This document shows positions 1 to 64,000 of a DNA stretch of 64,000 nt, piece by piece. The notes under the pieces were generated by a model. It made no database searches. It worked only from the letters and a program-made list of their open reading frames with translations, and was not told the DNA's origin. The translations under genes were made by a program, and so were the position numbers. The stretch comes from an uncultured Chloroflexota bacterium. GTDB taxonomy: Bacteria > Chloroflexota > Anaerolineae > Anaerolineales > Anaerolineaceae. The stretch covers positions 1 to 64,000 of the forward strand of contig CADATZ010000010.1 in the NCBI GenBank assembly GCA_902791025.1, written 5' to 3'. Numbering within the stretch: the first letter of the stretch is position 1; each line of letters starts with the position of its first letter.

Positions 1-1
1 C

Positions 2-295
2 TATAAGGCTTCGTTCAAGGATGTGATCAATATCTACGTGACCTGGAATGATGGGAGAACTTCGGAACCGGAGCGGATCAAGGTCTATGCCCTGCCGGAA
101 GATGAGATCGGTGCGTACCGATTGCATAAGGACGGGACGAAAGAATATCTGCTGTTTCATACCTATGATATCTGCATGCGGTGGCTGGGCAGTGATGAGC
201 TCTGCCGTGGGTACGAGCGCTGCTTCCATAAGGAAAGCCCCTATGAGAACCCATTCGTCACCGCCACCGGCGTGATCGGGGAGATCGTGAATTAG
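2..295 (+). CDS. C-terminal fragment of an unknown protein, cut by the left edge
   Basis: The frame is open from base 2, so this is taken as the last 97 codons of a gene that begins outside the window; the GTG at 23 could also serve as a start but has no clear ribosome site. The tail contains aromatic, beta-rich segments (YVTWNDGRTSEPERIKVY) and four cysteines (CMRWLGSDELC, YERCFH), with no membrane segment. I do not recognise a family. The stop codon TAG at 293-295 is the first triplet of a repeat array (TAGGGGGAATCAGGGG), as at several other genes here. Confidence 0.55.
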   Translation, partial: YKASFKDVINIYVTWNDGRTSEPERIKVYALPEDEIGAYRLHKDGTKEYLLFHTYDICMRWLGSDELCRGYERCFHKESPYENPFVTATGVIGEIVN

Positions 296-395
296 GGGGA
301 ATCAGGGGTCAGGGGCCAGGATTCAGGGGCCAGGATTCAGGATTCAGGGGTCTGAGATAAGAGTTCAGAGTTAAGAGTTAAGAAAAGGATTCCCG
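293..395. repeat. Degenerate heptamer-periodic array
   Basis: Units such as TCAGGGG, CCAGGAT and TCAGGAT follow each other at about 7-bp spacing, then give way to AGAGTTA/AGAGTTC units. The array starts on the stop codon of the upstream gene. It resembles the short tandemly repeated repetitive (STRR) heptamers known from cyanobacteria in form, not in sequence. Confidence 0.7.
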
Positions 396-527
396 CTTCG
401 CGGGCATTCCTATTAAAAAAAGCATCGGCCGACGCACCGGGCCATTTTCCCGTTGCGGCGCAGCCCGAAGCACATGGGGTCTGGCAACTTGTGCGGCGCA
501 GCCCGCACAAGCGTGCCTGCGAAAGAT

Positions 528-574
528 CCTGCTCCGTAAGGTACGAGCTGCGCTCGATTTAGATGCGGAGCAGG
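528..574 (+). repeat. 47-nt double-stem element, copy A1
   Basis: Outer stem CCTGCTCCG (528-536) pairs with CGGAGCAGG (566-574). Inner stem CGAGC (544-548) pairs with GCTCG (552-556) around a TGC triloop. The unpaired segments TAAGGTA and ATTTAGAT are nearly identical in all five copies of the window. See copies at 701 and 17715. Confidence 0.75.
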
Positions 575-700
575 AGCTGCGCCCCCATGTGCGGCAATGA
601 CACGGGGCGACCACCGTGCCGGGGATTTGGTTCGGTGAAGTCTGGCGAAGCTTCTGCTTCGAATCGAATCGAGCGAAGCACAAGCGTGCCTGCGAAAGCT

Positions 701-747
701 CCTGCTCCGTAAGCTACGAGCTGCGCTCGATTTAGATGCGGAGCAGG
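701..747 (+). repeat. 47-nt double-stem element, copy A2
   Basis: Same structure as copy A1: outer stem 701-709 with 739-747, inner stem CGAGC 717-721 with GCTCG 725-729. It differs from A1 by one unpaired base (TAAGCTA instead of TAAGGTA). Confidence 0.75.
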
Positions 748-982
748 AGCTGCGCCCCCATGTGCGGCAATGAGCATGGGGCGACCACCGTGCCGGGGAT
801 TTGGTGCAAAAACACGCGAAGACATTCCTCCTGTGCCTCTGGGATGTCAGGGATCCGGGATGGGTGTTGGTCAGAAATAATGTCAGGACTCCGCGACACT
901 CATGGCACAGGAGCGCTGCCTTCGGGTGCGGGGTACCTTTTGTACAATTGTCATATTTTTCGGGTGATTTTTGTTTGAGCGG

Positions 983-1010
983 TTGACATTATTTGAAAAA
1001 AAACTATAAT
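983..1010 (+). promoter_or_regulatory. Consensus housekeeping promoter
   Basis: TTGACA at 983-988 and TATAAT at 1005-1010 are separated by 16 bp, so both hexamers match the sigma-70/sigma-A consensus exactly. The expected transcript starts near 1017, about 40 nt before the small membrane-protein gene at 1058. Confidence 0.85.
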
Positions 1011-1057
1011 CTTAGTCAACTTTTATTTTAGTGTAGTAAAGTCATAAAGGAAAACGG

Positions 1058-1297
1058 ATGGGGACGAATTCCAATCAGCAATATTCATGGAAAGCCGAAA
1101 ATAATGCTCCGGCATTTTGCGCCATGTCTGCTGATACCTCTCCTGAATTTTATGCGGCCATCATTCCTTTGATGGCTGTTATTTTTATTGCCGCTGTCCG
1201 CAATCCTCTGGTTATAGATGGCCTCATTTCCATTATTTTGGGCGTAATTATTCTCATGGTACGAGGCAAAATCAAACCTGTGAGCAGAACACGATAA
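1058..1297 (+). CDS. Small two-helix membrane protein
   Basis: A 79-residue protein of unknown function. A polar N-terminus of about 30 residues is followed by two hydrophobic segments (FYAAIIPLMAVIFIAAV, about 31-47, and IDGLISIILGVIILMV, about 53-68) and a short basic tail (RGKIKPVSRTR), which suggests a small inner-membrane hairpin protein. It is supported as real by a perfect consensus promoter at 983-1010, an AAAGGAAAA ribosome site before ATG 1058 and a hairpin terminator after the stop, so it appears to be its own transcription unit upstream of livK. I recognise no family; it is not a known Liv subunit. Confidence 0.6.
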   Translation: MGTNSNQQYSWKAENNAPAFCAMSADTSPEFYAAIIPLMAVIFIAAVRNPLVIDGLISIILGVIILMVRGKIKPVSRTR

Positions 1298-1312
1298 GAA
1301 GGTAATCAAACG

Positions 1313-1342
1313 GGGCTCTGCTTGAAAAACGGAGCCCTTTTC
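1313..1342 (+). terminator. Intrinsic terminator of the small membrane-protein gene
   Basis: GGGCTC (1313-1318) pairs with GAGCCC (1332-1337) around a 13-nt loop and is followed by TTTTC. It lies 15 bp after the stop codon. Confidence 0.75.
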
Positions 1343-1437
1343 ATTAGGGAATAGGAAATAGGATATAGGATCTTAAACGAGTTTATAAACGGCAGGATTG
1401 AAATGAGACTGCTGAGATTATAAAAGGAGTTTTTATA

Positions 1438-2568
1438 ATGAATAAGAAACTTTACTCTGTTGTTTTGGCTGTCCTGATGATGGCTGTCTGCGTTTCCGGT
1501 GTTTTTGCACAGGATGCAATCAAAATCGGTGGTACCGGCCCTCTGACCGGCGGCGCTGCTATTTACGGTAACGCTGTTGCTAACGCTGCCCAGATCGCTG
1601 TTGATGAAATCAACGAACTTGGCGGTCTGCAGTTCGAACTTCGCTATGAAGACGATGCCCACGATGCTGAAAAGGCTGTCAACGCTTTCAACGCTCTGCT
1701 CGACTGGGGTATGCAGATCTCCATGAGCTCCGTCACCTCCAAGCCGGCAGAAGCCACCTCCGAACTGAACATGGAAGAACGCGTTTTCGGTATGACCCCG
1801 TCCGCTTCCTCCACTGCTGTCATTGAAGGCAAAGACAACGTCCTGCAGATGTGCTTCACCGACCCGAACCAGGGTTCCGCTTCCGCTGCCTACATCTCCA
1901 ACAATGATTTGGCTGATAAGGTTGCCGTGATCTGGAAGAACGACGATGTTTATTCCAAGGGTGTCTATGACACCTTCATGGAAGAAGCTGAAGAACTGGG
2001 TCTGGAAGTCGTTTCCGACACCACCTTCTCCGATGGCAACGACACTGACTTCTCTGTCCAGATCGCTGACGCCCAGGAAAAGGGTGCCGAACTGGTCTTC
2101 CTGCCGATGTACTACACTCCTGCTTCCCTGATTCTTGCTCAGGCTGACGCTGCCGGTTATGATCCGATCTTCTTCGGTGTTGACGGTATGGACGGTATCC
2201 TGACCATGGAAGGCTTCGATGCTTCCCTCGCTGAAGGCGTCATCCTGCTGACCCCGTTCAACGCTGACTCTGAAGACGAAAAGACCGCTGCTTTTGTTGC
2301 TAAATATCAGGAACTTTACGGCGAAACTCCAAACCAGTTCGCTGCTGACGGTTACGATGTCGTCTGGGCACTGGCCGAAGCCTGCGAAGAAGCCGGCGTT
2401 ACTGCTGATATGAGCGCTGAAGAAATCAACGACGCCCTGATCGAAGTCTTCAAAACCTTCACCTTTGATGGTATCACCGGTGAAAACATGACCTGGGACG
2501 AAGGTGCAGTGAACAAGGACCCGAAGGGTATGATCATTCAGGACGGCGCTTACGTCGGTCTTGACTAA
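1438..2568 (+). CDS. livK: Branched-chain amino acid ABC transporter substrate-binding protein
   Basis: A 376-residue periplasmic-binding-fold type I protein (LivK/Leu-Ile-Val-binding family) that would capture amino acids outside the membrane for LivHMGF. The N-terminus is a typical signal peptide (MNKKLYSVVLAVLMMAVCVSG, cleavage near FAQ-DA), and the mature start IKIGGTGPLTGGAAIYG is the family signature. No lipobox cysteine is evident. AAAGGAG precedes ATG 1438 by 9 nt. Codon use is strongly biased, fitting high expression. The gene is separated from livHMGF by a terminator, a REP-like hairpin and a heptamer array, so the binding protein can be made in excess. The ligand is inferred from the family only. 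Confidence 0.93.
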   Translation: MNKKLYSVVLAVLMMAVCVSGVFAQDAIKIGGTGPLTGGAAIYGNAVANAAQIAVDEINELGGLQFELRYEDDAHDAEKAVNAFNALLDWGMQISMSSVTSKPAEATSELNMEERVFGMTPSASSTAVIEGKDNVLQMCFTDPNQGSASAAYISNNDLADKVAVIWKNDDVYSKGVYDTFMEEAEELGLEVVSDTTFSDGNDTDFSVQIADAQEKGAELVFLPMYYTPASLILAQADAAGYDPIFFGVDGMDGILTMEGFDASLAEGVILLTPFNADSEDEKTAAFVAKYQELYGETPNQFAADGYDVVWALAEACEEAGVTADMSAEEINDALIEVFKTFTFDGITGENMTWDEGAVNKDPKGMIIQDGAYVGLD

Positions 2569-2581
2569 TCTGTAAGAGTAT

Positions 2582-2625
2582 AACCGGAGTAAGATGGGGA
2601 TAATCTCCCCTCTTTTCCGGTTTTT
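2582..2625 (+). terminator. Terminator after livK
   Basis: AACCGGA (2582-2588) pairs with TCCGGTT (2616-2622), enclosing a second GGGGA/TCTCCCC pairing, and the 3' arm runs into TTTTT. It sits 13 bp after the livK stop and would uncouple livK from livHMGF. Confidence 0.85.
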
Positions 2626-2631
2626 AAAGAC

Positions 2632-2692
2632 GCACATGGGGACAGGCACGCCCGTGCCGGCTTCGCGTCACAGGCTGCCAGTCCCCAAGTGC
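2632..2692. repeat. REP-like hairpin, GCACATGGGGAC family
   Basis: GCACATGGGGACAGGCA pairs imperfectly (15 of 17) with TGCCAGTCCCCAAGTGC across about 27 nt. Copies of the same arms occur at 53763 and 56353, and partly at 470-592. Such hairpins are typical of REP elements mobilised by Y1 (RAYT) transposases, but no such transposase is in the window. Confidence 0.65.
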
Positions 2693-2706
2693 TCCGTGTT
2701 GAATCG

Positions 2707-2796
2707 TGTTGTAAGAAATAAGAAATAAGAAATATTTGCCTTGATCCAGATACAAAATTTCTTACTTCTTACTTCTTACTTCTTACTTCTTACTTT
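2707..2796. repeat. Inverted pair of heptamer arrays
   Basis: The left arm holds ATAAGAA-type units (2708-2731) and the right arm holds about five TTCTTAC units (2761-2795). The arms are reverse complements, so the region can form a long hairpin just upstream of the livH ribosome site. Confidence 0.75.
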
Positions 2797-2814
2797 GAAT
2801 GGGAGGTGTAAAAT

Positions 2815-3690
2815 ATGCGGTTTTTAAGTTTTCTGATCAGCGGCCTGAGCCTTGGCAGCATCTACGCAATCATCGCGCTGGGCTATACCATGGTGTACGG
2901 GATCGCCAAAATGCTGAACTTCGCTCATGGTGACGTGATCATGGTGGGAAGTTATATTTGTTTCTTCGCGATGATGCGTTACAATCTGCCGCCTGTTGTA
3001 GGTGTGATCCTGGCAGTGATCGTTTGTACGATTCTCGGTATGGTCATTGAGCGGGCAGCTTACAAGCCGCTGCGGCAGGCTCCCTCTCTGGCAGTGCTGA
3101 TCACCGCGATCGGCGTCAGTTACTTCCTTCAGAATGGTGCGCTGCTGCTGTGGACCTCCTCACCGAAGGTGTTCCCGTCCATTATCGGCAACGGGAAGAT
3201 CCAGCTGGGTGAACTGACGATTTCCCATGTCACACTGCTTACCGTTGCGGTCTGTCTGGTGATCATGGCGGTTTTGACCTGGTTTACCGGCCGCACAAAA
3301 ATGGGCAAGGCTATGCGAGCCTGCTCGGAAGACAAAGGCGCAGCTCAGTTGATGGGTATTGACGTCAATGGAACAATTTCCATGACCTTTGCTATCGGTT
3401 CCGGTTTGGCGGCGATTGCCGGTGTGCTGCTCTGCTCCGCATATCCGACGCTGGTTCCGACCACCGGTTCCATGCCGGGTATCAAGGCCTTCACCGCCGC
3501 GGTTTTCGGCGGCATCGGTTCCATCCCCGGCGCTTTCCTCGGCGGGCTGCTGCTGGGTGTGATCGAGACCTTCGCGAAGGCTTACATCTCCACACAGCTT
3601 TCTGACGCGGTCGTTTTCTCCGTGCTGATCATCGTCCTGTTGGTCCGTCCTGCCGGTTTGCTCGGCAAGGTCATCAACGAAAAGGTATAA
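2815..3690 (+). CDS. livH: Branched-chain amino acid ABC transporter permease LivH
   Basis: A 291-residue integral membrane protein, usual length for LivH, with about eight hydrophobic helices. The N-terminal segment SGLSLGSIYAIIALGYTMVYG and the following MLNFAHGD are the LivH hallmark, and GGIGSIPGAFLGGLLLGVIE is the conserved C-terminal loop that contacts the ATPases. It forms the channel with LivM. GGGAGGTG lies 7-8 nt before ATG 2815. It is the first gene of the tight livH-livM-livG-livF operon, with 10 bp to livM. Confidence 0.95.
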   Translation: MRFLSFLISGLSLGSIYAIIALGYTMVYGIAKMLNFAHGDVIMVGSYICFFAMMRYNLPPVVGVILAVIVCTILGMVIERAAYKPLRQAPSLAVLITAIGVSYFLQNGALLLWTSSPKVFPSIIGNGKIQLGELTISHVTLLTVAVCLVIMAVLTWFTGRTKMGKAMRACSEDKGAAQLMGIDVNGTISMTFAIGSGLAAIAGVLLCSAYPTLVPTTGSMPGIKAFTAAVFGGIGSIPGAFLGGLLLGVIETFAKAYISTQLSDAVVFSVLIIVLLVRPAGLLGKVINEKV

Positions 3691-3700
3691 GGAGGAAGGG

Positions 3701-4747
3701 ATGAAACGGAAAAACACCAACAAATACGTCTCTTTCGCGCTGGTCATCGCGGCTTATGCCATCATGATGATCCTGACTGCCAGCGGGAAGATCACCCGTT
3801 CCATGCAGGGGATGCTTGTTCCGATCTGCGCTTATATTGTTATGGCGATTTCCCTGAACCTGACGGTCGGGATCCTTGGTGAACTGAGCCTTGGTCATGC
3901 CGGGTTCATGAGCATGGGCGCTTTCACCGGAACCTGTGCGGCTCTGATGATGACGGAAAGCGTTCCGGATGAAGGGCTGCGGCTGGGCATTTCCATGGTT
4001 ATCGGTGCCATTTTTGGCGGTATTGCCGGTTTCCTGATCGGGATCCCGGTGCTGCGTCTGAAGGGTGACTACCTCGCCATCGTAACGCTGGCCTTCGGTG
4101 AGATCATCAAATCTATCTTTAACAATCTCTACGTTGGCTTCGACAAATACGGCTTAAATTTTCAGCTCCTTTCAGAAAAGGGCATCAAGCTGGAGGAAGG
4201 CGGACGCATGCTGATCCAGGGTGCGATGGGAATTTCCAAGATCAAGAAGATCTCCACCTTTACCGCGGGGTTCATCCTGATCATCCTCACGCTTTTCATC
4301 GTCTATCACCTGGTTGAGTCCCGTTACGGACGCGCGATCATGGCTATCCGCGACAACCGCATTGCGGCTGAATCTGTCGGTGTGGACGTGACCAAATACA
4401 AGATGACCGCTTTCGTGATCTCTGCGGCTCTTGCCGGTGCTGCCGGTACACTTTTCGCGATGAATTATTCGACGATCACGGCTAATAAATTTGACTTCAA
4501 CACCTCGATCCTGATCCTGGTTCTCGTGGTGCTCGGCGGACTGGGCAACATCACCGGTTCTATCATTTCCGCAACACTGCTGACGATTCTGCCGGAAGCA
4601 CTGCGCGGATTCGCGACCTATCGTATGCTGGTTTACGCGATCGTCCTGATCGTTGTCATGCTTTTCACTAACGCGTCAGGGACGAAGATGCTGATCAGCA
4701 ACATTAAGGCCAAGCTTGGCGGAAACAAAGAAGAGGAGGAACAGTAA
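3701..4747 (+). CDS. livM: Branched-chain amino acid ABC transporter permease LivM
   Basis: A 348-residue permease partner of LivH. After a short basic N-terminus there are about nine hydrophobic segments. The motifs NLTVGILGELSLGHAGFMSMGA and LRLKGDYLAIVTLAFGEI are characteristic of LivM, as is VLGGLGNITGSIISA near the C-terminus. The C-terminus is charged (KAKLGGNKEEEEQ) and its coding end carries the AGGAGG ribosome site of livG, so the two genes are translationally coupled. Confidence 0.95.
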   Translation: MKRKNTNKYVSFALVIAAYAIMMILTASGKITRSMQGMLVPICAYIVMAISLNLTVGILGELSLGHAGFMSMGAFTGTCAALMMTESVPDEGLRLGISMVIGAIFGGIAGFLIGIPVLRLKGDYLAIVTLAFGEIIKSIFNNLYVGFDKYGLNFQLLSEKGIKLEEGGRMLIQGAMGISKIKKISTFTAGFILIILTLFIVYHLVESRYGRAIMAIRDNRIAAESVGVDVTKYKMTAFVISAALAGAAGTLFAMNYSTITANKFDFNTSILILVLVVLGGLGNITGSIISATLLTILPEALRGFATYRMLVYAIVLIVVMLFTNASGTKMLISNIKAKLGGNKEEEEQ

Positions 4748-4748
4748 T

Positions 4749-5660
4749 ATGGCTTACAAATCAGAGGGAAGCAATCTTGTACCGGTTCCTTCAAACGCGG
4801 TCATTCCGGAGCGTGACATCAATGATATGCCCGCGCTGGAATGTAAGAACCTGGGGATCACGTTCGGCGGTCTGCATGCGGTGGAAAACTTCAACCTTAC
4901 CATTGGCCGCACCGAAATCGCCGGTTTGATCGGTCCGAACGGTGCGGGAAAGACGACTGTTTTCAACCTGCTGACAAACGTATATCAGCCTACAACCGGG
5001 ACGATCCTGCTGAACGGGATGGATACCCATGGCATGTCCACCGCACAGGTCAGCAAGGCCGGAATTGGCCGTACTTTCCAGAATATCCGCCTTTTCAATA
5101 ACCTGACGGTGGAAGAAAACATCATGGTCGCCATGGATAAATCCATAAAGTGCGGTTTGTTTGCCGGACTGCTGCGTTTGCCTTCTTATTTCCGGGAGGA
5201 AAAGAAAGCACATAAGCGGGCACTGGAATTGCTCCATATTTTTGATATGGAAAACGTGGCAAATCATCGAGCCGGTTCTCTGCCGTATGGTGCGCAGCGC
5301 CGTGTGGAGATCGTACGCGCTTTGGCTACAGACCCGAAGGTGCTGCTGCTGGATGAACCGGCAGCGGGTATGAACCCTTCGGAAACCGCTGACCTGATGG
5401 CGAACATCCGCAAGATCCGCGATACCTTCCAGATCGCGGTGGTTTTGATTGAACATGACATGAACCTGGTCATGAATGTCTGTGAAGGGTTGTGCGTGCT
5501 GAACTTTGGCCGCATTATCGCCAAGGGCAGCCCGGCTGAGATCCAGAAGAACCCGACCGTTATTGAGGCGTACCTCGGGAAATCCCACAGCACAAAAGCT
5601 CATGAGGCGGTTAATGAGGTCGTGGAAGAGAATTCAGACACCGGGTCCGATAATAAATAA
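4749..5660 (+). CDS. livG: Branched-chain amino acid ABC transporter ATP-binding protein LivG
   Basis: A 303-residue ABC ATPase. Walker A is GPNGAGKTT, the Q-loop lies in FQNIRLFNNLTVEEN, the signature position reads LPYGAQRRVE (LSGGQ is degenerate, as is common in LivG), Walker B is VLLLDEPAAGMNP and the H-loop is LIEHDM. ATG 4749 was chosen because AGGAGG at 4734-4739 fits it and it starts 2 nt after the livM stop; an upstream in-frame start at 4716 would overlap livM. The protein has an N-terminal extension of about 35 residues and an acidic tail beyond the usual ~255 aa. Confidence 0.94.
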   Translation: MAYKSEGSNLVPVPSNAVIPERDINDMPALECKNLGITFGGLHAVENFNLTIGRTEIAGLIGPNGAGKTTVFNLLTNVYQPTTGTILLNGMDTHGMSTAQVSKAGIGRTFQNIRLFNNLTVEENIMVAMDKSIKCGLFAGLLRLPSYFREEKKAHKRALELLHIFDMENVANHRAGSLPYGAQRRVEIVRALATDPKVLLLDEPAAGMNPSETADLMANIRKIRDTFQIAVVLIEHDMNLVMNVCEGLCVLNFGRIIAKGSPAEIQKNPTVIEAYLGKSHSTKAHEAVNEVVEENSDTGSDNK

Positions 5661-5680
5661 CGCAGGGGAGGAAAGAGAAA

Positions 5681-6433
5681 ATGAGCACGATCCTGAAGGT
5701 CGATGATATCAATGTTTATTACGGCTCCATTCATGCCATTAAAGGAATTTCCTTCCATGTGGAAGAAGGTGAGATCGTCACGCTGATCGGCGCCAACGGT
5801 GCGGGGAAATCCACCACGCTGAACACCATCTCGGGATTGCTGCGCAGCAGGACAGGCTCCATCACCCTGAACGGGCAGCCTATCGACCACATCCCACCGC
5901 ACAAGGTGGTGGAACACGGTCTGGCGATGTGTCCGGAAGGACGCCGCATTTTCCTGCAGATGACGGTAGAAGAGAACCTGGAAATGGGTGCCTTTACAGT
6001 GAAGAATATCAATATGGATGCGGAAAAGGAACGGGTCTTTGAACTCTTCCCGCGGCTGAAGGAACGCCGCACACAGATCGGCGGAACGCTTTCCGGCGGT
6101 GAACAGCAGATGCTTGCCATGGGACGTGCGCTGATGTCCAAACCGCACCTGATGATGATGGATGAACCGTCCATGGGCCTGGCACCGATCCTGGTGGAGC
6201 AGATTTTCGATATAATCAAGAACCTGCACAAGGAAGGCACGACCATCCTGCTGGTGGAACAGAACGCGCAGGCAGCGCTTTCCATCGCTGACCGCGGGTA
6301 TGTTCTTGAGACCGGCAAGATCGTTGCCGAAGGTACGGGGGCTGAGCTGCTGGCCAGCCCGGTTATCAAACGTGCCTACCTCGGCGGTGAACGTGAAGAG
6401 GAACCGGAAAAGGAAGGGGCTTATTACTTCTAA
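5681..6433 (+). CDS. livF: Branched-chain amino acid ABC transporter ATP-binding protein LivF
   Basis: A 250-residue ABC ATPase, second nucleotide-binding subunit of the importer. It shows Walker A GANGAGKST, the signature LSGGEQQMLAMGRAL, Walker B LMMMDEPSMGLAP and the H-loop LVEQNA. The stretch MCPEGRRIFLQMTVEENL is the typical LivF Q-loop region. GGGGAGG precedes ATG 5681. It is the last gene of the operon and is followed by a bidirectional terminator. Confidence 0.95.
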   Translation: MSTILKVDDINVYYGSIHAIKGISFHVEEGEIVTLIGANGAGKSTTLNTISGLLRSRTGSITLNGQPIDHIPPHKVVEHGLAMCPEGRRIFLQMTVEENLEMGAFTVKNINMDAEKERVFELFPRLKERRTQIGGTLSGGEQQMLAMGRALMSKPHLMMMDEPSMGLAPILVEQIFDIIKNLHKEGTTILLVEQNAQAALSIADRGYVLETGKIVAEGTGAELLASPVIKRAYLGGEREEEPEKEGAYYF

Positions 6434-6471
6434 CGAATAAATAATTTAGGTATCAGACTTTAGACCTTAGT

Positions 6472-6508
6472 ATGAAAAAAGGAAGGCGCTTGCGTCTTCC
6501 TTTTTCAT
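6472..6508. terminator. Bidirectional terminator between livF and ruvA
   Basis: ATGAAAAAAGGAAG (6472-6485) pairs with CTTCCTTTTTCAT (6496-6508) around a GC-rich loop. The stem gives a T-run on both strands, serving convergent livF and ruvA. Confidence 0.85.
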
Positions 6509-6517
6509 ATCGTTTTC

Positions 6518-7090
6518 CTATGCCAAAGACTGGAGTGCCAGGCGGAGCTTTTCTTCCACATCGTCAGGGGTGTTTTTCGGCAGGGATTGGACTGCTGTCT
6601 GAGCCTGAACGATAGAGTAGCCGAGTGCGGTGAGGGCTTCAACGACTTCGTAGTCGGAATTGTGCAGGTCGGCAATGCCGCCTCCGGCGGGCTCTGTGAT
6701 CTTTCCTTGAAGGTGGAGAACAACCTTCTGAGCGGTCTTTTTGCCCAGTCCCGGAATGCGGGCAAGGAAGTCCGGCTGTTCCTGGACAACCGCCCGGCGG
6801 ATGGCGTCGGTTGTGGTGTTGGAGAGGATGGAAAGCGCCAGTTTGGGTCCGACACCGCTGACGCCCAGAAGAAGTGTGAACATGTTTAATTCATCTTCAT
6901 TTTTGAAGCCATACAGCGCCAGCAGGTCTTCTTTGACGATCAGGTGTGTGCGCAGGGCGATGGGTTTTCCTGCTTCAATTTCGTTCAGCAGCGGCTGCGG
7001 TGTGAAGACCTTCAGCCCCAATCCGCCAACCATCACGACAACACCGTCACTTTCAACTTCAGCAGCAATTCCTTCAATTCTTGAAATCAT
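6518..7090 (-). CDS. ruvA: Holliday junction branch migration protein RuvA
   Basis: A 190-residue protein, normal for RuvA. Domain I begins MISRIEGIAAEVESDGVVV (OB fold), domain II has the two helix-hairpin-helix motifs (LLGVSGVGPKLALSIL and IPGLGKKTAQKVVLHL), and domain III is the C-terminal three-helix RuvB-binding part (YEVVEALTALGYSIVQAQTAV). It tetramerises on four-way junctions and loads the RuvB motor. It lies downstream of ruvC in the same orientation but with a GNAT and an RNA methylase between; ruvB is not in the window. Confidence 0.96.
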   Translation of the reverse strand: MISRIEGIAAEVESDGVVVMVGGLGLKVFTPQPLLNEIEAGKPIALRTHLIVKEDLLALYGFKNEDELNMFTLLLGVSGVGPKLALSILSNTTTDAIRRAVVQEQPDFLARIPGLGKKTAQKVVLHLQGKITEPAGGGIADLHNSDYEVVEALTALGYSIVQAQTAVQSLPKNTPDDVEEKLRLALQSLA

Positions 7091-7126
7091 AAAAACCTCC
7101 GGTCCTCGAGCCTTTCTTTTCGACCA

Positions 7127-7669
7127 TTACAAAATCCATTTGTCAGCAAGGGTTGGCTGCGCGTATCCCCAATCCTCGGGAACAGCGGAATTCACCAGCG
7201 TAAAGCCGTTTTTTATCAGCACATGAGCAGAAGCTCTGTTTTCAATCATGGTCGATGCAGTAATGATCTCCACATCTGTACTGTTCAGCAGGTAATCCAT
7301 CATCAACCATCCTGCCTGTGTGGCAATACCTTTCTTCCAGTAAGATTCGCGCAGCCTGTAACCAACGCAGACTTTGTGGAGTGACTCCTTATAACCATAA
7401 AACTCAGCCAGTCCACAGAACTGATGATCATCGATGGAATGGATACCAAGAATCAGATTTTGCTTTGTTTCGAATATCTCGCCGTAAACATCCCGAATCA
7501 TCTGATGCATATCTGTATACTGCCGTTCAAACAGAAAGGTTGGTTCGTAACGGTAAATGCGCTTGTTCTGACTCATCTCTTTGATCAGGGGGGCATCCGC
7601 ATCAGTGAGCTTGCTTAGGATAAGCTGATCACTTTCAATCACTGGAATCTCATCAAACAATTTCTTCAT
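7127..7669 (-). CDS. GNAT-family N-acetyltransferase (RimJ/RimL type)
   Basis: A 180-residue acetyltransferase of the ribosomal-protein-type GNAT group. It opens IPVIESDQLILSKLTDADAPL, the usual RimJ/RimL beta strand, and has the acetyl-CoA binding motif A around VGYRLRESYWKKGIATQAG (R/Q-x-x-G-x-G/A pattern KKGIAT). The C-terminal SAHVLIKNGFTLV is the standard motif B helix. The acceptor substrate cannot be told from sequence. It is located between the RNA methylase and ruvA on the same strand. Confidence 0.85.
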   Translation of the reverse strand: MKKLFDEIPVIESDQLILSKLTDADAPLIKEMSQNKRIYRYEPTFLFERQYTDMHQMIRDVYGEIFETKQNLILGIHSIDDHQFCGLAEFYGYKESLHKVCVGYRLRESYWKKGIATQAGWLMMDYLLNSTDVEIITASTMIENRASAHVLIKNGFTLVNSAVPEDWGYAQPTLADKWIL

Positions 7670-7688
7670 TGATTACTTGTCAGGTCTA

Positions 7689-8486
7689 TTATTTACGGGC
7701 TCTGTGCTGGTTGAATATCTGATAAAGCATGATTCCTGTCGCTACTGCCAGATTCAGCGAATCAGAGCTCCGCATCATGGGGATAGCGGCGATTTCGTCA
7801 CAGGCTTCAAACTCTTCAGGAGACATTCCTGCCCGTTCAGACCCCATCAGCAGGATCACAGGATCCGCGTAGGCAATATCCACATAGTCTGTGGCAGATT
7901 TATCGGATGTGCCGATGAGTTGGAGTCCGGTCCGCTGCTTCCATGCCAGAAACTCGGGAAGTGTGGTACGGATTATCTTTGTGGAGAAAATCGCGCCCAT
8001 CGTTCCGCGGATCGAGCCGATATCGTAGGGACTGGTGCAGTCACCGATGAGGATAACGCCCTGCGCGTCTACCGCATCCGCTGTACGGATAATGGTGCCC
8101 AGGTTGCCCGGGTCTGCGATTTCCGTGAGGGCTACGATGATCCCGTGAGAGGTATTCAGATCCTGCAGGGTGTAAAAACGTGCTTTAGCCACAGCGGCCA
8201 ATCCCTGCGGGTTCTCCTTGACAGCCAGAGATTCAAAAACCGGGCGGCTGACCTCCAAAATGTCAAGTCCCTGCTTTTGTGCTTTCTGCCACAGTTCCAT
8301 GCTGTAATCCGTTTTTAACAGCTCCGGACAGACCACCAGCGTTTCAATTTCAGCCCCTTTTTCAAAAGCTTCACCGACGATACGGGTTCCTTCCATGTAA
8401 AACAGACCCGTCCGCTTCTGTTCTTTGCGTTCGCGAAGCTTGCGGATCTCTTTCACACGGGGATTGGAAACACTCGTAATCAACAT
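7689..8486 (-). CDS. TrmH/SpoU-family RNA 2'-O-ribose methyltransferase
   Basis: A 265-residue SPOUT methylase. An N-terminal substrate-binding domain (about 1-100, beginning LITSVSNPRVKEIRKLRERK) precedes the knotted SAM-binding domain. SpoU motif 1 is NLGTIIRTADA, motif 2 is LLMGSERAGMSPE and motif 3 is IPMMRSSDSLNLAVATGIM. The family 2'-O-methylates 23S rRNA or tRNA (TsnR or RlmB-like); the exact target is not determined. It is followed closely by the GNAT gene and preceded by ruvC. Confidence 0.9.
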   Translation of the reverse strand: MLITSVSNPRVKEIRKLRERKEQKRTGLFYMEGTRIVGEAFEKGAEIETLVVCPELLKTDYSMELWQKAQKQGLDILEVSRPVFESLAVKENPQGLAAVAKARFYTLQDLNTSHGIIVALTEIADPGNLGTIIRTADAVDAQGVILIGDCTSPYDIGSIRGTMGAIFSTKIIRTTLPEFLAWKQRTGLQLIGTSDKSATDYVDIAYADPVILLMGSERAGMSPEEFEACDEIAAIPMMRSSDSLNLAVATGIMLYQIFNQHRARK

Positions 8487-8547
8487 AGGACTCCTTTGCT
8501 AATGAAGAATGAAGAGGTAAGAATGAAGAATGCCTCTGCTGAAAACT

Positions 8548-9048
8548 TCATTCCTCACGATTCATCAGACGCAGATACGCAAGGCTGCTGGAACAGGTGA
8601 TTGCTGCTGCGAGGGCATCGGCAGCGTCATCGGGTTTTGGTATTTCGTCAAGTCCCAATATCGATTTGACCATCATCTGGACCTGCTTTTTCTCCGCGCC
8701 TCCGTAGCCAACAACAGCCTGCTTGATTTCCATCGGAGTGAATTCCGCAATCGGAATACCGGCTTTTGCCATGCAGAGCAGTACGACACCGCGGGCTTGT
8801 CCGACGGAAATGGCTGTGGTCACATTGTTGGAAAAAAACAGCTTCTCCACAGCCCCGTAAGCGGGTTTGTGGAGAAGCATTTTGGCTTGTAATTCTTCGA
8901 ATAACGTCAGCAGACGATATTCCATTTTTTGTTTGGCCGGGGTGGAGATGACGCCGTAATCAATGACGGTCAAATCTCCGCGATCGGAAACATCAATGAA
9001 TCCGTACCCGGTCAGCGCTGTTCCGGGATCAATTCCCAAAACAACCAT
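8548..9048 (-). CDS. ruvC: Holliday junction resolvase RuvC
   Basis: A 166-residue endonuclease that nicks symmetric strands of Holliday junctions with RuvAB. All four catalytic acids are present: Asp in LGIDPGTALTGYG, Glu in AVEKLFF, and the Asp pair in KPDDAADALAAAI. The gene begins 6 bp after the yebC stop, so it is probably co-transcribed from the yebC promoter. It keeps the common yebC-ruvC-ruvA order, here with two inserted genes and no ruvB. Confidence 0.96.
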   Translation of the reverse strand: MVVLGIDPGTALTGYGFIDVSDRGDLTVIDYGVISTPAKQKMEYRLLTLFEELQAKMLLHKPAYGAVEKLFFSNNVTTAISVGQARGVVLLCMAKAGIPIAEFTPMEIKQAVVGYGGAEKKQVQMMVKSILGLDEIPKPDDAADALAAAITCSSSLAYLRLMNREE

Positions 9049-9054
9049 GCAGAA

Positions 9055-9807
9055 TTATTCTTCCATTTCAGCGTAAATTTCGTCACTGACAGCCATGTTG
9101 TGGAAGATGTGTTCCGTATCGTCCATTTCATCCAGCGCATCAATAACACGCAGAACCTGGAGTGTATCTTCCTTGGAAAGTTCCATTTCCTGGTTGGGGA
9201 TATAACGCAGTTCCGCTTCCGCAACATGCAGACCGGCGTTCATGAGCGCATCGGAGATAGATTTGAAGTTTTCAACTTCTGCGGTGATTTCGATGGTCCC
9301 GTCATCGTTCTGTTCGATGTCGTCAGCACCGGCGTCAAGAACCAGTTCGAAGAGGGAATCGAAATCCATGGAGCATTCTTCCAGCATGAAGTAGGCTTTG
9401 CGGGAGAACTGCCATGCAACGGAACCGGATTCACCCATGTTGCCGCCTGCACGGGAAAGTGCATGACGGACGTCGGCAACGGTACGATTGCGGTTTTCAG
9501 TCACACATTCGATAATCAGCGCGACACCTTTCGGCCCGTAACCTTCATACACAACTTCTTCAAATACTGCACCGTCTTTGGATTCACCGGTACCACGCTT
9601 GAGAGCACGATCGATGCTGTCTTTCGGCATGTTGTTGGAACGTGCCTTATCAATGGCCAAACGTAAGCGGAAGTTGGTATCGGGATCGCCGCCGTCGCGT
9701 GCTGCTAAGGTAATTTCTTTCGCCAATTTAGTGAAGAGCTGGCCGCGTTTTGCGTCGCCTGCACCCTTCTTACGTTTGATTGTCGCCCAATGAGAATGGC
9801 CTGACAT
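9055..9807 (-). CDS. YebC/PmpR family DNA-binding or translation-associated regulator
   Basis: A 250-residue YebC (TACO1) family protein, full length. The N-terminus SGHSHWATIKRKKGAGDAKRG is the family signature and GGNMGESGSVAWQF is the conserved central motif. Members have been described both as transcription regulators and as factors easing ribosome stalling. AAAGGAG lies 8 nt before the start. A TTTACA-17-TATAAT promoter about 95 bp upstream appears to drive the yebC-ruvC-methylase-GNAT-ruvA unit. Confidence 0.95.
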   Translation of the reverse strand: MSGHSHWATIKRKKGAGDAKRGQLFTKLAKEITLAARDGGDPDTNFRLRLAIDKARSNNMPKDSIDRALKRGTGESKDGAVFEEVVYEGYGPKGVALIIECVTENRNRTVADVRHALSRAGGNMGESGSVAWQFSRKAYFMLEECSMDFDSLFELVLDAGADDIEQNDDGTIEITAEVENFKSISDALMNAGLHVAEAELRYIPNQEMELSKEDTLQVLRVIDALDEMDDTEHIFHNMAVSDEIYAEMEE

Positions 9808-9900
9808 ATTTCATTCTCCTTTACTGAATAAAATAAAAATTTCAAAAAAGTTTAATCAAAACAAAACCATTTTGCCGATTCTAAAATGATTAACGTCAAA

Positions 9901-9929
9901 ATTATACTTTTATTTTTTCATTTTGTAAA
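9901..9929 (-). promoter_or_regulatory. Promoter of the yebC-ruvC unit
   Basis: On the minus strand TTTACA (9924-9929) and TATAAT (9901-9906) are 17 bp apart. The leader to the yebC start would be about 85-90 nt. Confidence 0.7.
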
Positions 9930-9969
9930 ACCCCACATGAAAATGAGCGGAAAATTTGTTACACTTTTT

Positions 9970-10032
9970 CAGTGGTCAGTGGTCAGTGGTCAGTGGTCAG
10001 TGGTCAGTGGTCAGTGGTCAGTGGTCAGTGGT
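9970..10032. repeat. Nine perfect tandem copies of CAGTGGT
   Basis: The heptamer CAGTGGT is repeated nine times without a mismatch and then decays into CAGTATTG. On the minus strand the array adjoins the stop codon TGA (10032-10034) of the SGNH-like gene, which overlaps its last base. Degenerate relatives of the same unit flank the cdsA-uppS gap at 51115-51275. Confidence 0.95.
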
Positions 10033-11510
10033 CAGTATTGCAGATGTTCGAGGGTCATGCTTTCATCGAATGCGTAGCGGACTGCGGCGACTGGTTCCAT
10101 GCGGTCGGTATCATAGGTGGCGATCAATATTCCGGGCTCGAGAGAGAAATATCCACCTTTTTCAATATGCAGAGCAGTCATGTAAGAGCCGCCATCAGGT
10201 TTACGTGATGATACCTGAAGTATGAAACGGGTATCTTTGACCATGAGCTCTTCTTCATGAACCCCATCAGCAAAATATTGTTCTGCTGATACCTTTCCCC
10301 GGTCGATTATCGCAAAGTATGAACCTTCACCGGTCGATTCAGGAAGGTGGCGAAGGCCCAGTGCGGCTGCCGCACTGCGAAATTCCTCCGGAAGGACATT
10401 CGGACGTTCCATAGCCCCACCGGATAAGATTATTGTCAGCAGTTTTGGGTCAGAGGCTGAAGACAGAAAATCCATCACGTCCGTTGTTTTCGGTAATCCG
10501 GTCAGGGATGCGAAATGACGGGCAGACCGGTCCCAGCCGGCATAATCCGGGTCGCCGCGATGATCCGGCAGGTCATAATTTGCTTTCAGATATTCGGCCA
10601 GGTATTGAGAAACCTTTTTTGCACCATGAACATTCAGGTGTCCGGTATCGGCGAAATCAACATATCCATCCATTCCAAGTTCGTCATAAAGCTGATTGAA
10701 ATCAAGAAATGGCACTTCGTATTTTTCTGCAATTTTTCCGATCTTGTTGACCTGCCCATACAGCTCTTCATTTCCGATTATCGGAGTCTTGATAAAAAGG
10801 AGCGGGAGTTTTTCATTTCTGCAGAATTCAATAAAGTCGATCAACACCGCTTCTATTCCATCCGGCAGTTCGTACAGCACATCAGTTCCCGGAATGTCCG
10901 GGTGATCATACCACAGGGTACTTTCCGTGTAGTTATAGCCTTTCATCGGGTGGGAACGGTCGCCGGTGAAGAAATGAAAATCGTCGTAAGTCAGCAATCC
11001 CTGCTGAAGACGGGAGTGATTCATGATGATGGGGAAAAGCATTTCACCCTTTTCCGTAATGGAATCAGTTTCAAGTACGCCTTTGATTTTCTGAAAGGAA
11101 AGCTGGATGGGATCCAACGCCAGGTGTGTCATGTTGGTTCCCTGGTCGGTACCAATCAAAGGTCTGCCGAAATTCGTTGCCATGAGGACGTCAAAAACGA
11201 TCAGTTTGGGGTGTTGATGCTGAAGGGCATATTGCAGCAGCAGCTTTGAAGACCACAGCGGCTGTTGATGGGTCGTCAGGTTATATCCGGATATGCCGGT
11301 ATCATTCCATATTTCCATTGGGTTGATCCCATAAAAGATATGGGAGGCTCCGATAAAAAAGACATCGATTTTTTCTGCTTCTTCATGGTCGATATTTTTG
11401 GCTGTCCCGAAATGCTGCTTTTCGAACAGCATGACATTGCTCAGGTGAAACAGCCAGGAAATCAGTGCAATAAAACAGATTGAAGACAAAAGTTTTTTCA
11501 TCATTTCCAT
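10032..11510 (-). CDS. SGNH-like (DltD/AlgX-type) secreted protein partnering the MBOAT acylase
   Basis: A 492-residue protein with one N-terminal membrane anchor (LLSSICFIALISWLFHLS). The fold appears to be an SGNH hydrolase: block I reads VFFIGASHIFYGIN with the serine in G-A-S, and the C-terminal catalytic Asp/His block reads DTGHLNVHGAKK. Such proteins work outside the membrane with an MBOAT protein to move acyl groups onto cell-surface polymers. The MBOAT gene is 35 bp upstream on the same strand. After the DTGHLN block there is an additional domain of about 170 residues that I do not recognise. Two nearby in-frame ATGs (MEMMKK) make the exact start uncertain by a few codons. Confidence 0.75.
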   Translation of the reverse strand: MEMMKKLLSSICFIALISWLFHLSNVMLFEKQHFGTAKNIDHEEAEKIDVFFIGASHIFYGINPMEIWNDTGISGYNLTTHQQPLWSSKLLLQYALQHQHPKLIVFDVLMATNFGRPLIGTDQGTNMTHLALDPIQLSFQKIKGVLETDSITEKGEMLFPIIMNHSRLQQGLLTYDDFHFFTGDRSHPMKGYNYTESTLWYDHPDIPGTDVLYELPDGIEAVLIDFIEFCRNEKLPLLFIKTPIIGNEELYGQVNKIGKIAEKYEVPFLDFNQLYDELGMDGYVDFADTGHLNVHGAKKVSQYLAEYLKANYDLPDHRGDPDYAGWDRSARHFASLTGLPKTTDVMDFLSSASDPKLLTIILSGGAMERPNVLPEEFRSAAAALGLRHLPESTGEGSYFAIIDRGKVSAEQYFADGVHEEELMVKDTRFILQVSSRKPDGGSYMTALHIEKGGYFSLEPGILIATYDTDRMEPVAAVRYAFDESMTLEHLQY

Positions 11511-11545
11511 ACTTCATTGTTCATTCTTACTTCTTCATTCCATTT

Positions 11546-13045
11546 CTAAAACTGGAAGTAGATGAATTGACTCGCGTCGAATCCTGGCCCATATACACCG
11601 AAGAAAAGCACAGCAGCTATCGCTGCAATGATCAGACCCCAGCGGAGAATGAGCGGCTGAGCTTCAATTTTCGAGCGCAGGCTTAGCCCATCCCGCTGCA
11701 GCCAGGATACACAGAACAAAACCAGCAGACTCAATTCGGTGATGATAAAGTTAGCCGGATCCATGCCGTAATTCAGCAGCTTCCCATTGAAAAGGTCATA
11801 AGGATCGAATCGCAGCATCCCTTTCAGAAAATCCACTGCCTGGGATAAAGTTTCGGAGCGGAAAAAAACCTGTACCAGGCCAAACATGAAGATGACATAA
11901 GCCGATTGTACACATTTCATCAGTCCGGAGCGGTCGCTGAAGCCTGTAAGCTTTCGCAGCTTTCTCCATATCGGAGTCAAAAGCCGTTCGACGATGGAAA
12001 TCATACCGTTCAATCCGCCCCAGACCAGGAAAGTCCAGTTGGCACCGTGCCAAAGTCCGGAGGCAAGGAAGACGATCATCAGGTTGCAGTAATAGCGCAA
12101 TTTTCCAACCCGATTTCCGCCGAGCGGAATGTAAAGATAGTTCACGAACCAGCGGGAAAGTGAAACATGCCAGCGGGTCCAGAATTCCGTTATATTGATC
12201 GAGAAAAAAGGCCGGATAAAATTCGTTGTGAGACGGAACCCCAGCACCTCAGCCGCACCAAGTGCCAGGTTGGAGTAGCCGGCAAAATCAGCATATGTTT
12301 GAAAAGCAAAGAAAACCAACGCTGTCAGGTTCACAACGCCGCCATGGAGATAGTTGGAAGGGTCTCCGTACACCGTGTTGACAAAAATCGCCAATCGGTC
12401 TGCGATGACAAGCTTTTGAAAATACCCCCATAACATCAGCCAAAGTCCCCGTTTGACCCGATCAAAATCGAAATCATGCGGGATGAGTATCTGCGGCAGC
12501 AGGTCCTGAGAGCGTTCAATTGGTCCCGCTACCAGCTGGGGAAAAAAGGAGACAAACAGGGCATATTTGAATATGTTTCTCTCCACCTTTACCTTACCGC
12601 GATAAACGTCCATGGTATAAGACAGCGCCTGCAGAATGTAAAAGGAGATCCCAACCGGGAGCAAAACACTGAATGAAGATTGAATCGCGGAAATATGGAA
12701 AACTCGCAGGATCTTGTTCAGTGCATTCAGACCGAAGTGAAAGTATTTGAAAATAAAGAGAATAGCGAGGTTGAAAAGAAAGCTGAGCGCCACCAGCCAT
12801 TTTTTATAAACTTCTCTGTGTTTGACATTTTCAGTCTCTTTATCACAGTGGTCGATCAACAGACCGCTCAGCCAGGTGATACCGGTGGAAGCCGCGAGCA
12901 GCAGAGCGTATCTGGCGTTCCAGGACATATAGTAATAATAAGAGGCGGCAAGCAGCCAGCCCCAGCGGATCTTGCGGGGTATGATAAAGTAAATTCCAAC
13001 GACAAAAGGGAAAAAAAGCAGAAAATGGAGCGAATTGAAAAGCAT
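11546..13045 (-). CDS. MBOAT family membrane O-acyltransferase (AlgI/DltB-like)
   Basis: A 499-residue polytopic membrane protein of the MBOAT family, normal length for AlgI. The start MLFNSLHFLLFFPFVVGIYF is typical of the group. The invariant histidine is in FLASGLWHGANWTFLVWGG and the second conserved region is ITEFWTRWHVSLSRWF. It would pass acyl (often acetyl) groups from the cytoplasm for O-acylation of an extracellular polysaccharide or teichoic-like polymer. The adjacent SGNH-like protein is the expected extracytoplasmic partner. The polymer is unknown. Confidence 0.93.
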   Translation of the reverse strand: MLFNSLHFLLFFPFVVGIYFIIPRKIRWGWLLAASYYYYMSWNARYALLLAASTGITWLSGLLIDHCDKETENVKHREVYKKWLVALSFLFNLAILFIFKYFHFGLNALNKILRVFHISAIQSSFSVLLPVGISFYILQALSYTMDVYRGKVKVERNIFKYALFVSFFPQLVAGPIERSQDLLPQILIPHDFDFDRVKRGLWLMLWGYFQKLVIADRLAIFVNTVYGDPSNYLHGGVVNLTALVFFAFQTYADFAGYSNLALGAAEVLGFRLTTNFIRPFFSINITEFWTRWHVSLSRWFVNYLYIPLGGNRVGKLRYYCNLMIVFLASGLWHGANWTFLVWGGLNGMISIVERLLTPIWRKLRKLTGFSDRSGLMKCVQSAYVIFMFGLVQVFFRSETLSQAVDFLKGMLRFDPYDLFNGKLLNYGMDPANFIITELSLLVLFCVSWLQRDGLSLRSKIEAQPLILRWGLIIAAIAAVLFFGVYGPGFDASQFIYFQF

Positions 13046-13059
13046 AACGCCGTTTCCGT

Positions 13060-13830
13060 TTATACCGCTTGTGCACGAACCGGGTTGCTCAGCTGTCCGA
13101 TGCCATCGATCACAGATTCAACCACATCCCCCGGGGTGAGCAGAGCAGTGCCAACCGGTGTCCCGGTCAGGATCACGTCCCCCGGTTCAAGCGTCATGAT
13201 GGATGAAATGTATGCAATGAGATTCTGTACAGGGAATAGCATATCCCGTGTGGATGCCATTTGCCGCAGCTCACCATTTACGCGGCATGTCAGCAAGGCA
13301 TCCGCAGGTTCAAAATCTGTTTCGATGACCGGTCCGATGGGACAGAAGCTGTCAAAACCTTTGGCTCTGGTCCAGGTTTCATCGGAAAGCTGCAAATCGC
13401 GGGCGGTCACATCATTGGCAATGGTATATCCGAAAATGTAATCAAAAGCATGGTCCGGAAGTACGCCTCTGGCTTTTCTTCCAATCACTACTGCCAGCTC
13501 ACATTCCTGTTCGACCCGTTTGGAAACAACCGGCAGGATGATCGGATCGTTCATCCCAATCACGGAGCTGATGGGTTTGCTGAACACCGTGGGCATATCG
13601 GAAACCATACGGTCGAATTCACGAATCTGATCCAGGTAATTCCATTCGCAGGCGATGATTTTGCCCGGAACGACAGGCGGCAGCAATTTGACGGTGTACA
13701 TCGGCAGATTGGCTTCCAGCCTGCGAAATTCTCCGAAAATGTCGCCTTCAATTTCACCGACTAAATCATTATAGACCCAGCCGTAGTGAACCTGGGTTTC
13801 ACCATTCTCCTGATAACGGACAAAGCGCAT
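13060..13830 (-). CDS. Fumarylacetoacetate hydrolase (FAH) family protein
   Basis: A 256-residue FAH-fold enzyme. Residues from about 55 carry the core: GKIIACEWNYLDQIREF, then the metal-binding acids in EQECELAVVIG and NDVTARDLQ, the lysine in RAKGFDSFCPIGP and the C-terminal DVILTGTPVG. Family members act as acylpyruvate hydrolases, oxaloacetate decarboxylases or isomerase/decarboxylases; the substrate here cannot be assigned. It ends 15 bp upstream of the MBOAT start on the same strand, and corA lies immediately upstream, so it may be part of a longer transcript. Confidence 0.9.
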   Translation of the reverse strand: MRFVRYQENGETQVHYGWVYNDLVGEIEGDIFGEFRRLEANLPMYTVKLLPPVVPGKIIACEWNYLDQIREFDRMVSDMPTVFSKPISSVIGMNDPIILPVVSKRVEQECELAVVIGRKARGVLPDHAFDYIFGYTIANDVTARDLQLSDETWTRAKGFDSFCPIGPVIETDFEPADALLTCRVNGELRQMASTRDMLFPVQNLIAYISSIMTLEPGDVILTGTPVGTALLTPGDVVESVIDGIGQLSNPVRAQAV

Positions 13831-13833
13831 AGG

Positions 13834-14772
13834 TTAGAACCAGTCTTTTTTATTGAAAATATAAATGGCAACTGCAGTCGCCGCGATCATGAGCCCAAGG
13901 ATAATGAAGGGGATCGCTTCGCTTTTGTCCACAACTCCCGGGAAGTTGACATTCATTCCCATAAAACCGGTGAGAATGTTCGGGATTTCCATGATGATGG
14001 TCACAGAGGCCAGCAGCTTCATGACCACGTTCAGGTTATTGGAAATCACAGAGGCAAAGGCATCCATCATACCCGCCAAAATGTCGGAGGAGATGGAGGT
14101 CATGTCGATAGCCTGTGTATTTTCTGTAATGACGTCCTGCAGCAGGTCTTCGTCTTCCTCAAAGCGCTTGAATCCACTCAGACGGGACATTTTTACCAGT
14201 ACCAGCTCATTCTGTTTCAATGCCTGGGAAAAGTAGACATAGCTTTTCTGACATTTGAAGAGGCGGATCAGTACGTCGTTTTTCATGGTGCTGGAAAGCT
14301 GGTCTTCCAGTTCATCCGTCAGTTTGTTGATGTCACGCAGCGCGTCCAAAAAACGTGTGGTGACTGCCATCAGCAGACGGAGTGTAAAGCGGTAGCGTTT
14401 TGTTGTTGATAATTTTGAGATTTTTCCCGCAGCAAAGGCATCCAGAATGGATGTGGGTTTGGAGCATACGGTGACGATATATTTGTCAGCAAGGATAATG
14501 CCCATTGGCATGGTTCCATAAGGAATTTCAGGATCTTGCGCATTGGATGTCGGTATACGGACAACGATAAGAATGGTCCCGTCATCTTCTTCTTCAATAC
14601 GCGGGCGTTCATCAACATCCAAAGGATAAGATACAAAATCCTGCGGAATGCCCAGTGCCGCGATCTGTTTCATCTCATCCTGAGTCGGGTTGATGGCGTT
14701 GATCCAGCAGTTCGGAACGATTTCATCGATACGCTGTAATTCCAATTCCTGGTTTTTAAAATACTCGAGCAT
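13834..14772 (-). CDS. corA: CorA-type magnesium/cobalt channel
   Basis: A 312-residue CorA family protein. A cytoplasmic alpha/beta funnel and long helix (residues about 1-245) are followed by two C-terminal membrane helices; the family motif GMN occurs in TGFMGMNVNFPGV between them. The protein ends in a basic IFNKKDWF. Start ATG at 14770-14772 is preferred because AAGGGGG lies 7 nt upstream; an earlier ATG ten codons back has no such site. It abuts the FAH-family gene with a 3-bp gap. Confidence 0.93.
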   Translation of the reverse strand: MLEYFKNQELELQRIDEIVPNCWINAINPTQDEMKQIAALGIPQDFVSYPLDVDERPRIEEEDDGTILIVVRIPTSNAQDPEIPYGTMPMGIILADKYIVTVCSKPTSILDAFAAGKISKLSTTKRYRFTLRLLMAVTTRFLDALRDINKLTDELEDQLSSTMKNDVLIRLFKCQKSYVYFSQALKQNELVLVKMSRLSGFKRFEEDEDLLQDVITENTQAIDMTSISSDILAGMMDAFASVISNNLNVVMKLLASVTIIMEIPNILTGFMGMNVNFPGVVDKSEAIPFIILGLMIAATAVAIYIFNKKDWF

Positions 14773-14857
14773 CCTATGCCCCCTTGCAGGTCTAAAATTC
14801 AATGGCTTTGCCTTGAAAAACCAAATAAGAGTATATCACAAAAAGGGGGCAGGAGTT

Positions 14858-15012
14858 TGGGATTAGGGATTAGATGTTAGACATTAGAAGTCAGATTTCA
14901 GACGTTAGACTTAAAACAGCAGATGGCATATATTAGATCATAGACTTGAGACAGCTGGGCTTATGGATCTGTATTGATAGCTGTTATCTGCCGTCTAACA
15001 TCTAACGTCTCT
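14858..15012. repeat. Degenerate heptamer array in the corA upstream region
   Basis: Units of the ATTAGAN/TTAGACN type (ATTAGGG, GTTAGAC, ATTAGAA, GTTAGAC) run from 14858 to about 14912. Complementary GTCTAACATCTAACGTCT closes the region at 14992-15012, giving an inverted arrangement. Confidence 0.65.
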
Positions 15013-15015
15013 TTT

Positions 15016-15348
15016 CTACTCATCCCTTTTGTTCTGACGATATTCATCGATAGCACGGAGGGCTTCTTCCCAGTAGATTTGTTTGTCACCGTTGAGCTGC
15101 ACTTTGAAATTGGAGCGCTTTTCAACATCTCCGATAACCTGAAGCAGGGAAATCGCTAATTCCTTTGCTACGCCAATAGGCATAAACAGGTAATTTTCAT
15201 CAACAATTTTATGTGCGTCGAACACCGGCGGTGTGCCGTATCCCGTTTTTTCAATATTTGGAGCGGTGCATTTTGCATCGAGGATCAGGTTTAGGTTTTG
15301 GACACTGACTGTGAAATTATTGACGAAAGTAGCTTTTGTATTGGCCAT
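15016..15348 (-). CDS. Conserved-looking small soluble protein, family uncertain
   Basis: A 110-residue soluble protein with no membrane segment or signal. A beta-rich N-terminal half (VNNFTVSVQNLNLILDAKC) is followed by FMPIGVAKELAISLLQVIGDV, whose pattern recalls the segment preceding the C-terminal helix of DUF3467 proteins; this is a tentative likeness. It lies 13 bp after the DUF177 gene on the same strand, where rpmF is found in many bacteria, but it is clearly not ribosomal protein L32. Confidence 0.6.
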   Translation of the reverse strand: MANTKATFVNNFTVSVQNLNLILDAKCTAPNIEKTGYGTPPVFDAHKIVDENYLFMPIGVAKELAISLLQVIGDVEKRSNFKVQLNGDKQIYWEEALRAIDEYRQNKRDE

Positions 15349-15361
15349 CAGGAACTCTCCT

Positions 15362-15832
15362 TCATTCCTCTTCTTCAGAATGTTTGTGTGGTTCGAAGTT
15401 CAGGTTTTTCCCGCAGACAGGGCAGAGACCTTTGCAGTCCTCTTTGCAGACTGGGGCGTATGGAACCTCCATGACCAGGTATTCCCGGATCAGTTCTCCC
15501 AGGTCCATATATCCATTTTCCGGAAGGAATTGTTCCGCATCCTGATTCTCACGCAGATAATGGAAGTAAAACAGCTCTTCAAAATGTGTATTCAGTGTTG
15601 TAGAGAAGGGCTCGAGACATCGTGTACATTCCAGCTCGATCCTGCAGCTGCAGTCTGCTTCAGCAAGGATGCCCTGCTGAACTTTGGAAGCACGGACTTT
15701 GCACTGAATTTCATCTGCATGCAAATCATCTGCAAGCTCCATAGAAGGTTCAGCAAAAGTGAATTCACGGTAAGTACCAACGGGGGCGTTGATCAAAAAA
15801 CCGACATTAATTCGATAAGGAAAATTATTCAT
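15362..15832 (-). CDS. DUF177 (YceD) family protein
   Basis: A 156-residue protein of the DUF177/YceD group, linked to 23S rRNA processing and usually neighbour to rpmF. The diagnostic pattern is present: CRIELECTRCLEPFSTTL in the centre and a C-terminal CKGLCPVCGKNLNFEPH metal-binding-like motif. Here the downstream neighbour is an unrelated 110-residue protein and not L32. Confidence 0.88.
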   Translation of the reverse strand: MNNFPYRINVGFLINAPVGTYREFTFAEPSMELADDLHADEIQCKVRASKVQQGILAEADCSCRIELECTRCLEPFSTTLNTHFEELFYFHYLRENQDAEQFLPENGYMDLGELIREYLVMEVPYAPVCKEDCKGLCPVCGKNLNFEPHKHSEEEE

Positions 15833-15907
15833 ATTTTTGCTCCTGTTCTTTATTATATCACGTCAGCAAAAGTTAGACGCCAGGAGGCAGAAGTGAGGAG
15901 CCGCAGT

Positions 15908-16795
15908 TTATTTATTGTTTACCTGTTGATTATGTTTTTCTTTTGCTGTTCTTATATTATAAACAAGAAGCGTGACGATCACAATGACAAAACCAATCAG
16001 TGAAAGCGATGATATCTTTTCGTGAAGAAAAATGAAAGTCCACATCGGTGCCATCACCGGTTCTGCCAGAGCAATGAAACTCGCCTGCAGTGCACTGGCA
16101 TATTTGATACCAATCGAAAAACAATACCAGGCGCCAAACCCGGAAAGAAAGGCAAATATTAGCAGAAACATCCAATCCTGAAGACTCGTATGTAATACGG
16201 TCTGATTGGTTACAAGGAACGGGATCAGAAACAGATAACAGGCATTTCCAAGCAGCAGGGATTCCAACGGTTCCGCTCCATCCTGTTTGCTGAAAAAATA
16301 AACACCGGCATAAAACAGAGCGGAAAGCATGGCAAATATATTTCCAAGCGCTGCTCCGCCGCCCAGATTTCCTGCGAAAGCCAGGCCAACCCCAATGAAA
16401 AGGAGCCCACAGACAAGAAGTTCATCTTTTTTGGGAGCTTTTTTGTTGATAACCGCATTCATCAGGATAATGTAAAGCGGCGACATATTTTGCAGCACGG
16501 TGGCATTCCCGGCAGTAGTGTATTTGTTGGCACACATGAAAAGGACACCCTGGACAAAATAGCAGATGGCACAGAGAATCTTGACCCGGTTCAGCTCGAT
16601 TTTTTTCCAATGCAGAAGAAATCCGGCAGCAATGAAGGCAATGACTCCCCGCAAAGTGGCCAGGCACACACCGTTCCACGCCACGCTTTTGGTGAAGATG
16701 CCGCTCAGGCTCCACAGAAAGGCCGAGAGAAATATGAATAGAGGTCCGTATTTTTCTTTATTTGAATTCATCTTACAATTTTTCTTTTGCGTCAA
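15908..16795 (-). CDS. EamA/DMT-superfamily permease
   Basis: A 295-residue membrane protein with about ten hydrophobic helices in two EamA repeats of five. The first begins YGPLFIFLSAFLWSLSGIF and the second KDELLVCGLLFIGVGLAFAG; PVMAPMWTFIFLHE is the conserved helix end of the second repeat. Such proteins export metabolites or take up nucleotide sugars and amines; no substrate can be named. The N-terminus MTQKKNCKMNSNK contains a second possible start eight codons in. Confidence 0.88.
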   Translation of the reverse strand: MTQKKNCKMNSNKEKYGPLFIFLSAFLWSLSGIFTKSVAWNGVCLATLRGVIAFIAAGFLLHWKKIELNRVKILCAICYFVQGVLFMCANKYTTAGNATVLQNMSPLYIILMNAVINKKAPKKDELLVCGLLFIGVGLAFAGNLGGGAALGNIFAMLSALFYAGVYFFSKQDGAEPLESLLLGNACYLFLIPFLVTNQTVLHTSLQDWMFLLIFAFLSGFGAWYCFSIGIKYASALQASFIALAEPVMAPMWTFIFLHEKISSLSLIGFVIVIVTLLVYNIRTAKEKHNQQVNNK

Positions 16796-16804
16796 TATAA
16801 ATAT

Positions 16805-17677
16805 CTAAATGTCAGCGATCCGGAGACCGTCGTAAGCCACCTCAACTTGCATACCAATCATATCCCGCATTTTCTGCTGCAGTTCAAGATGGTTCAGTCC
16901 GCCTTTATGACCGATATGAGTCAGATAGATTTCCGTACGGTTATTTACGACTCCGTCCTCACAGAATCTTTCGATCATTTGTGAAATAAACTCACAGGTC
17001 AGATGCTTGAACCCCGGCTGTCTCACTGCATTCCCAAAAGAGCACTCCATAATTAATGTGTTCAACAGTTTTCCCTGAAGATAGTTGTAATTATCCTCCT
17101 CATAAAGGCCGGTATCAGAAGCATAAAGGAAGCGTTTCCCCTTCCGTTCAAAAAGATAATTCAGAGCTGTTTCGCCCATAAAGGCGCCTTCGTGAATCGT
17201 TCGCAGCGCGCAGACCTTCATATTATCCGTTTCAAAAGGTTCAAATGGCCTTACCGGGATCATGTGAATATATTCATCATAAAAACGGAAGTCTCTGTCA
17301 CGGTCAGGATAATGCGCAGAAAGCAATTCACGATAGTGTTGCATGCCTCGGAAAGCAGGTTCTGAAAGATAAACGCTGATATGAGGCGGAGTCAGACTCA
17401 TACGGATACTTTCCCAATTAATCAGGTCAAAATGATCGCTGTGAAAATGGGTGTAGAAGATATTCTTCAGTTCATAAAGAGGTACTCCAAACCTTGCTGA
17501 GGCTAAATGAGCATCCGGTCCGAAATCGATCAGGTTATGGCTGTCAATAGCAAAGGCTGATCTCCCTCGAATCTCACGCGGATCACCTGATTCCCGTGCT
17601 TTTCGGCAGACTTCACAATTGCAGAAAGGATCCGGGATTCCTTCTGATGCACCTGTTCCTAAAAAGATCATTTTCAC
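16805..17677 (-). CDS. MBL-fold metallo-hydrolase, PhnP-like
   Basis: A 290-residue metallo-beta-lactamase-fold protein. It opens MKMIFLGTGASEGIPDPFCNC, followed by a CNCEVC motif seen in PhnP-type phosphodiesterases as a structural zinc site, and the metal ligands THFHSDHFD. A later histidine occurs in IYLTHIGHKGG. It may be a cyclic phosphodiesterase or a PqqB-like protein; no phosphonate genes are nearby. The unusual 81-bp repeat array begins 37 bp upstream of its start, between it and the phosphatase gene. Confidence 0.85.
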   Translation of the reverse strand: MKMIFLGTGASEGIPDPFCNCEVCRKARESGDPREIRGRSAFAIDSHNLIDFGPDAHLASARFGVPLYELKNIFYTHFHSDHFDLINWESIRMSLTPPHISVYLSEPAFRGMQHYRELLSAHYPDRDRDFRFYDEYIHMIPVRPFEPFETDNMKVCALRTIHEGAFMGETALNYLFERKGKRFLYASDTGLYEEDNYNYLQGKLLNTLIMECSFGNAVRQPGFKHLTCEFISQMIERFCEDGVVNNRTEIYLTHIGHKGGLNHLELQQKMRDMIGMQVEVAYDGLRIADI

Positions 17678-17713
17678 ACCTCTTGCCCAAGTATTATGTA
17701 TCGCAGAATGCAG

Positions 17714-17956
17714 GCCTGCCCCGTAAGGTACGGGCTGCGCCTGATTTAGATTCGGGGCGGGAGCTTCACCCTAATCGGCCTACCGGCCGTTGTAGCCTGC
17801 CCCGTAAGGTACGGGCTGCGCCCGATTTATATTCGGGGCAGGAGCTTCACCCTAATCGGCCTACCGGCCGATATAGCCTGCCCCGTAAGGTACGGGCTGC
17901 GCCCGATTTAGATTCGGGACAGGAGCTTCACCCTAATCGGCCTACCGGCCGATTAG
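17714..17956. repeat. Three tandem 81-bp repeats, each with the 47-nt double-stem element
   Basis: Units begin at 17714, 17795 and 17876. Each holds the 47-nt core (17715-17761, 17796-17842, 17877-17923) and a 3' segment with CCCTAATCGGCCTACCGGCC. Outer stem CCTGCCCCG/CGGGGCAGG and inner stem CGGGC/GCCCG are perfect in copy 2; copies 1 and 3 have single deviations. Compared with copies at 528 and 701, paired positions change together (T to C with A to G in both stems). The last unit overlaps the stop codon of the phosphatase gene. Confidence 0.9.
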
Positions 17957-17960
17957 GGTT
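17931..17960. terminator. 13-bp perfect hairpin spanning the phosphatase stop codon
   Basis: ACCCTAATCGGCC and GGCCGATTAGGGT are exact reverse complements around TACC. The right arm is the last coding bases of the phosphatase gene; the left arm is repeated in the 81-bp array. It is a strong hairpin but has no T-run, so termination is only possible, not shown. Confidence 0.5.
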
Positions 17961-18733
17961 CGCCCCTCCCAATCCGGATCGGCTTCGATTCCGAGAATAT
18001 CTGTGATGGTCGGGGCTATGTCTATGATATTGACATTTTCCAAAATTTTCCCCTTTTCAAACATTGGTCCATGGCAGGTGACCGGGATCGTCATATCTTC
18101 CGGGATGTTTTCACCATGGTTGCGGTCATGTCCGCCATGATCTGCTGTGACAATAACGCTGTATTCCGGCGGCAGGAAGTTCACCACATCCATAATACAA
18201 TCAGCAGCCGCACGTACAGACTCCAGATATTCCGGTGACATCCATCCAAAGCCATGACCAAATTCATCCACCATGCCAAGATACAGCCATACGAAATCCG
18301 GAGCAAACTCAGCAATATGTTCTTTACAAGCCTTGGTCTCAGGAATATCAACATTCATGGTTTTCCAGTAATTGTGCAGGTTCATCATCCAGGAAAAGGA
18401 GACACTATTTCGGCTTGCCCAAATATCACGCATCTGCTGCCAGCTGTAAAATACTGCGCTGCGCTTCTTTGCCGCGTCAATCGTCTCGAATAATCCGTTG
18501 ATCGGATGGTTCATCGGGACAAAAGTGTTGGTCCAGACGCCATGACGTTCCGTCTTCACGCTGTGAAACAGCGACATATGGGCCGGCAGCGTCACCGGTG
18601 GGAAAGTCGTCTGCGCTCCATAGGTATGAGCACCTGCCTCAAAAAATGCTTGAAAATCCGGATTCCCGCACACAGGGATACTGTCCGGACGCATTCCATC
18701 CACAAGAACTAACAATACTTTGTTTTCAGTCAC
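17942..18733 (-). CDS. Alkaline-phosphatase-superfamily phosphodiesterase (nucleotide pyrophosphatase type)
   Basis: A 263-residue enzyme of the type I phosphodiesterase/nucleotide pyrophosphatase group. Metal ligands can be placed: Asp in LLVLVDGMRPD, nucleophile Thr in PPVTLPAHMS, Asp and His in MVDEFGHGFG, and Asp-His with a further His in TADHGGHDRNHG. It has no signal peptide, so it appears cytoplasmic, and is shorter than most (about 380-400 aa). The C-terminus EGRTLIGR is encoded by one arm of a 13-bp hairpin and merges with the adjacent 81-bp repeat array. Substrate unknown; related proteins hydrolyse phosphate diesters, phosphonates or 2,3-bisphosphoglycerate-type esters. Confidence 0.88.
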   Translation of the reverse strand: MTENKVLLVLVDGMRPDSIPVCGNPDFQAFFEAGAHTYGAQTTFPPVTLPAHMSLFHSVKTERHGVWTNTFVPMNHPINGLFETIDAAKKRSAVFYSWQQMRDIWASRNSVSFSWMMNLHNYWKTMNVDIPETKACKEHIAEFAPDFVWLYLGMVDEFGHGFGWMSPEYLESVRAAADCIMDVVNFLPPEYSVIVTADHGGHDRNHGENIPEDMTIPVTCHGPMFEKGKILENVNIIDIAPTITDILGIEADPDWEGRTLIGR

Positions 18734-18840
18734 AAATTCTCCTTTACTTTAGGTGATAGGATATCTGGAATCGGAGGTAGTGGGTAATTACATTTTCCCC
18801 GAATATTATTTCCGATATACTCCACACTATATCCCATACC

Positions 18841-19218
18841 CTACATATCCATCGAATACAAATTGTCAAAATCAACAATTACCAGTTTTCCGAAAAACGG
18901 GATCCGCTTCGCTTTGCCTTTCAGCGCGAGAATGATACCGCGAATCATGCAGACAAAACAAAACAGAAGCCAAAGCATGGACAGGAAAGCACCCGCTTTA
19001 GGAATTTCAGCGATCATAAAAGTTCCCAAGTACAGCATGATCGCAAGGATCAGCCCTTGATTGCAGTGATAGCGGGCAAACTTACTCTCCGGGTGCATGA
19101 CGATCGGCACAAAGAAAAACAGATAGCCAATCGCACTTGAAACCCGGGCATGATCGTTGGTTTCTTTGTCGAATTTCAAAGCCCAATCTTCCGTGATTTT
19201 CGTATGATCGATCGTCAT
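18841..19218 (-). CDS. Small membrane protein, DUF4870-like
   Basis: A 125-residue protein with three hydrophobic segments (YLFFFVPIVMH, ILAIMLYLGTFMIAEI, LSMLWLLFCFVCMIRGIILAL). The SSAIGYLFFFVPIVMHPESKFARYHCNQG segment, a helix followed by a KFARYHCNQ loop, resembles DUF4870/TIC20-like proteins. ATG at 19216-19218 was chosen for the AAAGGAAA site 4-5 nt upstream; an earlier in-frame ATG would add 23 residues encoded in repeat-like DNA. It sits downstream of the sugar-permease genes on the same strand, but a heptamer array intervenes. Confidence 0.75.
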   Translation of the reverse strand: MTIDHTKITEDWALKFDKETNDHARVSSAIGYLFFFVPIVMHPESKFARYHCNQGLILAIMLYLGTFMIAEIPKAGAFLSMLWLLFCFVCMIRGIILALKGKAKRIPFFGKLVIVDFDNLYSMDM

Positions 19219-19281
19219 TGTTTCCTTTCGTGCGTATGCAGGATGCAGACAGCAGACAGGTGATGTATCAAACCACCAGCC

Positions 19282-19350
19282 ACGCACTATCCACTAACTG
19301 CTAACAGCTGCATCCTACATCCTACCATCCTATATCCTATATCCAATTTC
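19282..19350. repeat. Degenerate heptamer array after the sugar permease operon
   Basis: Units such as CATCCTA, CATCCTA, CCATCCT, ATATCCT and ATATCCA run from about 19308 to 19345, preceded by ACTATCC/ACTAACT. On the minus strand the array directly follows the stop region of the permease gene at 19351. Confidence 0.7.
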
Positions 19351-20184
19351 CTACTTGATCCCATTCCCAATAAACGCCACCTTGATTTGACGGTTGGCGA
19401 AAATATACAGGATCAGCAGCGGTGCCATTAACATCACATTGCCCGCCATCGTCACATTCCAGGCGGAAATAAATTCCTCACCAATGCTGGAAAGGCGATT
19501 CATCGCAATCGGCAGTGTGCGGATATGATCATTTGTTGTCAATGTCTGAATCCAGAAGTAACCGTTCCACTTGCTGATAAAAGAGAGCATGATCTGCGTG
19601 ATCATGAAAGGTTTCACCGCCGGCAGCATGACCCGAAACATTACTGAAAACTCACTCGCCCCGTCAAGTCTGGCAGCCTCGACCAATTCTGCCGGAACTT
19701 GTTTGAAAGCATTTCGCAGGAAGAAAATAACCCCCCCGCTGTAAACAAATAGGAAGAAATAACTTGCGTATGTATTCAGGAGCTTCATTTTGGAATACAT
19801 TACGAAGATCGGCAGAAAGATGACTTGTGCCGGGATCACAATATCCGCCATCATCAGAAAAAAGAGACCCTTTTTCCCCTTGAATTCAAAGCGGGCAAAA
19901 CCATAGGCAGCCATGGTACAGGAAAGCATCAGGATTATGGTTGCACCGACACTCATGAAGATAGAGTTCTTCCCGAAATGAGCGAAATCTGCGTGTTTCC
20001 AGGCTTGAGCATAGTTCTCAAAATGAAATTCTGACGGCCAGAAAGTCGGTGGGTAGGCTACAGCCTCATACAAACCCTTTACCGATGTGATAAGTGTCCA
20101 GTAGAATGGGAATATAAACATCACAAACAAGATAATCAGAAGGACACATTCAAGGACCCGGAAAATTCTTTTTTTAATTGACAT
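19351..20184 (-). CDS. Carbohydrate ABC transporter permease, MalG/UgpE type
   Basis: A 277-residue CUT1-family permease with six membrane helices, usual length. The EAA loop is EAARLDGASEFSVMFRVMLP, which docks on the ATPase. The N-terminal MSIKKRIFRVLECVLLIILFVMFIFPFYWT is typical of MalG-like subunits. It starts 12 bp after the partner permease gene, so both are clearly in one operon. The sugar is not determined. Confidence 0.94.
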   Translation of the reverse strand: MSIKKRIFRVLECVLLIILFVMFIFPFYWTLITSVKGLYEAVAYPPTFWPSEFHFENYAQAWKHADFAHFGKNSIFMSVGATIILMLSCTMAAYGFARFEFKGKKGLFFLMMADIVIPAQVIFLPIFVMYSKMKLLNTYASYFFLFVYSGGVIFFLRNAFKQVPAELVEAARLDGASEFSVMFRVMLPAVKPFMITQIMLSFISKWNGYFWIQTLTTNDHIRTLPIAMNRLSSIGEEFISAWNVTMAGNVMLMAPLLILYIFANRQIKVAFIGNGIK

Positions 20185-20196
20185 GATCCTGCCTCC

Positions 20197-21120
20197 TTAT
20201 TGATAGTGTACGCGTTTATCCAGTACTGTAAAGTTGATCACAGCAAGGGCACCGGAAATAAGCAGCAGGATCACTGCGGCGGCCATTGCCCGACCGTATT
20301 GATTGAACCCGAGACCCTGCTGATAAATATAAAAGGCAATCAGGTTGGTTGAATTATCAGGTCCTCCATTCGTCATCATCTTTACTGTATCGAAACTGGT
20401 GAAAGCGCTTGCTGTTGTTGTAACAACCATGTAAAGCAGTGTGGGCGAGAGCAGTGGAATGGTGATCTTGAAAAAGGTTTTCATGGGGGAAGATTTGTCA
20501 AGTTTGGCGGCTTCATAGATATATTCCGGGATACTGCGGAGCCCTGCAATGATGCGGAGCGCACCGCTGCCAAGCCCGGCCCATATTGACACAATGATGA
20601 TAGAAAACAGTGCACTGTCCCTTCCCTTATACCAGTAGGATGTCGGAAGGCCTAATGCTCGCAGCCCCATATTGAAAATACCGTTGTTCGGATCCATCAG
20701 CCACATGAAAATCACCGCAATAGAGACTGAAGCGATGATGTGCGGTGTGAAGGAGACCGTCTGGACAATATTATGTAAAGGAGTCCGCTTATTCAGAAAA
20801 ACACCCATCAGGATCTTCAGTAACAAGCCAACAAAGAGAATCGCGAGCATAAAAATGATCGTATTGGATAACACTTTCCGGAAATCTTCGCTCTGAAACA
20901 GATAACGAAAATTGCCAAGTCCGAGAAATTTTTTCCGTCCGCTGATTGGGTCCCATTTGAAGAAGCTCATATAGACCGCAAAGCACATGGGAAAAATCGT
21001 CAGCCATAGATCAAAGATCACTGCCGGCGCAATCAAAAAATAAGGATTTTTCAAGAGCTTATTGAAAAAGTTATAAACCTTTCCGTGCTGCCTCAATTCA
21101 TACCGCTCATTCATCCGCAT
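20197..21120 (-). CDS. Carbohydrate ABC transporter permease, MalF/UgpA type
   Basis: A 307-residue CUT1 permease with six helices. The EAA loop reads EAAKLDKSSPMKTFFKITIP and the periplasmic-side segment MTNGGPDNSTNLIAFYIYQQG is the usual UgpA/MalF signature. Its start overlaps the end of the ATPase gene by 14 bp, showing translational coupling. An alternative start two codons later (MNERYE) is possible. Confidence 0.94.
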   Translation of the reverse strand: MRMNERYELRQHGKVYNFFNKLLKNPYFLIAPAVIFDLWLTIFPMCFAVYMSFFKWDPISGRKKFLGLGNFRYLFQSEDFRKVLSNTIIFMLAILFVGLLLKILMGVFLNKRTPLHNIVQTVSFTPHIIASVSIAVIFMWLMDPNNGIFNMGLRALGLPTSYWYKGRDSALFSIIIVSIWAGLGSGALRIIAGLRSIPEYIYEAAKLDKSSPMKTFFKITIPLLSPTLLYMVVTTTASAFTSFDTVKMMTNGGPDNSTNLIAFYIYQQGLGFNQYGRAMAAAVILLLISGALAVINFTVLDKRVHYQ

Positions 21121-22138
21121 GGTAAACTCCTTTCAGTCCGCCAATGGCAAAGGGCTCGCAAACGTTCTGGTCTTTATCAAAGAAAAACAAATCAGCGTCC
21201 TGAACATAGAGCCTGTAATGATTGTCCGGTTCCAACTCATCAATAGAGCGCATAACGATCCTGCCCATCCCTGTCTCGAAGGTGTACTGGTAATCAAATC
21301 CCAAGAATTCACTGGTCAACAGGTCTGCTTCAAAGCTGAAATCCCTGTCTGAACCGCTCGAACGAAGCCCCCGTGGTTTAAACCCAATATAATTTCCGTC
21401 ATCCAGCAGGAAGACGTTCATGCCGGGATCGCCGATAAACTGGGCAACGAAGATATTTTGCGGGTTTCTGTAAATCTCTTTCGGACTGCCCTGCTGCATG
21501 ATCTTTCCATTGTGCATAACGACAATATCGGTCGCCATGGTCAGTGCTTCGACCTGGTCATGGGTAACATAGACGAAGGTGGTTTCCATCTGTTTAAACA
21601 TCTGGATCAATTCCGAGCGCATCTGATTGCGCAGCTTTGCATCCAGATTAGAGAGCGGTTCGTCCATCAGAAAGGCCTTCGGTGACTTGGAAATAGCTCG
21701 GGCGAGGGCGACGCGCTGCCGCTGTCCGCCGGAGAGCTGATTCGGCATACGGTTGGCGAACTCGGTCAAACCGGTCAGTTCCAGAACGTCTTTGATACGC
21801 TGAGCGATTTGCTCTTTCGTCATCTTGTAATTCTTCAGACCGAATTCTATGTTCCCTTTAACGGACATATGCGGATAAATTGCGTAGTTTTGGAATACCA
21901 TAGCTAGGTTACGGTCTCCCGGTTCCATTCTGGTGATGTCTGTATTATCTACAGTGATCGTACCTTCAGTAACATCCTCTAAACCCGCAATCATTCGCAG
22001 TGTTGTTGTTTTTCCACAACCGGAAGGGCCCAAGAGGACAGTAAACGACCCGTCTTTTATGGTTAGATTCAATCCTTCAATGACCGGCTCCTTGCTGCCC
22101 GGATATATTTTTTTTATATCTTTCAAAATGATCGGCAT
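21107..22138 (-). CDS. Sugar ABC transporter ATP-binding protein (UgpC/MsmK/MalK family)
   Basis: A 343-residue ATPase. Walker [11 protein letters not shown]-loop [10 protein letters not shown], signature [14 protein letters not shown], Walker [17 protein letters not shown] and H-loop THDQVEA are all intact, followed by a C-terminal OB/TOBE regulatory domain (about 235-343). Start at 22136-22138 is chosen for GGAGG 8-12 nt upstream. In this operon the ATPase is encoded between the binding protein and the permeases; CUT1 systems often use a remote shared ATPase, so this one is a self-contained importer. Confidence 0.94.
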
Positions 22139-22246
22139 CTTCACTTCCTCCATATGCACTGAATATAATGTCTCAATGAGGACAGTTCTTACACGTATCT
22201 TACAGGATCCGGATAAGAACAGTTTCCATTGAATTTGAATATTTCT

Positions 22247-22277
22247 GAAAAGGGAAGGCTGGTTGCCTTCCCTTTTC
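22247..22277 (-). terminator. Hairpin after the sugar-binding-protein gene
   Basis: GAAAAGGGAAGGC and GCCTTCCCTTTTC are perfect 13-bp complements around a 5-nt loop, 14 bp beyond the binding-protein stop on the minus strand. The 3' arm ends CCCTTTTC. It would partly terminate transcription or protect the binding-protein mRNA 3' end, giving more binding protein than transporter. Confidence 0.8.
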
Positions 22278-22291
22278 TCTCAAACTTTGGA

Positions 22292-23632
22292 TTACCATGC
22301 ATTATCGTCAATGATCTGCTGGAATTTTGCTTCCATTTCATCGATCACTGCATAGACATCGGTGGTCTCATAGTTCAGGCAGAACTGAGCAAGCTTATCT
22401 GCGCCATAGCTATACATTTCTGCCCAATACGGAGTATTCGGACGAGCGTGCAGATACGGAACAGAATCATAGATTGCCTGGAGTCCCGGTACTTCTTCAA
22501 TCAGCGCCTTACCGCCTTCGGAATTAAGAGCACTTTGCGTGACCATCATATCACCATTGCGGCTGGTGCGTTCAACGATTTTATCAACAGAAGCGATATA
22601 AGAAAGCCATCCTCCCGCAAAAGTCTTTTCGGTATCGCTTGCGCTATCCGCCAATACCCAACAGGAACCACCACCGGTCACGGACGGAACTCCGGCTTCA
22701 CCGGCAGGCTGGACATAAACACTCAGAGTATAGCCATTTTCCGCAGCAGCTTTGTAGCGGCTCTTCATTGAATTGGAGGAAATGAGCGCGATGCCGAGTT
22801 CACCTGAGGTCAGATTCAAAGTAATGCTATCATAGGGTTTCGGTTCGGTATAGTAACTGACGACATACCCTTCCTTCAACCCTTCCTGGATGCGCAGTGC
22901 ATATTTCGCGCCGACATAATCATAATCTTTACCGAAAGCCGGAGCGGAACCATCATCGGTAAGAACCTGACCGCCGTCTGCATAAATTTCGGATTCCCAA
23001 TGCCAGAGGTCAGTGTCCCACCAGGCTGCCAGACCCGCTTTACCGGTCTTTTCGTAAATATCTTTCGCACACTGGAACAGATCATCGTTTGTCTTGATCA
23101 TGTCACCGGTCCAGCCTGCTGCGGCCAGAACTTCGTTGTTGACGAACATGACCGGATTGGAACGAGCAGCCGGTGCGCCGATCAGACGGTCACCATCATA
23201 AAGGGAAGAGGAAAGCAGACCGGGCAGATAGTCATTGACCGTCTCTTCCGGAACCCATTGCTTCAGATCAGCTGCGATTGCAGCAAAACTCTTGACGGTA
23301 GATTCTTCCGCCATCCAAATTCCCGGCAGGTCACCGGCAACAGACGCAGCCATAACTTTTGTGCGGACATCATCATAACTACCCTGGTGGATGTATTCAA
23401 TCGTCACATGATCGAACATGGCTGAAAATTCATCAGCAAAATTCGTAAAGATCGTACCGCGGGAATTTTCGCTTGAGGTGCCATCTTTACCCCAAATCTC
23501 AATATGAATGTCTTCAGTCAGAGCCGCATCAAGTGCCTTCAACTCTTCCATATTGGCCGGTTCCTGAGCAAAAACCGCAGAAACTGAGACAAACAGCATC
23601 GCTGCAAACAACAGAATAATAAGTTTTTTCAT
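22292..23632 (-). CDS. CUT1-family sugar ABC transporter substrate-binding protein
   Basis: A 446-residue extracellular solute-binding protein family 1 member. The signal peptide is MKKLIILLFAAMLFVSVSA with cleavage near VFAQ-EP; there is no lipobox cysteine. ATG at 23630-23632 follows AAGGAG; the longer frame upstream would bury the signal peptide. The domains alternate in the usual two-lobed pattern (IHIEIWGKDGTSSENSRG at the start of lobe 1; GSCWVLADSASDTEKTFAGG in the C-lobe). It is the promoter-proximal gene of the importer, divergent from a DeoR-family regulator gene. The sugar is unknown. Confidence 0.93.
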   Translation of the reverse strand: MKKLIILLFAAMLFVSVSAVFAQEPANMEELKALDAALTEDIHIEIWGKDGTSSENSRGTIFTNFADEFSAMFDHVTIEYIHQGSYDDVRTKVMAASVAGDLPGIWMAEESTVKSFAAIAADLKQWVPEETVNDYLPGLLSSSLYDGDRLIGAPAARSNPVMFVNNEVLAAAGWTGDMIKTNDDLFQCAKDIYEKTGKAGLAAWWDTDLWHWESEIYADGGQVLTDDGSAPAFGKDYDYVGAKYALRIQEGLKEGYVVSYYTEPKPYDSITLNLTSGELGIALISSNSMKSRYKAAAENGYTLSVYVQPAGEAGVPSVTGGGSCWVLADSASDTEKTFAGGWLSYIASVDKIVERTSRNGDMMVTQSALNSEGGKALIEEVPGLQAIYDSVPYLHARPNTPYWAEMYSYGADKLAQFCLNYETTDVYAVIDEMEAKFQQIIDDNAW

Positions 23633-23721
23633 TGTGACTTTCTCCTTTTTATTTTTAGCCATAAGGTGTGGCTTTTTGTAAGCAAAAATAAAATCAAACA
23701 AAAACTACTTACTGTAACTTT

Positions 23722-23749
23722 ATTATTCATAAACTGTTATTTTTGTCAA
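23722..23749 (-). promoter_or_regulatory. Promoter of the sugar importer operon
   Basis: On the minus strand TTGACA (23744-23749) and AATAAT (23722-23727) are 16 bp apart; TAATAA two bases farther is an alternative -10. Two direct TTTGTCA repeats (plus strand 23742-23748 and 23756-23762, 14 bp apart) overlap the -35 box and are candidate regulator sites. Confidence 0.6.
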
Positions 23750-23805
23750 ACAGAATTTGTCATAAACCCTGCAAAACGGTCAAAATTTGCTAATGTTTTG
23801 ATAAA

Positions 23806-23820
23806 ATTCATCATATGAAT
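23806..23820. promoter_or_regulatory. Candidate operator in the sugar importer/DeoR divergent region
   Basis: ATTCAT-CAT-ATGAAT is a perfect 6-bp dyad with a 3-bp spacer, located 30 bp before the regulator ATG. Its position suits autoregulation by the DeoR-type protein; binding is inferred only. Confidence 0.4.
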
Positions 23821-23849
23821 GACCATATTGCAGGATAACGGGAAAAGTT

Positions 23850-24620
23850 ATGAAATACGACCGGCAGGAAAAAATCAAACAGCTTTTTATTGACCGAAAG
23901 CGTATCAGCTGTGTTGAATTATGTGATATTTTCAGCATATCCATTGAAACCGTTCGCCGCGATCTTGCCGCTCTGGAAGAAGAAGGGGTAATAAAACGAG
24001 TCTATGGCGGAGCAGTCCTCAGTGACAACACCTCCGTACCGAATCCAATCAAACCCTGGGACATGCGCTTCATTCTGAACAACGCGGAAAAAGTCAATAT
24101 GGCAAAGGTAATTCTCAAGTTTATCCATGATAACATGACCATCGCCCTGGATTCCGGAACGACGGTGCTGGAAGTAGCCAAACTCCTTGACCAGCGAAAA
24201 AACCTGAACATCATCACCAATGATATTCACATTGCCTCAGAATTGAGCCGCAACACTGACCATACGATCTATCTGATTGGCGGAACATTAAAGAAAGATG
24301 ACAAAATCACCACCGGTTTTCTTGCTACAGAATTCCTCAAAAATTTTTCTCACATAGATGCCGCTATCCTGACTGCAGACGGATTTTCAGACGGTATTGG
24401 TGATTTCAATGTAGATATGCGCGCTCTGAAGGCGGCTATGATTGAAAAATCCGACAAAGTCTATGCAGCCATCGATCACACAAAGTTCTCTATCCCGACT
24501 TTACATAAGGTCTGCGGGATGAAAGAACTTGATCTGGTCGTCACAGGGACTGCTGCCCCGGAGGAATCGATTAAAAAGCTGAAAAATGCCGGCGTCGAGG
24601 TGATCCTGGTTCCTTGTTGA
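23850..24620 (+). CDS. DeoR/GlpR-family transcriptional regulator
   Basis: A 256-residue regulator, standard length. The N-terminal helix-turn-helix occupies about 18-55 with the family pattern ISIETVRRDLAALEEEGVIKRVYGGAV. The C-terminal DeoRC effector domain (about 75-250) carries LDSGTTVLEVAKLL and the phosphosugar-binding-like region IYLIGGTLKKDD. It is divergent from the CUT1 importer with a 217-bp shared region and most likely represses that operon until a phosphorylated sugar binds. Confidence 0.92.
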   Translation: MKYDRQEKIKQLFIDRKRISCVELCDIFSISIETVRRDLAALEEEGVIKRVYGGAVLSDNTSVPNPIKPWDMRFILNNAEKVNMAKVILKFIHDNMTIALDSGTTVLEVAKLLDQRKNLNIITNDIHIASELSRNTDHTIYLIGGTLKKDDKITTGFLATEFLKNFSHIDAAILTADGFSDGIGDFNVDMRALKAAMIEKSDKVYAAIDHTKFSIPTLHKVCGMKELDLVVTGTAAPEESIKKLKNAGVEVILVPC

Positions 24621-24683
24621 CTGTACTCAAAATTGGCATATAGAGTTTTCATCATTGAGCAATAAAATTTTATAATAGTAATT

Positions 24684-27128
24684 ATGGAACAGACTGCTGA
24701 AATCATCCGCGTTCTTCTTAATACGCCGGCAAAATCCGGGCTTTTTGATTACATGGTGCCTCCGGAACTTACCGGACAGGTGCGGGCCGGACATATGGTG
24801 ATCGTTCCCTTCAACCGAAGTGTTCACCAGGCAATCGTTTGGAATGTCAACGTCACCCCGGAAGTAAAAAACATCCTGCCCATCCAGGAAATCGCGGACC
24901 CTGTCCCTGTAATGACGGAAGCACAGATGAGGCTTGCGGAAAAAATCTCAGAACGATTTCTCGCACCGCTGTATGAATCTGTCAATTTGCTGCTGACGGA
25001 TAAAGTCCGCCGCATCTCCAACCCTGTCTACAAATTGATCAAGCAGGATCTTGCTTATCAAACATCTCTGGTTCAGACAGCGGAACCGGAAAAAGATTCC
25101 CTGTTAGCGCTTTTCAGCAAAAACCGGGGCCAACTGGATGAGACTTTACTCAACCGCACTTTTGGCAAAAACGGCTGGCAGAAAGGAATGTACGCACTGA
25201 CACGCTCCGGTGCGGTGCAAAAATCGCTCCGACTGGATCCGGGCGGCACAACCCCAAAGTTTGAACCAACAGCCGCGCTTACAGCGGATCTTAAAGAAAT
25301 CGACAGGATGACATTCAGCCGTTACACCTATGTGAACGAGAGACGGAAATCCATTCTGCTCTATTTACAGGAGCACGGGAAAGAAGTTTTCCTTGCGGAG
25401 CTGCTCGGCGAAACCGGAGCGCGTAAGGATGACCTGAACGCACTGGAAAAACAAGGACTGCTCACACTGCAGCGGCGGGAAGTCTGGCGCTCACACAAGC
25501 ATTACATGCAGGAAATGGCAGAAAAGCCTTTTGACCTCACGCCGGAACAGACAGCGGCTTATGAGACAATTGCGGAAGGGCTGTGTTCAGACGGTCCCGG
25601 AAAACCGGTGCTGCTGCACGGAGTAACCGGGTCCGGGAAAACGGAAGTCTATCTGCGGACAGCCGCGGAAGCTCTGCGTCTGGGGAAACAGGTGCTGATG
25701 CTGGTCCCGGAAATCGCGTTGACACCGCAGATCCTGGCACGGTTTGAGCGGCGTTTTCCCGGTCAGGTCGGGGTCTATCATTCCCGCCTGGGTGACGGCG
25801 AACGCTATGACACCTGGCGGCGGGGACGCAGCGGAGAATTCCGCATTATCGTCGGGCCCCGCTCCGCGCTGGCAGTGCCTTTACCGGATCTGGGACTGAT
25901 CCTCGTAGACGAGTGCCATGAGGATGCTTACTATCAATCCAATGAACGTCCCTTTTTCTCCGCCATACGAGCAGCTTCGGATTACGCGGAAATCACCGGT
26001 TCGCAGCTGGTGCTTGGCAGCGCCACCCCAACAACCGCACAGATGTTCAAAGCACAGCGCTCCGGCTGGCCAATTGTAACCTTAAGAAAACGCGCGACCG
26101 GTGTCCGGCCCCCGCGGGTCATGCTGGCGGATATGCGGGCAGAGCTGAAAAGCGGCAATTCAGAGATCTTCAGCCGCGCCCTGATACGGGAGCTTGGAAA
26201 AACGCTGGAGATGGGGAAACAGTCGATTTTGTTCCTGAACCGCCGTGGCACGGCTTCCTACACCTTCTGTCACAGCTGCGGAGAAGCGCTCAAATGTCCC
26301 AACTGCGACATTCCCTACACCTGGCACGCCTCCCGGAACCGACTGGAATGCCATTACTGCGGTTCCACGATCCCGCTGCCGGCGGAATGTCCCGTCTGCG
26401 GTTCCGGGGAGATCCGACAATTTGGCGCCGGGGTGGAAAAGGTCGAAGAAATGATCAGCGAACAATTCCCGGAAGCGCGGGTGATCCGGCTGGATGCGGA
26501 TACCGCGGAGGGTGTGGGAAACCATGAAAAGCTGCTTTCGCAATTTGCCCGTCACGAAGCTGATATCCTTGTCGGGACCCAGATGGTGGCGAAGGGACTG
26601 GATTTCCCAGATGTACGTCTGGTGGGAATTTTGCTCGCGGATGTGGGAGCGAACTTTCACGACTACCGGGTGGATGAACACAGCTTCCAGATGCTCACCC
26701 AGGTCGCCGGACGTGCCGGACGGGCAGCGGATCGGGGACTGGCGATTTTACAGACCTTTCAGCCGGACCGTTACTCGATCCGGGCGGCGGTTTCCGGCGA
26801 TTACGAGCGCTTTTATGAGAGCGACCTTGCTTACCGGCGCATGATGAGTTATCCGCCCTTCAGCCGGATGGTACGGCTGGAGATCCGGGAGAAGGATCCG
26901 GAAGATGCCCGGATTCGGGCATATGAACTGGCAGGTCTGCTGAAGGCGAAGATCCGTGAAATGGATCAGAGGATCCGCCTCATCGGTCCGGCTCCCTGCT
27001 TCTTCCCGAGACTCAGCGGCAAATACCGCTGGCACATCATCCTCCGAGGTGCCGATCCCGTCCGGCTGGTAAAATCTCTTGACCTGCCCTGGGTCCGCAT
27101 CGAAGTCGATCCGCCATCACTGCTCTAA
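24684..27128 (+). CDS. priA: Primosomal replication restart helicase PriA
   Basis: An 814-residue 3'-5' helicase that reloads the replisome at stalled forks. N-terminal 3'BD domain starts EIIRVLLNTPAKSGLFDYMVP. Walker A is GVTGSGKTEVY (about 312), the DExH box is VDECHEDAYYQ, and two zinc sites lie in CHSCGEALKCPNC and CHYCGS...CPVCGSGE (about 529-575). Helicase motif VI is QVAGRAGRA. TATAAT at 24671-24676 lies only 8 nt before ATG 24684 and there is no Shine-Dalgarno, so the message may be leaderless. Confidence 0.95.
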   Translation: MEQTAEIIRVLLNTPAKSGLFDYMVPPELTGQVRAGHMVIVPFNRSVHQAIVWNVNVTPEVKNILPIQEIADPVPVMTEAQMRLAEKISERFLAPLYESVNLLLTDKVRRISNPVYKLIKQDLAYQTSLVQTAEPEKDSLLALFSKNRGQLDETLLNRTFGKNGWQKGMYALTRSGAVQKSLRLDPGGTTPKFEPTAALTADLKEIDRMTFSRYTYVNERRKSILLYLQEHGKEVFLAELLGETGARKDDLNALEKQGLLTLQRREVWRSHKHYMQEMAEKPFDLTPEQTAAYETIAEGLCSDGPGKPVLLHGVTGSGKTEVYLRTAAEALRLGKQVLMLVPEIALTPQILARFERRFPGQVGVYHSRLGDGERYDTWRRGRSGEFRIIVGPRSALAVPLPDLGLILVDECHEDAYYQSNERPFFSAIRAASDYAEITGSQLVLGSATPTTAQMFKAQRSGWPIVTLRKRATGVRPPRVMLADMRAELKSGNSEIFSRALIRELGKTLEMGKQSILFLNRRGTASYTFCHSCGEALKCPNCDIPYTWHASRNRLECHYCGSTIPLPAECPVCGSGEIRQFGAGVEKVEEMISEQFPEARVIRLDADTAEGVGNHEKLLSQFARHEADILVGTQMVAKGLDFPDVRLVGILLADVGANFHDYRVDEHSFQMLTQVAGRAGRAADRGLAILQTFQPDRYSIRAAVSGDYERFYESDLAYRRMMSYPPFSRMVRLEIREKDPEDARIRAYELAGLLKAKIREMDQRIRLIGPAPCFFPRLSGKYRWHIILRGADPVRLVKSLDLPWVRIEVDPPSLL

Positions 27129-27173
27129 ATGAATCACGATTCACGGCGTCATACTCACAACAGGCATAAATTA

Positions 27174-27425
27174 TCACCAAACCTCAATGAAATCGATAAT
27201 TTCACTGATTTTCTTTAAGGTAAGTGCAGTCTTAACATCAAAACGGACACCAAACTCCTTTTCGATGGCGGCGATGAGGGTGATTTGAGCAAGTGAGTCC
27301 CAATCGTCAATGTCATCAGCGGTAGTATTTTCGGTGATAACAAGCGTATCATCGTCAAACACATCACAAAATACAGAATTCAATTTTCTTAAGATTTCTT
27401 CTCTGCTTATGTTGTCTTTCATCAT
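27174..27425 (-). CDS. Acyl carrier protein
   Basis: An 83-residue carrier protein. The phosphopantetheine serine is in DDWDSLAQITLIAAIE, the acidic helix-II pattern of ACPs. The start overlaps the stop of the FkbH-like gene by 4 bp (ATGA), so the two are coupled. Pairing with an FkbH-like protein suggests a dedicated carrier, for example for a glyceryl unit, and not the fatty acid synthase ACP; this role is inferred. Confidence 0.88.
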   Translation of the reverse strand: MMKDNISREEILRKLNSVFCDVFDDDTLVITENTTADDIDDWDSLAQITLIAAIEKEFGVRFDVKTALTLKKISEIIDFIEVW

Positions 27426-29203
27426 TCCTCGATGGTTATAACCGTATTTTTCCGCTCATATGCTTCGGAAATATCCAACTTCCAGATCGTTGATCCATCT
27501 GTATTTTCATCAATCTTAATAAAACTTAAGATACCATAAAAATCCTTCACCATGGCATTCTTTTTCGTCGGGTAATAATAACCGCGGATCGTTTTGACCC
27601 CGGCTGCCCGGCAGCGCCGCACCAGTTCATCCATCATGGCAAATTCCATATCCCGTTTCAATACCCGGCAGCTCATCAGCCAGAGGTCGATATGAAATAC
27701 ATCCGACTCTTTATGCCCAAAGACAACAGAGACGACCCCGTTGTCGCCGAATTTATCCGAGAGCTTTCCGTAAAGCGTAATATACCCCGGATCCGCCGCG
27801 ATTTGGCTAAGCTCCGCTTCCGTACAGCGCCGGGTGGTCAGATTGAACTGGTTCGATTTGTTGGTCAGCTGCGCGATGCGCGCCATATAAACACTGCTGA
27901 AAGGCTTGATCTCAGCCTTCATCTCCAGAGAGAGCAGATACTCCTTATAATCTGTAAACGCAGCCTGCTGATGGACCCGCCGGATATTTGCCTTGTACAT
28001 CTCATTCCGGCTCAGATCATCCTCCGAAAGCCCCGTGACATCAAAAAACCCGGAGCGGTCGAGCGTGATCAGGTAATCCTGAGGCTCCCCGATTTCAGGG
28101 ACAGCTGCATCCGGAACCTGCGAACGCACGATGTGACGCTCCGCCGGATTGTCATCCACAAAGACCAACGCATCAGTCCCAATGTTCAGTTCTTCCGCAA
28201 TTTCTTTAAGGTTCTGATCCTTGTTCTGCCAGTTGGCTTTGATGATCAAAAAGTCTTCCGGTTTGAGCACACTGTCCGGACGGTTCAAGCCGGCGAGCGC
28301 GTTTTCCATATCGTTTTTCGAATTGATCGTCAGCAGCACACCAAGAGACTGCTGATCCTTGAGATAGGACTGGAATTCGCTGTACACCTGTCCGACAGCA
28401 GTTTCCTGACCGATTTCAATTTTGTCAGGGCCATCCTCACCGACGACGCCTCCCCACAGGGTATTATCCAGATCCAGAGCAAGCGCTTTTTTGTTCTTCC
28501 CGTATATCGATTTGATGATATTGGCGAGGTTGAACGCGAGTTCCGGAACAGCGGGAGCAGCCGGAGCGCATTTATACATATGCCAGTAAAAGGGATCGTT
28601 CCATTTTTCCAGGCCAAAACAAGCGGAAAGGAAATCGATATCGTTGATATAGAAATTCTGATGGCTCTGCGCGTACTCGTAAAGCTTTTGATTCAGCCGG
28701 GAGACAAAATTGCTGCGGCCATGTACATCAGAGATATCCCGGTTGCCCATCAAGCGGAAGAAAGGCCTTTCAAAATTATTCTGGATCACGGGACAGTGAA
28801 AGCTCTCTGCGATTTTCTCCCACATCGACTGAAATCTTTCAAATTCTTCGTTCAGTTTTTGTTCAATAGCTTCCGGATAGTCCGTAATTTTCGGCAGGAG
28901 GCTGAGATTGCGGGACGTGGTATGGATATAGATAAGATCAGGCTGAAAGTCAAGCAGCTGCGGATTTCCGAACATCACATCCTGCCAGTAGTTGTTGTAT
29001 TCGGACTCATAAAATTCCGCTTCGATTCCCTGGTCCAGAAGGAACAACTCCAGAACCACACGGATCTCAGCGGTGGTTGATCCGCAAAGGATCGCAATCT
29101 TCTTCTTTAATCGTGCGGTATTCTCAGCCAACAGTTCTCTGCGGATCTTTTTCTTCGTTCGAAGAATCAATTGTGAATCGAAAGGATAATGCAGAATTTC
29201 CAT
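27422..29203 (-). CDS. FkbH-like HAD-IIIC family protein
   Basis: A 593-residue protein. The N-terminal half (about 1-230) has the SGNH/flavodoxin-like region of FkbH proteins (KKIAILCGSTTAEIRVVLELFL). The HAD-IIIC domain starts near 239 with the nucleophile motif ALDLDNTLWGGVVGEDG and includes VFVDDNPAERHIV; the C-terminal part is GNAT-like (YGKLSDKFGDNGVVSVV). FkbH-type enzymes load 3-carbon glyceryl units from 1,3-bisphosphoglycerate onto an ACP, which fits the coupled ACP gene downstream. It is divergent from the nonulosonic-acid operon and may modify the same surface glycan. Confidence 0.9.
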   Translation of the reverse strand: MEILHYPFDSQLILRTKKKIRRELLAENTARLKKKIAILCGSTTAEIRVVLELFLLDQGIEAEFYESEYNNYWQDVMFGNPQLLDFQPDLIYIHTTSRNLSLLPKITDYPEAIEQKLNEEFERFQSMWEKIAESFHCPVIQNNFERPFFRLMGNRDISDVHGRSNFVSRLNQKLYEYAQSHQNFYINDIDFLSACFGLEKWNDPFYWHMYKCAPAAPAVPELAFNLANIIKSIYGKNKKALALDLDNTLWGGVVGEDGPDKIEIGQETAVGQVYSEFQSYLKDQQSLGVLLTINSKNDMENALAGLNRPDSVLKPEDFLIIKANWQNKDQNLKEIAEELNIGTDALVFVDDNPAERHIVRSQVPDAAVPEIGEPQDYLITLDRSGFFDVTGLSEDDLSRNEMYKANIRRVHQQAAFTDYKEYLLSLEMKAEIKPFSSVYMARIAQLTNKSNQFNLTTRRCTEAELSQIAADPGYITLYGKLSDKFGDNGVVSVVFGHKESDVFHIDLWLMSCRVLKRDMEFAMMDELVRRCRAAGVKTIRGYYYPTKKNAMVKDFYGILSFIKIDENTDGSTIWKLDISEAYERKNTVITIEE

Positions 29204-29293
29204 AATCTACTAACCATAAAAGCTTTAATCAGTTGCTACTTTATTATACCGTTATAACGCTATATTTTTTTGAATGTTACTATTATTGAAAAA

Positions 29294-29322
29294 ATGACAA
29301 ACACCGCAGGATGGTATATAAT
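29294..29322 (+). promoter_or_regulatory. Promoter of the nonulosonic-acid operon
   Basis: ATGACA (29294-29299) and TATAAT (29317-29322) are 17 bp apart. The predicted start site falls at about 29329, which is itself an in-frame ATG. A minus-strand TATAAT (29243-29248) next to the palindrome CGTTATAACG (29250-29259) is the likely start region for the divergent FkbH gene. Confidence 0.7.
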
Positions 29323-29361
29323 TACATCATGAATAATAGCGAAGAAATAAATGAGGAATCG

Positions 29362-30189
29362 ATGAACGAAAATATTTTTGATAAATTTAGGATGAATGGA
29401 CAGACGGCAGTAGTTACCGGTGCAGGCCTGCTTGGCAGTCAGTTCGCGAAGACCCTTGCGCAGGCTGGCGCAGATGTTATTGTGGCTGACCTGAACATGG
29501 AACTTGCTGAAAAAGCTGCGGAAACTGCCCGTGCAGATGGCGGAAAGTGCTATCCTTTCAAACTGGATGTGACAGACCCTGCTTCTACTCAGGCAATGGC
29601 AGATTTTGCTGTGGAAAAAACCGGACGTCTGGATGCGCTGATTTGCAGTGCCGCCATGGATCCGAAGTTTGATGCTACTCATGCCCGAAACACCAACAAT
29701 TTTGAAGATTATCCGCTGGATCAGTGGCAGGCAGCTGTCAATGTGAATCTGACAGGGCTTTTCCTCTGCGCTCAGGCAGCAGTGAAGCCGATGAAGAAAC
29801 AGAATCATGGTGTGATCATCAACATTTGTTCAACTTATGGGCTTGCCGGTCCTGACCAGCGCATCTATGAAAAAGAAGGACAGGATCCGAATAACCGTCA
29901 GTATAAACCGGTCTATTATTCCGTGACCAAAGCGGGTGTTTTGGGTCTGACCCGCTATCTGGCGACCTATTATGCGGGCACCGGGATCCGCGCTAATGCG
30001 CTTACTCCGGGCGGCGTTTTCAATAATAACGATGATGAATTTGTCGCTCATTATTCCTATCGTACGGTGATGGGACGTATGGCGCATCAAGATGAAATGA
30101 ACGGTGCGATTCTGTTTTTGGCTTCTGATGCCTCAACATACATGACCGGCGCTAACCTGGTTGTAGACGGTGGATGGACAGCATGGTAG
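29362..30189 (+). CDS. SDR-family oxidoreductase, PtmA-like
   Basis: A 275-residue short-chain dehydrogenase. The NAD(P)-binding motif is TGAGLLGSQFAKTLA, the catalytic Tyr-Lys pair is PVYYSVTKAG, the serine is in INICSTYGLAG, and the C-terminus is MTGANLVVDGGWTAW. ATG 29362 has TGAGGAA upstream; a start at 29329 would add 11 residues and coincide with the predicted transcript start. SDR proteins of this type accompany legionaminic/sialic-like sugar genes (ptmA of Campylobacter). It overlaps the next gene by 16 bp. Confidence 0.88.
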   Translation: MNENIFDKFRMNGQTAVVTGAGLLGSQFAKTLAQAGADVIVADLNMELAEKAAETARADGGKCYPFKLDVTDPASTQAMADFAVEKTGRLDALICSAAMDPKFDATHARNTNNFEDYPLDQWQAAVNVNLTGLFLCAQAAVKPMKKQNHGVIINICSTYGLAGPDQRIYEKEGQDPNNRQYKPVYYSVTKAGVLGLTRYLATYYAGTGIRANALTPGGVFNNNDDEFVAHYSYRTVMGRMAHQDEMNGAILFLASDASTYMTGANLVVDGGWTAW

Positions 30190-31406
30190 CCAGGCCTGAA
30201 GTTCTTGCCATTATCCCGGCGCGTGGTGGTTCGAAAGGTATCCCACACAAGAATATAAAATTATTCGCAGGGTATCCTTTAATTGCCTATAGTATCGCAG
30301 CAGGACTTCAGTCAGAACTAACCACTCGTGTGATCGTTTCCACAGACGATGAGGAAATTGCGGAAATCGCCCGTAAATGGGGGGCTGAAACGCCTTTTCT
30401 CCGTCCTGCGGAATTTGCTGCGGATAATACCCTGGATCTGCCGGTCTTTCAGCATGCCCTTTCCTGGCTGAAGGAACATGAAAACTATGTTCCCGATATC
30501 GTTCTGCAGCTTCGTCCAACATCTCCTGCTCGTCCCCGTACATTGGTGGATGAGGCAGTAAAGTTGTTGATGGCACATCCCGAAGCTGATTCAGTTCGTG
30601 GTGTGGTGCCTGCTGACGAAAATCCTCATAAGATGTGGCGCGTTGATCCAAAGACAGGCTTGATGAACGGATTGCTCAAAGTGGATGGAATTGATGAGCC
30701 ATATAATGCGCCGCGGCAAAAGCTTCCTCCGGTGTACTGGCAAACCGGTCATATTGACGCTATTCGTCCGGAACGGACTTTTATGGCTGGTGACAGTATG
30801 AGCGGGAAGAATATTCTGCCGCTCTTCCTTGATCCAGCATTTACCATTGATATCGACACTCCATTTGACTGGGTGCGTTATGAATGGATGGTTTATCATG
30901 CGGGATTGGATATGGTATGGCCGGGAAAACGGCGCCGCGGAATGCCAAAGGATGTCAAGCTGGTCGTTTTTGATTTTGACGGCGTGATGACAGACGATAC
31001 GGTTTATGTTGACCAGGCTGGTACGGAATCGGTTCGCTGTTCTCGTGCAGATGGTATGGGAATCCGACTGCTGCGCGAGAAAGGCATTCCGGCGGTGGTT
31101 CTTTCTTCGGAACGCAACCCGGTCGTTATGCAGCGCTGCAAAAAACTGAATCTGGAATGTATCCACGGGGTGTTGAAAAAGGGTGAGACCCTTTCCAATT
31201 ACCTTAAAGAAAATGAGATTGATCCACAGAGTGTTATTTATGTCGGCAATGATATCAATGATCTGCCCTGCTTCCCGCTGGTTGGATGTGCTATTGTTCC
31301 TGCTGATGCCCATGACCGTGTGAAAAATGAAGCGGATATCGTACTTACACATAAGGGTGGTGAGGGTGCTGTCCGTGAACTCTGCGACATGCTGATCAAT
31401 GAATAA
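30174..31406 (+). CDS. Acylneuraminate cytidylyltransferase fused to a KdsC-like HAD phosphatase
   Basis: A 410-residue bifunctional protein. Residues 1-235 form a CMP-nonulosonic acid synthetase with IIPARGGSKGIPHKNIK as nucleotide-binding loop and LQLRPTSPARP. From about 255 the HAD-type phosphatase has the nucleophile motif VVFDFDGVMTDDT, then VGNDINDLPCF. This combination could dephosphorylate the 9-phosphate sugar acid and activate it with CTP in one chain, as in some animal and bacterial NeuA proteins. Start may be 30174 or 30183; the latter lies at better distance from GGTGG. It overlaps the SDR gene. Confidence 0.92.
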   Translation: MDSMVARPEVLAIIPARGGSKGIPHKNIKLFAGYPLIAYSIAAGLQSELTTRVIVSTDDEEIAEIARKWGAETPFLRPAEFAADNTLDLPVFQHALSWLKEHENYVPDIVLQLRPTSPARPRTLVDEAVKLLMAHPEADSVRGVVPADENPHKMWRVDPKTGLMNGLLKVDGIDEPYNAPRQKLPPVYWQTGHIDAIRPERTFMAGDSMSGKNILPLFLDPAFTIDIDTPFDWVRYEWMVYHAGLDMVWPGKRRRGMPKDVKLVVFDFDGVMTDDTVYVDQAGTESVRCSRADGMGIRLLREKGIPAVVLSSERNPVVMQRCKKLNLECIHGVLKKGETLSNYLKENEIDPQSVIYVGNDINDLPCFPLVGCAIVPADAHDRVKNEADIVLTHKGGEGAVRELCDMLINE

Positions 31407-31426
31407 TGAATATTTAAGGAAAATTT

Positions 31427-32299
31427 ATGGCAAAAGAATTGAAAATCGGTAAACATATAATCGGATCCGGGCATCCAACTTACATCATCGCGGAAATCGG
31501 GATCAATCACAATGGAGATATTGATATCGCGGAAAAAATGATCCGTGCTGCTAAAAAAGCAGGTGTAGATGCTGTGAAGTTCCAAAAGCGAACACCGCTG
31601 CTCTGTGTTCCCCCGGAGGAACGCAATAAAATGCGTGAAACTCCCTGGGGCTACATCACCTATCTGGAATACCGCGAGCATGTCGAATTTGGACAAGAAG
31701 AATACACCCGAATTGATAAACTCTGTAAATCTCTGGATATCGACTGGTTTGCCTCTGTTTGGGATGAGGAATCAATAGATTTTCTTGAACAATTCGACCC
31801 CATTGCTTACAAAGTTCCTTCCGCATCATTGACAGATACAGCGCTTGTAGATAAATTGAACGCGACCGGACGCCCTATCATCCTTTCCACCGGTATGTCC
31901 ACGATGGAGGAAATCCGGAAATCGGTCAGTCATTTTGATATTGATCGTCTGGCAATTACCCACGCGACCAGTGCTTATCCCTGCAAACCGGAGGAGCTGA
32001 ACCTGCGTATGGTCCAGACGCTGGCGAATGAATTTGATTGCCCGGTCGGATATTCCGGCCATGAAACGGGGTTGGTTCCCTCCGCAGTTGCAGTTGGACT
32101 GGGTGCACAGATTATTGAACGTCATTTCACTCTGGACCGTGCTATGTGGGGGACAGATCAGTCCGCTTCAGTTGAGCCCGGTGGGATGGAAAGACTGGTG
32201 AAGTATATTCGTGTGACTGAAAAGGCACTGGGTGACGGTGTCAAAAAGGTCTATGACTCGGAACGTCCAAGTTGGAACAAACTGAGAAGAGTGAAGTGA
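31427..32299 (+). CDS. N-acetylneuraminate synthase family protein (NeuB-like), lacking the SAF domain
   Basis: A 290-residue TIM-barrel enzyme that would condense phosphoenolpyruvate with a hexosamine-derived sugar. It begins with the family signature IIAEIGINHNGDIDIAEKMI, followed by DAVKFQKR, YKVPSASLTD, ILSTGMSTMEEI, and ends GTDQSASVEPGGMERLVK. Classical NeuB enzymes are about 340-350 aa, with a C-terminal antifreeze-like SAF domain that closes the neighbouring active site; this protein stops just after the barrel. No frameshifted remnant of SAF was seen downstream. Confidence 0.9.
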   Translation: MAKELKIGKHIIGSGHPTYIIAEIGINHNGDIDIAEKMIRAAKKAGVDAVKFQKRTPLLCVPPEERNKMRETPWGYITYLEYREHVEFGQEEYTRIDKLCKSLDIDWFASVWDEESIDFLEQFDPIAYKVPSASLTDTALVDKLNATGRPIILSTGMSTMEEIRKSVSHFDIDRLAITHATSAYPCKPEELNLRMVQTLANEFDCPVGYSGHETGLVPSAVAVGLGAQIIERHFTLDRAMWGTDQSASVEPGGMERLVKYIRVTEKALGDGVKKVYDSERPSWNKLRRVK

Positions 32300-32380
32300 A
32301 TGAAGGATTACGAAGGAAGAATGAAGAAGAAAACGTTTTGACCATCAATTCTTGATCTTCTTTCTTCATTGAGCAAAGTT

Positions 32381-34045
32381 ATGGCAGAAGAAAAACAACG
32401 CTCACTTTTTACGATCCTGCGGGAGCATGTTTCCATGGGGGTGACGGATTCGTCCAACGCCTGGAGATTCCGTACAATTAACCGGGAAACTGAAGCGCAT
32501 CTGTCTGAGACTGGACATCCGGTACTCTTTTTCAATGCTTCCACACGGCTCAATCGAACCAGCCTGAACGCAGCTTATGCTTGGATCACGGCGAATAGTC
32601 TGCGGTTTTCGGGCTGCCCGATCCACTTTATTTCCTGCGGACAGGGGCTTAAGCCCTGTCTGCTTTCCGTTGGAAGAGGCGGAGATGCACTCTGCTCATC
32701 CTGTATGGAACTTTCGCAGAAAATGTATGATGGTCTGCCGCATACGGTTTTTCATTATGAGAAAGATAATGAAGTAGCCAACGATGTTGAGGGACTGGAT
32801 CATGACGGGCTCTCTGTTTATGTTCATGAAGGCGTTCCCCTTGGTGAGCTGACGCTGCCATCACTGCGCTGGATCCTGCGCAAACATCATCTGGATGGCG
32901 ATCCGGAAGCGGTGAAACTTCAGCGTTCTTTCATCTGTTCTGCATGGAGCACTTATCTGCAGGCACGCAGACTGATGGATGAAACAGAACCGCGGGCTGT
33001 GGTTGTATTTAATGGTTTGCAGTATCCGGAAGCTGTTGTTAAATGGCTGGGAAAATCCCGCGGGATTCCGACCTTTACCCATGAGATTGGACTGATGCCC
33101 AACACTGCGATCTTTACCGAGGGTGAGGCAACTGCGTGCCCGATCGATCTGCCCGATGATTTTAAAATGACTCCTGAGCGGAATGAAAAACTGGATGATT
33201 ACCTCTCAAAACGCATGAAGGGTACCTTCAGTACTGCCGGGGTTCAGTTCTGGCCGGAAATGAAAGCGCTGCCGCCGGAATTCTGGGATAAAGCCCGGAC
33301 TTTCCGGCAGATCGTTCCGGTGTTTACCAACGTCATTTTTGATACAAGTCAGGCACATGCCAATATTGTCTTTTCTGATATGTTTGCCTGGCTGGATGAG
33401 GTGAAGCGGATCATTGAAAACCATTCTGATACCCTGTTTGTGATTCGCGCCCATCCGGATGAGTCGCGTCCCGGGAAGGAAAGCCATGAGACTGTCACGG
33501 ATTGGGTAAAGAAGAATCAGCTCAGCTGGCTGCCGAATGTGATCTATGTGCCGCCGGAGGAGTACATCAGTTCCTACGAATTGATCCAGGCGTCAAAGTT
33601 TACCATGGTTTACAACTCGACCATTGGTCTGGAAGCTGCCATCATGGGTGCCGGTGTTCTAAGCGCCGGTAAGTCGCGTTATACACAGGTTCCGCTTTGC
33701 TGGTTCCCGAAAACAAAGGAAGACTATCTCGAAAAGTGTGAAGAGCTGCTCAATTGCGACGCGGTCTCGGTTCCGCCTTTATTCAAGGAAACTGCCCGGC
33801 GTTTTATGTATTACCAGTTCTTCCATACCGCGCTTTCCTTCGAACCTTTTATTGCTCCGGATGAGACGTGGAAGGGATATGTGAAGATCAAAAATTTCCC
33901 GCTGCAAGCGCTTGATCCGGAACAAAACATCAATCTGAAAGTGATCCATGACGGTATATTGGAAGGAAAACCATTCGTCTTGCCGGACGAAGGTAAATTG
34001 GAAAAAGAAGAGAAAGACCAGGAAGAAAAGGCGGAAAACTTATGA
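32381..34045 (+). CDS. Putative surface-polysaccharide glycosyltransferase, Capsule_synth-like
   Basis: A protein of about 554 residues without membrane segments. The C-terminal half shows the GT-B-like pattern of capsule polysaccharide biosynthesis proteins (KpsS/LipB type): VIRAHPDESRPG, then VYNSTIGLEAAIMGAGVLSAG around 410-440, and FTHEIGLMPNTAIFTEG before. Its place between NeuB-like and a second cytidylyltransferase suggests it transfers a CMP-activated acidic sugar; this is inference. ATG 32381 is preferred over TTG 32369, though the ribosome site is weak. The tail is highly charged (EKEEKDQEEKAENL) and overlaps the next gene by 4 bp. Confidence 0.7.
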   Translation: MAEEKQRSLFTILREHVSMGVTDSSNAWRFRTINRETEAHLSETGHPVLFFNASTRLNRTSLNAAYAWITANSLRFSGCPIHFISCGQGLKPCLLSVGRGGDALCSSCMELSQKMYDGLPHTVFHYEKDNEVANDVEGLDHDGLSVYVHEGVPLGELTLPSLRWILRKHHLDGDPEAVKLQRSFICSAWSTYLQARRLMDETEPRAVVVFNGLQYPEAVVKWLGKSRGIPTFTHEIGLMPNTAIFTEGEATACPIDLPDDFKMTPERNEKLDDYLSKRMKGTFSTAGVQFWPEMKALPPEFWDKARTFRQIVPVFTNVIFDTSQAHANIVFSDMFAWLDEVKRIIENHSDTLFVIRAHPDESRPGKESHETVTDWVKKNQLSWLPNVIYVPPEEYISSYELIQASKFTMVYNSTIGLEAAIMGAGVLSAGKSRYTQVPLCWFPKTKEDYLEKCEELLNCDAVSVPPLFKETARRFMYYQFFHTALSFEPFIAPDETWKGYVKIKNFPLQALDPEQNINLKVIHDGILEGKPFVLPDEGKLEKEEKDQEEKAENL

Positions 34046-34704
34046 AAATTGCTGCTTTTGTGCCGATGCGCCATCATTCTGTGCGTGTAGTTGGTAAAAA
34101 TTACCGGCTGATGGACGGAAAACCGCTCTATCATTACATCATGGAATCCCTGTTGAATGTTCCGGAAATTGAACGCGTGGTCGTTGATACAGACAGTTCC
34201 GTTGTGATTGAAGGTCTCGCGAAGGATTTCCCACAGGTTGAAACTTTACTCCGGCCGGAAAATTTGCGGGCGGATGATGTGCCCATGAATGAGATCCTGA
34301 TGTATGACACATCACAGATCAAGGCGGATTACTATCTGCAGACCCATTGCACCAATCCGCTGCTCAAGTCTTCAACCATTTCCGCAGCAATTAAGGCACT
34401 TCTGGACAAAGCTTATATGTACGACTCGCTTTTTTCCGTGACCGAGGTGAAAAAACGCTATTGGGACCAGCTCACACGTCCGATCAACCATAACCAGAAT
34501 ATCCTGCTGCGTACACAGGATCTGCCTCCGATTTATGAAGAAAATTCCTGCATTTATATTTTTACACGAGAGGTTTTGGAAAAAAAGCATACCCGTATTG
34601 GAGAGCGTCCACTGATGTTCCCAATCCCGGCTCGTGAAGCACAGGATATTGATAATGAATTGGAATTTGTTATCACGGAAATGATGATGAAAATCAGCAA
34701 ATAG
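34042..34704 (+). CDS. Second CMP-nonulosonic-acid synthetase-like cytidylyltransferase
   Basis: A 220-residue nucleotidyltransferase of the NeuA/PseF type without an extra domain. The nucleotide loop is atypical: AAFVPMRHHSVRVVGKNYR in place of the usual PARGGSK. Other family features are present (YLQTHCTNPLLKSSTI and a C-terminal DIDNELEFVITEMM). It overlaps the preceding gene by 4 bp (ATGA). Two cytidylyltransferases in one operon suggest two activated sugar acids, or a divergent copy with another substrate. The stop TAG begins a heptamer array (TAGGGGATAGG). Confidence 0.85.
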   Translation: MKIAAFVPMRHHSVRVVGKNYRLMDGKPLYHYIMESLLNVPEIERVVVDTDSSVVIEGLAKDFPQVETLLRPENLRADDVPMNEILMYDTSQIKADYYLQTHCTNPLLKSSTISAAIKALLDKAYMYDSLFSVTEVKKRYWDQLTRPINHNQNILLRTQDLPPIYEENSCIYIFTREVLEKKHTRIGERPLMFPIPAREAQDIDNELEFVITEMMMKISK

Positions 34705-34735
34705 GGGATAGGATATAGAAGATAGGGAATAGTGG
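34702..34735. repeat. Heptamer-periodic array on the stop codon of the cytidylyltransferase gene
   Basis: TAGGGGATAGGATATAG and following AGATAGG/GAATAGT units start at the stop codon TAG (34702-34704). The same TAGGGGATAGG opening occurs at 45772. Confidence 0.7.
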
Positions 34736-34827
34736 AGTCTGAAAACCGCATCGAGGTGATTCTTGAATTTTTTTCTGAGTTGAGCTGCTGATTTTTCTGT
34801 TTCCTGTTTTTTGAAAAGGAGTTATAA

Positions 34828-35832
34828 ATGAAAAAAGTTCTGCTGTTTGTATTTGTAATTATCTGTCTGAATGCTGCGGCTGTTTGGGCAAATCCGATCG
34901 AGGTTTATTTTAATGACCCGTATCATAACGAAAGAGACCGAACCATTCAGGATATGATCCTGAAGGATATCAAAGGAGCGAAAAATACCATAGATCTGGC
35001 GACTTACAATTATACCGACACAAAAACAGCGCAGGCTCTGATCGATGCTGTTCACCGCGGTGTGAAAGTTCGAATGGTGATTGATGAGGACAATTACAAT
35101 AAAAAGGTCGTTAACCAGCTTCATGATGGCGGTGTGAAGATTATTTCCGCGAAGTCCAGTGGACTGATGCATGCGAAATACATCATCATTGACGGGAAAA
35201 TCGTTATCTCCGGCTCCGCTAATATGACTCTTGCCAGTTTTTCCTATGACAACAACTTCATGATCCGTATGGAATCTCCGGACGCGGCAAAGGTATTTAC
35301 CGCTGAATTTGAAGAAATGTATCTCGATTTGATTTTTGGTGAGAACAGTCCAAAAACAAAAGCAGCTCCCTCAATCAAATTGAATGATGGAACAACAGTT
35401 TATATCCGCTTTTCTCCGGATGATGGCATTGATGACATGATCGAAAGCCTGATCCAGGCTGCCAATAACAGTGTTTATATGTTGGCTTATTCCTTTGCCT
35501 CCCGCGATATTGCCGAACGGCTGGAAGCTGCGGATGATGACGGGTTGGATGTTATCGTGATATGCGAGGATTCCAAGGCCTATACCGATGGCGGCGGGCA
35601 GTGTGGTCCGTTGTCTGAAGCCGGCGTGCAGGTTTATGTGGACGGTTATCCGGATAACCTGATGCATGAAAAGGTCATTATCCTGGATGACTCTGTGGTC
35701 ATCGCCGGTTCCTACAACTTTACCCGCTCCGCAGACAAACGCAACGATGAACAGGTCCTGGTGATCCAAAGCAAAGACATCGCAAAGCTCTTCCTTGCTG
35801 AATTCGATAAGATTCTCGAGGAAGCAAATTAG
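34828..35832 (+). CDS. Secreted phospholipase D-like (PLDc) protein
   Basis: A 334-residue PLD-superfamily protein with a signal peptide (MKKVLLFVFVIICLNAAAVWA, cleavage before NPIEV). Two complete HKD motifs are visible: HAKYIIIDGKIVISGSANMT in the first half and HEKVIILDDSVVIAGSYNFT in the second, each HxKx4Dx6GSxN. That makes a full two-motif active site in one chain. The family includes phospholipases and nucleases; the size and secretion resemble Nuc-like or cardiolipin-synthase-like extracellular hydrolases. AAAGGAG precedes ATG 34828, and a strong terminator follows. Confidence 0.9.
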   Translation: MKKVLLFVFVIICLNAAAVWANPIEVYFNDPYHNERDRTIQDMILKDIKGAKNTIDLATYNYTDTKTAQALIDAVHRGVKVRMVIDEDNYNKKVVNQLHDGGVKIISAKSSGLMHAKYIIIDGKIVISGSANMTLASFSYDNNFMIRMESPDAAKVFTAEFEEMYLDLIFGENSPKTKAAPSIKLNDGTTVYIRFSPDDGIDDMIESLIQAANNSVYMLAYSFASRDIAERLEAADDDGLDVIVICEDSKAYTDGGGQCGPLSEAGVQVYVDGYPDNLMHEKVIILDDSVVIAGSYNFTRSADKRNDEQVLVIQSKDIAKLFLAEFDKILEEAN

Positions 35833-35845
35833 GATTATAGAAACG

Positions 35846-35874
35846 GGCTGACTTGTTTGCAAGTCAGCCTTTTC
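35846..35874 (+). terminator. Terminator after the PLD-like gene
   Basis: GGCTGACTTG and CAAGTCAGCC are perfect 10-bp complements around TTTG, followed by TTTTC. It begins 14 bp after the stop codon. Confidence 0.92.
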
Positions 35875-36014
35875 TAAAATAATTTGATAGGTATTTACAA
35901 ATAATAAAGGTAAAATTCTGTTATTGAGAACTGATGAAAGCTAATTTTATGAGGAAGCTTTTATAATTTTCTGGCAGAGTTTGGATTGTAAGTATATAAA
36001 AACAAGAGAAAACG

Positions 36015-38546
36015 ATGAAGAAAAACTGGCTCCTTTTGGTAAATCTGCTTTTGATTTTGGAAATCATTATTTATGTTTTCCTGTATTCCCGGAATGAACG
36101 GCAGACGGTCCTGAAAAACGAGGTCGATACCTTTCTGGAAATGACGGTCGCTATGGAACGGGTGACCGCCAATTATCTGGAAACGGAACAGGGAATTTGT
36201 GATGCCTGGGCTCGTTATATCAACTCCGAAGATATGACCATTGAGGAAGCCATTTCCTTTGTCAAAGCCTCCCAGAAACCGGAAATCATGGTTCAGATCC
36301 TTTTTGTTGACCGGGGGGAGGTCAGCGGACTCTCTACTGTTGGAAAGATGCGGAATCCCTATGATTACACCGTGTCTTTCATGACTTTTGACCTGATCGA
36401 TAACTATGATTCCTTAGGTCCCCCCGGGGAGCGGATCAATATGACTCGTGCCTATGCCAACCCGGTTAATGGTATCCGCTCCATTGCCTTCTGCAACCAG
36501 GTCTGGGTAAGAGATGGTGAAGGTGAAATGCGCAAAGCGATCCTGATGCGCATTCTTTCCCTCAAAACCTTTGAACGCAAGTGGGTCTTCCCAACAGAAG
36601 AATATGAAAATGCTGAAATTGCTCTGATCGATACGGTGGGAAATTATATCATCAAGGGTGAAACCTTCAAAAACAATAATTTCTACGATTTCTATAAATC
36701 CTATAACAGGGCAGATTCAGCGACCATGCAGCGGATGAAAGATGAAGTCGGTGAGGTGAGTGGGACCTTTACGATGCTGAACTCTCGCAATGTGGAGTGT
36801 CAAATCGCGCATACGCCGGTCAACGCTTCGAAAGGCTGGGCACTGATTTCTCTGATCCCGCTGAGTGAGATCGACCATGGGGCAATCGATCTGCTGCTTA
36901 TTGGTATTGTCGCTGCAGGGTTGGTTCTTCTGATGGTTATTGATGTGAGCCTGCTGATGCGGATCAATTATCAGCTTCAAACCACTGCCCGGGAGGCTGA
37001 GACTGCCAACCGTGCCAAGACGGACTTTCTTTCAACCATGTCTCATGATATTCGCACGCCGATGAATGCCATCATCGGTCTTACTACGATCGCGGAAAAG
37101 AATGTGAATGATCCTGAGGCGGTCAGTGAGAATCTGCACAAGATCTCCATGGCAAGCAATCACCTGCTGACACTCATCAATGATATCCTTGATATTTCCA
37201 AGGTGGAGAGCGGTAAGCTGACGCTCAGTCCGGTTTCCTTCTCTATTGCGGAAACTGCGGAAAACCTTGTGAATATTTCCCAACCGATGGTCAAGGAAAA
37301 GAATATCGATTTCAACTTCCGTATCAGCCCGATTGAGTATGAATACCTCTATGCGGATCAGCTGCGTCTGAACCAGATATTCATCAATATTCTCTCCAAC
37401 GCTATCAAATACACGGATCCGTTGGGACGGGTCACGATCGACATGAAGGAAACGCCGGGCGATGAACCGGGAAAAGTTCATCTGATGTATAAGGTGACCG
37501 ACACGGGCATCGGCATGACGCCGGAATATATGGAGAAAATGTACCAGCCGTTTTCCCGTCAGACAGACAGTCGTGTCAATACCATTCAGGGTACCGGACT
37601 GGGCTTGTCGATCACCAAAAAGATGGTTGATCTGATGGGTGGAACCATCGACTGTCAGAGTGAAGTGAATAAAGGTACCTGTTTCACGATTGATCTTGAA
37701 ATTCCTATTGCGGAGCGTCAGTTGGATGAGATGAAACTGGATCCGATCGATGTGCTGGTTGTGGATGATGATGATGTTCTGCTGGAAACTGCTCGGGATA
37801 CACTGAATTCTCTCGGTGCTGTTTCGGAGACTTCCTCCTCCGGCGTTGAAGCGCTGCGGCGGATCAGTCAGCGGCAAGAACTCGGAAAAAATTATGATGT
37901 AGTCATTGTGGACTGGAAGATGCCTGGAATGGATGGTTTGGAGCTCACCCGCCGCATTCGTGAAATCGCGGGAGAAAAGCTGCCAATCCTGCTGATTTCC
38001 GCTTATGACTGGTCTGATATTGAAGATTCTGCCCGTGAAGCAGGTGCTAACGGTTTTATTTCCAAGCCGCTGTTCCGTTCCAACCTGTATGCAAAAATTA
38101 CGGAGCTGCTGGGAATAGAAAGTGATATTCAGGACCCGGATGAGGATAATTCTGATATTGCCGGAATGCATATTCTGGTCGCGGAGGATAATGATATCAA
38201 CTGGGAGATCATTTCCATGATGCTGGAAATGTATGGTATAGAAACTGAGCGGGCTGTCAACGGTCAAATTGCGGTGGAGATGGCCGAAGCTGGGTCTGAA
38301 AAATACGATTTGATCTTCATGGATATCCAGATGCCGGTTATGAATGGGCTTGAAGCAACTCGGCGAATCCGAGCTTCAGAAAATCGGAAGGCTGCTGCTA
38401 TACCAATCATCGCCATGACGGCGGATGCCTTCTCCGAAAATGTCGCTGAATGTCTGGAAGCTGGTATGAACGGACATATCGCCAAGCCTGTCGATATTAA
38501 GATTGTTCTCAAGGAAATCCGAAAAATCAAAGAAGCCAAAAAATAA
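36015..38546 (+). CDS. Membrane hybrid histidine kinase with two receiver domains
   Basis: An 843-residue sensor. One helix at about 5-24, an extracytoplasmic sensor region of about 265 residues (Cache-like by size and position) and a second helix at about 293-315 precede a HisKA domain with the phospho-acceptor in FLSTMSHDIRTPMNAIIGL (about 345). The ATPase has NQIFINILSNAIKYTD, DTGIGMTPE and GTGLGLSI. REC1 (about 578-695) has its Asp in VDWKMPGMDG; REC2 (about 718-838) has it in FMDIQMPVMNG. No HPt or output domain is present, so an HPt partner must be encoded elsewhere. It stands alone between two terminator-like hairpins. Confidence 0.93.
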   Translation: MKKNWLLLVNLLLILEIIIYVFLYSRNERQTVLKNEVDTFLEMTVAMERVTANYLETEQGICDAWARYINSEDMTIEEAISFVKASQKPEIMVQILFVDRGEVSGLSTVGKMRNPYDYTVSFMTFDLIDNYDSLGPPGERINMTRAYANPVNGIRSIAFCNQVWVRDGEGEMRKAILMRILSLKTFERKWVFPTEEYENAEIALIDTVGNYIIKGETFKNNNFYDFYKSYNRADSATMQRMKDEVGEVSGTFTMLNSRNVECQIAHTPVNASKGWALISLIPLSEIDHGAIDLLLIGIVAAGLVLLMVIDVSLLMRINYQLQTTAREAETANRAKTDFLSTMSHDIRTPMNAIIGLTTIAEKNVNDPEAVSENLHKISMASNHLLTLINDILDISKVESGKLTLSPVSFSIAETAENLVNISQPMVKEKNIDFNFRISPIEYEYLYADQLRLNQIFINILSNAIKYTDPLGRVTIDMKETPGDEPGKVHLMYKVTDTGIGMTPEYMEKMYQPFSRQTDSRVNTIQGTGLGLSITKKMVDLMGGTIDCQSEVNKGTCFTIDLEIPIAERQLDEMKLDPIDVLVVDDDDVLLETARDTLNSLGAVSETSSSGVEALRRISQRQELGKNYDVVIVDWKMPGMDGLELTRRIREIAGEKLPILLISAYDWSDIEDSAREAGANGFISKPLFRSNLYAKITELLGIESDIQDPDEDNSDIAGMHILVAEDNDINWEIISMMLEMYGIETERAVNGQIAVEMAEAGSEKYDLIFMDIQMPVMNGLEATRRIRASENRKAAAIPIIAMTADAFSENVAECLEAGMNGHIAKPVDIKIVLKEIRKIKEAKK

Positions 38547-38739
38547 TGGCAGCTGTTCAATACTAGAAAATAGCACCGGGCTGATTACATATGCACTCTC
38601 TGCTGCAGCAGTTTTCCGGCTCGGTGCTCTATGATAAATAGATATCTCATTTCTTATAAAAAATAAATACAACATTCCTCGTGTTCTGCGGATATAATGG
38701 TATGATTAAATTGGAAATTATTAGGAACAAGAGGCTGGA

Positions 38740-41700
38740 ATGTTTAAAAAACTGAAAGAAGCCCTGGGGCTGGACCCGATCAAGAATCAATCCGACGCCT
38801 ATACCCGGCGCGTCGCTGATATTAACAAACTGGAAAAACAATACGAAAGCCTGAGCGATGAAGCGCTGGCGGCAAAAACACCGGAATTCAAGCAGCGCCT
38901 CGCAAATGGCGAGACGCTCGACCAAATCCTTCCCGAAGCCTTCGCGGTCGTCCGGGAAGCCTCCAAACGCGTTTTGGGACTGCGCCATTACGACGTGCAG
39001 ATGATCGGCGGCATGGCGCTCCATGCCGGGAACATCGCCGAAATGCGCACCGGTGAAGGAAAAACCCTCGTGGGAACGCTCCCGGTTTACCTCAACGCAC
39101 TCACCGGCAAAGGCGTTCACCTCATCACCGTCAACGACTACCTTGCCCGCCGTGACGCCCGCTGGATGGCGCCGGTCTACCGTTTTCTCGGCCTGAGCGT
39201 CGGCGTGCTGCAGATGGCCGCCCGCACCGACAACGGCAAAAAAGCCTTCCTCGTCGACCCGACCGTCACCTCCACGAAAGAAGACCAGGACCAGCTGCGC
39301 ATGGTCCCGCGCAAGCTCGCCTATGACGCCGACATCACCTACGGCACCAACAGCGAATTCGGTTTCGACTATCTGCGCGACAACATGGTCATGAGCCTGG
39401 ACGAACGTGTCCAGCGCGGCCATGTGTATGCCGTCATCGATGAAGTCGACAACGTCCTCATCGATGAAGCCCGTACTCCGCTCATCATCTCCGGACCCGC
39501 ATCCGACGATGTGGAAGAATACTACCGCGTCGCCCGTGTCATCAAACAGCTGCGCCCGGATGAATACGAAGTGAGCGAGAAGGACCGCAACGTATATTTA
39601 AATGATACCGGTCTGGACCACATCGAGGAATTGCTCGGCATGGTCCTGCGCGACCCCTCCCGTCCGGAAGAGATCTCCATCGAACAGGAACGCATGATGA
39701 GCTACATCGAACAGGCCCTCAAAGCCGAGTTCATCTTCAAACGCAACAAAGATTACCTCGTCCAATCCGGCAAGGTCATCATCATCGACTCCTTCACCGG
39801 CCGGCTGATGCCCGGACGGCGCTGGTCCAACGGTCTGCACCAGGCCATTGAAGCCAAGGAAGGCGTCAAGGTCGAACCGGAAAACGTCACCTACGCCACT
39901 ATCACCCTGCAGAACTACTACCGCATGTACGACAAGATCTGCGGTATGACCGGTACGGCACTGACGGAAAAGGAAGAATTTTACAAAATCTACGGCCTGG
40001 ACGTCATCCCGATCCCGACCAATCTGGAATATACCGCCCGGCAGAAAGGCTCTCCGCTGGTTGAAAAGGAAGCCAAGGATGCTGACGGTTACAAATACAC
40101 CTATTACGCCGACCCGAAAAACCCCGGCAAGGCGCTCTATTACAAACGGAAGGACTACCCGGACGTCATTTACCGCTCCGAGGAAGCCAAGTTCCGCGCC
40201 ATCACACAGGAGATTTTGTATAACTACGTCAAGGGCCGCCCGCAGCTGATCGGTACCGCCTCGGTGGAGCACTCCGAATTCCTTTCCGGACGGCTCACCC
40301 GTGAACCGCTGCGCCGCCTGATGCAGATCCAGATGATGCGCCGCGCTTATATGAATAAGAACAACATCACGGATTACGAGACCCCGCTGAAGGAGTTCAC
40401 ACCCTTCAACAAATCCCTGAAGGATATCCAGCCCGGTGATCTGCGCCCGATGGCGAGAGATCTCGGCATTCAGCTGAGTGTCGAAGACCCTGAAAACAAG
40501 AGCCTCTTGCTGCAGGAATTCCGGCTTGATGAAGAGGATTATCCCCGCCTGCTGGAAGCCGCTAACGGCGGGATCCCTCACCAGGTGCTGAACGCCCGCA
40601 AGCACGACGAAGAAGGTATGATCATCGCCAAAGCCGGTGCCTTCGGTGCCGTGACCATCGCCACCAACATGGCGGGCCGCGGTGTTGACATCAAGCTCGG
40701 CGGTGAACTGGACGAAGACGTACTGCGCGACACCAACCGCGTCCTTGCCAAATTCGGACAGGATCCGTATAACATGACCATTGAGGAACGCTACAACGCC
40801 ATTCAGAAGGTGGACCCGGCTGAATACGGCGTGTATGAAGAATCCATCCGTTCTTATATAGAATATTACGAAAACATGCTCAAGGTGCGGGAACGCGGCG
40901 GGCTGCATGTCATCGGTTCCGAACGGCATGAGAGCCGCCGGATCGACAACCAGCTGCGCGGCCGTGCCGCCCGTCAGGGTGATCCGGGTTCTTCCCGCTT
41001 CTTCCTTTCCCTGGAAGACGAAATCGTCCGCCTCTTTGGCGGGGAACGTCTGGAAGGGATGCTCAAACGCGTCAATCTCTTCGATGAAAATGTCCCGCTG
41101 GAGCACAACATGTTCTCCCGTGTGGTCGAACAGGCACAGGAACGGGTGGAAGGCACCAACTTTGACGTCCGCAAACATACGCTCGAATACGACGATGTGC
41201 TGAACACTCAGCGTCAGCGCATTTACTCCCAGCGCGATCAGGCATTCCTGAAGGATGACCTGAGCGAGGATATTCTGGACATGCTGCGCACCGATCTGGA
41301 CAACCGTCTGGAGAAGGCTGAGAAGGAAGAAAAATGGAAGCTGGCGGCTTATCTCGACAGTGTTCAGCCTTCCATGCAGATGGATACCCAGTTCCTGCCC
41401 TCCTTCACGCAGAAGATGATCATCGATACGCTGCGCGAACGGATCGGTTCCGCACCGGAGAAGGATGCCCTGATCGATGGATTGATCGATTTCGGGAAGG
41501 AAGCCTATCAGGCTGAAAACGAAAACGGTATGGACCTGATGCAGAAGCTCGTGAGCGGGTCAGCCGAAAATTATCAGACGCAGCTTGCCGAACGCAACGC
41601 CAACTTCGACCTCTTCACGGAAACACTGGAAGACAGGCTCAAGCAGAATTCCGAGTCCGCGGAGATGGGACAGGTGGTGGAAAGCCTGAAACCCGCAGAA

Positions 41701-42774
41701 GTCTTCGCCGACGCCTGTTCCTTTGCCCGGACACAGTTCAAGCTCTCCAACGACAAACAGCGCCGCCTTTCCGAAGGTGACGATGAGGTGATCGAAGAAC
41801 TGCGCGATCAAGTCGAGGAGTTGCTGTGGGATTCCTACCGGCAGCGGCTGAACCTGCTGGTCCTCAATCGCATGGAAGGCGACTATGTCCCGGTGGAGGG
41901 TGAGATCGAGACCGGGAACTGGAAGGAATTGGAGAACCGCATCATGCAGTCAGTCCGCGAGGGTTATGACGGACGTTATGAACGGCTCTACGGCAAACAG
42001 ATGCAGGTCCGCACCGATCTCTCCAATGCTCTGATCAACTACAAGACCACAGAACTGAGCGACCAGCAATGGTCCCAGCTGACGCGGGTGATGTCCACCG
42101 GGCAGCGTTTCACCTTTGACGCCAAGACTCATCAGAAAAAGGCGAAGGAATACCACCGCTGCAACTTCACCTTCTGCTGCGGCAAGATGCTCGAAGGGTT
42201 GAGCCGCGATCAATTGAAGAAAAAAATCTGGGATCACTATATCGAATCTGAAGAGGGTCTGAAGGATATCTTCGGTAAGATCGACTGGTCTCGTGTACGC
42301 ACCGCGAACCTTACGCTGGATAAACTGCCGGAAGAGCAGCAGGAGAAGCTGCGCTCGGCTCTCGGCAGCAGTGAATTTGAATCAGTCCGTTCCGTGCTGC
42401 CGACGGAAATGCCGGAAGCGGATGCGGAAAAGATCCGGGATGTCTTTGGCAAACGGATCCAGAACGAGGTCAACCGCTCGGTCTTCCTGCAGTCCATCAG
42501 CAAGCAGTGGGTGGATTACCTGACCCAGATCGAGGGGCTGCGGGTTTCGATCTCTATGGAAAGCTACGCACAGCGGAATCCGCTGGTGGCATATAAGACC
42601 AAGGCGGCGGAGATGTTCTCTGAGCTGCTGAACGATATCCGCCAGTCCGTTGTGGAGCGGATGTTCGTCAGTCTCCCGCGCGTCAGTATGCTGACCACCG
42701 TCCCGAAGGTGGAGGCACCAGAACAACCCGAACCGGCAAAGATACCCGCGGGGAAGAAGAAAGGGAAAAAATAG
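38740..42774 (+). CDS. secA: Preprotein translocase ATPase SecA, unusually long
   Basis: A 1344-residue SecA (typical 830-950). Walker A is MRTGEGKTLVG (about 102), the DEAD-type box is VIDEVDNVLIDEARTPLIISG, and NBD2 has GTASVEHSEFLSGRL, TNMAGRGVDIKLGG and QLRGRAARQGDPGSSRFFLS. About 80 residues are inserted between GTASVEHSEF (about 505) and HQVLNARKHDEE (about 613), where about 25 are usual. About 290 extra residues separate EYDDVLNTQRQRIY (about 815) from WVDYLTQIEGLRVSI (about 1257) in the helical scaffold/wing region. The C-terminus is KKKGKK with no zinc-binding CxC motif. The stop TAG opens a repeat array. Confidence 0.95.
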   Translation: MFKKLKEALGLDPIKNQSDAYTRRVADINKLEKQYESLSDEALAAKTPEFKQRLANGETLDQILPEAFAVVREASKRVLGLRHYDVQMIGGMALHAGNIAEMRTGEGKTLVGTLPVYLNALTGKGVHLITVNDYLARRDARWMAPVYRFLGLSVGVLQMAARTDNGKKAFLVDPTVTSTKEDQDQLRMVPRKLAYDADITYGTNSEFGFDYLRDNMVMSLDERVQRGHVYAVIDEVDNVLIDEARTPLIISGPASDDVEEYYRVARVIKQLRPDEYEVSEKDRNVYLNDTGLDHIEELLGMVLRDPSRPEEISIEQERMMSYIEQALKAEFIFKRNKDYLVQSGKVIIIDSFTGRLMPGRRWSNGLHQAIEAKEGVKVEPENVTYATITLQNYYRMYDKICGMTGTALTEKEEFYKIYGLDVIPIPTNLEYTARQKGSPLVEKEAKDADGYKYTYYADPKNPGKALYYKRKDYPDVIYRSEEAKFRAITQEILYNYVKGRPQLIGTASVEHSEFLSGRLTREPLRRLMQIQMMRRAYMNKNNITDYETPLKEFTPFNKSLKDIQPGDLRPMARDLGIQLSVEDPENKSLLLQEFRLDEEDYPRLLEAANGGIPHQVLNARKHDEEGMIIAKAGAFGAVTIATNMAGRGVDIKLGGELDEDVLRDTNRVLAKFGQDPYNMTIEERYNAIQKVDPAEYGVYEESIRSYIEYYENMLKVRERGGLHVIGSERHESRRIDNQLRGRAARQGDPGSSRFFLSLEDEIVRLFGGERLEGMLKRVNLFDENVPLEHNMFSRVVEQAQERVEGTNFDVRKHTLEYDDVLNTQRQRIYSQRDQAFLKDDLSEDILDMLRTDLDNRLEKAEKEEKWKLAAYLDSVQPSMQMDTQFLPSFTQKMIIDTLRERIGSAPEKDALIDGLIDFGKEAYQAENENGMDLMQKLVSGSAENYQTQLAERNANFDLFTETLEDRLKQNSESAEMGQVVESLKPAEVFADACSFARTQFKLSNDKQRRLSEGDDEVIEELRDQVEELLWDSYRQRLNLLVLNRMEGDYVPVEGEIETGNWKELENRIMQSVREGYDGRYERLYGKQMQVRTDLSNALINYKTTELSDQQWSQLTRVMSTGQRFTFDAKTHQKKAKEYHRCNFTFCCGKMLEGLSRDQLKKKIWDHYIESEEGLKDIFGKIDWSRVRTANLTLDKLPEEQQEKLRSALGSSEFESVRSVLPTEMPEADAEKIRDVFGKRIQNEVNRSVFLQSISKQWVDYLTQIEGLRVSISMESYAQRNPLVAYKTKAAEMFSELLNDIRQSVVERMFVSLPRVSMLTTVPKVEAPEQPEPAKIPAGKKKGKK

Positions 42775-42936
42775 GGGGCAGGATTCAGGGGCCAGGGGCC
42801 AGGGGTCAGAAAGTAGGATGTAGAAGGTAGGATGTAGGTGGTAGATATCAGATGATTGGTATTATTCACCATTCACTATTCACTATATCCTATACCTACA
42901 TCCTACCACTTACCACCTACCACCTAACGAAAGGAT
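42772..42936. repeat. Heptamer arrays between secA and holB
   Basis: The array begins on the secA stop (TAGGGGGCAGGATTCAGGGG). It continues as CCAGGGG units, then GTAGGAT/GTAGAAG units. Complementary TCACTAT, CATCCTA and CCACCTA units fill 42868-42935. Left and right halves are roughly inverted. Confidence 0.75.
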
Positions 42937-42939
42937 AAC

Positions 42940-43941
42940 ATGAGCTGGAACGTCTGGGGCCATGAATGGGCCGAAGCACTTTTGAAGAAACATATCGCGG
43001 GCGGATTGACGCGCCACGCGTATCTTTTCACGGGTGCACCCGGTATCGGCAGACGTACCCTTGCCCTGGCATTCGTCAAGGCACTCTACTGCCAAAATCC
43101 GCCGGAACCCGGCGAGTTCTGCGGCAGCTGCCGCAACTGCAAACAGCTGGAGAAGCTGCAGCACACCGATCTTTTCATCGGACAGGCCGCGGCTCCCGGA
43201 GAGACGCTGAAAATCGACACCGTCCGGGAGATCCAGCACAACCTCAACATGCAGCCGTATGCCGCTCCCTGGCGGACAGCTCTGTTCCTGCGCTTTGAAG
43301 AGGCCAATCTCAACGCACAGAATGCTCTGCTAAAGACGCTCGAGGAACCTACGCCGCTCTCCAAGCTGCTGCTGACCGCAAGCAATGAAAACGCACTGCT
43401 CCCGACCATCAGCTCCCGCTGTGAGGTGATCCGGCTCCGCCCGATGGCCTTGCCGGAACTGGCGAAAAAACTGGAAGCCGCACGTATGATGCTCCCGGAT
43501 GACGCACTGCGACTGGCGCATCTTTCCGCCGGCCGTGCCGGTTATGCGCTGAGCCTTGCCGACAATCCGGATGAAGTCGATCGCATCGTCTCTATAGCCT
43601 CTGATGGTATCGAGATGCTGAACGCGGATACCCTCCAGCGCTTCGCCTACGCGGCGGCGTTCAAAGACGTCAAAAAGCGTCCGGTCCTGCGGGAAACGCT
43701 GCGGATCTGGCAGTCGCTTTTCCGCGATCTGCTGCTCCTTTCCGCCTCCGGTGATGAGGTCGAACTGCCGATCAGTTTTACAGACCTGCGGGACAGTTTG
43801 ACACAACTGGCGGGGAAGGGGTCTCCGGAGATATTCCGAAAGTCCCTTTCCGAAATCAATCGTATGATCATGTATCTCAATGCAAATGCCAACCTGCAGC
43901 TGCTTGCTGAAAATCTGCTGCTCAATTTTCCAAATCTGTGA
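42940..43941 (+). CDS. holB: DNA polymerase III subunit delta' (clamp loader)
   Basis: A 333-residue AAA+ clamp-loader protein. It starts WNVWGHEWAEALLKKHIAGG and shows a P-loop-like GAPGIGRRT in which the catalytic lysine is replaced, as often seen in delta'. The zinc-binding cysteines are CGSCRNCKQLEKLQHTD, the DEAD-like segment is not catalytic, and the arginine-finger motif SSRC is present (LLPTISSRCEVIRL). The stretch EEANLNAQNALLKTLEEP is diagnostic. It lies 165 bp downstream of secA behind an array; the next small gene begins 6 bp after it. Confidence 0.92.
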   Translation: MSWNVWGHEWAEALLKKHIAGGLTRHAYLFTGAPGIGRRTLALAFVKALYCQNPPEPGEFCGSCRNCKQLEKLQHTDLFIGQAAAPGETLKIDTVREIQHNLNMQPYAAPWRTALFLRFEEANLNAQNALLKTLEEPTPLSKLLLTASNENALLPTISSRCEVIRLRPMALPELAKKLEAARMMLPDDALRLAHLSAGRAGYALSLADNPDEVDRIVSIASDGIEMLNADTLQRFAYAAAFKDVKKRPVLRETLRIWQSLFRDLLLLSASGDEVELPISFTDLRDSLTQLAGKGSPEIFRKSLSEINRMIMYLNANANLQLLAENLLLNFPNL

Positions 43942-43947
43942 GGGCTT

Positions 43948-44253
43948 ATGGATCTTGAAGAAATTTATGAGAACATCTTTGAAATGGAAGGGGTTGCCCA
44001 GCATCCGGCTTATCACGGATTTTCCTATGGGATCCTGATCGTGGAAGATGGCAGACCGCTGGTTTGTTTTTACGTCAATGAACGCGCGGATCAGAAGCTG
44101 CAATATATTCTGACCCACGGCATGATCGAGTTTTACGCCGTCAGCAGTCACGTTACAGAAATCTTCTATGGCTATGTGACTGACGGCAATCAATTTTTCT
44201 GTGAAGAACAGATCTATCCCCGTGTGAACACGAAAGAAGGAGGTCTGATATGA
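43948..44253 (+). CDS. Small soluble protein of unknown function
   Basis: A 101-residue protein that starts 6 bp after holB and overlaps the next gene by 4 bp (ATGA), so it is very likely translated. It is rich in aromatic residues (YHGFSYGILIVEDGRPLVCFYV, then TEIFYGYVTDGNQFF), has no membrane segment, and seems to form one small alpha/beta domain. I do not recognise a family. Confidence 0.65.
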   Translation: MDLEEIYENIFEMEGVAQHPAYHGFSYGILIVEDGRPLVCFYVNERADQKLQYILTHGMIEFYAVSSHVTEIFYGYVTDGNQFFCEEQIYPRVNTKEGGLI

Positions 44254-44741
44254 AAGAATGCACCCATTGCGGCGGACCCAATGCGCCGGAAAACCGCATC
44301 TGTGATTATTGCGGGATGGGATTTGGCGAAGATACCATCCCCGAAGGATCGATCGATCCTCGGGAACAGGCGAAAATTGACCGCGCCGCCTGGATCGAGG
44401 CAAACCGGGAAAAGGATGTGGTCGAGTTCAATCTGAACAGCAAGGATGACCAGCACGTCAATGTCAACCTGCCGAACGGGCAGACGATCCGCATCAATGA
44501 CCCGGTGGAAAAGGCTGCCGCGATCGCCGGGACGCTGCTTTCCGGTTCGGCTGCTTCAACCTTAAAGAAAGTCAGCTCCGGCGGCTTCAAGATCCCCGGA
44601 CTGGAACCGGACGATCCGCGCTTCAATCCCAACGCCCGCCCGATTCCCAAACCCTCAGGCTCCGGAAAGAAATCCTCCGGCTGCCTCACGCTGGTTCTGG
44701 TTGTGATCGTGTTGGTTGTCCTCGGGATTTTGATATTTTAG
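44250..44741 (+). CDS. Zinc-ribbon protein with C-terminal membrane anchor
   Basis: A 163-residue protein. An N-terminal zinc ribbon (ECTHCGGPNAPENRICDYCGMGF, CxxC-x11-CxxC) is followed by a charged linker, a glycine/serine-rich low-complexity part and a single C-terminal helix (CLTLVLVVIVLVVLGILIF), so the ribbon should face the cytoplasm as a tail-anchored protein. The next gene carries a very similar ribbon (CPNCLEPNTDNLAVCKYCGMPL), implying related roles. Function unknown. Confidence 0.75.
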   Translation: MKECTHCGGPNAPENRICDYCGMGFGEDTIPEGSIDPREQAKIDRAAWIEANREKDVVEFNLNSKDDQHVNVNLPNGQTIRINDPVEKAAAIAGTLLSGSAASTLKKVSSGGFKIPGLEPDDPRFNPNARPIPKPSGSGKKSSGCLTLVLVVIVLVVLGILIF

Positions 44742-44810
44742 AGGCATGTATGCGTAGCTCAGATTCTGAATCTTTACTGGATAAGAAAAGAGAGAAAGGA
44801 ATTATGAATC

Positions 44811-45548
44811 ATGGAAAGTGAAGAGACAAAAATCAGCCAACAGAACACGGAAAATGAGATTTCTCACACTGAAAATCAAGCATCGGAAACAGAAACCGCT
44901 CCCGTGATGGAGGCGCTGCCAGCGGATGTGAAAGAAGACACCCACAATCTGGATATCTGCCCGAATTGCCTGGAACCTAACACTGACAATCTGGCAGTCT
45001 GCAAATACTGCGGGATGCCGCTGCACCAGGGCGCGGATGCGGATGAATTTCTCATAAAAAAGGAATCCGCAGATCTGGAAGCCAACCGCAGGGAAGCCGT
45101 TCCGGAAGAAAAGAAACCTGCTAAAAAGCAGGAGAGCGGGTTCCGCCGCGTGATGCCGTGGCTTGGTCTGTACCTGATCTATTACGCTATTACCGGTTGT
45201 TTCGACATCAGCCGCCAGATCAAAGCTGCTGAAGCTGAAGGGCAGGTGGTGAACGTTCCCTTGGCTTACGGTTCCCAGGCGATCTGGTTCATTGCCGGTG
45301 TGATGATGGCCTGGCCGCTTATCAAGAAGGGCTACCGCAAACTGCGCGGTCTCCCGGAACCGGAAGAGGCTGAAGAAACAGCCGAAGAAACCGCAGCTGC
45401 TGAAACCCCGGAAGAGACAGAGACGACTGAAGCCGCTGTCACTGATCAACCCGAAACGATGCCGGAAACGGATGGATCAACCGAATCAGAATCAACAGCA
45501 CAAACCGATGCCGCCACAGAGAACGAAGATGACAGCTCAAAAGCATAA
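44811..45548 (+). CDS. Zinc-ribbon membrane protein with acidic tail
   Basis: A 245-residue protein. A polar N-terminus precedes a zinc ribbon at about 51-70 (CPNCLEPNTDNLAVCKYC), then two hydrophobic segments (PWLGLYLIYYAITGCFDI and AIWFIAGVMMAWPLI, about 115-175). The last 65 residues are a repetitive Glu/Thr/Ala tail. GAAAGGAA lies before ATG 44811. It shares its ribbon pattern with the preceding gene and overlaps the following one. Confidence 0.75.
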   Translation: MESEETKISQQNTENEISHTENQASETETAPVMEALPADVKEDTHNLDICPNCLEPNTDNLAVCKYCGMPLHQGADADEFLIKKESADLEANRREAVPEEKKPAKKQESGFRRVMPWLGLYLIYYAITGCFDISRQIKAAEAEGQVVNVPLAYGSQAIWFIAGVMMAWPLIKKGYRKLRGLPEPEEAEETAEETAAAETPEETETTEAAVTDQPETMPETDGSTESESTAQTDAATENEDDSSKA

Positions 45549-45774
45549 AGAACCGAAAGAGAAAACCACGCAGACCGGACAGAAACCGGAAAAGGGCGAA
45601 ACCACCCTCGGGTTTACCGGTCTGCTGGGTATCGTCCTGCTCGCTGGGGCTTTATTCAATGTTCCCGCGATCATGAAGGTTCCCGTAACCACAGAAGACA
45701 AAATGATGCTCGTCGTCGTCATCGCCATGGCCATCGGCGGCGCCGTACTGCTGATTTTTCGGAAGAAGAATTAG
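45529..45774 (+). CDS. Small two-helix membrane protein
   Basis: An 81-residue protein with a basic, polar N-terminus and two hydrophobic segments (TGLLGIVLLAGALFNVPAIM and MMLVVVIAMAIGGAVLLIF) ending in RKKN. ATG 45529 overlaps the end of the zinc-ribbon gene by 20 bp; a longer frame from 45472 would overlap more. Its stop codon TAG is the first triplet of a heptamer array. Function unknown. Confidence 0.6.
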   Translation: MTAQKHKEPKEKTTQTGQKPEKGETTLGFTGLLGIVLLAGALFNVPAIMKVPVTTEDKMMLVVVIAMAIGGAVLLIFRKKN

Positions 45775-45918
45775 GGGATAGGAGATAGGAGATAGGAGAT
45801 AGGGAATAGGGGATGGGAGATAGGAGTTATGAGTAGTGAGTAGTGAGTAGTGAGTAGACATTAGTCTGCAGCTTCGCGCTAACACCTAATACACAACACC
45901 TAATACCTAACACCTATC
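45772..45918. repeat. Heptamer arrays between the small membrane-protein gene and tRNA-Leu
   Basis: TAGGGGATAGGAGATAGG leads into AGATAGG/GGATGGG units, then five TGAGTAG-type units (45828-45857). After a 40-bp gap, ACACCTA/ATACCTA units (45882-45919) form a partly complementary right arm. The first triplet is the upstream stop codon. Confidence 0.8.
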
Positions 45919-45924
45919 ACCTTA

Positions 45925-45955
45925 AAGAAAAAATCCCGTTCATAAAACGGGATTT
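45925..45955 (-). terminator. Terminator of the tRNA-Leu gene
   Basis: On the minus strand AAATCCCGTT pairs with AACGGGATTT and is followed by TTTTCTTT. It starts 4 nt after the tRNA 3' end. Confidence 0.9.
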
Positions 45956-45958
45956 CAG

Positions 45959-46039
45959 TGCCGAAGGTGGGAATCGAACCCACATACACAAGGTACACGA
46001 TTTTGAGTCGTGCGCGTCTGCCAGTTCCGCCACTTCGGC
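45959..46039 (-). tRNA. tRNA-Leu (anticodon CAA)
   Basis: Read on the minus strand, acceptor arms GCCGAAG and CTTCGGC pair and are followed by A; CCA is not encoded. The anticodon stem CACGA/TCGTG encloses CTCAAAA, giving anticodon CAA for UUG codons. The T arm is GTGGG-TTCGATT-CCCAC. The variable arm is only about 12 nt, short for a class II leucine tRNA. It has its own promoter and terminator. Confidence 0.93.
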
Positions 46040-46053
46040 TCAACACTAATTCT

Positions 46054-46081
46054 ATTTTATACCGAAAACCAAACATGTCAA
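46054..46081 (-). promoter_or_regulatory. Promoter of tRNA-Leu
   Basis: On the minus strand TTGACA (46076-46081) and TAAAAT (46054-46059) are 16 bp apart, with transcription expected to begin a few bases upstream of the mature 5' end at 46039. Confidence 0.85.
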
Positions 46082-46254
46082 GGATCATGCACAAAAAAAT
46101 GACGTAAAACAAGGTGAAAACAAGGTCACAGAGAACTCCATGTTTTACCGTATTGGCTTCTAATCTACTATATTTCCGAAGATGTCCTAATCCTGACACT
46201 CTCCAGGACAGGAACTCATAGTGACCTTATTTAATAAATAAGAAGGAACCTGAT

Positions 46255-46875
46255 ATGCCAAAATGGTTGAAAATTACATTGATCGCGCTGGGAATCGGCG
46301 CAGTTGGCCTTATTGTCCAGCTGCTGCCGGTCATCATTATGGTCATCAGCTCCATGAACGCGAAAATCGAAGTTTACGACGATGTTGCATCCTATGAGAA
46401 CTATCTTGCCGGTGCGGATAAAAACGATAAAAATAAATGGAGCAAATGGGACATGGATGAGTCCATCTGGCCGCGGAAGATCACCGATTCCATGAAGGTG
46501 CTGGACTATAAGATGGTCTATTTTGACCCCTGGGATAAACAGTATCTGGGATATTTGACGGTCGAATATACACCGGAGGACTATACCGCGGAGGTTGAAC
46601 GGCTGCGGGCTTATCCCTCTACTGAATATATCGGGAACTACAGCGTAACGGAAGAAAAGACTCATGAACTGCTGGCCATCAACGCGGACCCTTATCAGGG
46701 ATTTGTTTACGCGCTGGGACTTGGCCAAAACCGAATCGTTTACGCGGAACAGATCTTCTGCAATTACATGATGGACCTGGATTACACACAATACATTCCG
46801 AAAGACTATCTGCTGGACGGCTTCAATGCCACAGCGGATAATCCATACCGGAAACAGAAGATGAATGAAAAGTGA
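46255..46875 (+). CDS. Membrane-anchored protein of unknown function
   Basis: A 206-residue protein with one N-terminal helix (ITLIALGIGAVGLIVQLLPVIIMVI, about 6-31) and an exported or periplasm-side domain rich in Tyr, Asp and Trp (WSKWDMDESIWPRK, VYFDPWDKQYLGYL). AAGAAGGAA precedes ATG 46255 by 6 nt. I recognise no domain. It lies alone between the tRNA promoter and the trpS regulatory region. Confidence 0.7.
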   Translation: MPKWLKITLIALGIGAVGLIVQLLPVIIMVISSMNAKIEVYDDVASYENYLAGADKNDKNKWSKWDMDESIWPRKITDSMKVLDYKMVYFDPWDKQYLGYLTVEYTPEDYTAEVERLRAYPSTEYIGNYSVTEEKTHELLAINADPYQGFVYALGLGQNRIVYAEQIFCNYMMDLDYTQYIPKDYLLDGFNATADNPYRKQKMNEK

Positions 46876-46896
46876 TCTAATCTTAAAGAAATCATG

Positions 46897-46945
46897 AGTT
46901 AACGTTACATTTAATTGAATTTTTCAAAAAAGTGTAACGTTAACT
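46897..46945. promoter_or_regulatory. Paired inverted-repeat operator candidate upstream of trpS
   Basis: AGTTAACGTTACA (46897-46909) and TGTAACGTTAACT (46933-46945) are perfect 13-bp complements separated by 23 nt. Each arm has its own palindromic core TAACGTTA (46900-46907 and 46935-46942, 35 bp apart). The right arm ends on the first base of the trpS -35 box, a position suited to repression. Confidence 0.6.
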
Positions 46946-46972
46946 TGCAATTATTTCGTGATAGGCTATGAT
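46945..46972 (+). promoter_or_regulatory. Promoter of trpS
   Basis: TTGCAA (46945-46950) and TATGAT (46967-46972) have a 16-bp spacer. The leader would be about 35 nt, too short for a T-box. Confidence 0.65.
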
Positions 46973-47014
46973 TATAACGATAGAATTAACGGGGTAACGA
47001 AAGGAATTAGCGAA

Positions 47015-48130
47015 ATGGAAGAAAAGACGCAAAAACAGATCATCCTCACCGGCGACCGTCCGACGGGCCGGCTTCATCTTGGACATTATGTGGGGTCTCT
47101 GCGCCGCCGTGTGGAGCTGCAGAACTCCGGTAAATTTGACGAAATCAATATCCTGATCGCAGATGACCAGGCATTAACGGATAATGTGGACAATCCCGGA
47201 AAGATCCGCGACAACATCATTCAGGTCGCGCTGGACTATCTTTCCGTCGGACTTGATCCGAACAAAACGACGATTTGCATCCAATCCGCTCTTCCCGCGC
47301 TTCACGCGCTGACTTTTTATTACCTGAATCTGGTAACGACAGCACGTCTTTCACGCAATCCTACTGTGAAAGCGGAGATCCAGATGCGCGGCTTTGCCGA
47401 TGAAGGGCTGCCTGCCGGGTTCTTCACCTATCCGGTCTCTCAGGCGGCAGATATCACCGCCTTTGACGCCACCGTGGTTCCTGTTGGGGAAGACCAGCTG
47501 CCGATGATCGAGCAGACCCGGGAAATCGTTGAGAAATTCAACAAAATCTACGGCGAAACGCTCGTTCTGCCGAAAGCCATGATCCCGGAAAACGAGACCC
47601 AGCGAAGACTCCCGGGAGTGGACGGCAAGGCCAAGATGAGCAAATCCCTCGGCAACTGCATCTACCTTTCCGATGATGCAAAAACCATCAAGAAACAGGT
47701 CAACGGCAAGATGTTCACCGACCCGCTGCATCTGCGCATCGAAGACCCCGGCCATATTGAAGGCAACGTGGTCTTCACCTATCTGGACGCTCTCTGCACC
47801 GATGAACATTTCGCGGAATTTGCCCCGGAATACGCGAACCTGGAAGAAATGAAAGCACATTATCAGCGCGGCGGTCTGGGTGATGGCGTCTGCAAGAAGT
47901 TCCTTATCAATGTACTGGAAGAGACCCTGAGCCCGATCCGCGCGGAACGTGCCAAATGGGAGGCGGATATCGATTCCGTCTATGATATTCTCCAGGCCGG
48001 CACCGCGAAAGCTGTTGAAAAGACCAATGGAACTCTTGCGCGTGTCCGCTCAGCTATGAGAATCAATTACTTCGATGATCGTTCGATTGTAAAGGAATGG
48101 AAAAAGGTCCTGAAGGAATCAAAGCAGTAA
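47015..48130 (+). CDS. trpS: Tryptophanyl-tRNA synthetase
   Basis: A 371-residue class I synthetase. The N-terminus [21 protein letters not shown] contains the HIGH-type motif (HLGH) and AKMSKSLGN is the KMSKS loop. ATG 47015 is preceded by AAAGGAA at suitable distance; an earlier in-frame start at 46958 falls inside the -10 region. The 371-residue length with [12 protein letters not shown] resembles the longer TrpS subgroup more than the short 330-aa form. An unusual paired inverted repeat precedes its promoter. The next gene starts directly after its stop. Confidence 0.95.
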
Positions 48131-48526
48131 ATGATCGATTTTGACGCACTCAAAGATCTGCCTTTAGATGAAAAAGCCGTTGAACTGCGGCGTTCCCATG
48201 GCTGCAATTGCTGTCAAGCTGTGGTAGCCGCTCTGACGGAAGACCCGGCACTGATCGAAGCCGGCGGAGGCTTCGGTGGCGGTATGGGAAACCGTGAGGG
48301 ACCCTGCGGGGCATTGGCCGGTGCGGTAATCGCGGCAGGAAAGAAGACCGGAGGGTCCGGTACGCCCCGCTTTTCGAAACAGCTCTATGAGATTTTTCGT
48401 GAGCGATCCGGTGCCGTGACTTGCCGTGAGCTGAAAGGGCTTGATACCGGCGTGATGCTCTGCCCCTGTGAAGACTGTGTCCGCAATGGCGTCCGTGCTT
48501 ATCGGGATGTTTTTGGTGAGAACTGA
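48131..48526 (+). CDS. C_GCAxxG_C_C family protein
   Basis: A 131-residue cysteine-rich protein of the C-GCAxxG-C-C group, a putative redox or metal-binding family found mainly in anaerobes. The motif is clear: SHGCNCCQAVVAAL, then GNREGPCGALAGAVIAAG, then a C-terminal CRELKG and CPCEDCVRNG. It begins immediately after the trpS stop and overlaps the convergent downstream gene by 28 bp. Confidence 0.9.
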   Translation: MIDFDALKDLPLDEKAVELRRSHGCNCCQAVVAALTEDPALIEAGGGFGGGMGNREGPCGALAGAVIAAGKKTGGSGTPRFSKQLYEIFRERSGAVTCRELKGLDTGVMLCPCEDCVRNGVRAYRDVFGEN

Positions 48527-49029
48527 ATCACTTCGGACAGCAGTTCTTCCCTGATAACCCGGTAAGCCGGATGGTAGGCTTCACGGTAGAGACTGCTGTG
48601 GGAAACCGGTGGATATCCCTCTGAGCGGTATCTTTGTAAATAAACAGTAAGATCATTTTCGGAGAATTGGAATATGCCTTTTTTACAGACGGCTTCCAGT
48701 TCTTCGATTTTTATAAGGAAACAGTCCAGGCAGCCCCGGTGTTGTTCCGCGGTTTTGATACAGGCAGCCGCAAGGCCCTCCAGAGAAATGAGGGAGCTTT
48801 TCGGACTGTTGAGCATCACTCGGATAAGTCCGTTCCCGATCGATTCCGTCAGCGGGATGTCCCGAATTTCACGAATTACATCAGCCTCCCTTCGCAATCG
48901 TTCCATAAAAAGGGAACGGTCGGAGATCAGGTGACCGACGCCGAATTCATTTTGATAAATCAGCTTCACCGCATCGGTCGACTGCATGAGCGGATATCGT
49001 GAGGCGTGCAGTTTCAGTAATTCTTCCAT
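48499..49029 (-). CDS. Conserved protein of unknown function
   Basis: A 176-residue soluble protein. Its opening (ASRYPLMQSTDAVKLIYQNEFGVGHLI) is a pattern I associate with a conserved family of unknown function in anaerobes, and the C-terminus YREAYHPAYRVIREEL supports a compact helical fold. No catalytic motif is evident. It overlaps the convergent C_GCAxxG_C_C gene tail-to-tail by 28 bp. A possible promoter region is shared with the divergent LiaF-like gene. Confidence 0.75.
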   Translation of the reverse strand: MEELLKLHASRYPLMQSTDAVKLIYQNEFGVGHLISDRSLFMERLRREADVIREIRDIPLTESIGNGLIRVMLNSPKSSLISLEGLAAACIKTAEQHRGCLDCFLIKIEELEAVCKKGIFQFSENDLTVYLQRYRSEGYPPVSHSSLYREAYHPAYRVIREELLSEVIQFSPKTSR

Positions 49030-49094
49030 GGTTATTTTCCAATAATTAATTTTTTATTCAGTATGGCATAATTGTTGCAATTTAATTGAGTATT

Positions 49095-50306
49095 ATGCGT
49101 ACCAGATATTCTATTATTTTGCCTGTTTGTGCAATTCTTTCCGGCGTTGTGCTGGAGCTTAACTCGTTGAACCTGATCGGCAATTTCCTGCCGAATGAGA
49201 TTTTGCTGAAATTCTGGCCTGTGATTCTGATTTTCGCGGGGCTGGATATGCTCCTTTCCCACCGCAGGCTCATCGGTGCTATCGTCATCCTGTTTTTCGG
49301 CGTAGCGCTCCTGAGCACGCAGCTCATGCCGGAAGGGTGGAATAATCAAATCTGGACCTTTTTTATGAAAATCTGGCCGATCCTGCTGATTCTTTTCGGC
49401 CTGGATTGCATTTTCTCCGGTACGCGCTTGATCAATACCGCTGTAATTATTGCGGGTGTTTTGATCCTGGTGTATATTTTGCTCACCGTTCTGAATGTTC
49501 CGGCTATCCAAAAGCTGCCGATCAACATTGACTTGTCCAAGATCATACCGACTTCAACATTTGAAGGCATATTCCCTTCGCAGCCTGTTCCGCCGCAAAA
49601 CCAACAGCAGAATCAACAGCAGAACCCTGTGCAGTTCTTCAGTCAACCCGTTCAGGAACAGCCTCCGGCGGTACAGGAGCCCATCACTTTCAACTCAAAC
49701 GGTTCGATCAGTGCAGTCATGCCTTCACTGAATTCGGCAGCACTGAAGATCAATGCGGCTTCCGGGAAGATCTCCATCAAGGCAGGGGACCAAAACGGCT
49801 CCTTCCTGGGCGGTACGATCGCATTGGACGCGGCTGAAAAGCTGACTCCCGATGCTGCACTCACAGGACAGACCGCACAGTACACACTCACAAGCAAGGG
49901 AAACGCGGCTTCTCCGCAGAATTCCAACTGGGATCTCTCCCTGACCACGCAGCGGAGTATTTCCGTCAGCACTGTTTTGAACAGCGGCTACATCAAAGCA
50001 GATCTTCGTTCATTGAACCTGAGTGATGTTTCTCTTGAGAACAAATATGGACCGGTGGATGTGATGGTTCCCCACGCCACTGCAGCCAAGATCAATATCA
50101 AAGCCTCAGGGGATAATGTCCGGCTGTATATCCCATCCGGTGCTGTAGTTTCCTGCGTCATCACAGGTGCCGACTCTATTGATTACCCTCAGTGGGACTA
50201 CACACTCTCCGGCAATATTCTCTCACCGCGCCGCGGTACTCAGACACCGATTATGGTTGAGATCAGCATGTCCGGCGGCAGTGTGCAGGTCATAAATATC
50301 GGATAA
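49095..50306 (+). CDS. LiaF-like membrane protein with toast-rack domain
   Basis: A protein of about 403 residues. Four N-terminal membrane helices (about 5-140) are arranged as in the LiaI/LiaF transmembrane domain (KFWPVILIFAGLDML and KIWPILLILFGLDCIFSG are internal repeats of each other). A Pro/Gln-rich linker (about 170-200) leads to a beta-helix-like toast-rack domain (LKINAASGKISIKAGD). LiaF proteins moderate cell-envelope stress kinases; no liaRS pair is adjacent. ATG 49095 is preferred over TTG 49086. The 3' end overlaps cdsA by 17 bp. Confidence 0.8.
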   Translation: MRTRYSIILPVCAILSGVVLELNSLNLIGNFLPNEILLKFWPVILIFAGLDMLLSHRRLIGAIVILFFGVALLSTQLMPEGWNNQIWTFFMKIWPILLILFGLDCIFSGTRLINTAVIIAGVLILVYILLTVLNVPAIQKLPINIDLSKIIPTSTFEGIFPSQPVPPQNQQQNQQQNPVQFFSQPVQEQPPAVQEPITFNSNGSISAVMPSLNSAALKINAASGKISIKAGDQNGSFLGGTIALDAAEKLTPDAALTGQTAQYTLTSKGNAASPQNSNWDLSLTTQRSISVSTVLNSGYIKADLRSLNLSDVSLENKYGPVDVMVPHATAAKINIKASGDNVRLYIPSGAVVSCVITGADSIDYPQWDYTLSGNILSPRRGTQTPIMVEISMSGGSVQVINIG

Positions 50307-51102
50307 GCTCAAAAACGTAATAAGCCACCGGCATCGCGAAGAAACACGAATCAAAGCGGTCGAAAAATCCTCCATGCCCTGGAATCAGGTTGGAGGAATC
50401 TTTTATACCATAGCAGCGCTTGATCATGCTTTCTCCATAATCACCCAACGGCCCGCTGATGGAAACAGCTGCGGCGAGGATCAGGATCTGCAATGTATCT
50501 ACAGCGGCATGGACCGGCGGAATAAAACGCTGAGCCAGAACCGCGATCAGCATTGTAAACACTATTCCGCCGAAAAACCCTTCCCAGGTTTTCTTGGGGC
50601 TGACAATTTTGAACATCTTATGCTTCCCGATGGCACGTCCGACCGTAAAGGCTGCAACATCATTGGTCCAGACCATTAACATGACGATCAGAAATTTGAC
50701 CGCTCCGTCAGGGAGCTGCCGCAGGGAGATCATATAACCGCCCAGCCAGCCAATATATACCATGCCCGTGGTCAGGACGACAAAGCTCAGCGCGGATTTC
50801 GGCACTTCTCTTTCACAGAGTATCGTTCCGCAGAGCATTGCCGCCATAATACAAAATGTCAGGGTGCGGTGAGAGGCATCAATGCCGATATAGTATCTGG
50901 CGAGAACCAGCAGCAGGACGGAAAGAACCAGCAGGATCAGCGGGGTTCGGATCCCGTCATGCCGGTCAAAAATATGTCCGAATTCCCATGCGGAGATACC
51001 GCAGATGATTAAAACAACAGCCAAAAACGGCAGGCCGCCAATGAGCGCAGTTCCAATAATAACCGGAACCAGCACGCACGCGCTGATAACGCGTTTTTTC
51101 AT
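50290..51102 (-). CDS. cdsA: Phosphatidate cytidylyltransferase
   Basis: A 270-residue integral membrane enzyme making CDP-diacylglycerol. About eight helices are visible, and the PROSITE-like signature is exact in spirit: ESMIKRCYGIKDSSNLIPGHGGFFDRFDS near the C-terminus (positions about 231-259), with the conserved K-D, H-G-G and D-R residues. It follows uppS on the same strand, the common frr-uppS-cdsA order of bacteria, but a 170-bp heptamer region separates it from uppS. Confidence 0.95.
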   Translation of the reverse strand: MKKRVISACVLVPVIIGTALIGGLPFLAVVLIICGISAWEFGHIFDRHDGIRTPLILLVLSVLLLVLARYYIGIDASHRTLTFCIMAAMLCGTILCEREVPKSALSFVVLTTGMVYIGWLGGYMISLRQLPDGAVKFLIVMLMVWTNDVAAFTVGRAIGKHKMFKIVSPKKTWEGFFGGIVFTMLIAVLAQRFIPPVHAAVDTLQILILAAAVSISGPLGDYGESMIKRCYGIKDSSNLIPGHGGFFDRFDSCFFAMPVAYYVFELIRYL

Positions 51103-51111
51103 AAAACCTCT

Positions 51112-51274
51112 TTTTCAGTGGTTTGTGATCAGTTATCAGTGGCCAGTGGTTTGTGATCAGATGACAGAAGTGATTTATTCATTGAACAAACGAGAAGAGC
51201 GATCTTCTGTTTTTATTCTGGAATCTGATAACTGCTCACTGACCACTGAATGCCGGTCACTGACCACTAATAAC
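51112..51274. repeat. Inverted heptamer-like arrays between uppS and cdsA
   Basis: Left part has CAGTGGT, ATCAGTT, ATCAGTG, GCCAGTG and CAGTGGT units (51116-51160). Right part has complementary GCTCACTGACCACTGA and GGTCACTGACCACTAA (51232-51268). The unit matches the perfect CAGTGGT array at 9970. The spacer of about 70 bp shows nothing else recognisable. Confidence 0.75.
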
Positions 51275-51999
51275 TAAACTTTTCCGAACCGGCGGTCCCG
51301 CTTGGAATACTCATAAATTGCCTGAAGCAGTTCTTCTTTGCCAAAATCCGGCCATAATGTTTCCGGAAATTCCCATTCGGCATATGCGGACTGATACAGC
51401 AGAAAATTGCTCAGCCGCTGTTCTCCGGAGGTTCGGATCACCAGATCCGGATCCGGAATACCAGCGGTGAACAGATACTCGCTGATTTTCTGCTCTGTGA
51501 TCTCTTCCGGCTTCAGTCCATCGGCAATCATCCGCTGCACCGCGTGTTTCAGTTCATTGCGGCTGCCGTAATTCAGCGCAACGGAAAGGATCAGCCGGTC
51601 ATTGTTCTTTGAAAGCTCCACAGCCTGATCGATCTCATTCAGCAGGTCCTGCGGAATGCCCTCCCGCTGCCCGAGATGGATGATGCGGACGCCCTGCTTG
51701 TGCAGTTCCAGCAGTTCATTGGTGAATGCCTGATGGAAGAGTTTTTCCAATCCAGCTACCTCATCCTGAGGACGTCCCCAGTTTTCCGTGGAAAAGGCAT
51801 AAACCGTCAGGTATTTTACGCCAAAAGAGACGCACGCCTTGATGACAGCCCGCAGGCTTTCCATGCCGGCATTGTGGCCGAAGAGCCGCGGCATTCCGCG
51901 TTTCTTTGCCCAGCGGCCATTTCCATCCATAATGACAGCAATATGCCGCGGAATGCGCTCCGCGGGAATATCACGAATATCAAGTTTTTCAGCTGCCAT
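51274..51999 (-). CDS. uppS: Undecaprenyl diphosphate synthase (cis-prenyltransferase)
   Basis: A 241-residue enzyme making the C55 lipid carrier for cell-wall glycans. The diphosphate-binding motif is IAVIMDGNGRWAKKRG with the catalytic Asp, and the C-terminal signature is IRTSGEQRLSNFLLYQSAYAEWEF. It begins 6 bp after the frr stop. An unusual feature is nothing more than a normal cytosolic enzyme; its product would also feed the surface-glycan genes elsewhere in the window. Confidence 0.96.
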   Translation of the reverse strand: MAAEKLDIRDIPAERIPRHIAVIMDGNGRWAKKRGMPRLFGHNAGMESLRAVIKACVSFGVKYLTVYAFSTENWGRPQDEVAGLEKLFHQAFTNELLELHKQGVRIIHLGQREGIPQDLLNEIDQAVELSKNNDRLILSVALNYGSRNELKHAVQRMIADGLKPEEITEQKISEYLFTAGIPDPDLVIRTSGEQRLSNFLLYQSAYAEWEFPETLWPDFGKEELLQAIYEYSKRDRRFGKV

Positions 52000-52005
52000 G
52001 GCGGA

Positions 52006-52563
52006 TCAGACCTCCATGATTTCCTTTTCCTTCTTTTTGCCGACTTCCTCAACCTTGGCTGTCCAGGTATCGGTCAGCTTCTGGATCTTGTCTTCACCCT
52101 TCTTGCGGTCATCTTCCGTGATGAGCTTTTCCTTTTCGGCATCTTTCAAATCTTTGATAATGTCGCGGCGGACGTTGCGGATGGCAACTCGGGCCTCTTC
52201 CAGACGATTGCTGACCTGTTTCACCAGATCCTTTCTGCGGTCTTCTGTCAGCGGAGGCAGCATCAGGCGGATAGCTTTGCCGTCATCGTTCGGTGTAAGG
52301 CCCAGATCAGAAGCCTGGATGGATTTTGTCATCGGACGGATAAGTGACGGATCAAAGGGGCGGATCATAATCGTACGGGCATCCGGGATCGTGATGTTGG
52401 AAACCTGGTTGAACGGGGTCGGAACGCCGTAATACTCAACGGTGAGTTTTTCAACGAGGGCCGGTGTAGCACGTCCGGTGCGGATTCCGTCAAGTTCTTC
52501 CTGCAGGGCGGCAATTGCACCTTTCATTCTGCCTTCGCCGTCATTGAGAATGTCATTGATCAT
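52006..52563 (-). CDS. frr: Ribosome recycling factor
   Basis: A 185-residue RRF. The hallmarks are LQEELDGIRTGRATPALVEKL near the N-terminus, the hinge region and a C-terminal helix DTWTAKVEEVGKKKEKEIMEV. GGAGG lies 5 nt before ATG 52561-52563; an earlier in-frame start adds four residues. Upstream genes normally next to frr (pyrH, tsf, rpsB) are not present; two membrane-protein genes occupy that side. Confidence 0.96.
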   Translation of the reverse strand: MINDILNDGEGRMKGAIAALQEELDGIRTGRATPALVEKLTVEYYGVPTPFNQVSNITIPDARTIMIRPFDPSLIRPMTKSIQASDLGLTPNDDGKAIRLMLPPLTEDRRKDLVKQVSNRLEEARVAIRNVRRDIIKDLKDAEKEKLITEDDRKKGEDKIQKLTDTWTAKVEEVGKKKEKEIMEV

Positions 52564-52612
52564 GTTTACCTCCAAAATTTAGTAATAATTTCTGATGAAA
52601 CGCCATCAGGCG

Positions 52613-52978
52613 TTATCTTTTTCCAGTGTTATTCATGTAAGCCTGCAGCTCATTGATAAAGGATCGGATCTGCTCAAAATATGGCTTGTTGTCAGCATCC
52701 TCCTCCATCCGCAAATTCATAGTCCGCAGCGTGTCGATCGAAACAGGTGACATCATCTGCGAGATCCGCGAATAAGCGCGGCCCATATCTTTATCGGCAT
52801 GATAAGCCAGCCCGACAGCCGTCAGGTAGTCCTGCTGAAAATCTTCATGCAGGGAAACCGGAGTGATATCAAAAAACTGAACCGGGAAGATGCGGTATCC
52901 TACCAGCAGCCCAATCGCCAGGCCGATGATCAAGCCGGTCAGCAAATAAAGCGGAGCCTGTTTACGTTTTGGGAACAT
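52613..52978 (-). CDS. Small membrane-anchored protein, paralogue of its upstream neighbour
   Basis: A 121-residue protein with one N-terminal helix (LYLLTGLIIGLAIGLLVGYRI, about 10-30). The following DFQQDYLTAVGLAYHADKDMGRAYSRI aligns with DYKTDYVLMVAEIYDQEHDRFQALVRL in the upstream gene, so the two are diverged duplicates. It starts 3 bp after that gene's stop, and the pair precedes frr. Function unknown; a helical tetratricopeptide-like arrangement is possible. Confidence 0.7.
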   Translation of the reverse strand: MFPKRKQAPLYLLTGLIIGLAIGLLVGYRIFPVQFFDITPVSLHEDFQQDYLTAVGLAYHADKDMGRAYSRISQMMSPVSIDTLRTMNLRMEEDADNKPYFEQIRSFINELQAYMNNTGKR

Positions 52979-52981
52979 ACG

Positions 52982-53647
52982 CTAATCTCCTCCGAAATAA
53001 TCATCCAGGCTTGAATTACCCCCGGCAGTATTCCCACTGCCGCTATTGTTATTAAAAATGGGGAACGGAGCCGGCGGAAGGTCAAGCATTGGCGTTGCAT
53101 TCGGATCTGTGGTGATCTGCATTCCGGTGTTAAATGGATCACTGTCTGCCTCCGGAACTCCGCTGTTGTTCGGTGTCGGGGTAGGTGTTTCCTGAGGGGA
53201 ATCATCCGAACTGCTTTGCCTGCTTTGGCCGGCTGAGGCTGTGGACGTCTGTTCAAAGACATAAAGTGCGGTTGGGTCGATCGTTTCTGTGGGGATGATC
53301 CTTTCACCGGAGATCACTTCCTGCAGCCGGTACATCTTTTGCAGATCGACCGGGTTGTAACCGAGATTCTGTGCATTTTCGATGGCTGCTTCAACCACAC
53401 TTTCGCGGCTCGGGTCACTGGGAGCCAGGACCTTGTCAAGACGGACCAGCGCCTGGAAGCGGTCATGTTCCTGGTCGTAGATCTCGGCCACCATCAGGAC
53501 GTAGTCTGTTTTGTAATCGGGACGCATGTTATACAGGGCGGCATCAACAAATTCCGCGGGTTTTACGTACCAGGAATAGTAAAGACCGACACCGCCGCCG
53601 ATGATGATCATGATCAAAAACCAGATAAATCGATTGATTCGCCCCAT
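52982..53647 (-). CDS. Membrane-anchored protein with Ser/Pro/Gly-rich tail
   Basis: A 221-residue protein. One N-terminal helix (FIWFLIMIIIGGGVGLYYSWYV), a helical region (about 35-110) paralogous to the next gene, and a disordered C-terminal tail (about 130-221) rich in Ser, Pro, Thr and Asn (TPTPTPNNSG, FNNNSGSGNTAGGNSS). The tail ends in an acidic DDYFGGD. I recognise no function; the pair seems a lineage-specific envelope module. Confidence 0.7.
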   Translation of the reverse strand: MGRINRFIWFLIMIIIGGGVGLYYSWYVKPAEFVDAALYNMRPDYKTDYVLMVAEIYDQEHDRFQALVRLDKVLAPSDPSRESVVEAAIENAQNLGYNPVDLQKMYRLQEVISGERIIPTETIDPTALYVFEQTSTASAGQSRQSSSDDSPQETPTPTPNNSGVPEADSDPFNTGMQITTDPNATPMLDLPPAPFPIFNNNSGSGNTAGGNSSLDDYFGGD

Positions 53648-53762
53648 TAATTTTTACTCCACTATCATTATAACATTATCAAGCCGGCCATGTGTATTGA
53701 ATTTTATAAAATTTCGATGTATCTGTTCAGATCCCGGCGGCGCAGTATAAAACTTGAGCGAC

Positions 53763-53823
53763 GCACATGGGGACAGGCACACTTGGGTTTGCATTGCAGC
53801 ACAAGATGCCAGTCCCCACGTGC
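53763..53823. repeat. REP-like hairpin, GCACATGGGGAC family
   Basis: GCACATGGGGACAGGCA (53763-53779) and TGCCAGTCCCCACGTGC (53807-53823) pair at 15 of 17 positions. The left arm is identical to the copy at 2632; the loop differs. Confidence 0.7.
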
Positions 53824-53846
53824 TCCGTTCTGAATAGTATCCATTC

Positions 53847-53905
53847 GTAATCACCTGCCACCCAACACCTAACACCCAACACCTAATACCTGACACCTGA
53901 TTTCC
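53847..53905. repeat. Heptamer array before the pseudokinase gene
   Basis: CACCTGC, CACCCAA, CACCTAA, CACCCAA, CACCTAA, TACCTGA and CACCTGA follow each other in strict 7-bp register. Confidence 0.85.
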
Positions 53906-53966
53906 TAAACTTTCCGATTTATAGTAGAATGGAATAGATAAGGTTAGAAAAGAGAGAGGGGAGCTT

Positions 53967-56327
53967 ATGGCAGCTCAGCAGATGATCAATAATAAATATA
54001 AAATCGCCGCCAACATCGGTGCGGATAAAAGCGGATATTACCTCACACTGGAGGATTCCGCGGATTCAAAGAAATATTACGCAAAACTTATCAAAATTGA
54101 CAACAACAGTCTCAGCGCGAAAACCCTTTTCGGGTTGCAAATGAGGATGCAGCGGCTGACGCAGTTTAGCCATACAAATGCCATCAGTGTTTATGAACCG
54201 GAACTGATGCCGGAAGGAATGCTGCTGCGGCAGACGGATATTCCCGGAATGTCACTGAAAGAACTGATGCAAAAGCAGGGACGTCCGCTTGGTTTGCATA
54301 CGGCTTACAGAATTGCTCTTGATACCGCATCAGCTATAGCTGCTCTTCACAGCGAAGGATTGGTCCATGGTGAGTTGGATCCATCTCACATCTGGCTGGA
54401 CAGCGACGGGAAAACATATCTCTCTTTCCTCGCGCTTCCTCCCGCCTTCAGTGCAGACCGTTCGGTCTATGAAATGCCGAATCTCACACCTCCGCCGGAA
54501 CCGGAAAGGGACGTGGATATTTTCGCGTTCGGTGTGTTATTGCTGGAGATGTGCACGATGATCTCCCCATACAGGGCAAGCGGTGATGAGACCGACGTGG
54601 AAGAATATTCTCACAGGTTCGCGTATTATCGGGAATGTGTAAACGAGTCTGTCGGTCTGGAAGTACCGGAGCTGGTCCCGATCCTCTCCCGCTGTCTGAC
54701 AGATGACAAAGCACGGCGGTTCCAAAGCGGAGAAGACCTGTACTGGGCGATACGGGAACTGATCGAAAAGGAAGTTCCGAAAAAGGAATTGCCGGAACAG
54801 ACCGATGCGCCAAAGAAAAAAACTAAATCCAAATCCAAAAAAGCTGAGAAAAAACAGACAGGATTCAGCACAGCCCAGAAGAAGAAAAAATCAAGTCTGC
54901 TGCCGATCCTTCTGATCGTATTGGTTTTAATTGGCGCAGGGGCTTACCTGTATCTGAACAAACCGGATTTCCTCAATGACCTGCCGAAGCTGCCGCAATA
55001 TCAACGGTCTTCGGAAACGGAAAGAACACCGGCTTATGAACAGACTTTGGATCTGCTGCATGTCACACAAACTGCAATCATGATGCAGTCATCCCAAAAA
55101 CGGGCGGAAGTGCTGCCTACCGAAACAGCAGTACCGACCGCAACACCGACACCGGAACCGACAGCTACACAGCCGCCTCGGCCCATCAGCCCGGCAGCCG
55201 GGCGAGCGATCCGCTGGAACGCTGACGGCAGCCTGATGGCATCTGTCCCGGCTTCCTCTTTTACCATGGGATTAAATAATTCTTTTCTTTTTGACCTCGA
55301 TGGAATTCTGCCCAGACACAGTGTTTCTTTGGACGGGTTCTGGATCGACACATCAGAGGTCACGCAGGCACAGTACGCGGAATGTGTTTCTGCGGACGTC
55401 TGCCAGCCAATCGAGCGTATCGCGGATGAATTGATCGGGGACGACCTGCCCATAATGAATGTCCGCTGGACGGATGCACAGGTCTACTGCGCATGGGCAG
55501 GCAAACGTCTGCCGTCAGAGGCAGAATGGGAAAAAGCTGCCCGCGGTGCGGATGGACGTTTGTATCCCTGGGGAAATAATTCCCGCAGTGTCGGAGAATA
55601 CCCCAACCGTATTCACCGCTCCGGCGATGACCCGATGGATCTCAGTCCCTACGGAGTGAGGAATATGGCGGGGAACGTGAGCGAATGGGTCAATGATTTT
55701 TATTCCGAAACCCGCCTGATCACCGATACCGAAATGGTCAACCCCATCGGACCGATCTCCGGTAATATGCACACGGTCAAAGGTGGTAATTTCCTCTCAT
55801 CGGAACCGGAAGCCGCTGCTTTTACTTTCTACCGATCCGGTGCCGCACCTGAATCCAGACAGAATTACGGCTTCCGCTGCGTTGTCAGTGCGGATGAGGT
55901 CGACACGTCAAAGGCTGCCGAGGATCAGCCGCTGACCCTTGCGGCGGAGGTTCAGACCTTCGATGATCCGGCTGACTGCACGAACAGGGCCCGTTTTGTC
56001 AGTGACATCACGATCCCCGATGGAACCCCGGTGGAACGGGGACAGTGGATCACCAAGACCTGGGAGCTGGAGAATTACGGCACCTGCACCTGGAGCGAAA
56101 ATTATAAGGTGGTCTGGAGTGATGAAAATTACAGTAACTCTCAAAAGCTGTTTGATATCGGCACCGCACTGCGGCCCGGCGAACGGGGAGAGATCAGCGT
56201 GACATTCCCGGTGCAGGGTGAGGGTTCAACGCATATTTCCTTCGTCCTTGCCAATACCGACGGAGAAACCTTCGGCCTCGGAGAACGCGGCAGAGGGGAT
56301 CTTTATATTGAATATAATGTGGAATAG
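53967..56327 (+). CDS. Membrane pseudokinase with FGE-like and NBR1-type Ig domains
   Basis: A 786-residue type II-like receptor. Residues about 10-275 are kinase-like: YYAKLIKI keeps the ATP lysine, but the catalytic loop reads HGELDPSHIWLD (no HRD/HxD Asp) and DFG is replaced in TYLSFLALPP, so it is probably a pseudokinase. A Lys-rich linker and one helix (LLPILLIVLVLIGAGAYLYL, about 314-333) follow. Outside lies a FGE-sulfatase/SUMF1-like fold (about 423-635; LPSEAEWEKAARG, WGNN, MAGNVSEWV, GFRC) lacking the catalytic Cys pair. About 670-786 is an NBR1-type Ig domain (WELENYGTCTWSENYKVVW). Ligand and partners are unknown. Confidence 0.85.
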   Translation: MAAQQMINNKYKIAANIGADKSGYYLTLEDSADSKKYYAKLIKIDNNSLSAKTLFGLQMRMQRLTQFSHTNAISVYEPELMPEGMLLRQTDIPGMSLKELMQKQGRPLGLHTAYRIALDTASAIAALHSEGLVHGELDPSHIWLDSDGKTYLSFLALPPAFSADRSVYEMPNLTPPPEPERDVDIFAFGVLLLEMCTMISPYRASGDETDVEEYSHRFAYYRECVNESVGLEVPELVPILSRCLTDDKARRFQSGEDLYWAIRELIEKEVPKKELPEQTDAPKKKTKSKSKKAEKKQTGFSTAQKKKKSSLLPILLIVLVLIGAGAYLYLNKPDFLNDLPKLPQYQRSSETERTPAYEQTLDLLHVTQTAIMMQSSQKRAEVLPTETAVPTATPTPEPTATQPPRPISPAAGRAIRWNADGSLMASVPASSFTMGLNNSFLFDLDGILPRHSVSLDGFWIDTSEVTQAQYAECVSADVCQPIERIADELIGDDLPIMNVRWTDAQVYCAWAGKRLPSEAEWEKAARGADGRLYPWGNNSRSVGEYPNRIHRSGDDPMDLSPYGVRNMAGNVSEWVNDFYSETRLITDTEMVNPIGPISGNMHTVKGGNFLSSEPEAAAFTFYRSGAAPESRQNYGFRCVVSADEVDTSKAAEDQPLTLAAEVQTFDDPADCTNRARFVSDITIPDGTPVERGQWITKTWELENYGTCTWSENYKVVWSDENYSNSQKLFDIGTALRPGERGEISVTFPVQGEGSTHISFVLANTDGETFGLGERGRGDLYIEYNVE

Positions 56328-56352
56328 GAAGTAAATTTCAAAGCTAAAATGA

Positions 56353-56408
56353 AGCACATGGGGACTGGCATCACGTTTCGCAACACGAGCGAGCCTTTCC
56401 CCATGTGT
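56353..56408. repeat. REP-like hairpin, third copy
   Basis: GCACATGGGGACTGGCA (56353-56369) pairs with the TCCCCATGTGT arm (56398-56408). It lies 25 bp after the pseudokinase gene and could serve as its 3' hairpin. Confidence 0.6.
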
Positions 56409-56485
56409 GTCATGTACAGAATCATTATCATGATTTCTATCCTTTTTGAGGACGGATTTCAAGAAATTGAAATGTCAGATTTTCC

Positions 56486-56513
56486 TTGCTTTTTTTGCTT
56501 TTTATGTTAGAAT
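56486..56513 (+). promoter_or_regulatory. Promoter of nrdR-nrdJ
   Basis: TTGCTT (56486-56491) and TAGAAT (56508-56513) are 16 bp apart. The NrdR-type boxes begin immediately after the -10. The leader of about 120 nt contains a short CCCC/GGGG hairpin followed by ATTTTTT (56596-56614), too weak to call a terminator. Confidence 0.6.
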
Positions 56514-56562
56514 AGAACTACATTTAGAGAATACATAGTTTATTCAGCACTAAATGTAGTTA
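56514..56562. promoter_or_regulatory. Two NrdR-type operator boxes
   Basis: ACTACATTTAGA begins at 56517 and ACTAAATGTAGT at 56549, exactly 32 bp apart, that is three helical turns. Both match the ACTA-N4-TAGT core of known NrdR boxes, which occur in such pairs. Together they form a 12-bp inverted repeat AACTACATTTAG/CTAAATGTAGTT. Confidence 0.75.
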
Positions 56563-56643
56563 TTTATAAAGTAATTAATAACAAGCAATTTATCACCCCG
56601 GCTGGGGATTTTTTATTGCTGAATTTACCAGATATGAGGTGAT

Positions 56644-57093
56644 ATGGACTGTCCTTTTTGCGGGAATCCAAAAACAAATGTGGTTTTTACAGGGAAACCG
56701 GAAGATGGAAAGCTGCAGCGCAGACGTTACTGTCCGAACTGCAAAAAACGCTTCAACACCTATGAACGCCCATTTCTGGGTACGCCCATGGTTGTGAAAT
56801 CCGACGGGAAGCGTGAGGTTTTCGACTCAGAAAAGCTTGCCCATGGGATCCGAATCGCCTGTGCGAAACGTCCTGTCCCGGCGGAAAAGATCAGCGAGCT
56901 GGTCGACAGCATTGAAAAACGCCTGCAAATGGAAGGAAAATACGAAATCCCTTCCCGCATGATTGGGGATCTGGTAATTGAGGGTCTGAAAGGGCTGGAC
57001 CTGATCGCCTACGTACGGTACGCCATCGTTTACCTGCGAATGGATGACCTGCATGTGCTCCGCAGTGAGATCGATAAATTGCTGGCAGAATAA
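56644..57093 (+). CDS. nrdR: Transcriptional repressor NrdR
   Basis: A 149-residue regulator of ribonucleotide reductase genes. The N-terminal zinc ribbon is MDCPFCGNPKTN...CPNCKKRFNTYER and the ATP-cone occupies about 47-137 (VVKSDGKREVFDSEKLAHGI). NrdR senses dATP/ATP through the cone and binds paired boxes, which are found right before this gene, so it should regulate itself and nrdJ. The start ATG follows GAGGTGAT. Confidence 0.96.
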   Translation: MDCPFCGNPKTNVVFTGKPEDGKLQRRRYCPNCKKRFNTYERPFLGTPMVVKSDGKREVFDSEKLAHGIRIACAKRPVPAEKISELVDSIEKRLQMEGKYEIPSRMIGDLVIEGLKGLDLIAYVRYAIVYLRMDDLHVLRSEIDKLLAE

Positions 57094-57162
57094 ATAAAAA
57101 TAGTTGGGATTTAGAGAAAATGACAATATTCTTCTAATATCCCATAAAAATGAGGAGAGAGT

Positions 57163-59775
57163 ATGGATACAGGGCTGCATATTGACGGCATGCTGGAATT
57201 TCCTGCGCTGCCGGAGGGTTTACCGTCCATTGAAATGAGCGATAACGCCCGCAAAGTGTTCGAAAAGCGCTATGTCCGCCGCAAAGCGGACGGCACACCA
57301 GCGGAAACGATCGATGGGACATTCTGGAGAGTCGCATATCATGTGGCTCGCGCGGAAGAAACCTATGGCGGTGACGTTATGCAGACCGCGGTTCGTTATT
57401 ACAAAATGTTGGCGAACCGTCAGTTTTTCCCGAATTCTCCGACCTTTACCGGTGCAGGTACCCCATTGGGTCAGCTGGCCGCCTGCTTTGTGCTCCCCAT
57501 CAGCGACGACATGGGCAAAAAGGAAAGCGGTATTTTCACGACCCTGCGCAATGCCGCACTGATCCAGCAGACCGGCGGCGGCAATGGTTTCTCCTTCTCC
57601 CGTCTGCGCCCGGAAGGCTCCATCGTACGTTCCAGCGCCGGACAGGCCACCGGTCCGATCGGCTTCCTGCGTGTCTATGACCACGCTTTCGGTGAAGTAG
57701 CCCAGGGTGGCTCCCGCCGTGGTGCCAATATGGCCGTTCTGCGTGTGGACCATCCGGATATCGAGGCCTTCATTACCTGCAAGACCAGCGAAACCGCCAT
57801 CACCAACTTCAACCTGTCCGTCGGTATCACCGATAAATTCATGCAGGCTGTTGAAGCGGACGCGGATTGGGATTTGGTATTCCCGGATCTTGATGACCCG
57901 AAATCCAAAGATTTTGACGGTGATGTTGACCAGGCCCGTGAAGCGGGTATTCGCATCAAAGTCTATAAGACCATCAAAGCCCGCGATCTGTTCAACAAGA
58001 TCGTTGAACAGGCGCATCACAACGGTGAACCGGGTGTGCTCTTCATTGACCAGGCGAACCGCTATAACCCTGTCCCGCATCTTTATCGGCTGGAATCCAC
58101 CAATCCCTGCGGTGAACAATGGTTAGGCCCTTATGAAAACTGCTGTCTCGGCTCCATTAATCTGGCACAGCATGCCACAGAAGACGGCAAAGTCGATTGG
58201 GGCAAACTCGAAGAAACGACCAAAACCGCTGTGCTCTTCCTGGACAATGTCATCGACGCTAACGGGTATGTCTCCGGTGTCCCGCAGCTGCGGGAAGCAG
58301 CCCTGCGTGCCCGCCGCATCGGTCTCGGCATCATGGGACTCGGCGATTTGATGTTCAACTGCGGCATCCGTTATGGCTCCGATGAGGGACAGGAATTCGC
58401 CGGACAGGTGATGGAATTTGTGCGTTATCACGCCATGAAGCAAAGCGTCGCTTTAGCACAGGCTCGTGGGTCCTTCCCTGCCATCAAAGGTTCTATTTAT
58501 GACGCGGACAACTTCCGCTGGTCTCAGCCGAAACCGTTAAAACCTTATACCCGCAATTTCGGCCGACCCAATGTCAATTGGAACGAGATCACCGAAGGGA
58601 TCAAGGCTCACGGTATCCGCAATGCCGCTCAGACCACGATCGCTCCGACCGGTACCATCGCGACAGTCACCGGCTGTGAAGGCTACGGCTGTGAGCCGGC
58701 ATTCGCCCTGGCTTACATCCGCCACATGAACGATAACGGCAAAGACGTGCTGCTGCCTTATGCCAGTCCGCTGTTTGACAAGGCTTTAAAAGCCAGCGGC
58801 ATGGACGAAGCAAAACGCCAGGCGATCGTGGAACAGGTGATGAACGACGGCACCTGTCAGAACATCGAAGATCTGCCGGAAAACATCCGCAATACCTTCG
58901 TCGTATCCTCCGATATCACACCGGAAGAACATGTCGGTATGCAGGCCTCTCTGCAGGCATTTGTAGACAACAGCCTTTCCAAGACCGTCAACCTCCCTGC
59001 AGGTGCTACCACCGATGATGTGGCGAAAGTCTATATGCAGTCCTGGAAGCTCGGCTGCAAGGGCACCACGGTTTACGTCACCGGCTCCCGTGACAAGGTC
59101 GTCCTGGAGACCAAATCCACGATGGAAAGCAAACAGGAAGGCGCGGAAGTGCTCCCGGCGGAAACCAAAGTTTCTGAACCGGAACAGGCTCAGATGCCGC
59201 TGTGGCATGACAAAAAGAAAGCCCGTCCGCATTCCCTGCATGGCTTCACCTATCGTTCCGATACACCGGTGGGCAAGGCCTTTATCACGATCAATGAAAA
59301 CGGAGGGAACCAGCCCTTCGAGATCTTCATCAACACTGCAAAAGCCGGTACCGAGATTTCTGCCGTATCCGAAGCGATCGGACGTCTGGTCTCCTATGTG
59401 CTTCGTCTGGCTTCCCCGATCGAACCGAAAGCCCGTCTGGAAGAAGTTGCTGCCCAGCTACGCGGCATCGGCGGCAGCCGTTCCCTCGGTTTTGGTGCCA
59501 AGCGTGTGCTCTCCCTGCCGGACGGACTGGGACATACCTTCCAGGAATATCTGAGTGAACGCGAAGAACGGATGGAGGAACAGGCACTGCTCGAGGAGCT
59601 TCGCGAAGGACACAAACATGTCCATGCGGAGGAACCGGCGGAGAAAAAACCGTTTGAACCAGCCACTTCCCCCATGCTGCGGATCGGCGACATCTGTCCC
59701 GAATGCGGTCAGGCCACTGTCATCAACGAGGAAGGCTGCCGCAAATGCTACAGCTGCGGCTATAGCGAGTGCTGA
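57163..59775 (+). CDS. nrdJ: Class II (adenosylcobalamin-dependent) ribonucleotide reductase
   Basis: An 870-residue NrdJ that reduces ribonucleotides with vitamin B12 and works with or without oxygen. The active-site region has [21 protein letters not shown], the loop [21 protein letters not shown] and the catalytic [28 protein letters not shown] domain (about 690-790) and a C-terminal zinc ribbon ([26 protein letters not shown], about 845-870) follow; the last cysteines can shuttle electrons. GAGGAGAG precedes ATG 57163. It is 69 bp after nrdR, with no cobalamin riboswitch in between. Confidence 0.97.
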
Positions 59776-59826
59776 GAATTTTAATAAAGTTCAAAGTTGA
59801 AAGTTTAAAGTTCTAAGGTTATAATG

Positions 59827-59852
59827 AAGACCGCGTTGCGGTCTTTTTTTTT
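59827..59852 (+). terminator. Terminator of nrdR-nrdJ
   Basis: AAGACCGC and GCGGTCTT are perfect complements around GTT, followed by a run of eight T. AAAGTT-type heptamer units fill the gap between the stop and the stem. Confidence 0.95.
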
Positions 59853-59916
59853 GTAATTTTTTCAATAATTATAAAAAGTTTTATATTAGAAATTATTATT
59901 TATTTTACACAATTAC

Positions 59917-59945
59917 TTGACATTTCTAAAATATTTCTATATAAT
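59917..59945 (+). promoter_or_regulatory. Consensus promoter of the unknown 358-residue gene
   Basis: TTGACA (59917-59922) and TATAAT (59940-59945) with a 17-bp spacer match the sigma-70 consensus perfectly, in a very AT-rich stretch. The leader is about 50 nt. Confidence 0.9.
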
Positions 59946-60004
59946 AATCATTATAGAATTTATATTGCAAACGTAATTCAATTTGCAGAAAGGAGTGGCT
60001 GAAT

Positions 60005-61081
60005 ATGAATACCGAAACACACCTTCACCGCGGGATCATCACGGATGTCAAGGCATCGGAGCTTCCCGGTGAAGCATGGAATGAATTCAGCAACGCTCCT
60101 TTCGAATTTGAAGATACTGTCCTTGATTTATGGGAAGATACACAGAAATCTTATTACCACGCCTGCACGGCCAATCGTTTTTCTGAAAGCTATCTGACAC
60201 TCTGCACTCAGCTTGAAAAGAACATCCGGCAGCTTGGCAGCTTCTGTCTTACAAAAGCAGTATTAGAACAAAAAGGCATTGCCTGTCCCAAACTCTCGGA
60301 CCTGAGTATCAGGGAACTGGTAGGAATGGTTTCCTTCCACCTGCGCAAAGCCCATGCCGCCTTTGACGGTATTTACCGTGATAACAACATCCTCGGCGTC
60401 ACCTATCTCAACTGGGAATTTCGCTGGTTCGGTCTCGGCAACCGTCTGAAGGCTACCGAAGTGAAGATCCGGAAGATCAAAGACGGAAATCTCAATGTCG
60501 ATTCCATGCTGGAGCAGGCAGAGACCTTCAAGGGAGAAGGGTGCACAAACAATACTCCTGCGTTAGAGCCAAAAAGTCTTCGTGCGCATTCCAGCGCGCT
60601 GCCGCTCAGCGGATCTGTTGCCAGGGAAATGATTCGGCAGGAAGAAGCTGCCGCCAAGAGAGAAAAGGCTTTCCGCAAAGACATTGAAGACGCCGCAAAG
60701 ATCTGGGGACAAAAATTTGACTGGCAGGAAATCGATCGGATGGCTGAAATTGAAAAACAGCGTCAGGCAAAGGAGCGGGAGCGCTCTGAATCCGCTTCTT
60801 GCTCGGCACAGGAATCCGAAGAAGGGACGATTACGGAAGCCGAGGCAAGGAAAACCCTGATCGAAGACGCCATGAGTCGGGGTGATCAGCAGGCCCTGAT
60901 GGATATTCCAAGAGAGGATCAGTATCAGCTGCTTGACCGCTGGAATCAATATCTCGAGCGCATTGAAAAGGAATACGAGGCGTCACATCATCATCCCGGG
61001 GGATCAGGCTCCCGCGGTGGTCCCTCCGATGAAGTCCGAAAAGCCCTGCGGGAAAAGCGGAAGAGGAAAAAGAGGGGATAG
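60005..61081 (+). CDS. Unknown soluble protein with coiled-coil region
   Basis: A 358-residue protein. The N-terminal half (about 1-160) is a helical globular domain (WEDTQKSYYHACTANRFSESY, YLNWEFRWFGLGNRLKATEVK). The middle (about 205-265) is a Lys/Glu/Arg-rich coiled coil. The C-terminus is low-complexity and strongly basic (SHHHPGGSGSRGGPSDEVRKALREKRKRKKRG), suggesting nucleic-acid binding. AAAGGAG precedes ATG 60005. A perfect consensus promoter indicates high expression. I do not recognise a family. Confidence 0.7.
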   Translation: MNTETHLHRGIITDVKASELPGEAWNEFSNAPFEFEDTVLDLWEDTQKSYYHACTANRFSESYLTLCTQLEKNIRQLGSFCLTKAVLEQKGIACPKLSDLSIRELVGMVSFHLRKAHAAFDGIYRDNNILGVTYLNWEFRWFGLGNRLKATEVKIRKIKDGNLNVDSMLEQAETFKGEGCTNNTPALEPKSLRAHSSALPLSGSVAREMIRQEEAAAKREKAFRKDIEDAAKIWGQKFDWQEIDRMAEIEKQRQAKERERSESASCSAQESEEGTITEAEARKTLIEDAMSRGDQQALMDIPREDQYQLLDRWNQYLERIEKEYEASHHHPGGSGSRGGPSDEVRKALREKRKRKKRG

Positions 61082-61242
61082 GAGTTAGGAGATAGGATAT
61101 AGGAGATAGGATATAGGATATAGGAGATAGTGAGCCGAAATCGGTTGATTTCGGCTGTTTATCGTTCTCGTAACTCACATCTCGCCTCTCATATCTCAAA
61201 TCTTGCCTCTCGCATCTCGAATCTCTCATCTCATATCTCCTA
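61079..61242. repeat. Inverted heptamer arrays after the unknown 358-residue gene
   Basis: The TAG stop (61079-61081) starts GGAGTTAGGAGATAGGATA, with AGATAGG and ATATAGG units to 61130. Complementary TCTCATA/TCTCGAA/TCTCATC units occupy 61180-61240. Confidence 0.75.
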
Positions 61243-61246
61243 AAGG

Positions 61247-61276
61247 GAGAAGCCCGGACAACTGCCCGGGCTTCTC
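61247..61276. terminator. Hairpin at the 3' end of the MBG-sortase gene
   Basis: GAGAAGCCCGG (61247-61257) and CCGGGCTTCTC (61266-61276) form an 11-bp stem. On the minus strand it is followed by CCTTTAGG, so the T-run is poor; it may end both convergent transcripts. Confidence 0.6.
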
Positions 61277-61303
61277 ATTAGGGTAATGCTTTGGAGAGAA
61301 AGC

Positions 61304-64000
61304 TTAGTTCAGAGGCTTCGCAAATACCACGCGGCGGTTGAGATATCCGCCATCAACGGATTCGTTTTCGCAGGTCACGAGCACCAGAGTGTTCGATTCC
61401 TGTTCAGCGATGGAAGCCAACTTTTCCATATCATTCGGCGCCAGCAGTTCATTCGCGTACACGCGGAAGAGCCGCAGGGAGCCGTCAGGAGCGTTGACAA
61501 AGATCGTGTCGTTGTTCTGCATCGTGCTGAGCAGGACGAACGGACCGGTTTCTTCAGCGTTCAGGGTGTTGTGGGCTGCCACGATGGAGTAGCCATCACC
61601 CGGGAGCGCGGTGCCGGAGAGCAGACCGGCGCGGTCTTCAAGCCATTCAACCTTCCATGCGCCATCCATAGTCGGGACGCCTTCCAGTTCCACGTCCACA
61701 TTGAGGGTCGGGATCTGGATGCGCATGTTGAGGTTGGTGTAGTTCAGACCTTCCGGTTTGACAGCCAGAGGCACATTCACACGGGTCGGGAAGCCGGTTG
61801 CCGGCAGTTCACCGCCCAACACACCGCAGCGCAGGCAGACCTTGTCAGGTTCACCGATGCGGAACATGTTGATGCGATTTAAACCTTCCAGGATACGCCA
61901 GGCCACAGTGACGCTGCTGGTCAGATTATTGATACCGGTCACTGTCACATTGTAAGAACCCACCTCGGTACCGCTGGTTTCTCCGGACAGTTCGTAATTA
62001 CCTGTCATGTCCACACCGTTCAGTGTAACGCTGACGTTGGCAGTGTGAAGACTGTCATCGAAATAAGCATTTTCGATCTCAATCATATCCTCGGTGATTT
62101 CCTTCGGATAGATCACAGAGAGCAGAACACCTGCAGGTTCCTCCGCACTTCCGACAGATTCGTAGTTGGCGCCGCCATCAATGTAATAGTAGATCAGGTA
62201 ACCACCGGCATTTGTCTTGGCAGGGAGCGTCGGGCTGAAGCTGGTTTGTTCCAGAGTTTTGGTCACAGTATCAACATCAGGATCAAGACCGTACATGAAG
62301 GTACCCTTTGAGGTTTCACCTGGGACGACGAGCAGCTGCGGCTGTGCGTTGTAGACCAGTTCCACACCGGTGGCATCTTCCACTGCTATCGGCGCGGTAT
62401 AATCTTCCTCAGTGATTTTTCCCTTGACGATCGTCAATTTCGCCTGTTTATCCCCTTCAAAGGTGAAGGACACATTTTCCGTAATGTAGTTTCTGCTGGT
62501 GTTTCTGCAGATCGTGCTGACTTCTCCGGAAAGATCCTTCGTATACTCACCCACATTTTTACCGCTTATGTTCATAGCCGTGCAGGTGAAGTCATTGTTG
62601 GAATAGGCAGGATAGGACACAGTCTTGATGGTGTATGCCGGGATCGTAATCTCCTGACCGGTGTACTCTCTGGTTTCATTATTAGCCTGGAGCACAACCT
62701 CAACCAAACCCTGATACGGCTTGATCTCGAAGGTGACGCCTTCGGCGACAACAATGTAATAGTTCTTGTTGACACCTGTTTCGTCAAGGGTCAGCGTACC
62801 CTGAGTGATCTCGTAGGTACCGACATCCTCCCCTTCTTCACGGGCAAGCGCACCGCTCGGGATTGGGTTGTCATCACCAAACATAGTGCTTCTGTCGCGC
62901 ATATAGGTCAGCTGCGGATCAGATTCACCGACGATCTTGAATTGACCTGCATCCGGATTGATCTTCAGCGGAGCCTTGGCGATTGCGACTTCCAGTGTAC
63001 CCAACGGTTCTCTTTCGGAGCCTTGGTCACTGTGGTTTGAGTCACCGGCAATGTAATACTTGATTGTGTAAGTCATCGCATCTTTCGCGCGAGGGCTTTC
63101 ATCAGTCATCGTACCATAACCAACCAGGACGTATTTCATTTGTCCACCGGACGCTTTACCGAGCCTGCTCAGCAGATTCTGTGCAGTACCGTTATAGGTC
63201 AGTCCGGTAGCAGCCACGGGTTCTTCAACCAGTTCAGCCGGAATAGCCCTGATCTCGAACTGTACGCCGGATGTGAAGTCATTATCACGGTTGAAGACGA
63301 AGTTCTTCTTGGATTCGGAAGTAAGGTCCAGGCTGCCCTGCATAATATTGTAGAAGCCAATTTCCTCACCCGTAGGACGATCGAGTTTACCGGTGAATTC
63401 CGGTTCAACGACAACTTCAACTTCAGGCTTATAGGTATAGGTGAATACCGGATCCTTTTCGTCGTAATACTTGAATTGTCCTTCATCCGGAGTGACCTTT
63501 ACACGGGTCCTGGCAATCGTCGCAGTCAAGCCGCGATAGCGCAGGGATCCGTTATCAGGCAGCAGGTCAGAGTGATTGTCATCTCCCTTGACATACCAGT
63601 AGATCGGATAATCACCGGCTTCTGTTCCCTGAGGAATTTCTTCAGAGGGTTTCTGTCCATCGAAGAAGTACAAGATCGTACCACCTTCAGCTTCGCCGGG
63701 GATCAGGAGGTCCTGAGCCGCACCGGTGTACTTCAGCCCATCGATCTTTCTCGGGGCCCAGGTAACTTCAGCAGGTGCCTTGGTGATCTCGAATTTCACG
63801 CCCTGATCGTCGAAGGTGAGCACATAGTTGCTGTCATCGGCCAGCTTCAGGGTACCCTGTTCATAGCCGTAGAAGCCTACATTTTCACCGGCATCACGGA
63901 CGATTGCACCGGACCATTTTGCGTCCTTGTTTTCTTCGCCATTGACCAAACCCTCAAAGTGGAAGTAATACACCTTGGGATCTTTGTCGCCGAAGGTCTT
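61304..64000 (-). CDS. MBG-repeat surface protein with LPATG motif and C-terminal sortase domain (5' end outside window)
   Basis: The frame is open to the right edge, so the N-terminus is missing; about 898 codons are seen. Most is an array of MBG-type beta domains (KTFGDKDP at the edge, FKYYDEKDPVFTYTYKPE, FKIVGESDPQLTYM) alternating with domains of the type YTGAAQDLL/YNGTAQNLL/YNAQPQLLV. Then come CLRCG and LPATGFP (codons at 61793-61807). The last 147 residues are a sortase fold with the triad: His in IVAAHNTL, Cys in LVTCENE, Arg in LNRRVVFAK. There is no C-terminal membrane helix. It may process its own LPATG or that of sister copies. Confidence 0.85.
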   Translation of the reverse strand, partial: KTFGDKDPKVYYFHFEGLVNGEENKDAKWSGAIVRDAGENVGFYGYEQGTLKLADDSNYVLTFDDQGVKFEITKAPAEVTWAPRKIDGLKYTGAAQDLLIPGEAEGGTILYFFDGQKPSEEIPQGTEAGDYPIYWYVKGDDNHSDLLPDNGSLRYRGLTATIARTRVKVTPDEGQFKYYDEKDPVFTYTYKPEVEVVVEPEFTGKLDRPTGEEIGFYNIMQGSLDLTSESKKNFVFNRDNDFTSGVQFEIRAIPAELVEEPVAATGLTYNGTAQNLLSRLGKASGGQMKYVLVGYGTMTDESPRAKDAMTYTIKYYIAGDSNHSDQGSEREPLGTLEVAIAKAPLKINPDAGQFKIVGESDPQLTYMRDRSTMFGDDNPIPSGALAREEGEDVGTYEITQGTLTLDETGVNKNYYIVVAEGVTFEIKPYQGLVEVVLQANNETREYTGQEITIPAYTIKTVSYPAYSNNDFTCTAMNISGKNVGEYTKDLSGEVSTICRNTSRNYITENVSFTFEGDKQAKLTIVKGKITEEDYTAPIAVEDATGVELVYNAQPQLLVVPGETSKGTFMYGLDPDVDTVTKTLEQTSFSPTLPAKTNAGGYLIYYYIDGGANYESVGSAEEPAGVLLSVIYPKEITEDMIEIENAYFDDSLHTANVSVTLNGVDMTGNYELSGETSGTEVGSYNVTVTGINNLTSSVTVAWRILEGLNRINMFRIGEPDKVCLRCGVLGGELPATGFPTRVNVPLAVKPEGLNYTNLNMRIQIPTLNVDVELEGVPTMDGAWKVEWLEDRAGLLSGTALPGDGYSIVAAHNTLNAEETGPFVLLSTMQNNDTIFVNAPDGSLRLFRVYANELLAPNDMEKLASIAEQESNTLVLVTCENESVDGGYLNRRVVFAKPLN

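Follow-up and report, generated by a model that had tools for sequence, protein, structure and literature searches.

An LPxTG sorting motif and an intact sortase domain stand side by side at the C-terminal end of a single secreted protein of this Chloroflexota genome, and the pairing reaches well beyond what the original prediction saw: it is a lineage-wide cassette, carried by dozens of unrelated surface proteins. Judging from sequences and predicted structures together, we think it reasonably probable that LPxTG, linker and sortase form a “self-sorting” module, which would cut its own Thr-Gly bond, hand the cargo to an amine in the envelope and then be discarded. We also lean, with somewhat less assurance, toward the view that the lineage has given up helix-tailed LPXTG substrates, served by one shared sortase, in favor of substrates that bring their own single-use sortase. 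Each such sortase would be docked on its own LPxTG, acting as a lid that can be cleaved, and the system would serve dozens of unrelated surface proteins in each genome.

The window (the whole 64,000-nucleotide stretch of DNA analyzed here) holds only the C-terminal part of the gene, whose 5′ part lies beyond it. The whole ATG frame on the contig, on the minus strand, encodes 2606 aa and begins with a signal-peptide-like N-terminus (MKSRVVLMALLCLLLIFTGVYAAD); it includes the upstream portion called for by the original prediction. Pfam finds seven MBG_2 stretches in this protein, followed by a C-terminal sortase (PF04203) whose score of 49.6 bits exceeds the cut-off of 26.6 and places it in the sortase superfamily. 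The features are as follows:

61304..64000, minus strand: C-terminal 898 residues and stop codon of the 2606-aa secreted MBG_2-repeat protein (G000:C10, L039:304-8124, minus strand)
61826..61837, minus strand: CLRC (CxxC) ahead of LPATG, not defining (CxxC in 8 of 145 tails)
61793..61807, minus strand: LPATG sorting motif, residues 2440-2444 of the 2606-aa protein; P, T and G invariant in alignments
61724..61792, minus strand: linker of about 23 residues from LPATG to the first sortase strand, variable except for Leu, Pro and Tyr anchors
61307..61723, minus strand: sortase core (PF04203), ending about 21 residues past the catalytic Cys, without a membrane helix
61571..61573, minus strand: catalytic His, invariant (202 of 202 aligned cores)
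61370..61372, minus strand: catalytic Cys in a TLxTC-type strand (VLVTC), invariant (202 of 202 aligned cores)
61334..61336, minus strand: catalytic Arg, the first Arg of NRRV (199 of 202 aligned cores)

The codons for His, Cys and Arg are all intact, and two of the three Arg exceptions among the 202 cores are sequence ends or gaps, the third (L122) having a neighboring Arg. Coordinates, Pfam and the triad alignment thus bear out the claim that LPATG and a complete sortase share one MBG-repeat chain; the claimed spacing of 35-40 residues was an overestimate, since LPATG lies about 28 residues ahead of the core. The claim that no membrane helix follows the motif also holds, both for this tail and for nearly all of the 145 motif-bearing tails collected from the lineage. 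The stop codon comes 19-54 residues past the Cys with no transmembrane stretch between, and the one tail of the 145 that looks weakly transmembrane after the motif owes this to the start of the sortase core itself. The CxxC pointed out earlier is present but incidental: occurring in just 8 of the 145 tails, it was ruled out as part of the mechanism. It lies shortly ahead of the motif here and at seven related loci, where a disulphide or metal site is possible.

PF04203 matches occur at 28 places in the 4.2-Mb genome, and 24 of these are C-terminal cassette tails (23 LPxTG-sortase and one IPDTG-sortase), borne by frames of 245 to 5630 aa; an additional tail is interrupted by a contig end. Of the other four, one is a sortase of 313 aa that has an N-terminal helix, one a lipoprotein-like sortase of 199 aa, one a class-B-like sortase and one a decayed copy; the stand-alone sortases carry no LPxTG motif. 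The decayed copy (L065, G000:C14:50641-50856) keeps the C-terminal half of the sortase, Cys included, but neither the His half nor the motif remains. Genomes of the same genus have from 2 to 47 PF04203 matches each, and three of them hold the IPDTG sub-family (L050, L070, L075), proteins of about 910-970 aa with a divergent sortase core.

The motif keeps company with the enzyme to a degree that chance does not explain. Among 154 tail-type domains, 145 have [LIVMFA]PxTG at the expected site; the remaining nine are mostly cut or shifted frames, together with two PxTG motifs with another first residue, one LPAAG and one stand-alone core. The LPAAG tail (L188) has an intact triad, which counts against self-sorting. 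Because the first tail profile included the motif, a second profile was built from the sortase core alone. With this core-only profile, PxTG was found within 50 residues upstream in 144 of 146 close cores vs. 4 of 52 more distant ones (three of these four belonging to the IPDTG sub-family), which rules out a chance motif. The residues that never change in a set of 87 diverse tails are P, T and G of the motif, the His-Cys-Arg triad and a few structural positions, while the linker varies; the invariance of P, T and G is partly by construction, since these tails were chosen for PxTG, a circularity from which the core-only test is free. The x position takes 16 residue types over the 145 tails, and the residue following Gly is Phe in 125. 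Further, the distance from the motif Leu to the catalytic Cys is exactly 145 residues in 72 of the 145 tails and 141-148 in nearly all.

The named relatives comprise Flexilinea and Leptolinea as well as other Anaerolineaceae. When 300 genomes of the phylum were sampled, 24 gave strong matches, all but one within the same order, and the exception is a 203-aa core without the motif. A tail search at class level, outside the order, returned stand-alone sortases along with giant proteins that end in a sortase, all lacking LPxTG, except in one genome labeled as the same class (G134, locus L120), which has the motif. Giant proteins of this kind come from other families of the class (L207 in G231, L208 in G299, L215 in G154, L209 in G276 and L210 in G182) and, in one case, from the same order (L216 in G033); their frames run from 1078 to >4400 aa, with a proline-rich or plain linker before the sortase. 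A plasmid of the Chloroflexota strain ZRK35 (CP069395.1, 73551-81260) encodes a protein with an LPQTGF-sortase tail, for which the annotation says no more than DUF11; this gene (L239) adjoins a heliorhodopsin gene.

In the predicted structures the motif lies on the sortase domain of its own chain. For the window tail the AlphaFold model has a mean pLDDT of 90, with 80-84 in the motif blocks; for a divergent relative (2966 aa, G035), modeled from 87 sequences, pLDDT is 96.7 overall and 98 in the block LPATGFAPGQ, the motif being invariant in the alignment supplied to AlphaFold. The motif Gly of the G035 model takes part in a beta bridge. Both models match solved sortases with Z of 14-18 and show the sortase barrel with His, Cys and Arg. 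Class C pilus sortases superpose on both from a residue ahead of the motif, and class A and E sortases mostly from the core only; it is from these superposition ranges that the motif is predicted to lie in the active-site groove, at the site of the class C “lid.” Extending the G035 superposition without gaps, which is itself an extrapolation, would bring the motif Pro onto Pro59 in the lid of S. pneumoniae SrtC-1, where the lid motif is DPW (numbering of PMC3493515, PMC3166054). By the same extrapolation it would come within 1-4 residues of the corresponding lid Pro for three entries from group B Streptococcus. In class C sortases the lid acts as a pseudo-substrate: it overlaps LPAT, and the prolines of the two take similar positions (PMC3493515), so the chain would cross the groove in the direction of a substrate and then enter the first strand. 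A motif at this position is insufficient by itself, as a class C sortase with IPNTG engineered into its lid and its Cys mutated showed the motif disordered in the crystal structure (PMC3166054). The earlier suggestion that the enzyme could act on its own chain is the reading with the best support: motif and enzyme are conserved together, x is free as it is in true substrates, and two AlphaFold models place the motif on the same chain at the class C lid position.

An unlikely but not negligible alternative is that LPxTG is cut in trans, by the tail of a neighboring copy or by a stand-alone sortase, and that the fusion mainly secures one enzyme per substrate. Trans action is how characterized sortases work, and the three stand-alone types of this genome (the 313-aa form with its N-terminal helix, the 199-aa lipoprotein-like form and the class-B-like form) could act in this way, which counts against self-sorting. 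However, the 313-aa type does not track the motif, since it also occurs in relatives, such as G016, where the search for tails came up empty, and cutting in trans needs neither the fixed spacing nor a high-confidence placement on the same chain. Small secreted sortases of 190-199 aa without LPxTG (L043, L088, L089) were also seen, and trans action is possible for them.

Less probable again is a regulatory role, in which LPxTG would act as a lid and, as a permanent pseudo-substrate, keep the sortase closed, while the enzyme serves other proteins and stays on the adhesin. The superpositions do put the motif at the class C lid place, and by analogy this segment may be a brake rather than a substrate, a point against self-sorting; class C lids mimic the binding of LPAT, and removal of the N-terminal extension raises class C activity (PMC3493515). 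Yet a lid has no need of Thr-Gly (class C uses DP(W/F/Y)), whereas these tails conserve P, T and G and leave x free, which is the pattern that marks a cleavable substrate. Moreover, LPxTG-helix substrates on which such enzymes could work are absent: PF00746 (LPxTG, helix and basic tail) has no match in 14 genomes of the genus, this one included, while control genomes were positive. Of 41 genomes of relatives, 2 do have matches (G026 and G033); since neither belongs to the family, classical anchors are present in other parts of the order. A DNA-pattern scan of this genome for LPxTGF, one form of LPxTG, found it in genes only within sortase tails (one of them cut by the contig end); free-standing LPxTGF proteins were dismissed as candidates, the matches of that pattern outside tails lying in frames of ≤88 aa.

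The N-terminal regions of the cassette proteins are mutually unrelated and include subtilases (three proteins), Cna_B, BspA-type LRR (LRR_5), List_Bact repeats, DUF6273, a metallo-beta-lactamase fold and MBG_2; one protein has 12 SpaA and 3 FctA stretches, and another (L064:2129-4597) combines a metallo-beta-lactamase fold, BspA-type LRR and the LPxTG-sortase tail. Many of these cargo kinds are what Gram-positive bacteria anchor via LPXTG. With unrelated cargo on a common tail, the cassette thus behaves as a portable C-terminal sorting domain. A device that cleaves itself but ends in hydrolysis, shedding an exoprotein into the medium, would suit the lack of a membrane anchor on either side and the subtilases, which could act free, but seems quite improbable given that sortases are mainly transpeptidases and that SpaA, FctA and Cna_B repeats and LRR are typical of wall-anchored proteins.

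If the cassette is indeed self-sorting, the precursor would be exported by its N-terminal signal peptide, and outside the membrane the sortase domain would fold with its own LPxTG docked in the active-site groove, at the class C lid place, as AlphaFold and superposition predict. The catalytic Cys would then cut Thr-Gly in cis and keep the N-terminal part, be it adhesin or enzyme, bound as a thioester until an amine of the envelope (candidates being a peptidoglycan stem peptide, lipid II or a lysine of another surface protein) resolves it and the cargo becomes attached; the sortase domain of about 165 residues would be released after this single use. Neither a membrane-retention helix nor a shared housekeeping sortase would be needed, because each cargo carries its own enzyme. 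The order of events, the acceptor and the cleavage we infer from the pairing of a conserved motif and an intact enzyme in one chain with a signal-peptide-like start, from the lack of helix anchors and from a predicted, ordered placement on the same chain. Since the cassette holds both the LPxTG signal and the sortase that recognizes it, each cassette protein of Flexilinea and its relatives probably processes and attaches itself without a separate enzyme.

Sortases are usually viewed as shared enzymes that act in trans on helix-anchored substrates. If the self-sorting reading is true, it would change the ways in which surface display can evolve, with new anchored proteins arising by acquisition of one cassette. 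Protein ligation would gain transpeptidases that occur naturally as single chains, and nature would offer an example of a class C lid that is itself the substrate, making the role of the lid directly testable. It would also explain the large and varied adhesin sets on gut and digester Chloroflexota, whose envelope type is debated (that of Flexilinea is disputed; PMC7203096).

The tail of the window protein falls below the cut-off of every NCBIfam sortase model listed here: class C (NF033745) at 32.6 bits vs. 160, class F at 38.7 vs. 166, class E at 19.8 vs. 160, class D at 18.4 vs. 165 and TIGR01076 at 31.8 vs. 39.35. Class F, the best of these matches, was rejected as an assignment, its score being far under the cut-off. 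We found no description of a natural LPxTG-sortase single chain in the open-access literature, and one may exist elsewhere.

Class C sortases are among the best matches in both sequence and fold, and an N-terminal segment occupies the class C lid site here as well. The spacing is comparable, at 134-135 residues from lid Asp to Cys (PMC3493515, PMC3166054) vs. about 145 from Leu to Cys here. The class C sortases, however, have a DP(W/F/Y) lid and a C-terminal membrane helix, neither of which was found in the tails, where LPxTG takes the place of the lid; and here the enzyme is the tail of its own presumed substrate. With Gram-positive LPXTG wall proteins (PF00746) the cassette proteins share a signal peptide, long repetitive or enzymatic cargo and LPxTG near the C-terminus, but where those proteins have a hydrophobic helix and basic tail, the cassette has a sortase domain. 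In manner of working they may resemble Hedgehog-type C-terminal domains, which use their own chain as a one-time substrate and pass the N-terminal part to an acceptor; that likeness is one of working only, the fold and chemistry being unrelated. Among engineered single chains, the STEPL design, with the sortase C-terminal to target-LPXTG, is reportedly closer to the natural arrangement than the Mao method or BISOP. In the latter two, sortase and LPXTG also share one chain, and such sortase-LPETG fusions cleave themselves between Thr and Gly, even while being expressed (PMC2901362); they differ in being man-made and in having the sortase N-terminal to LPETG and the target (PMC2901362).
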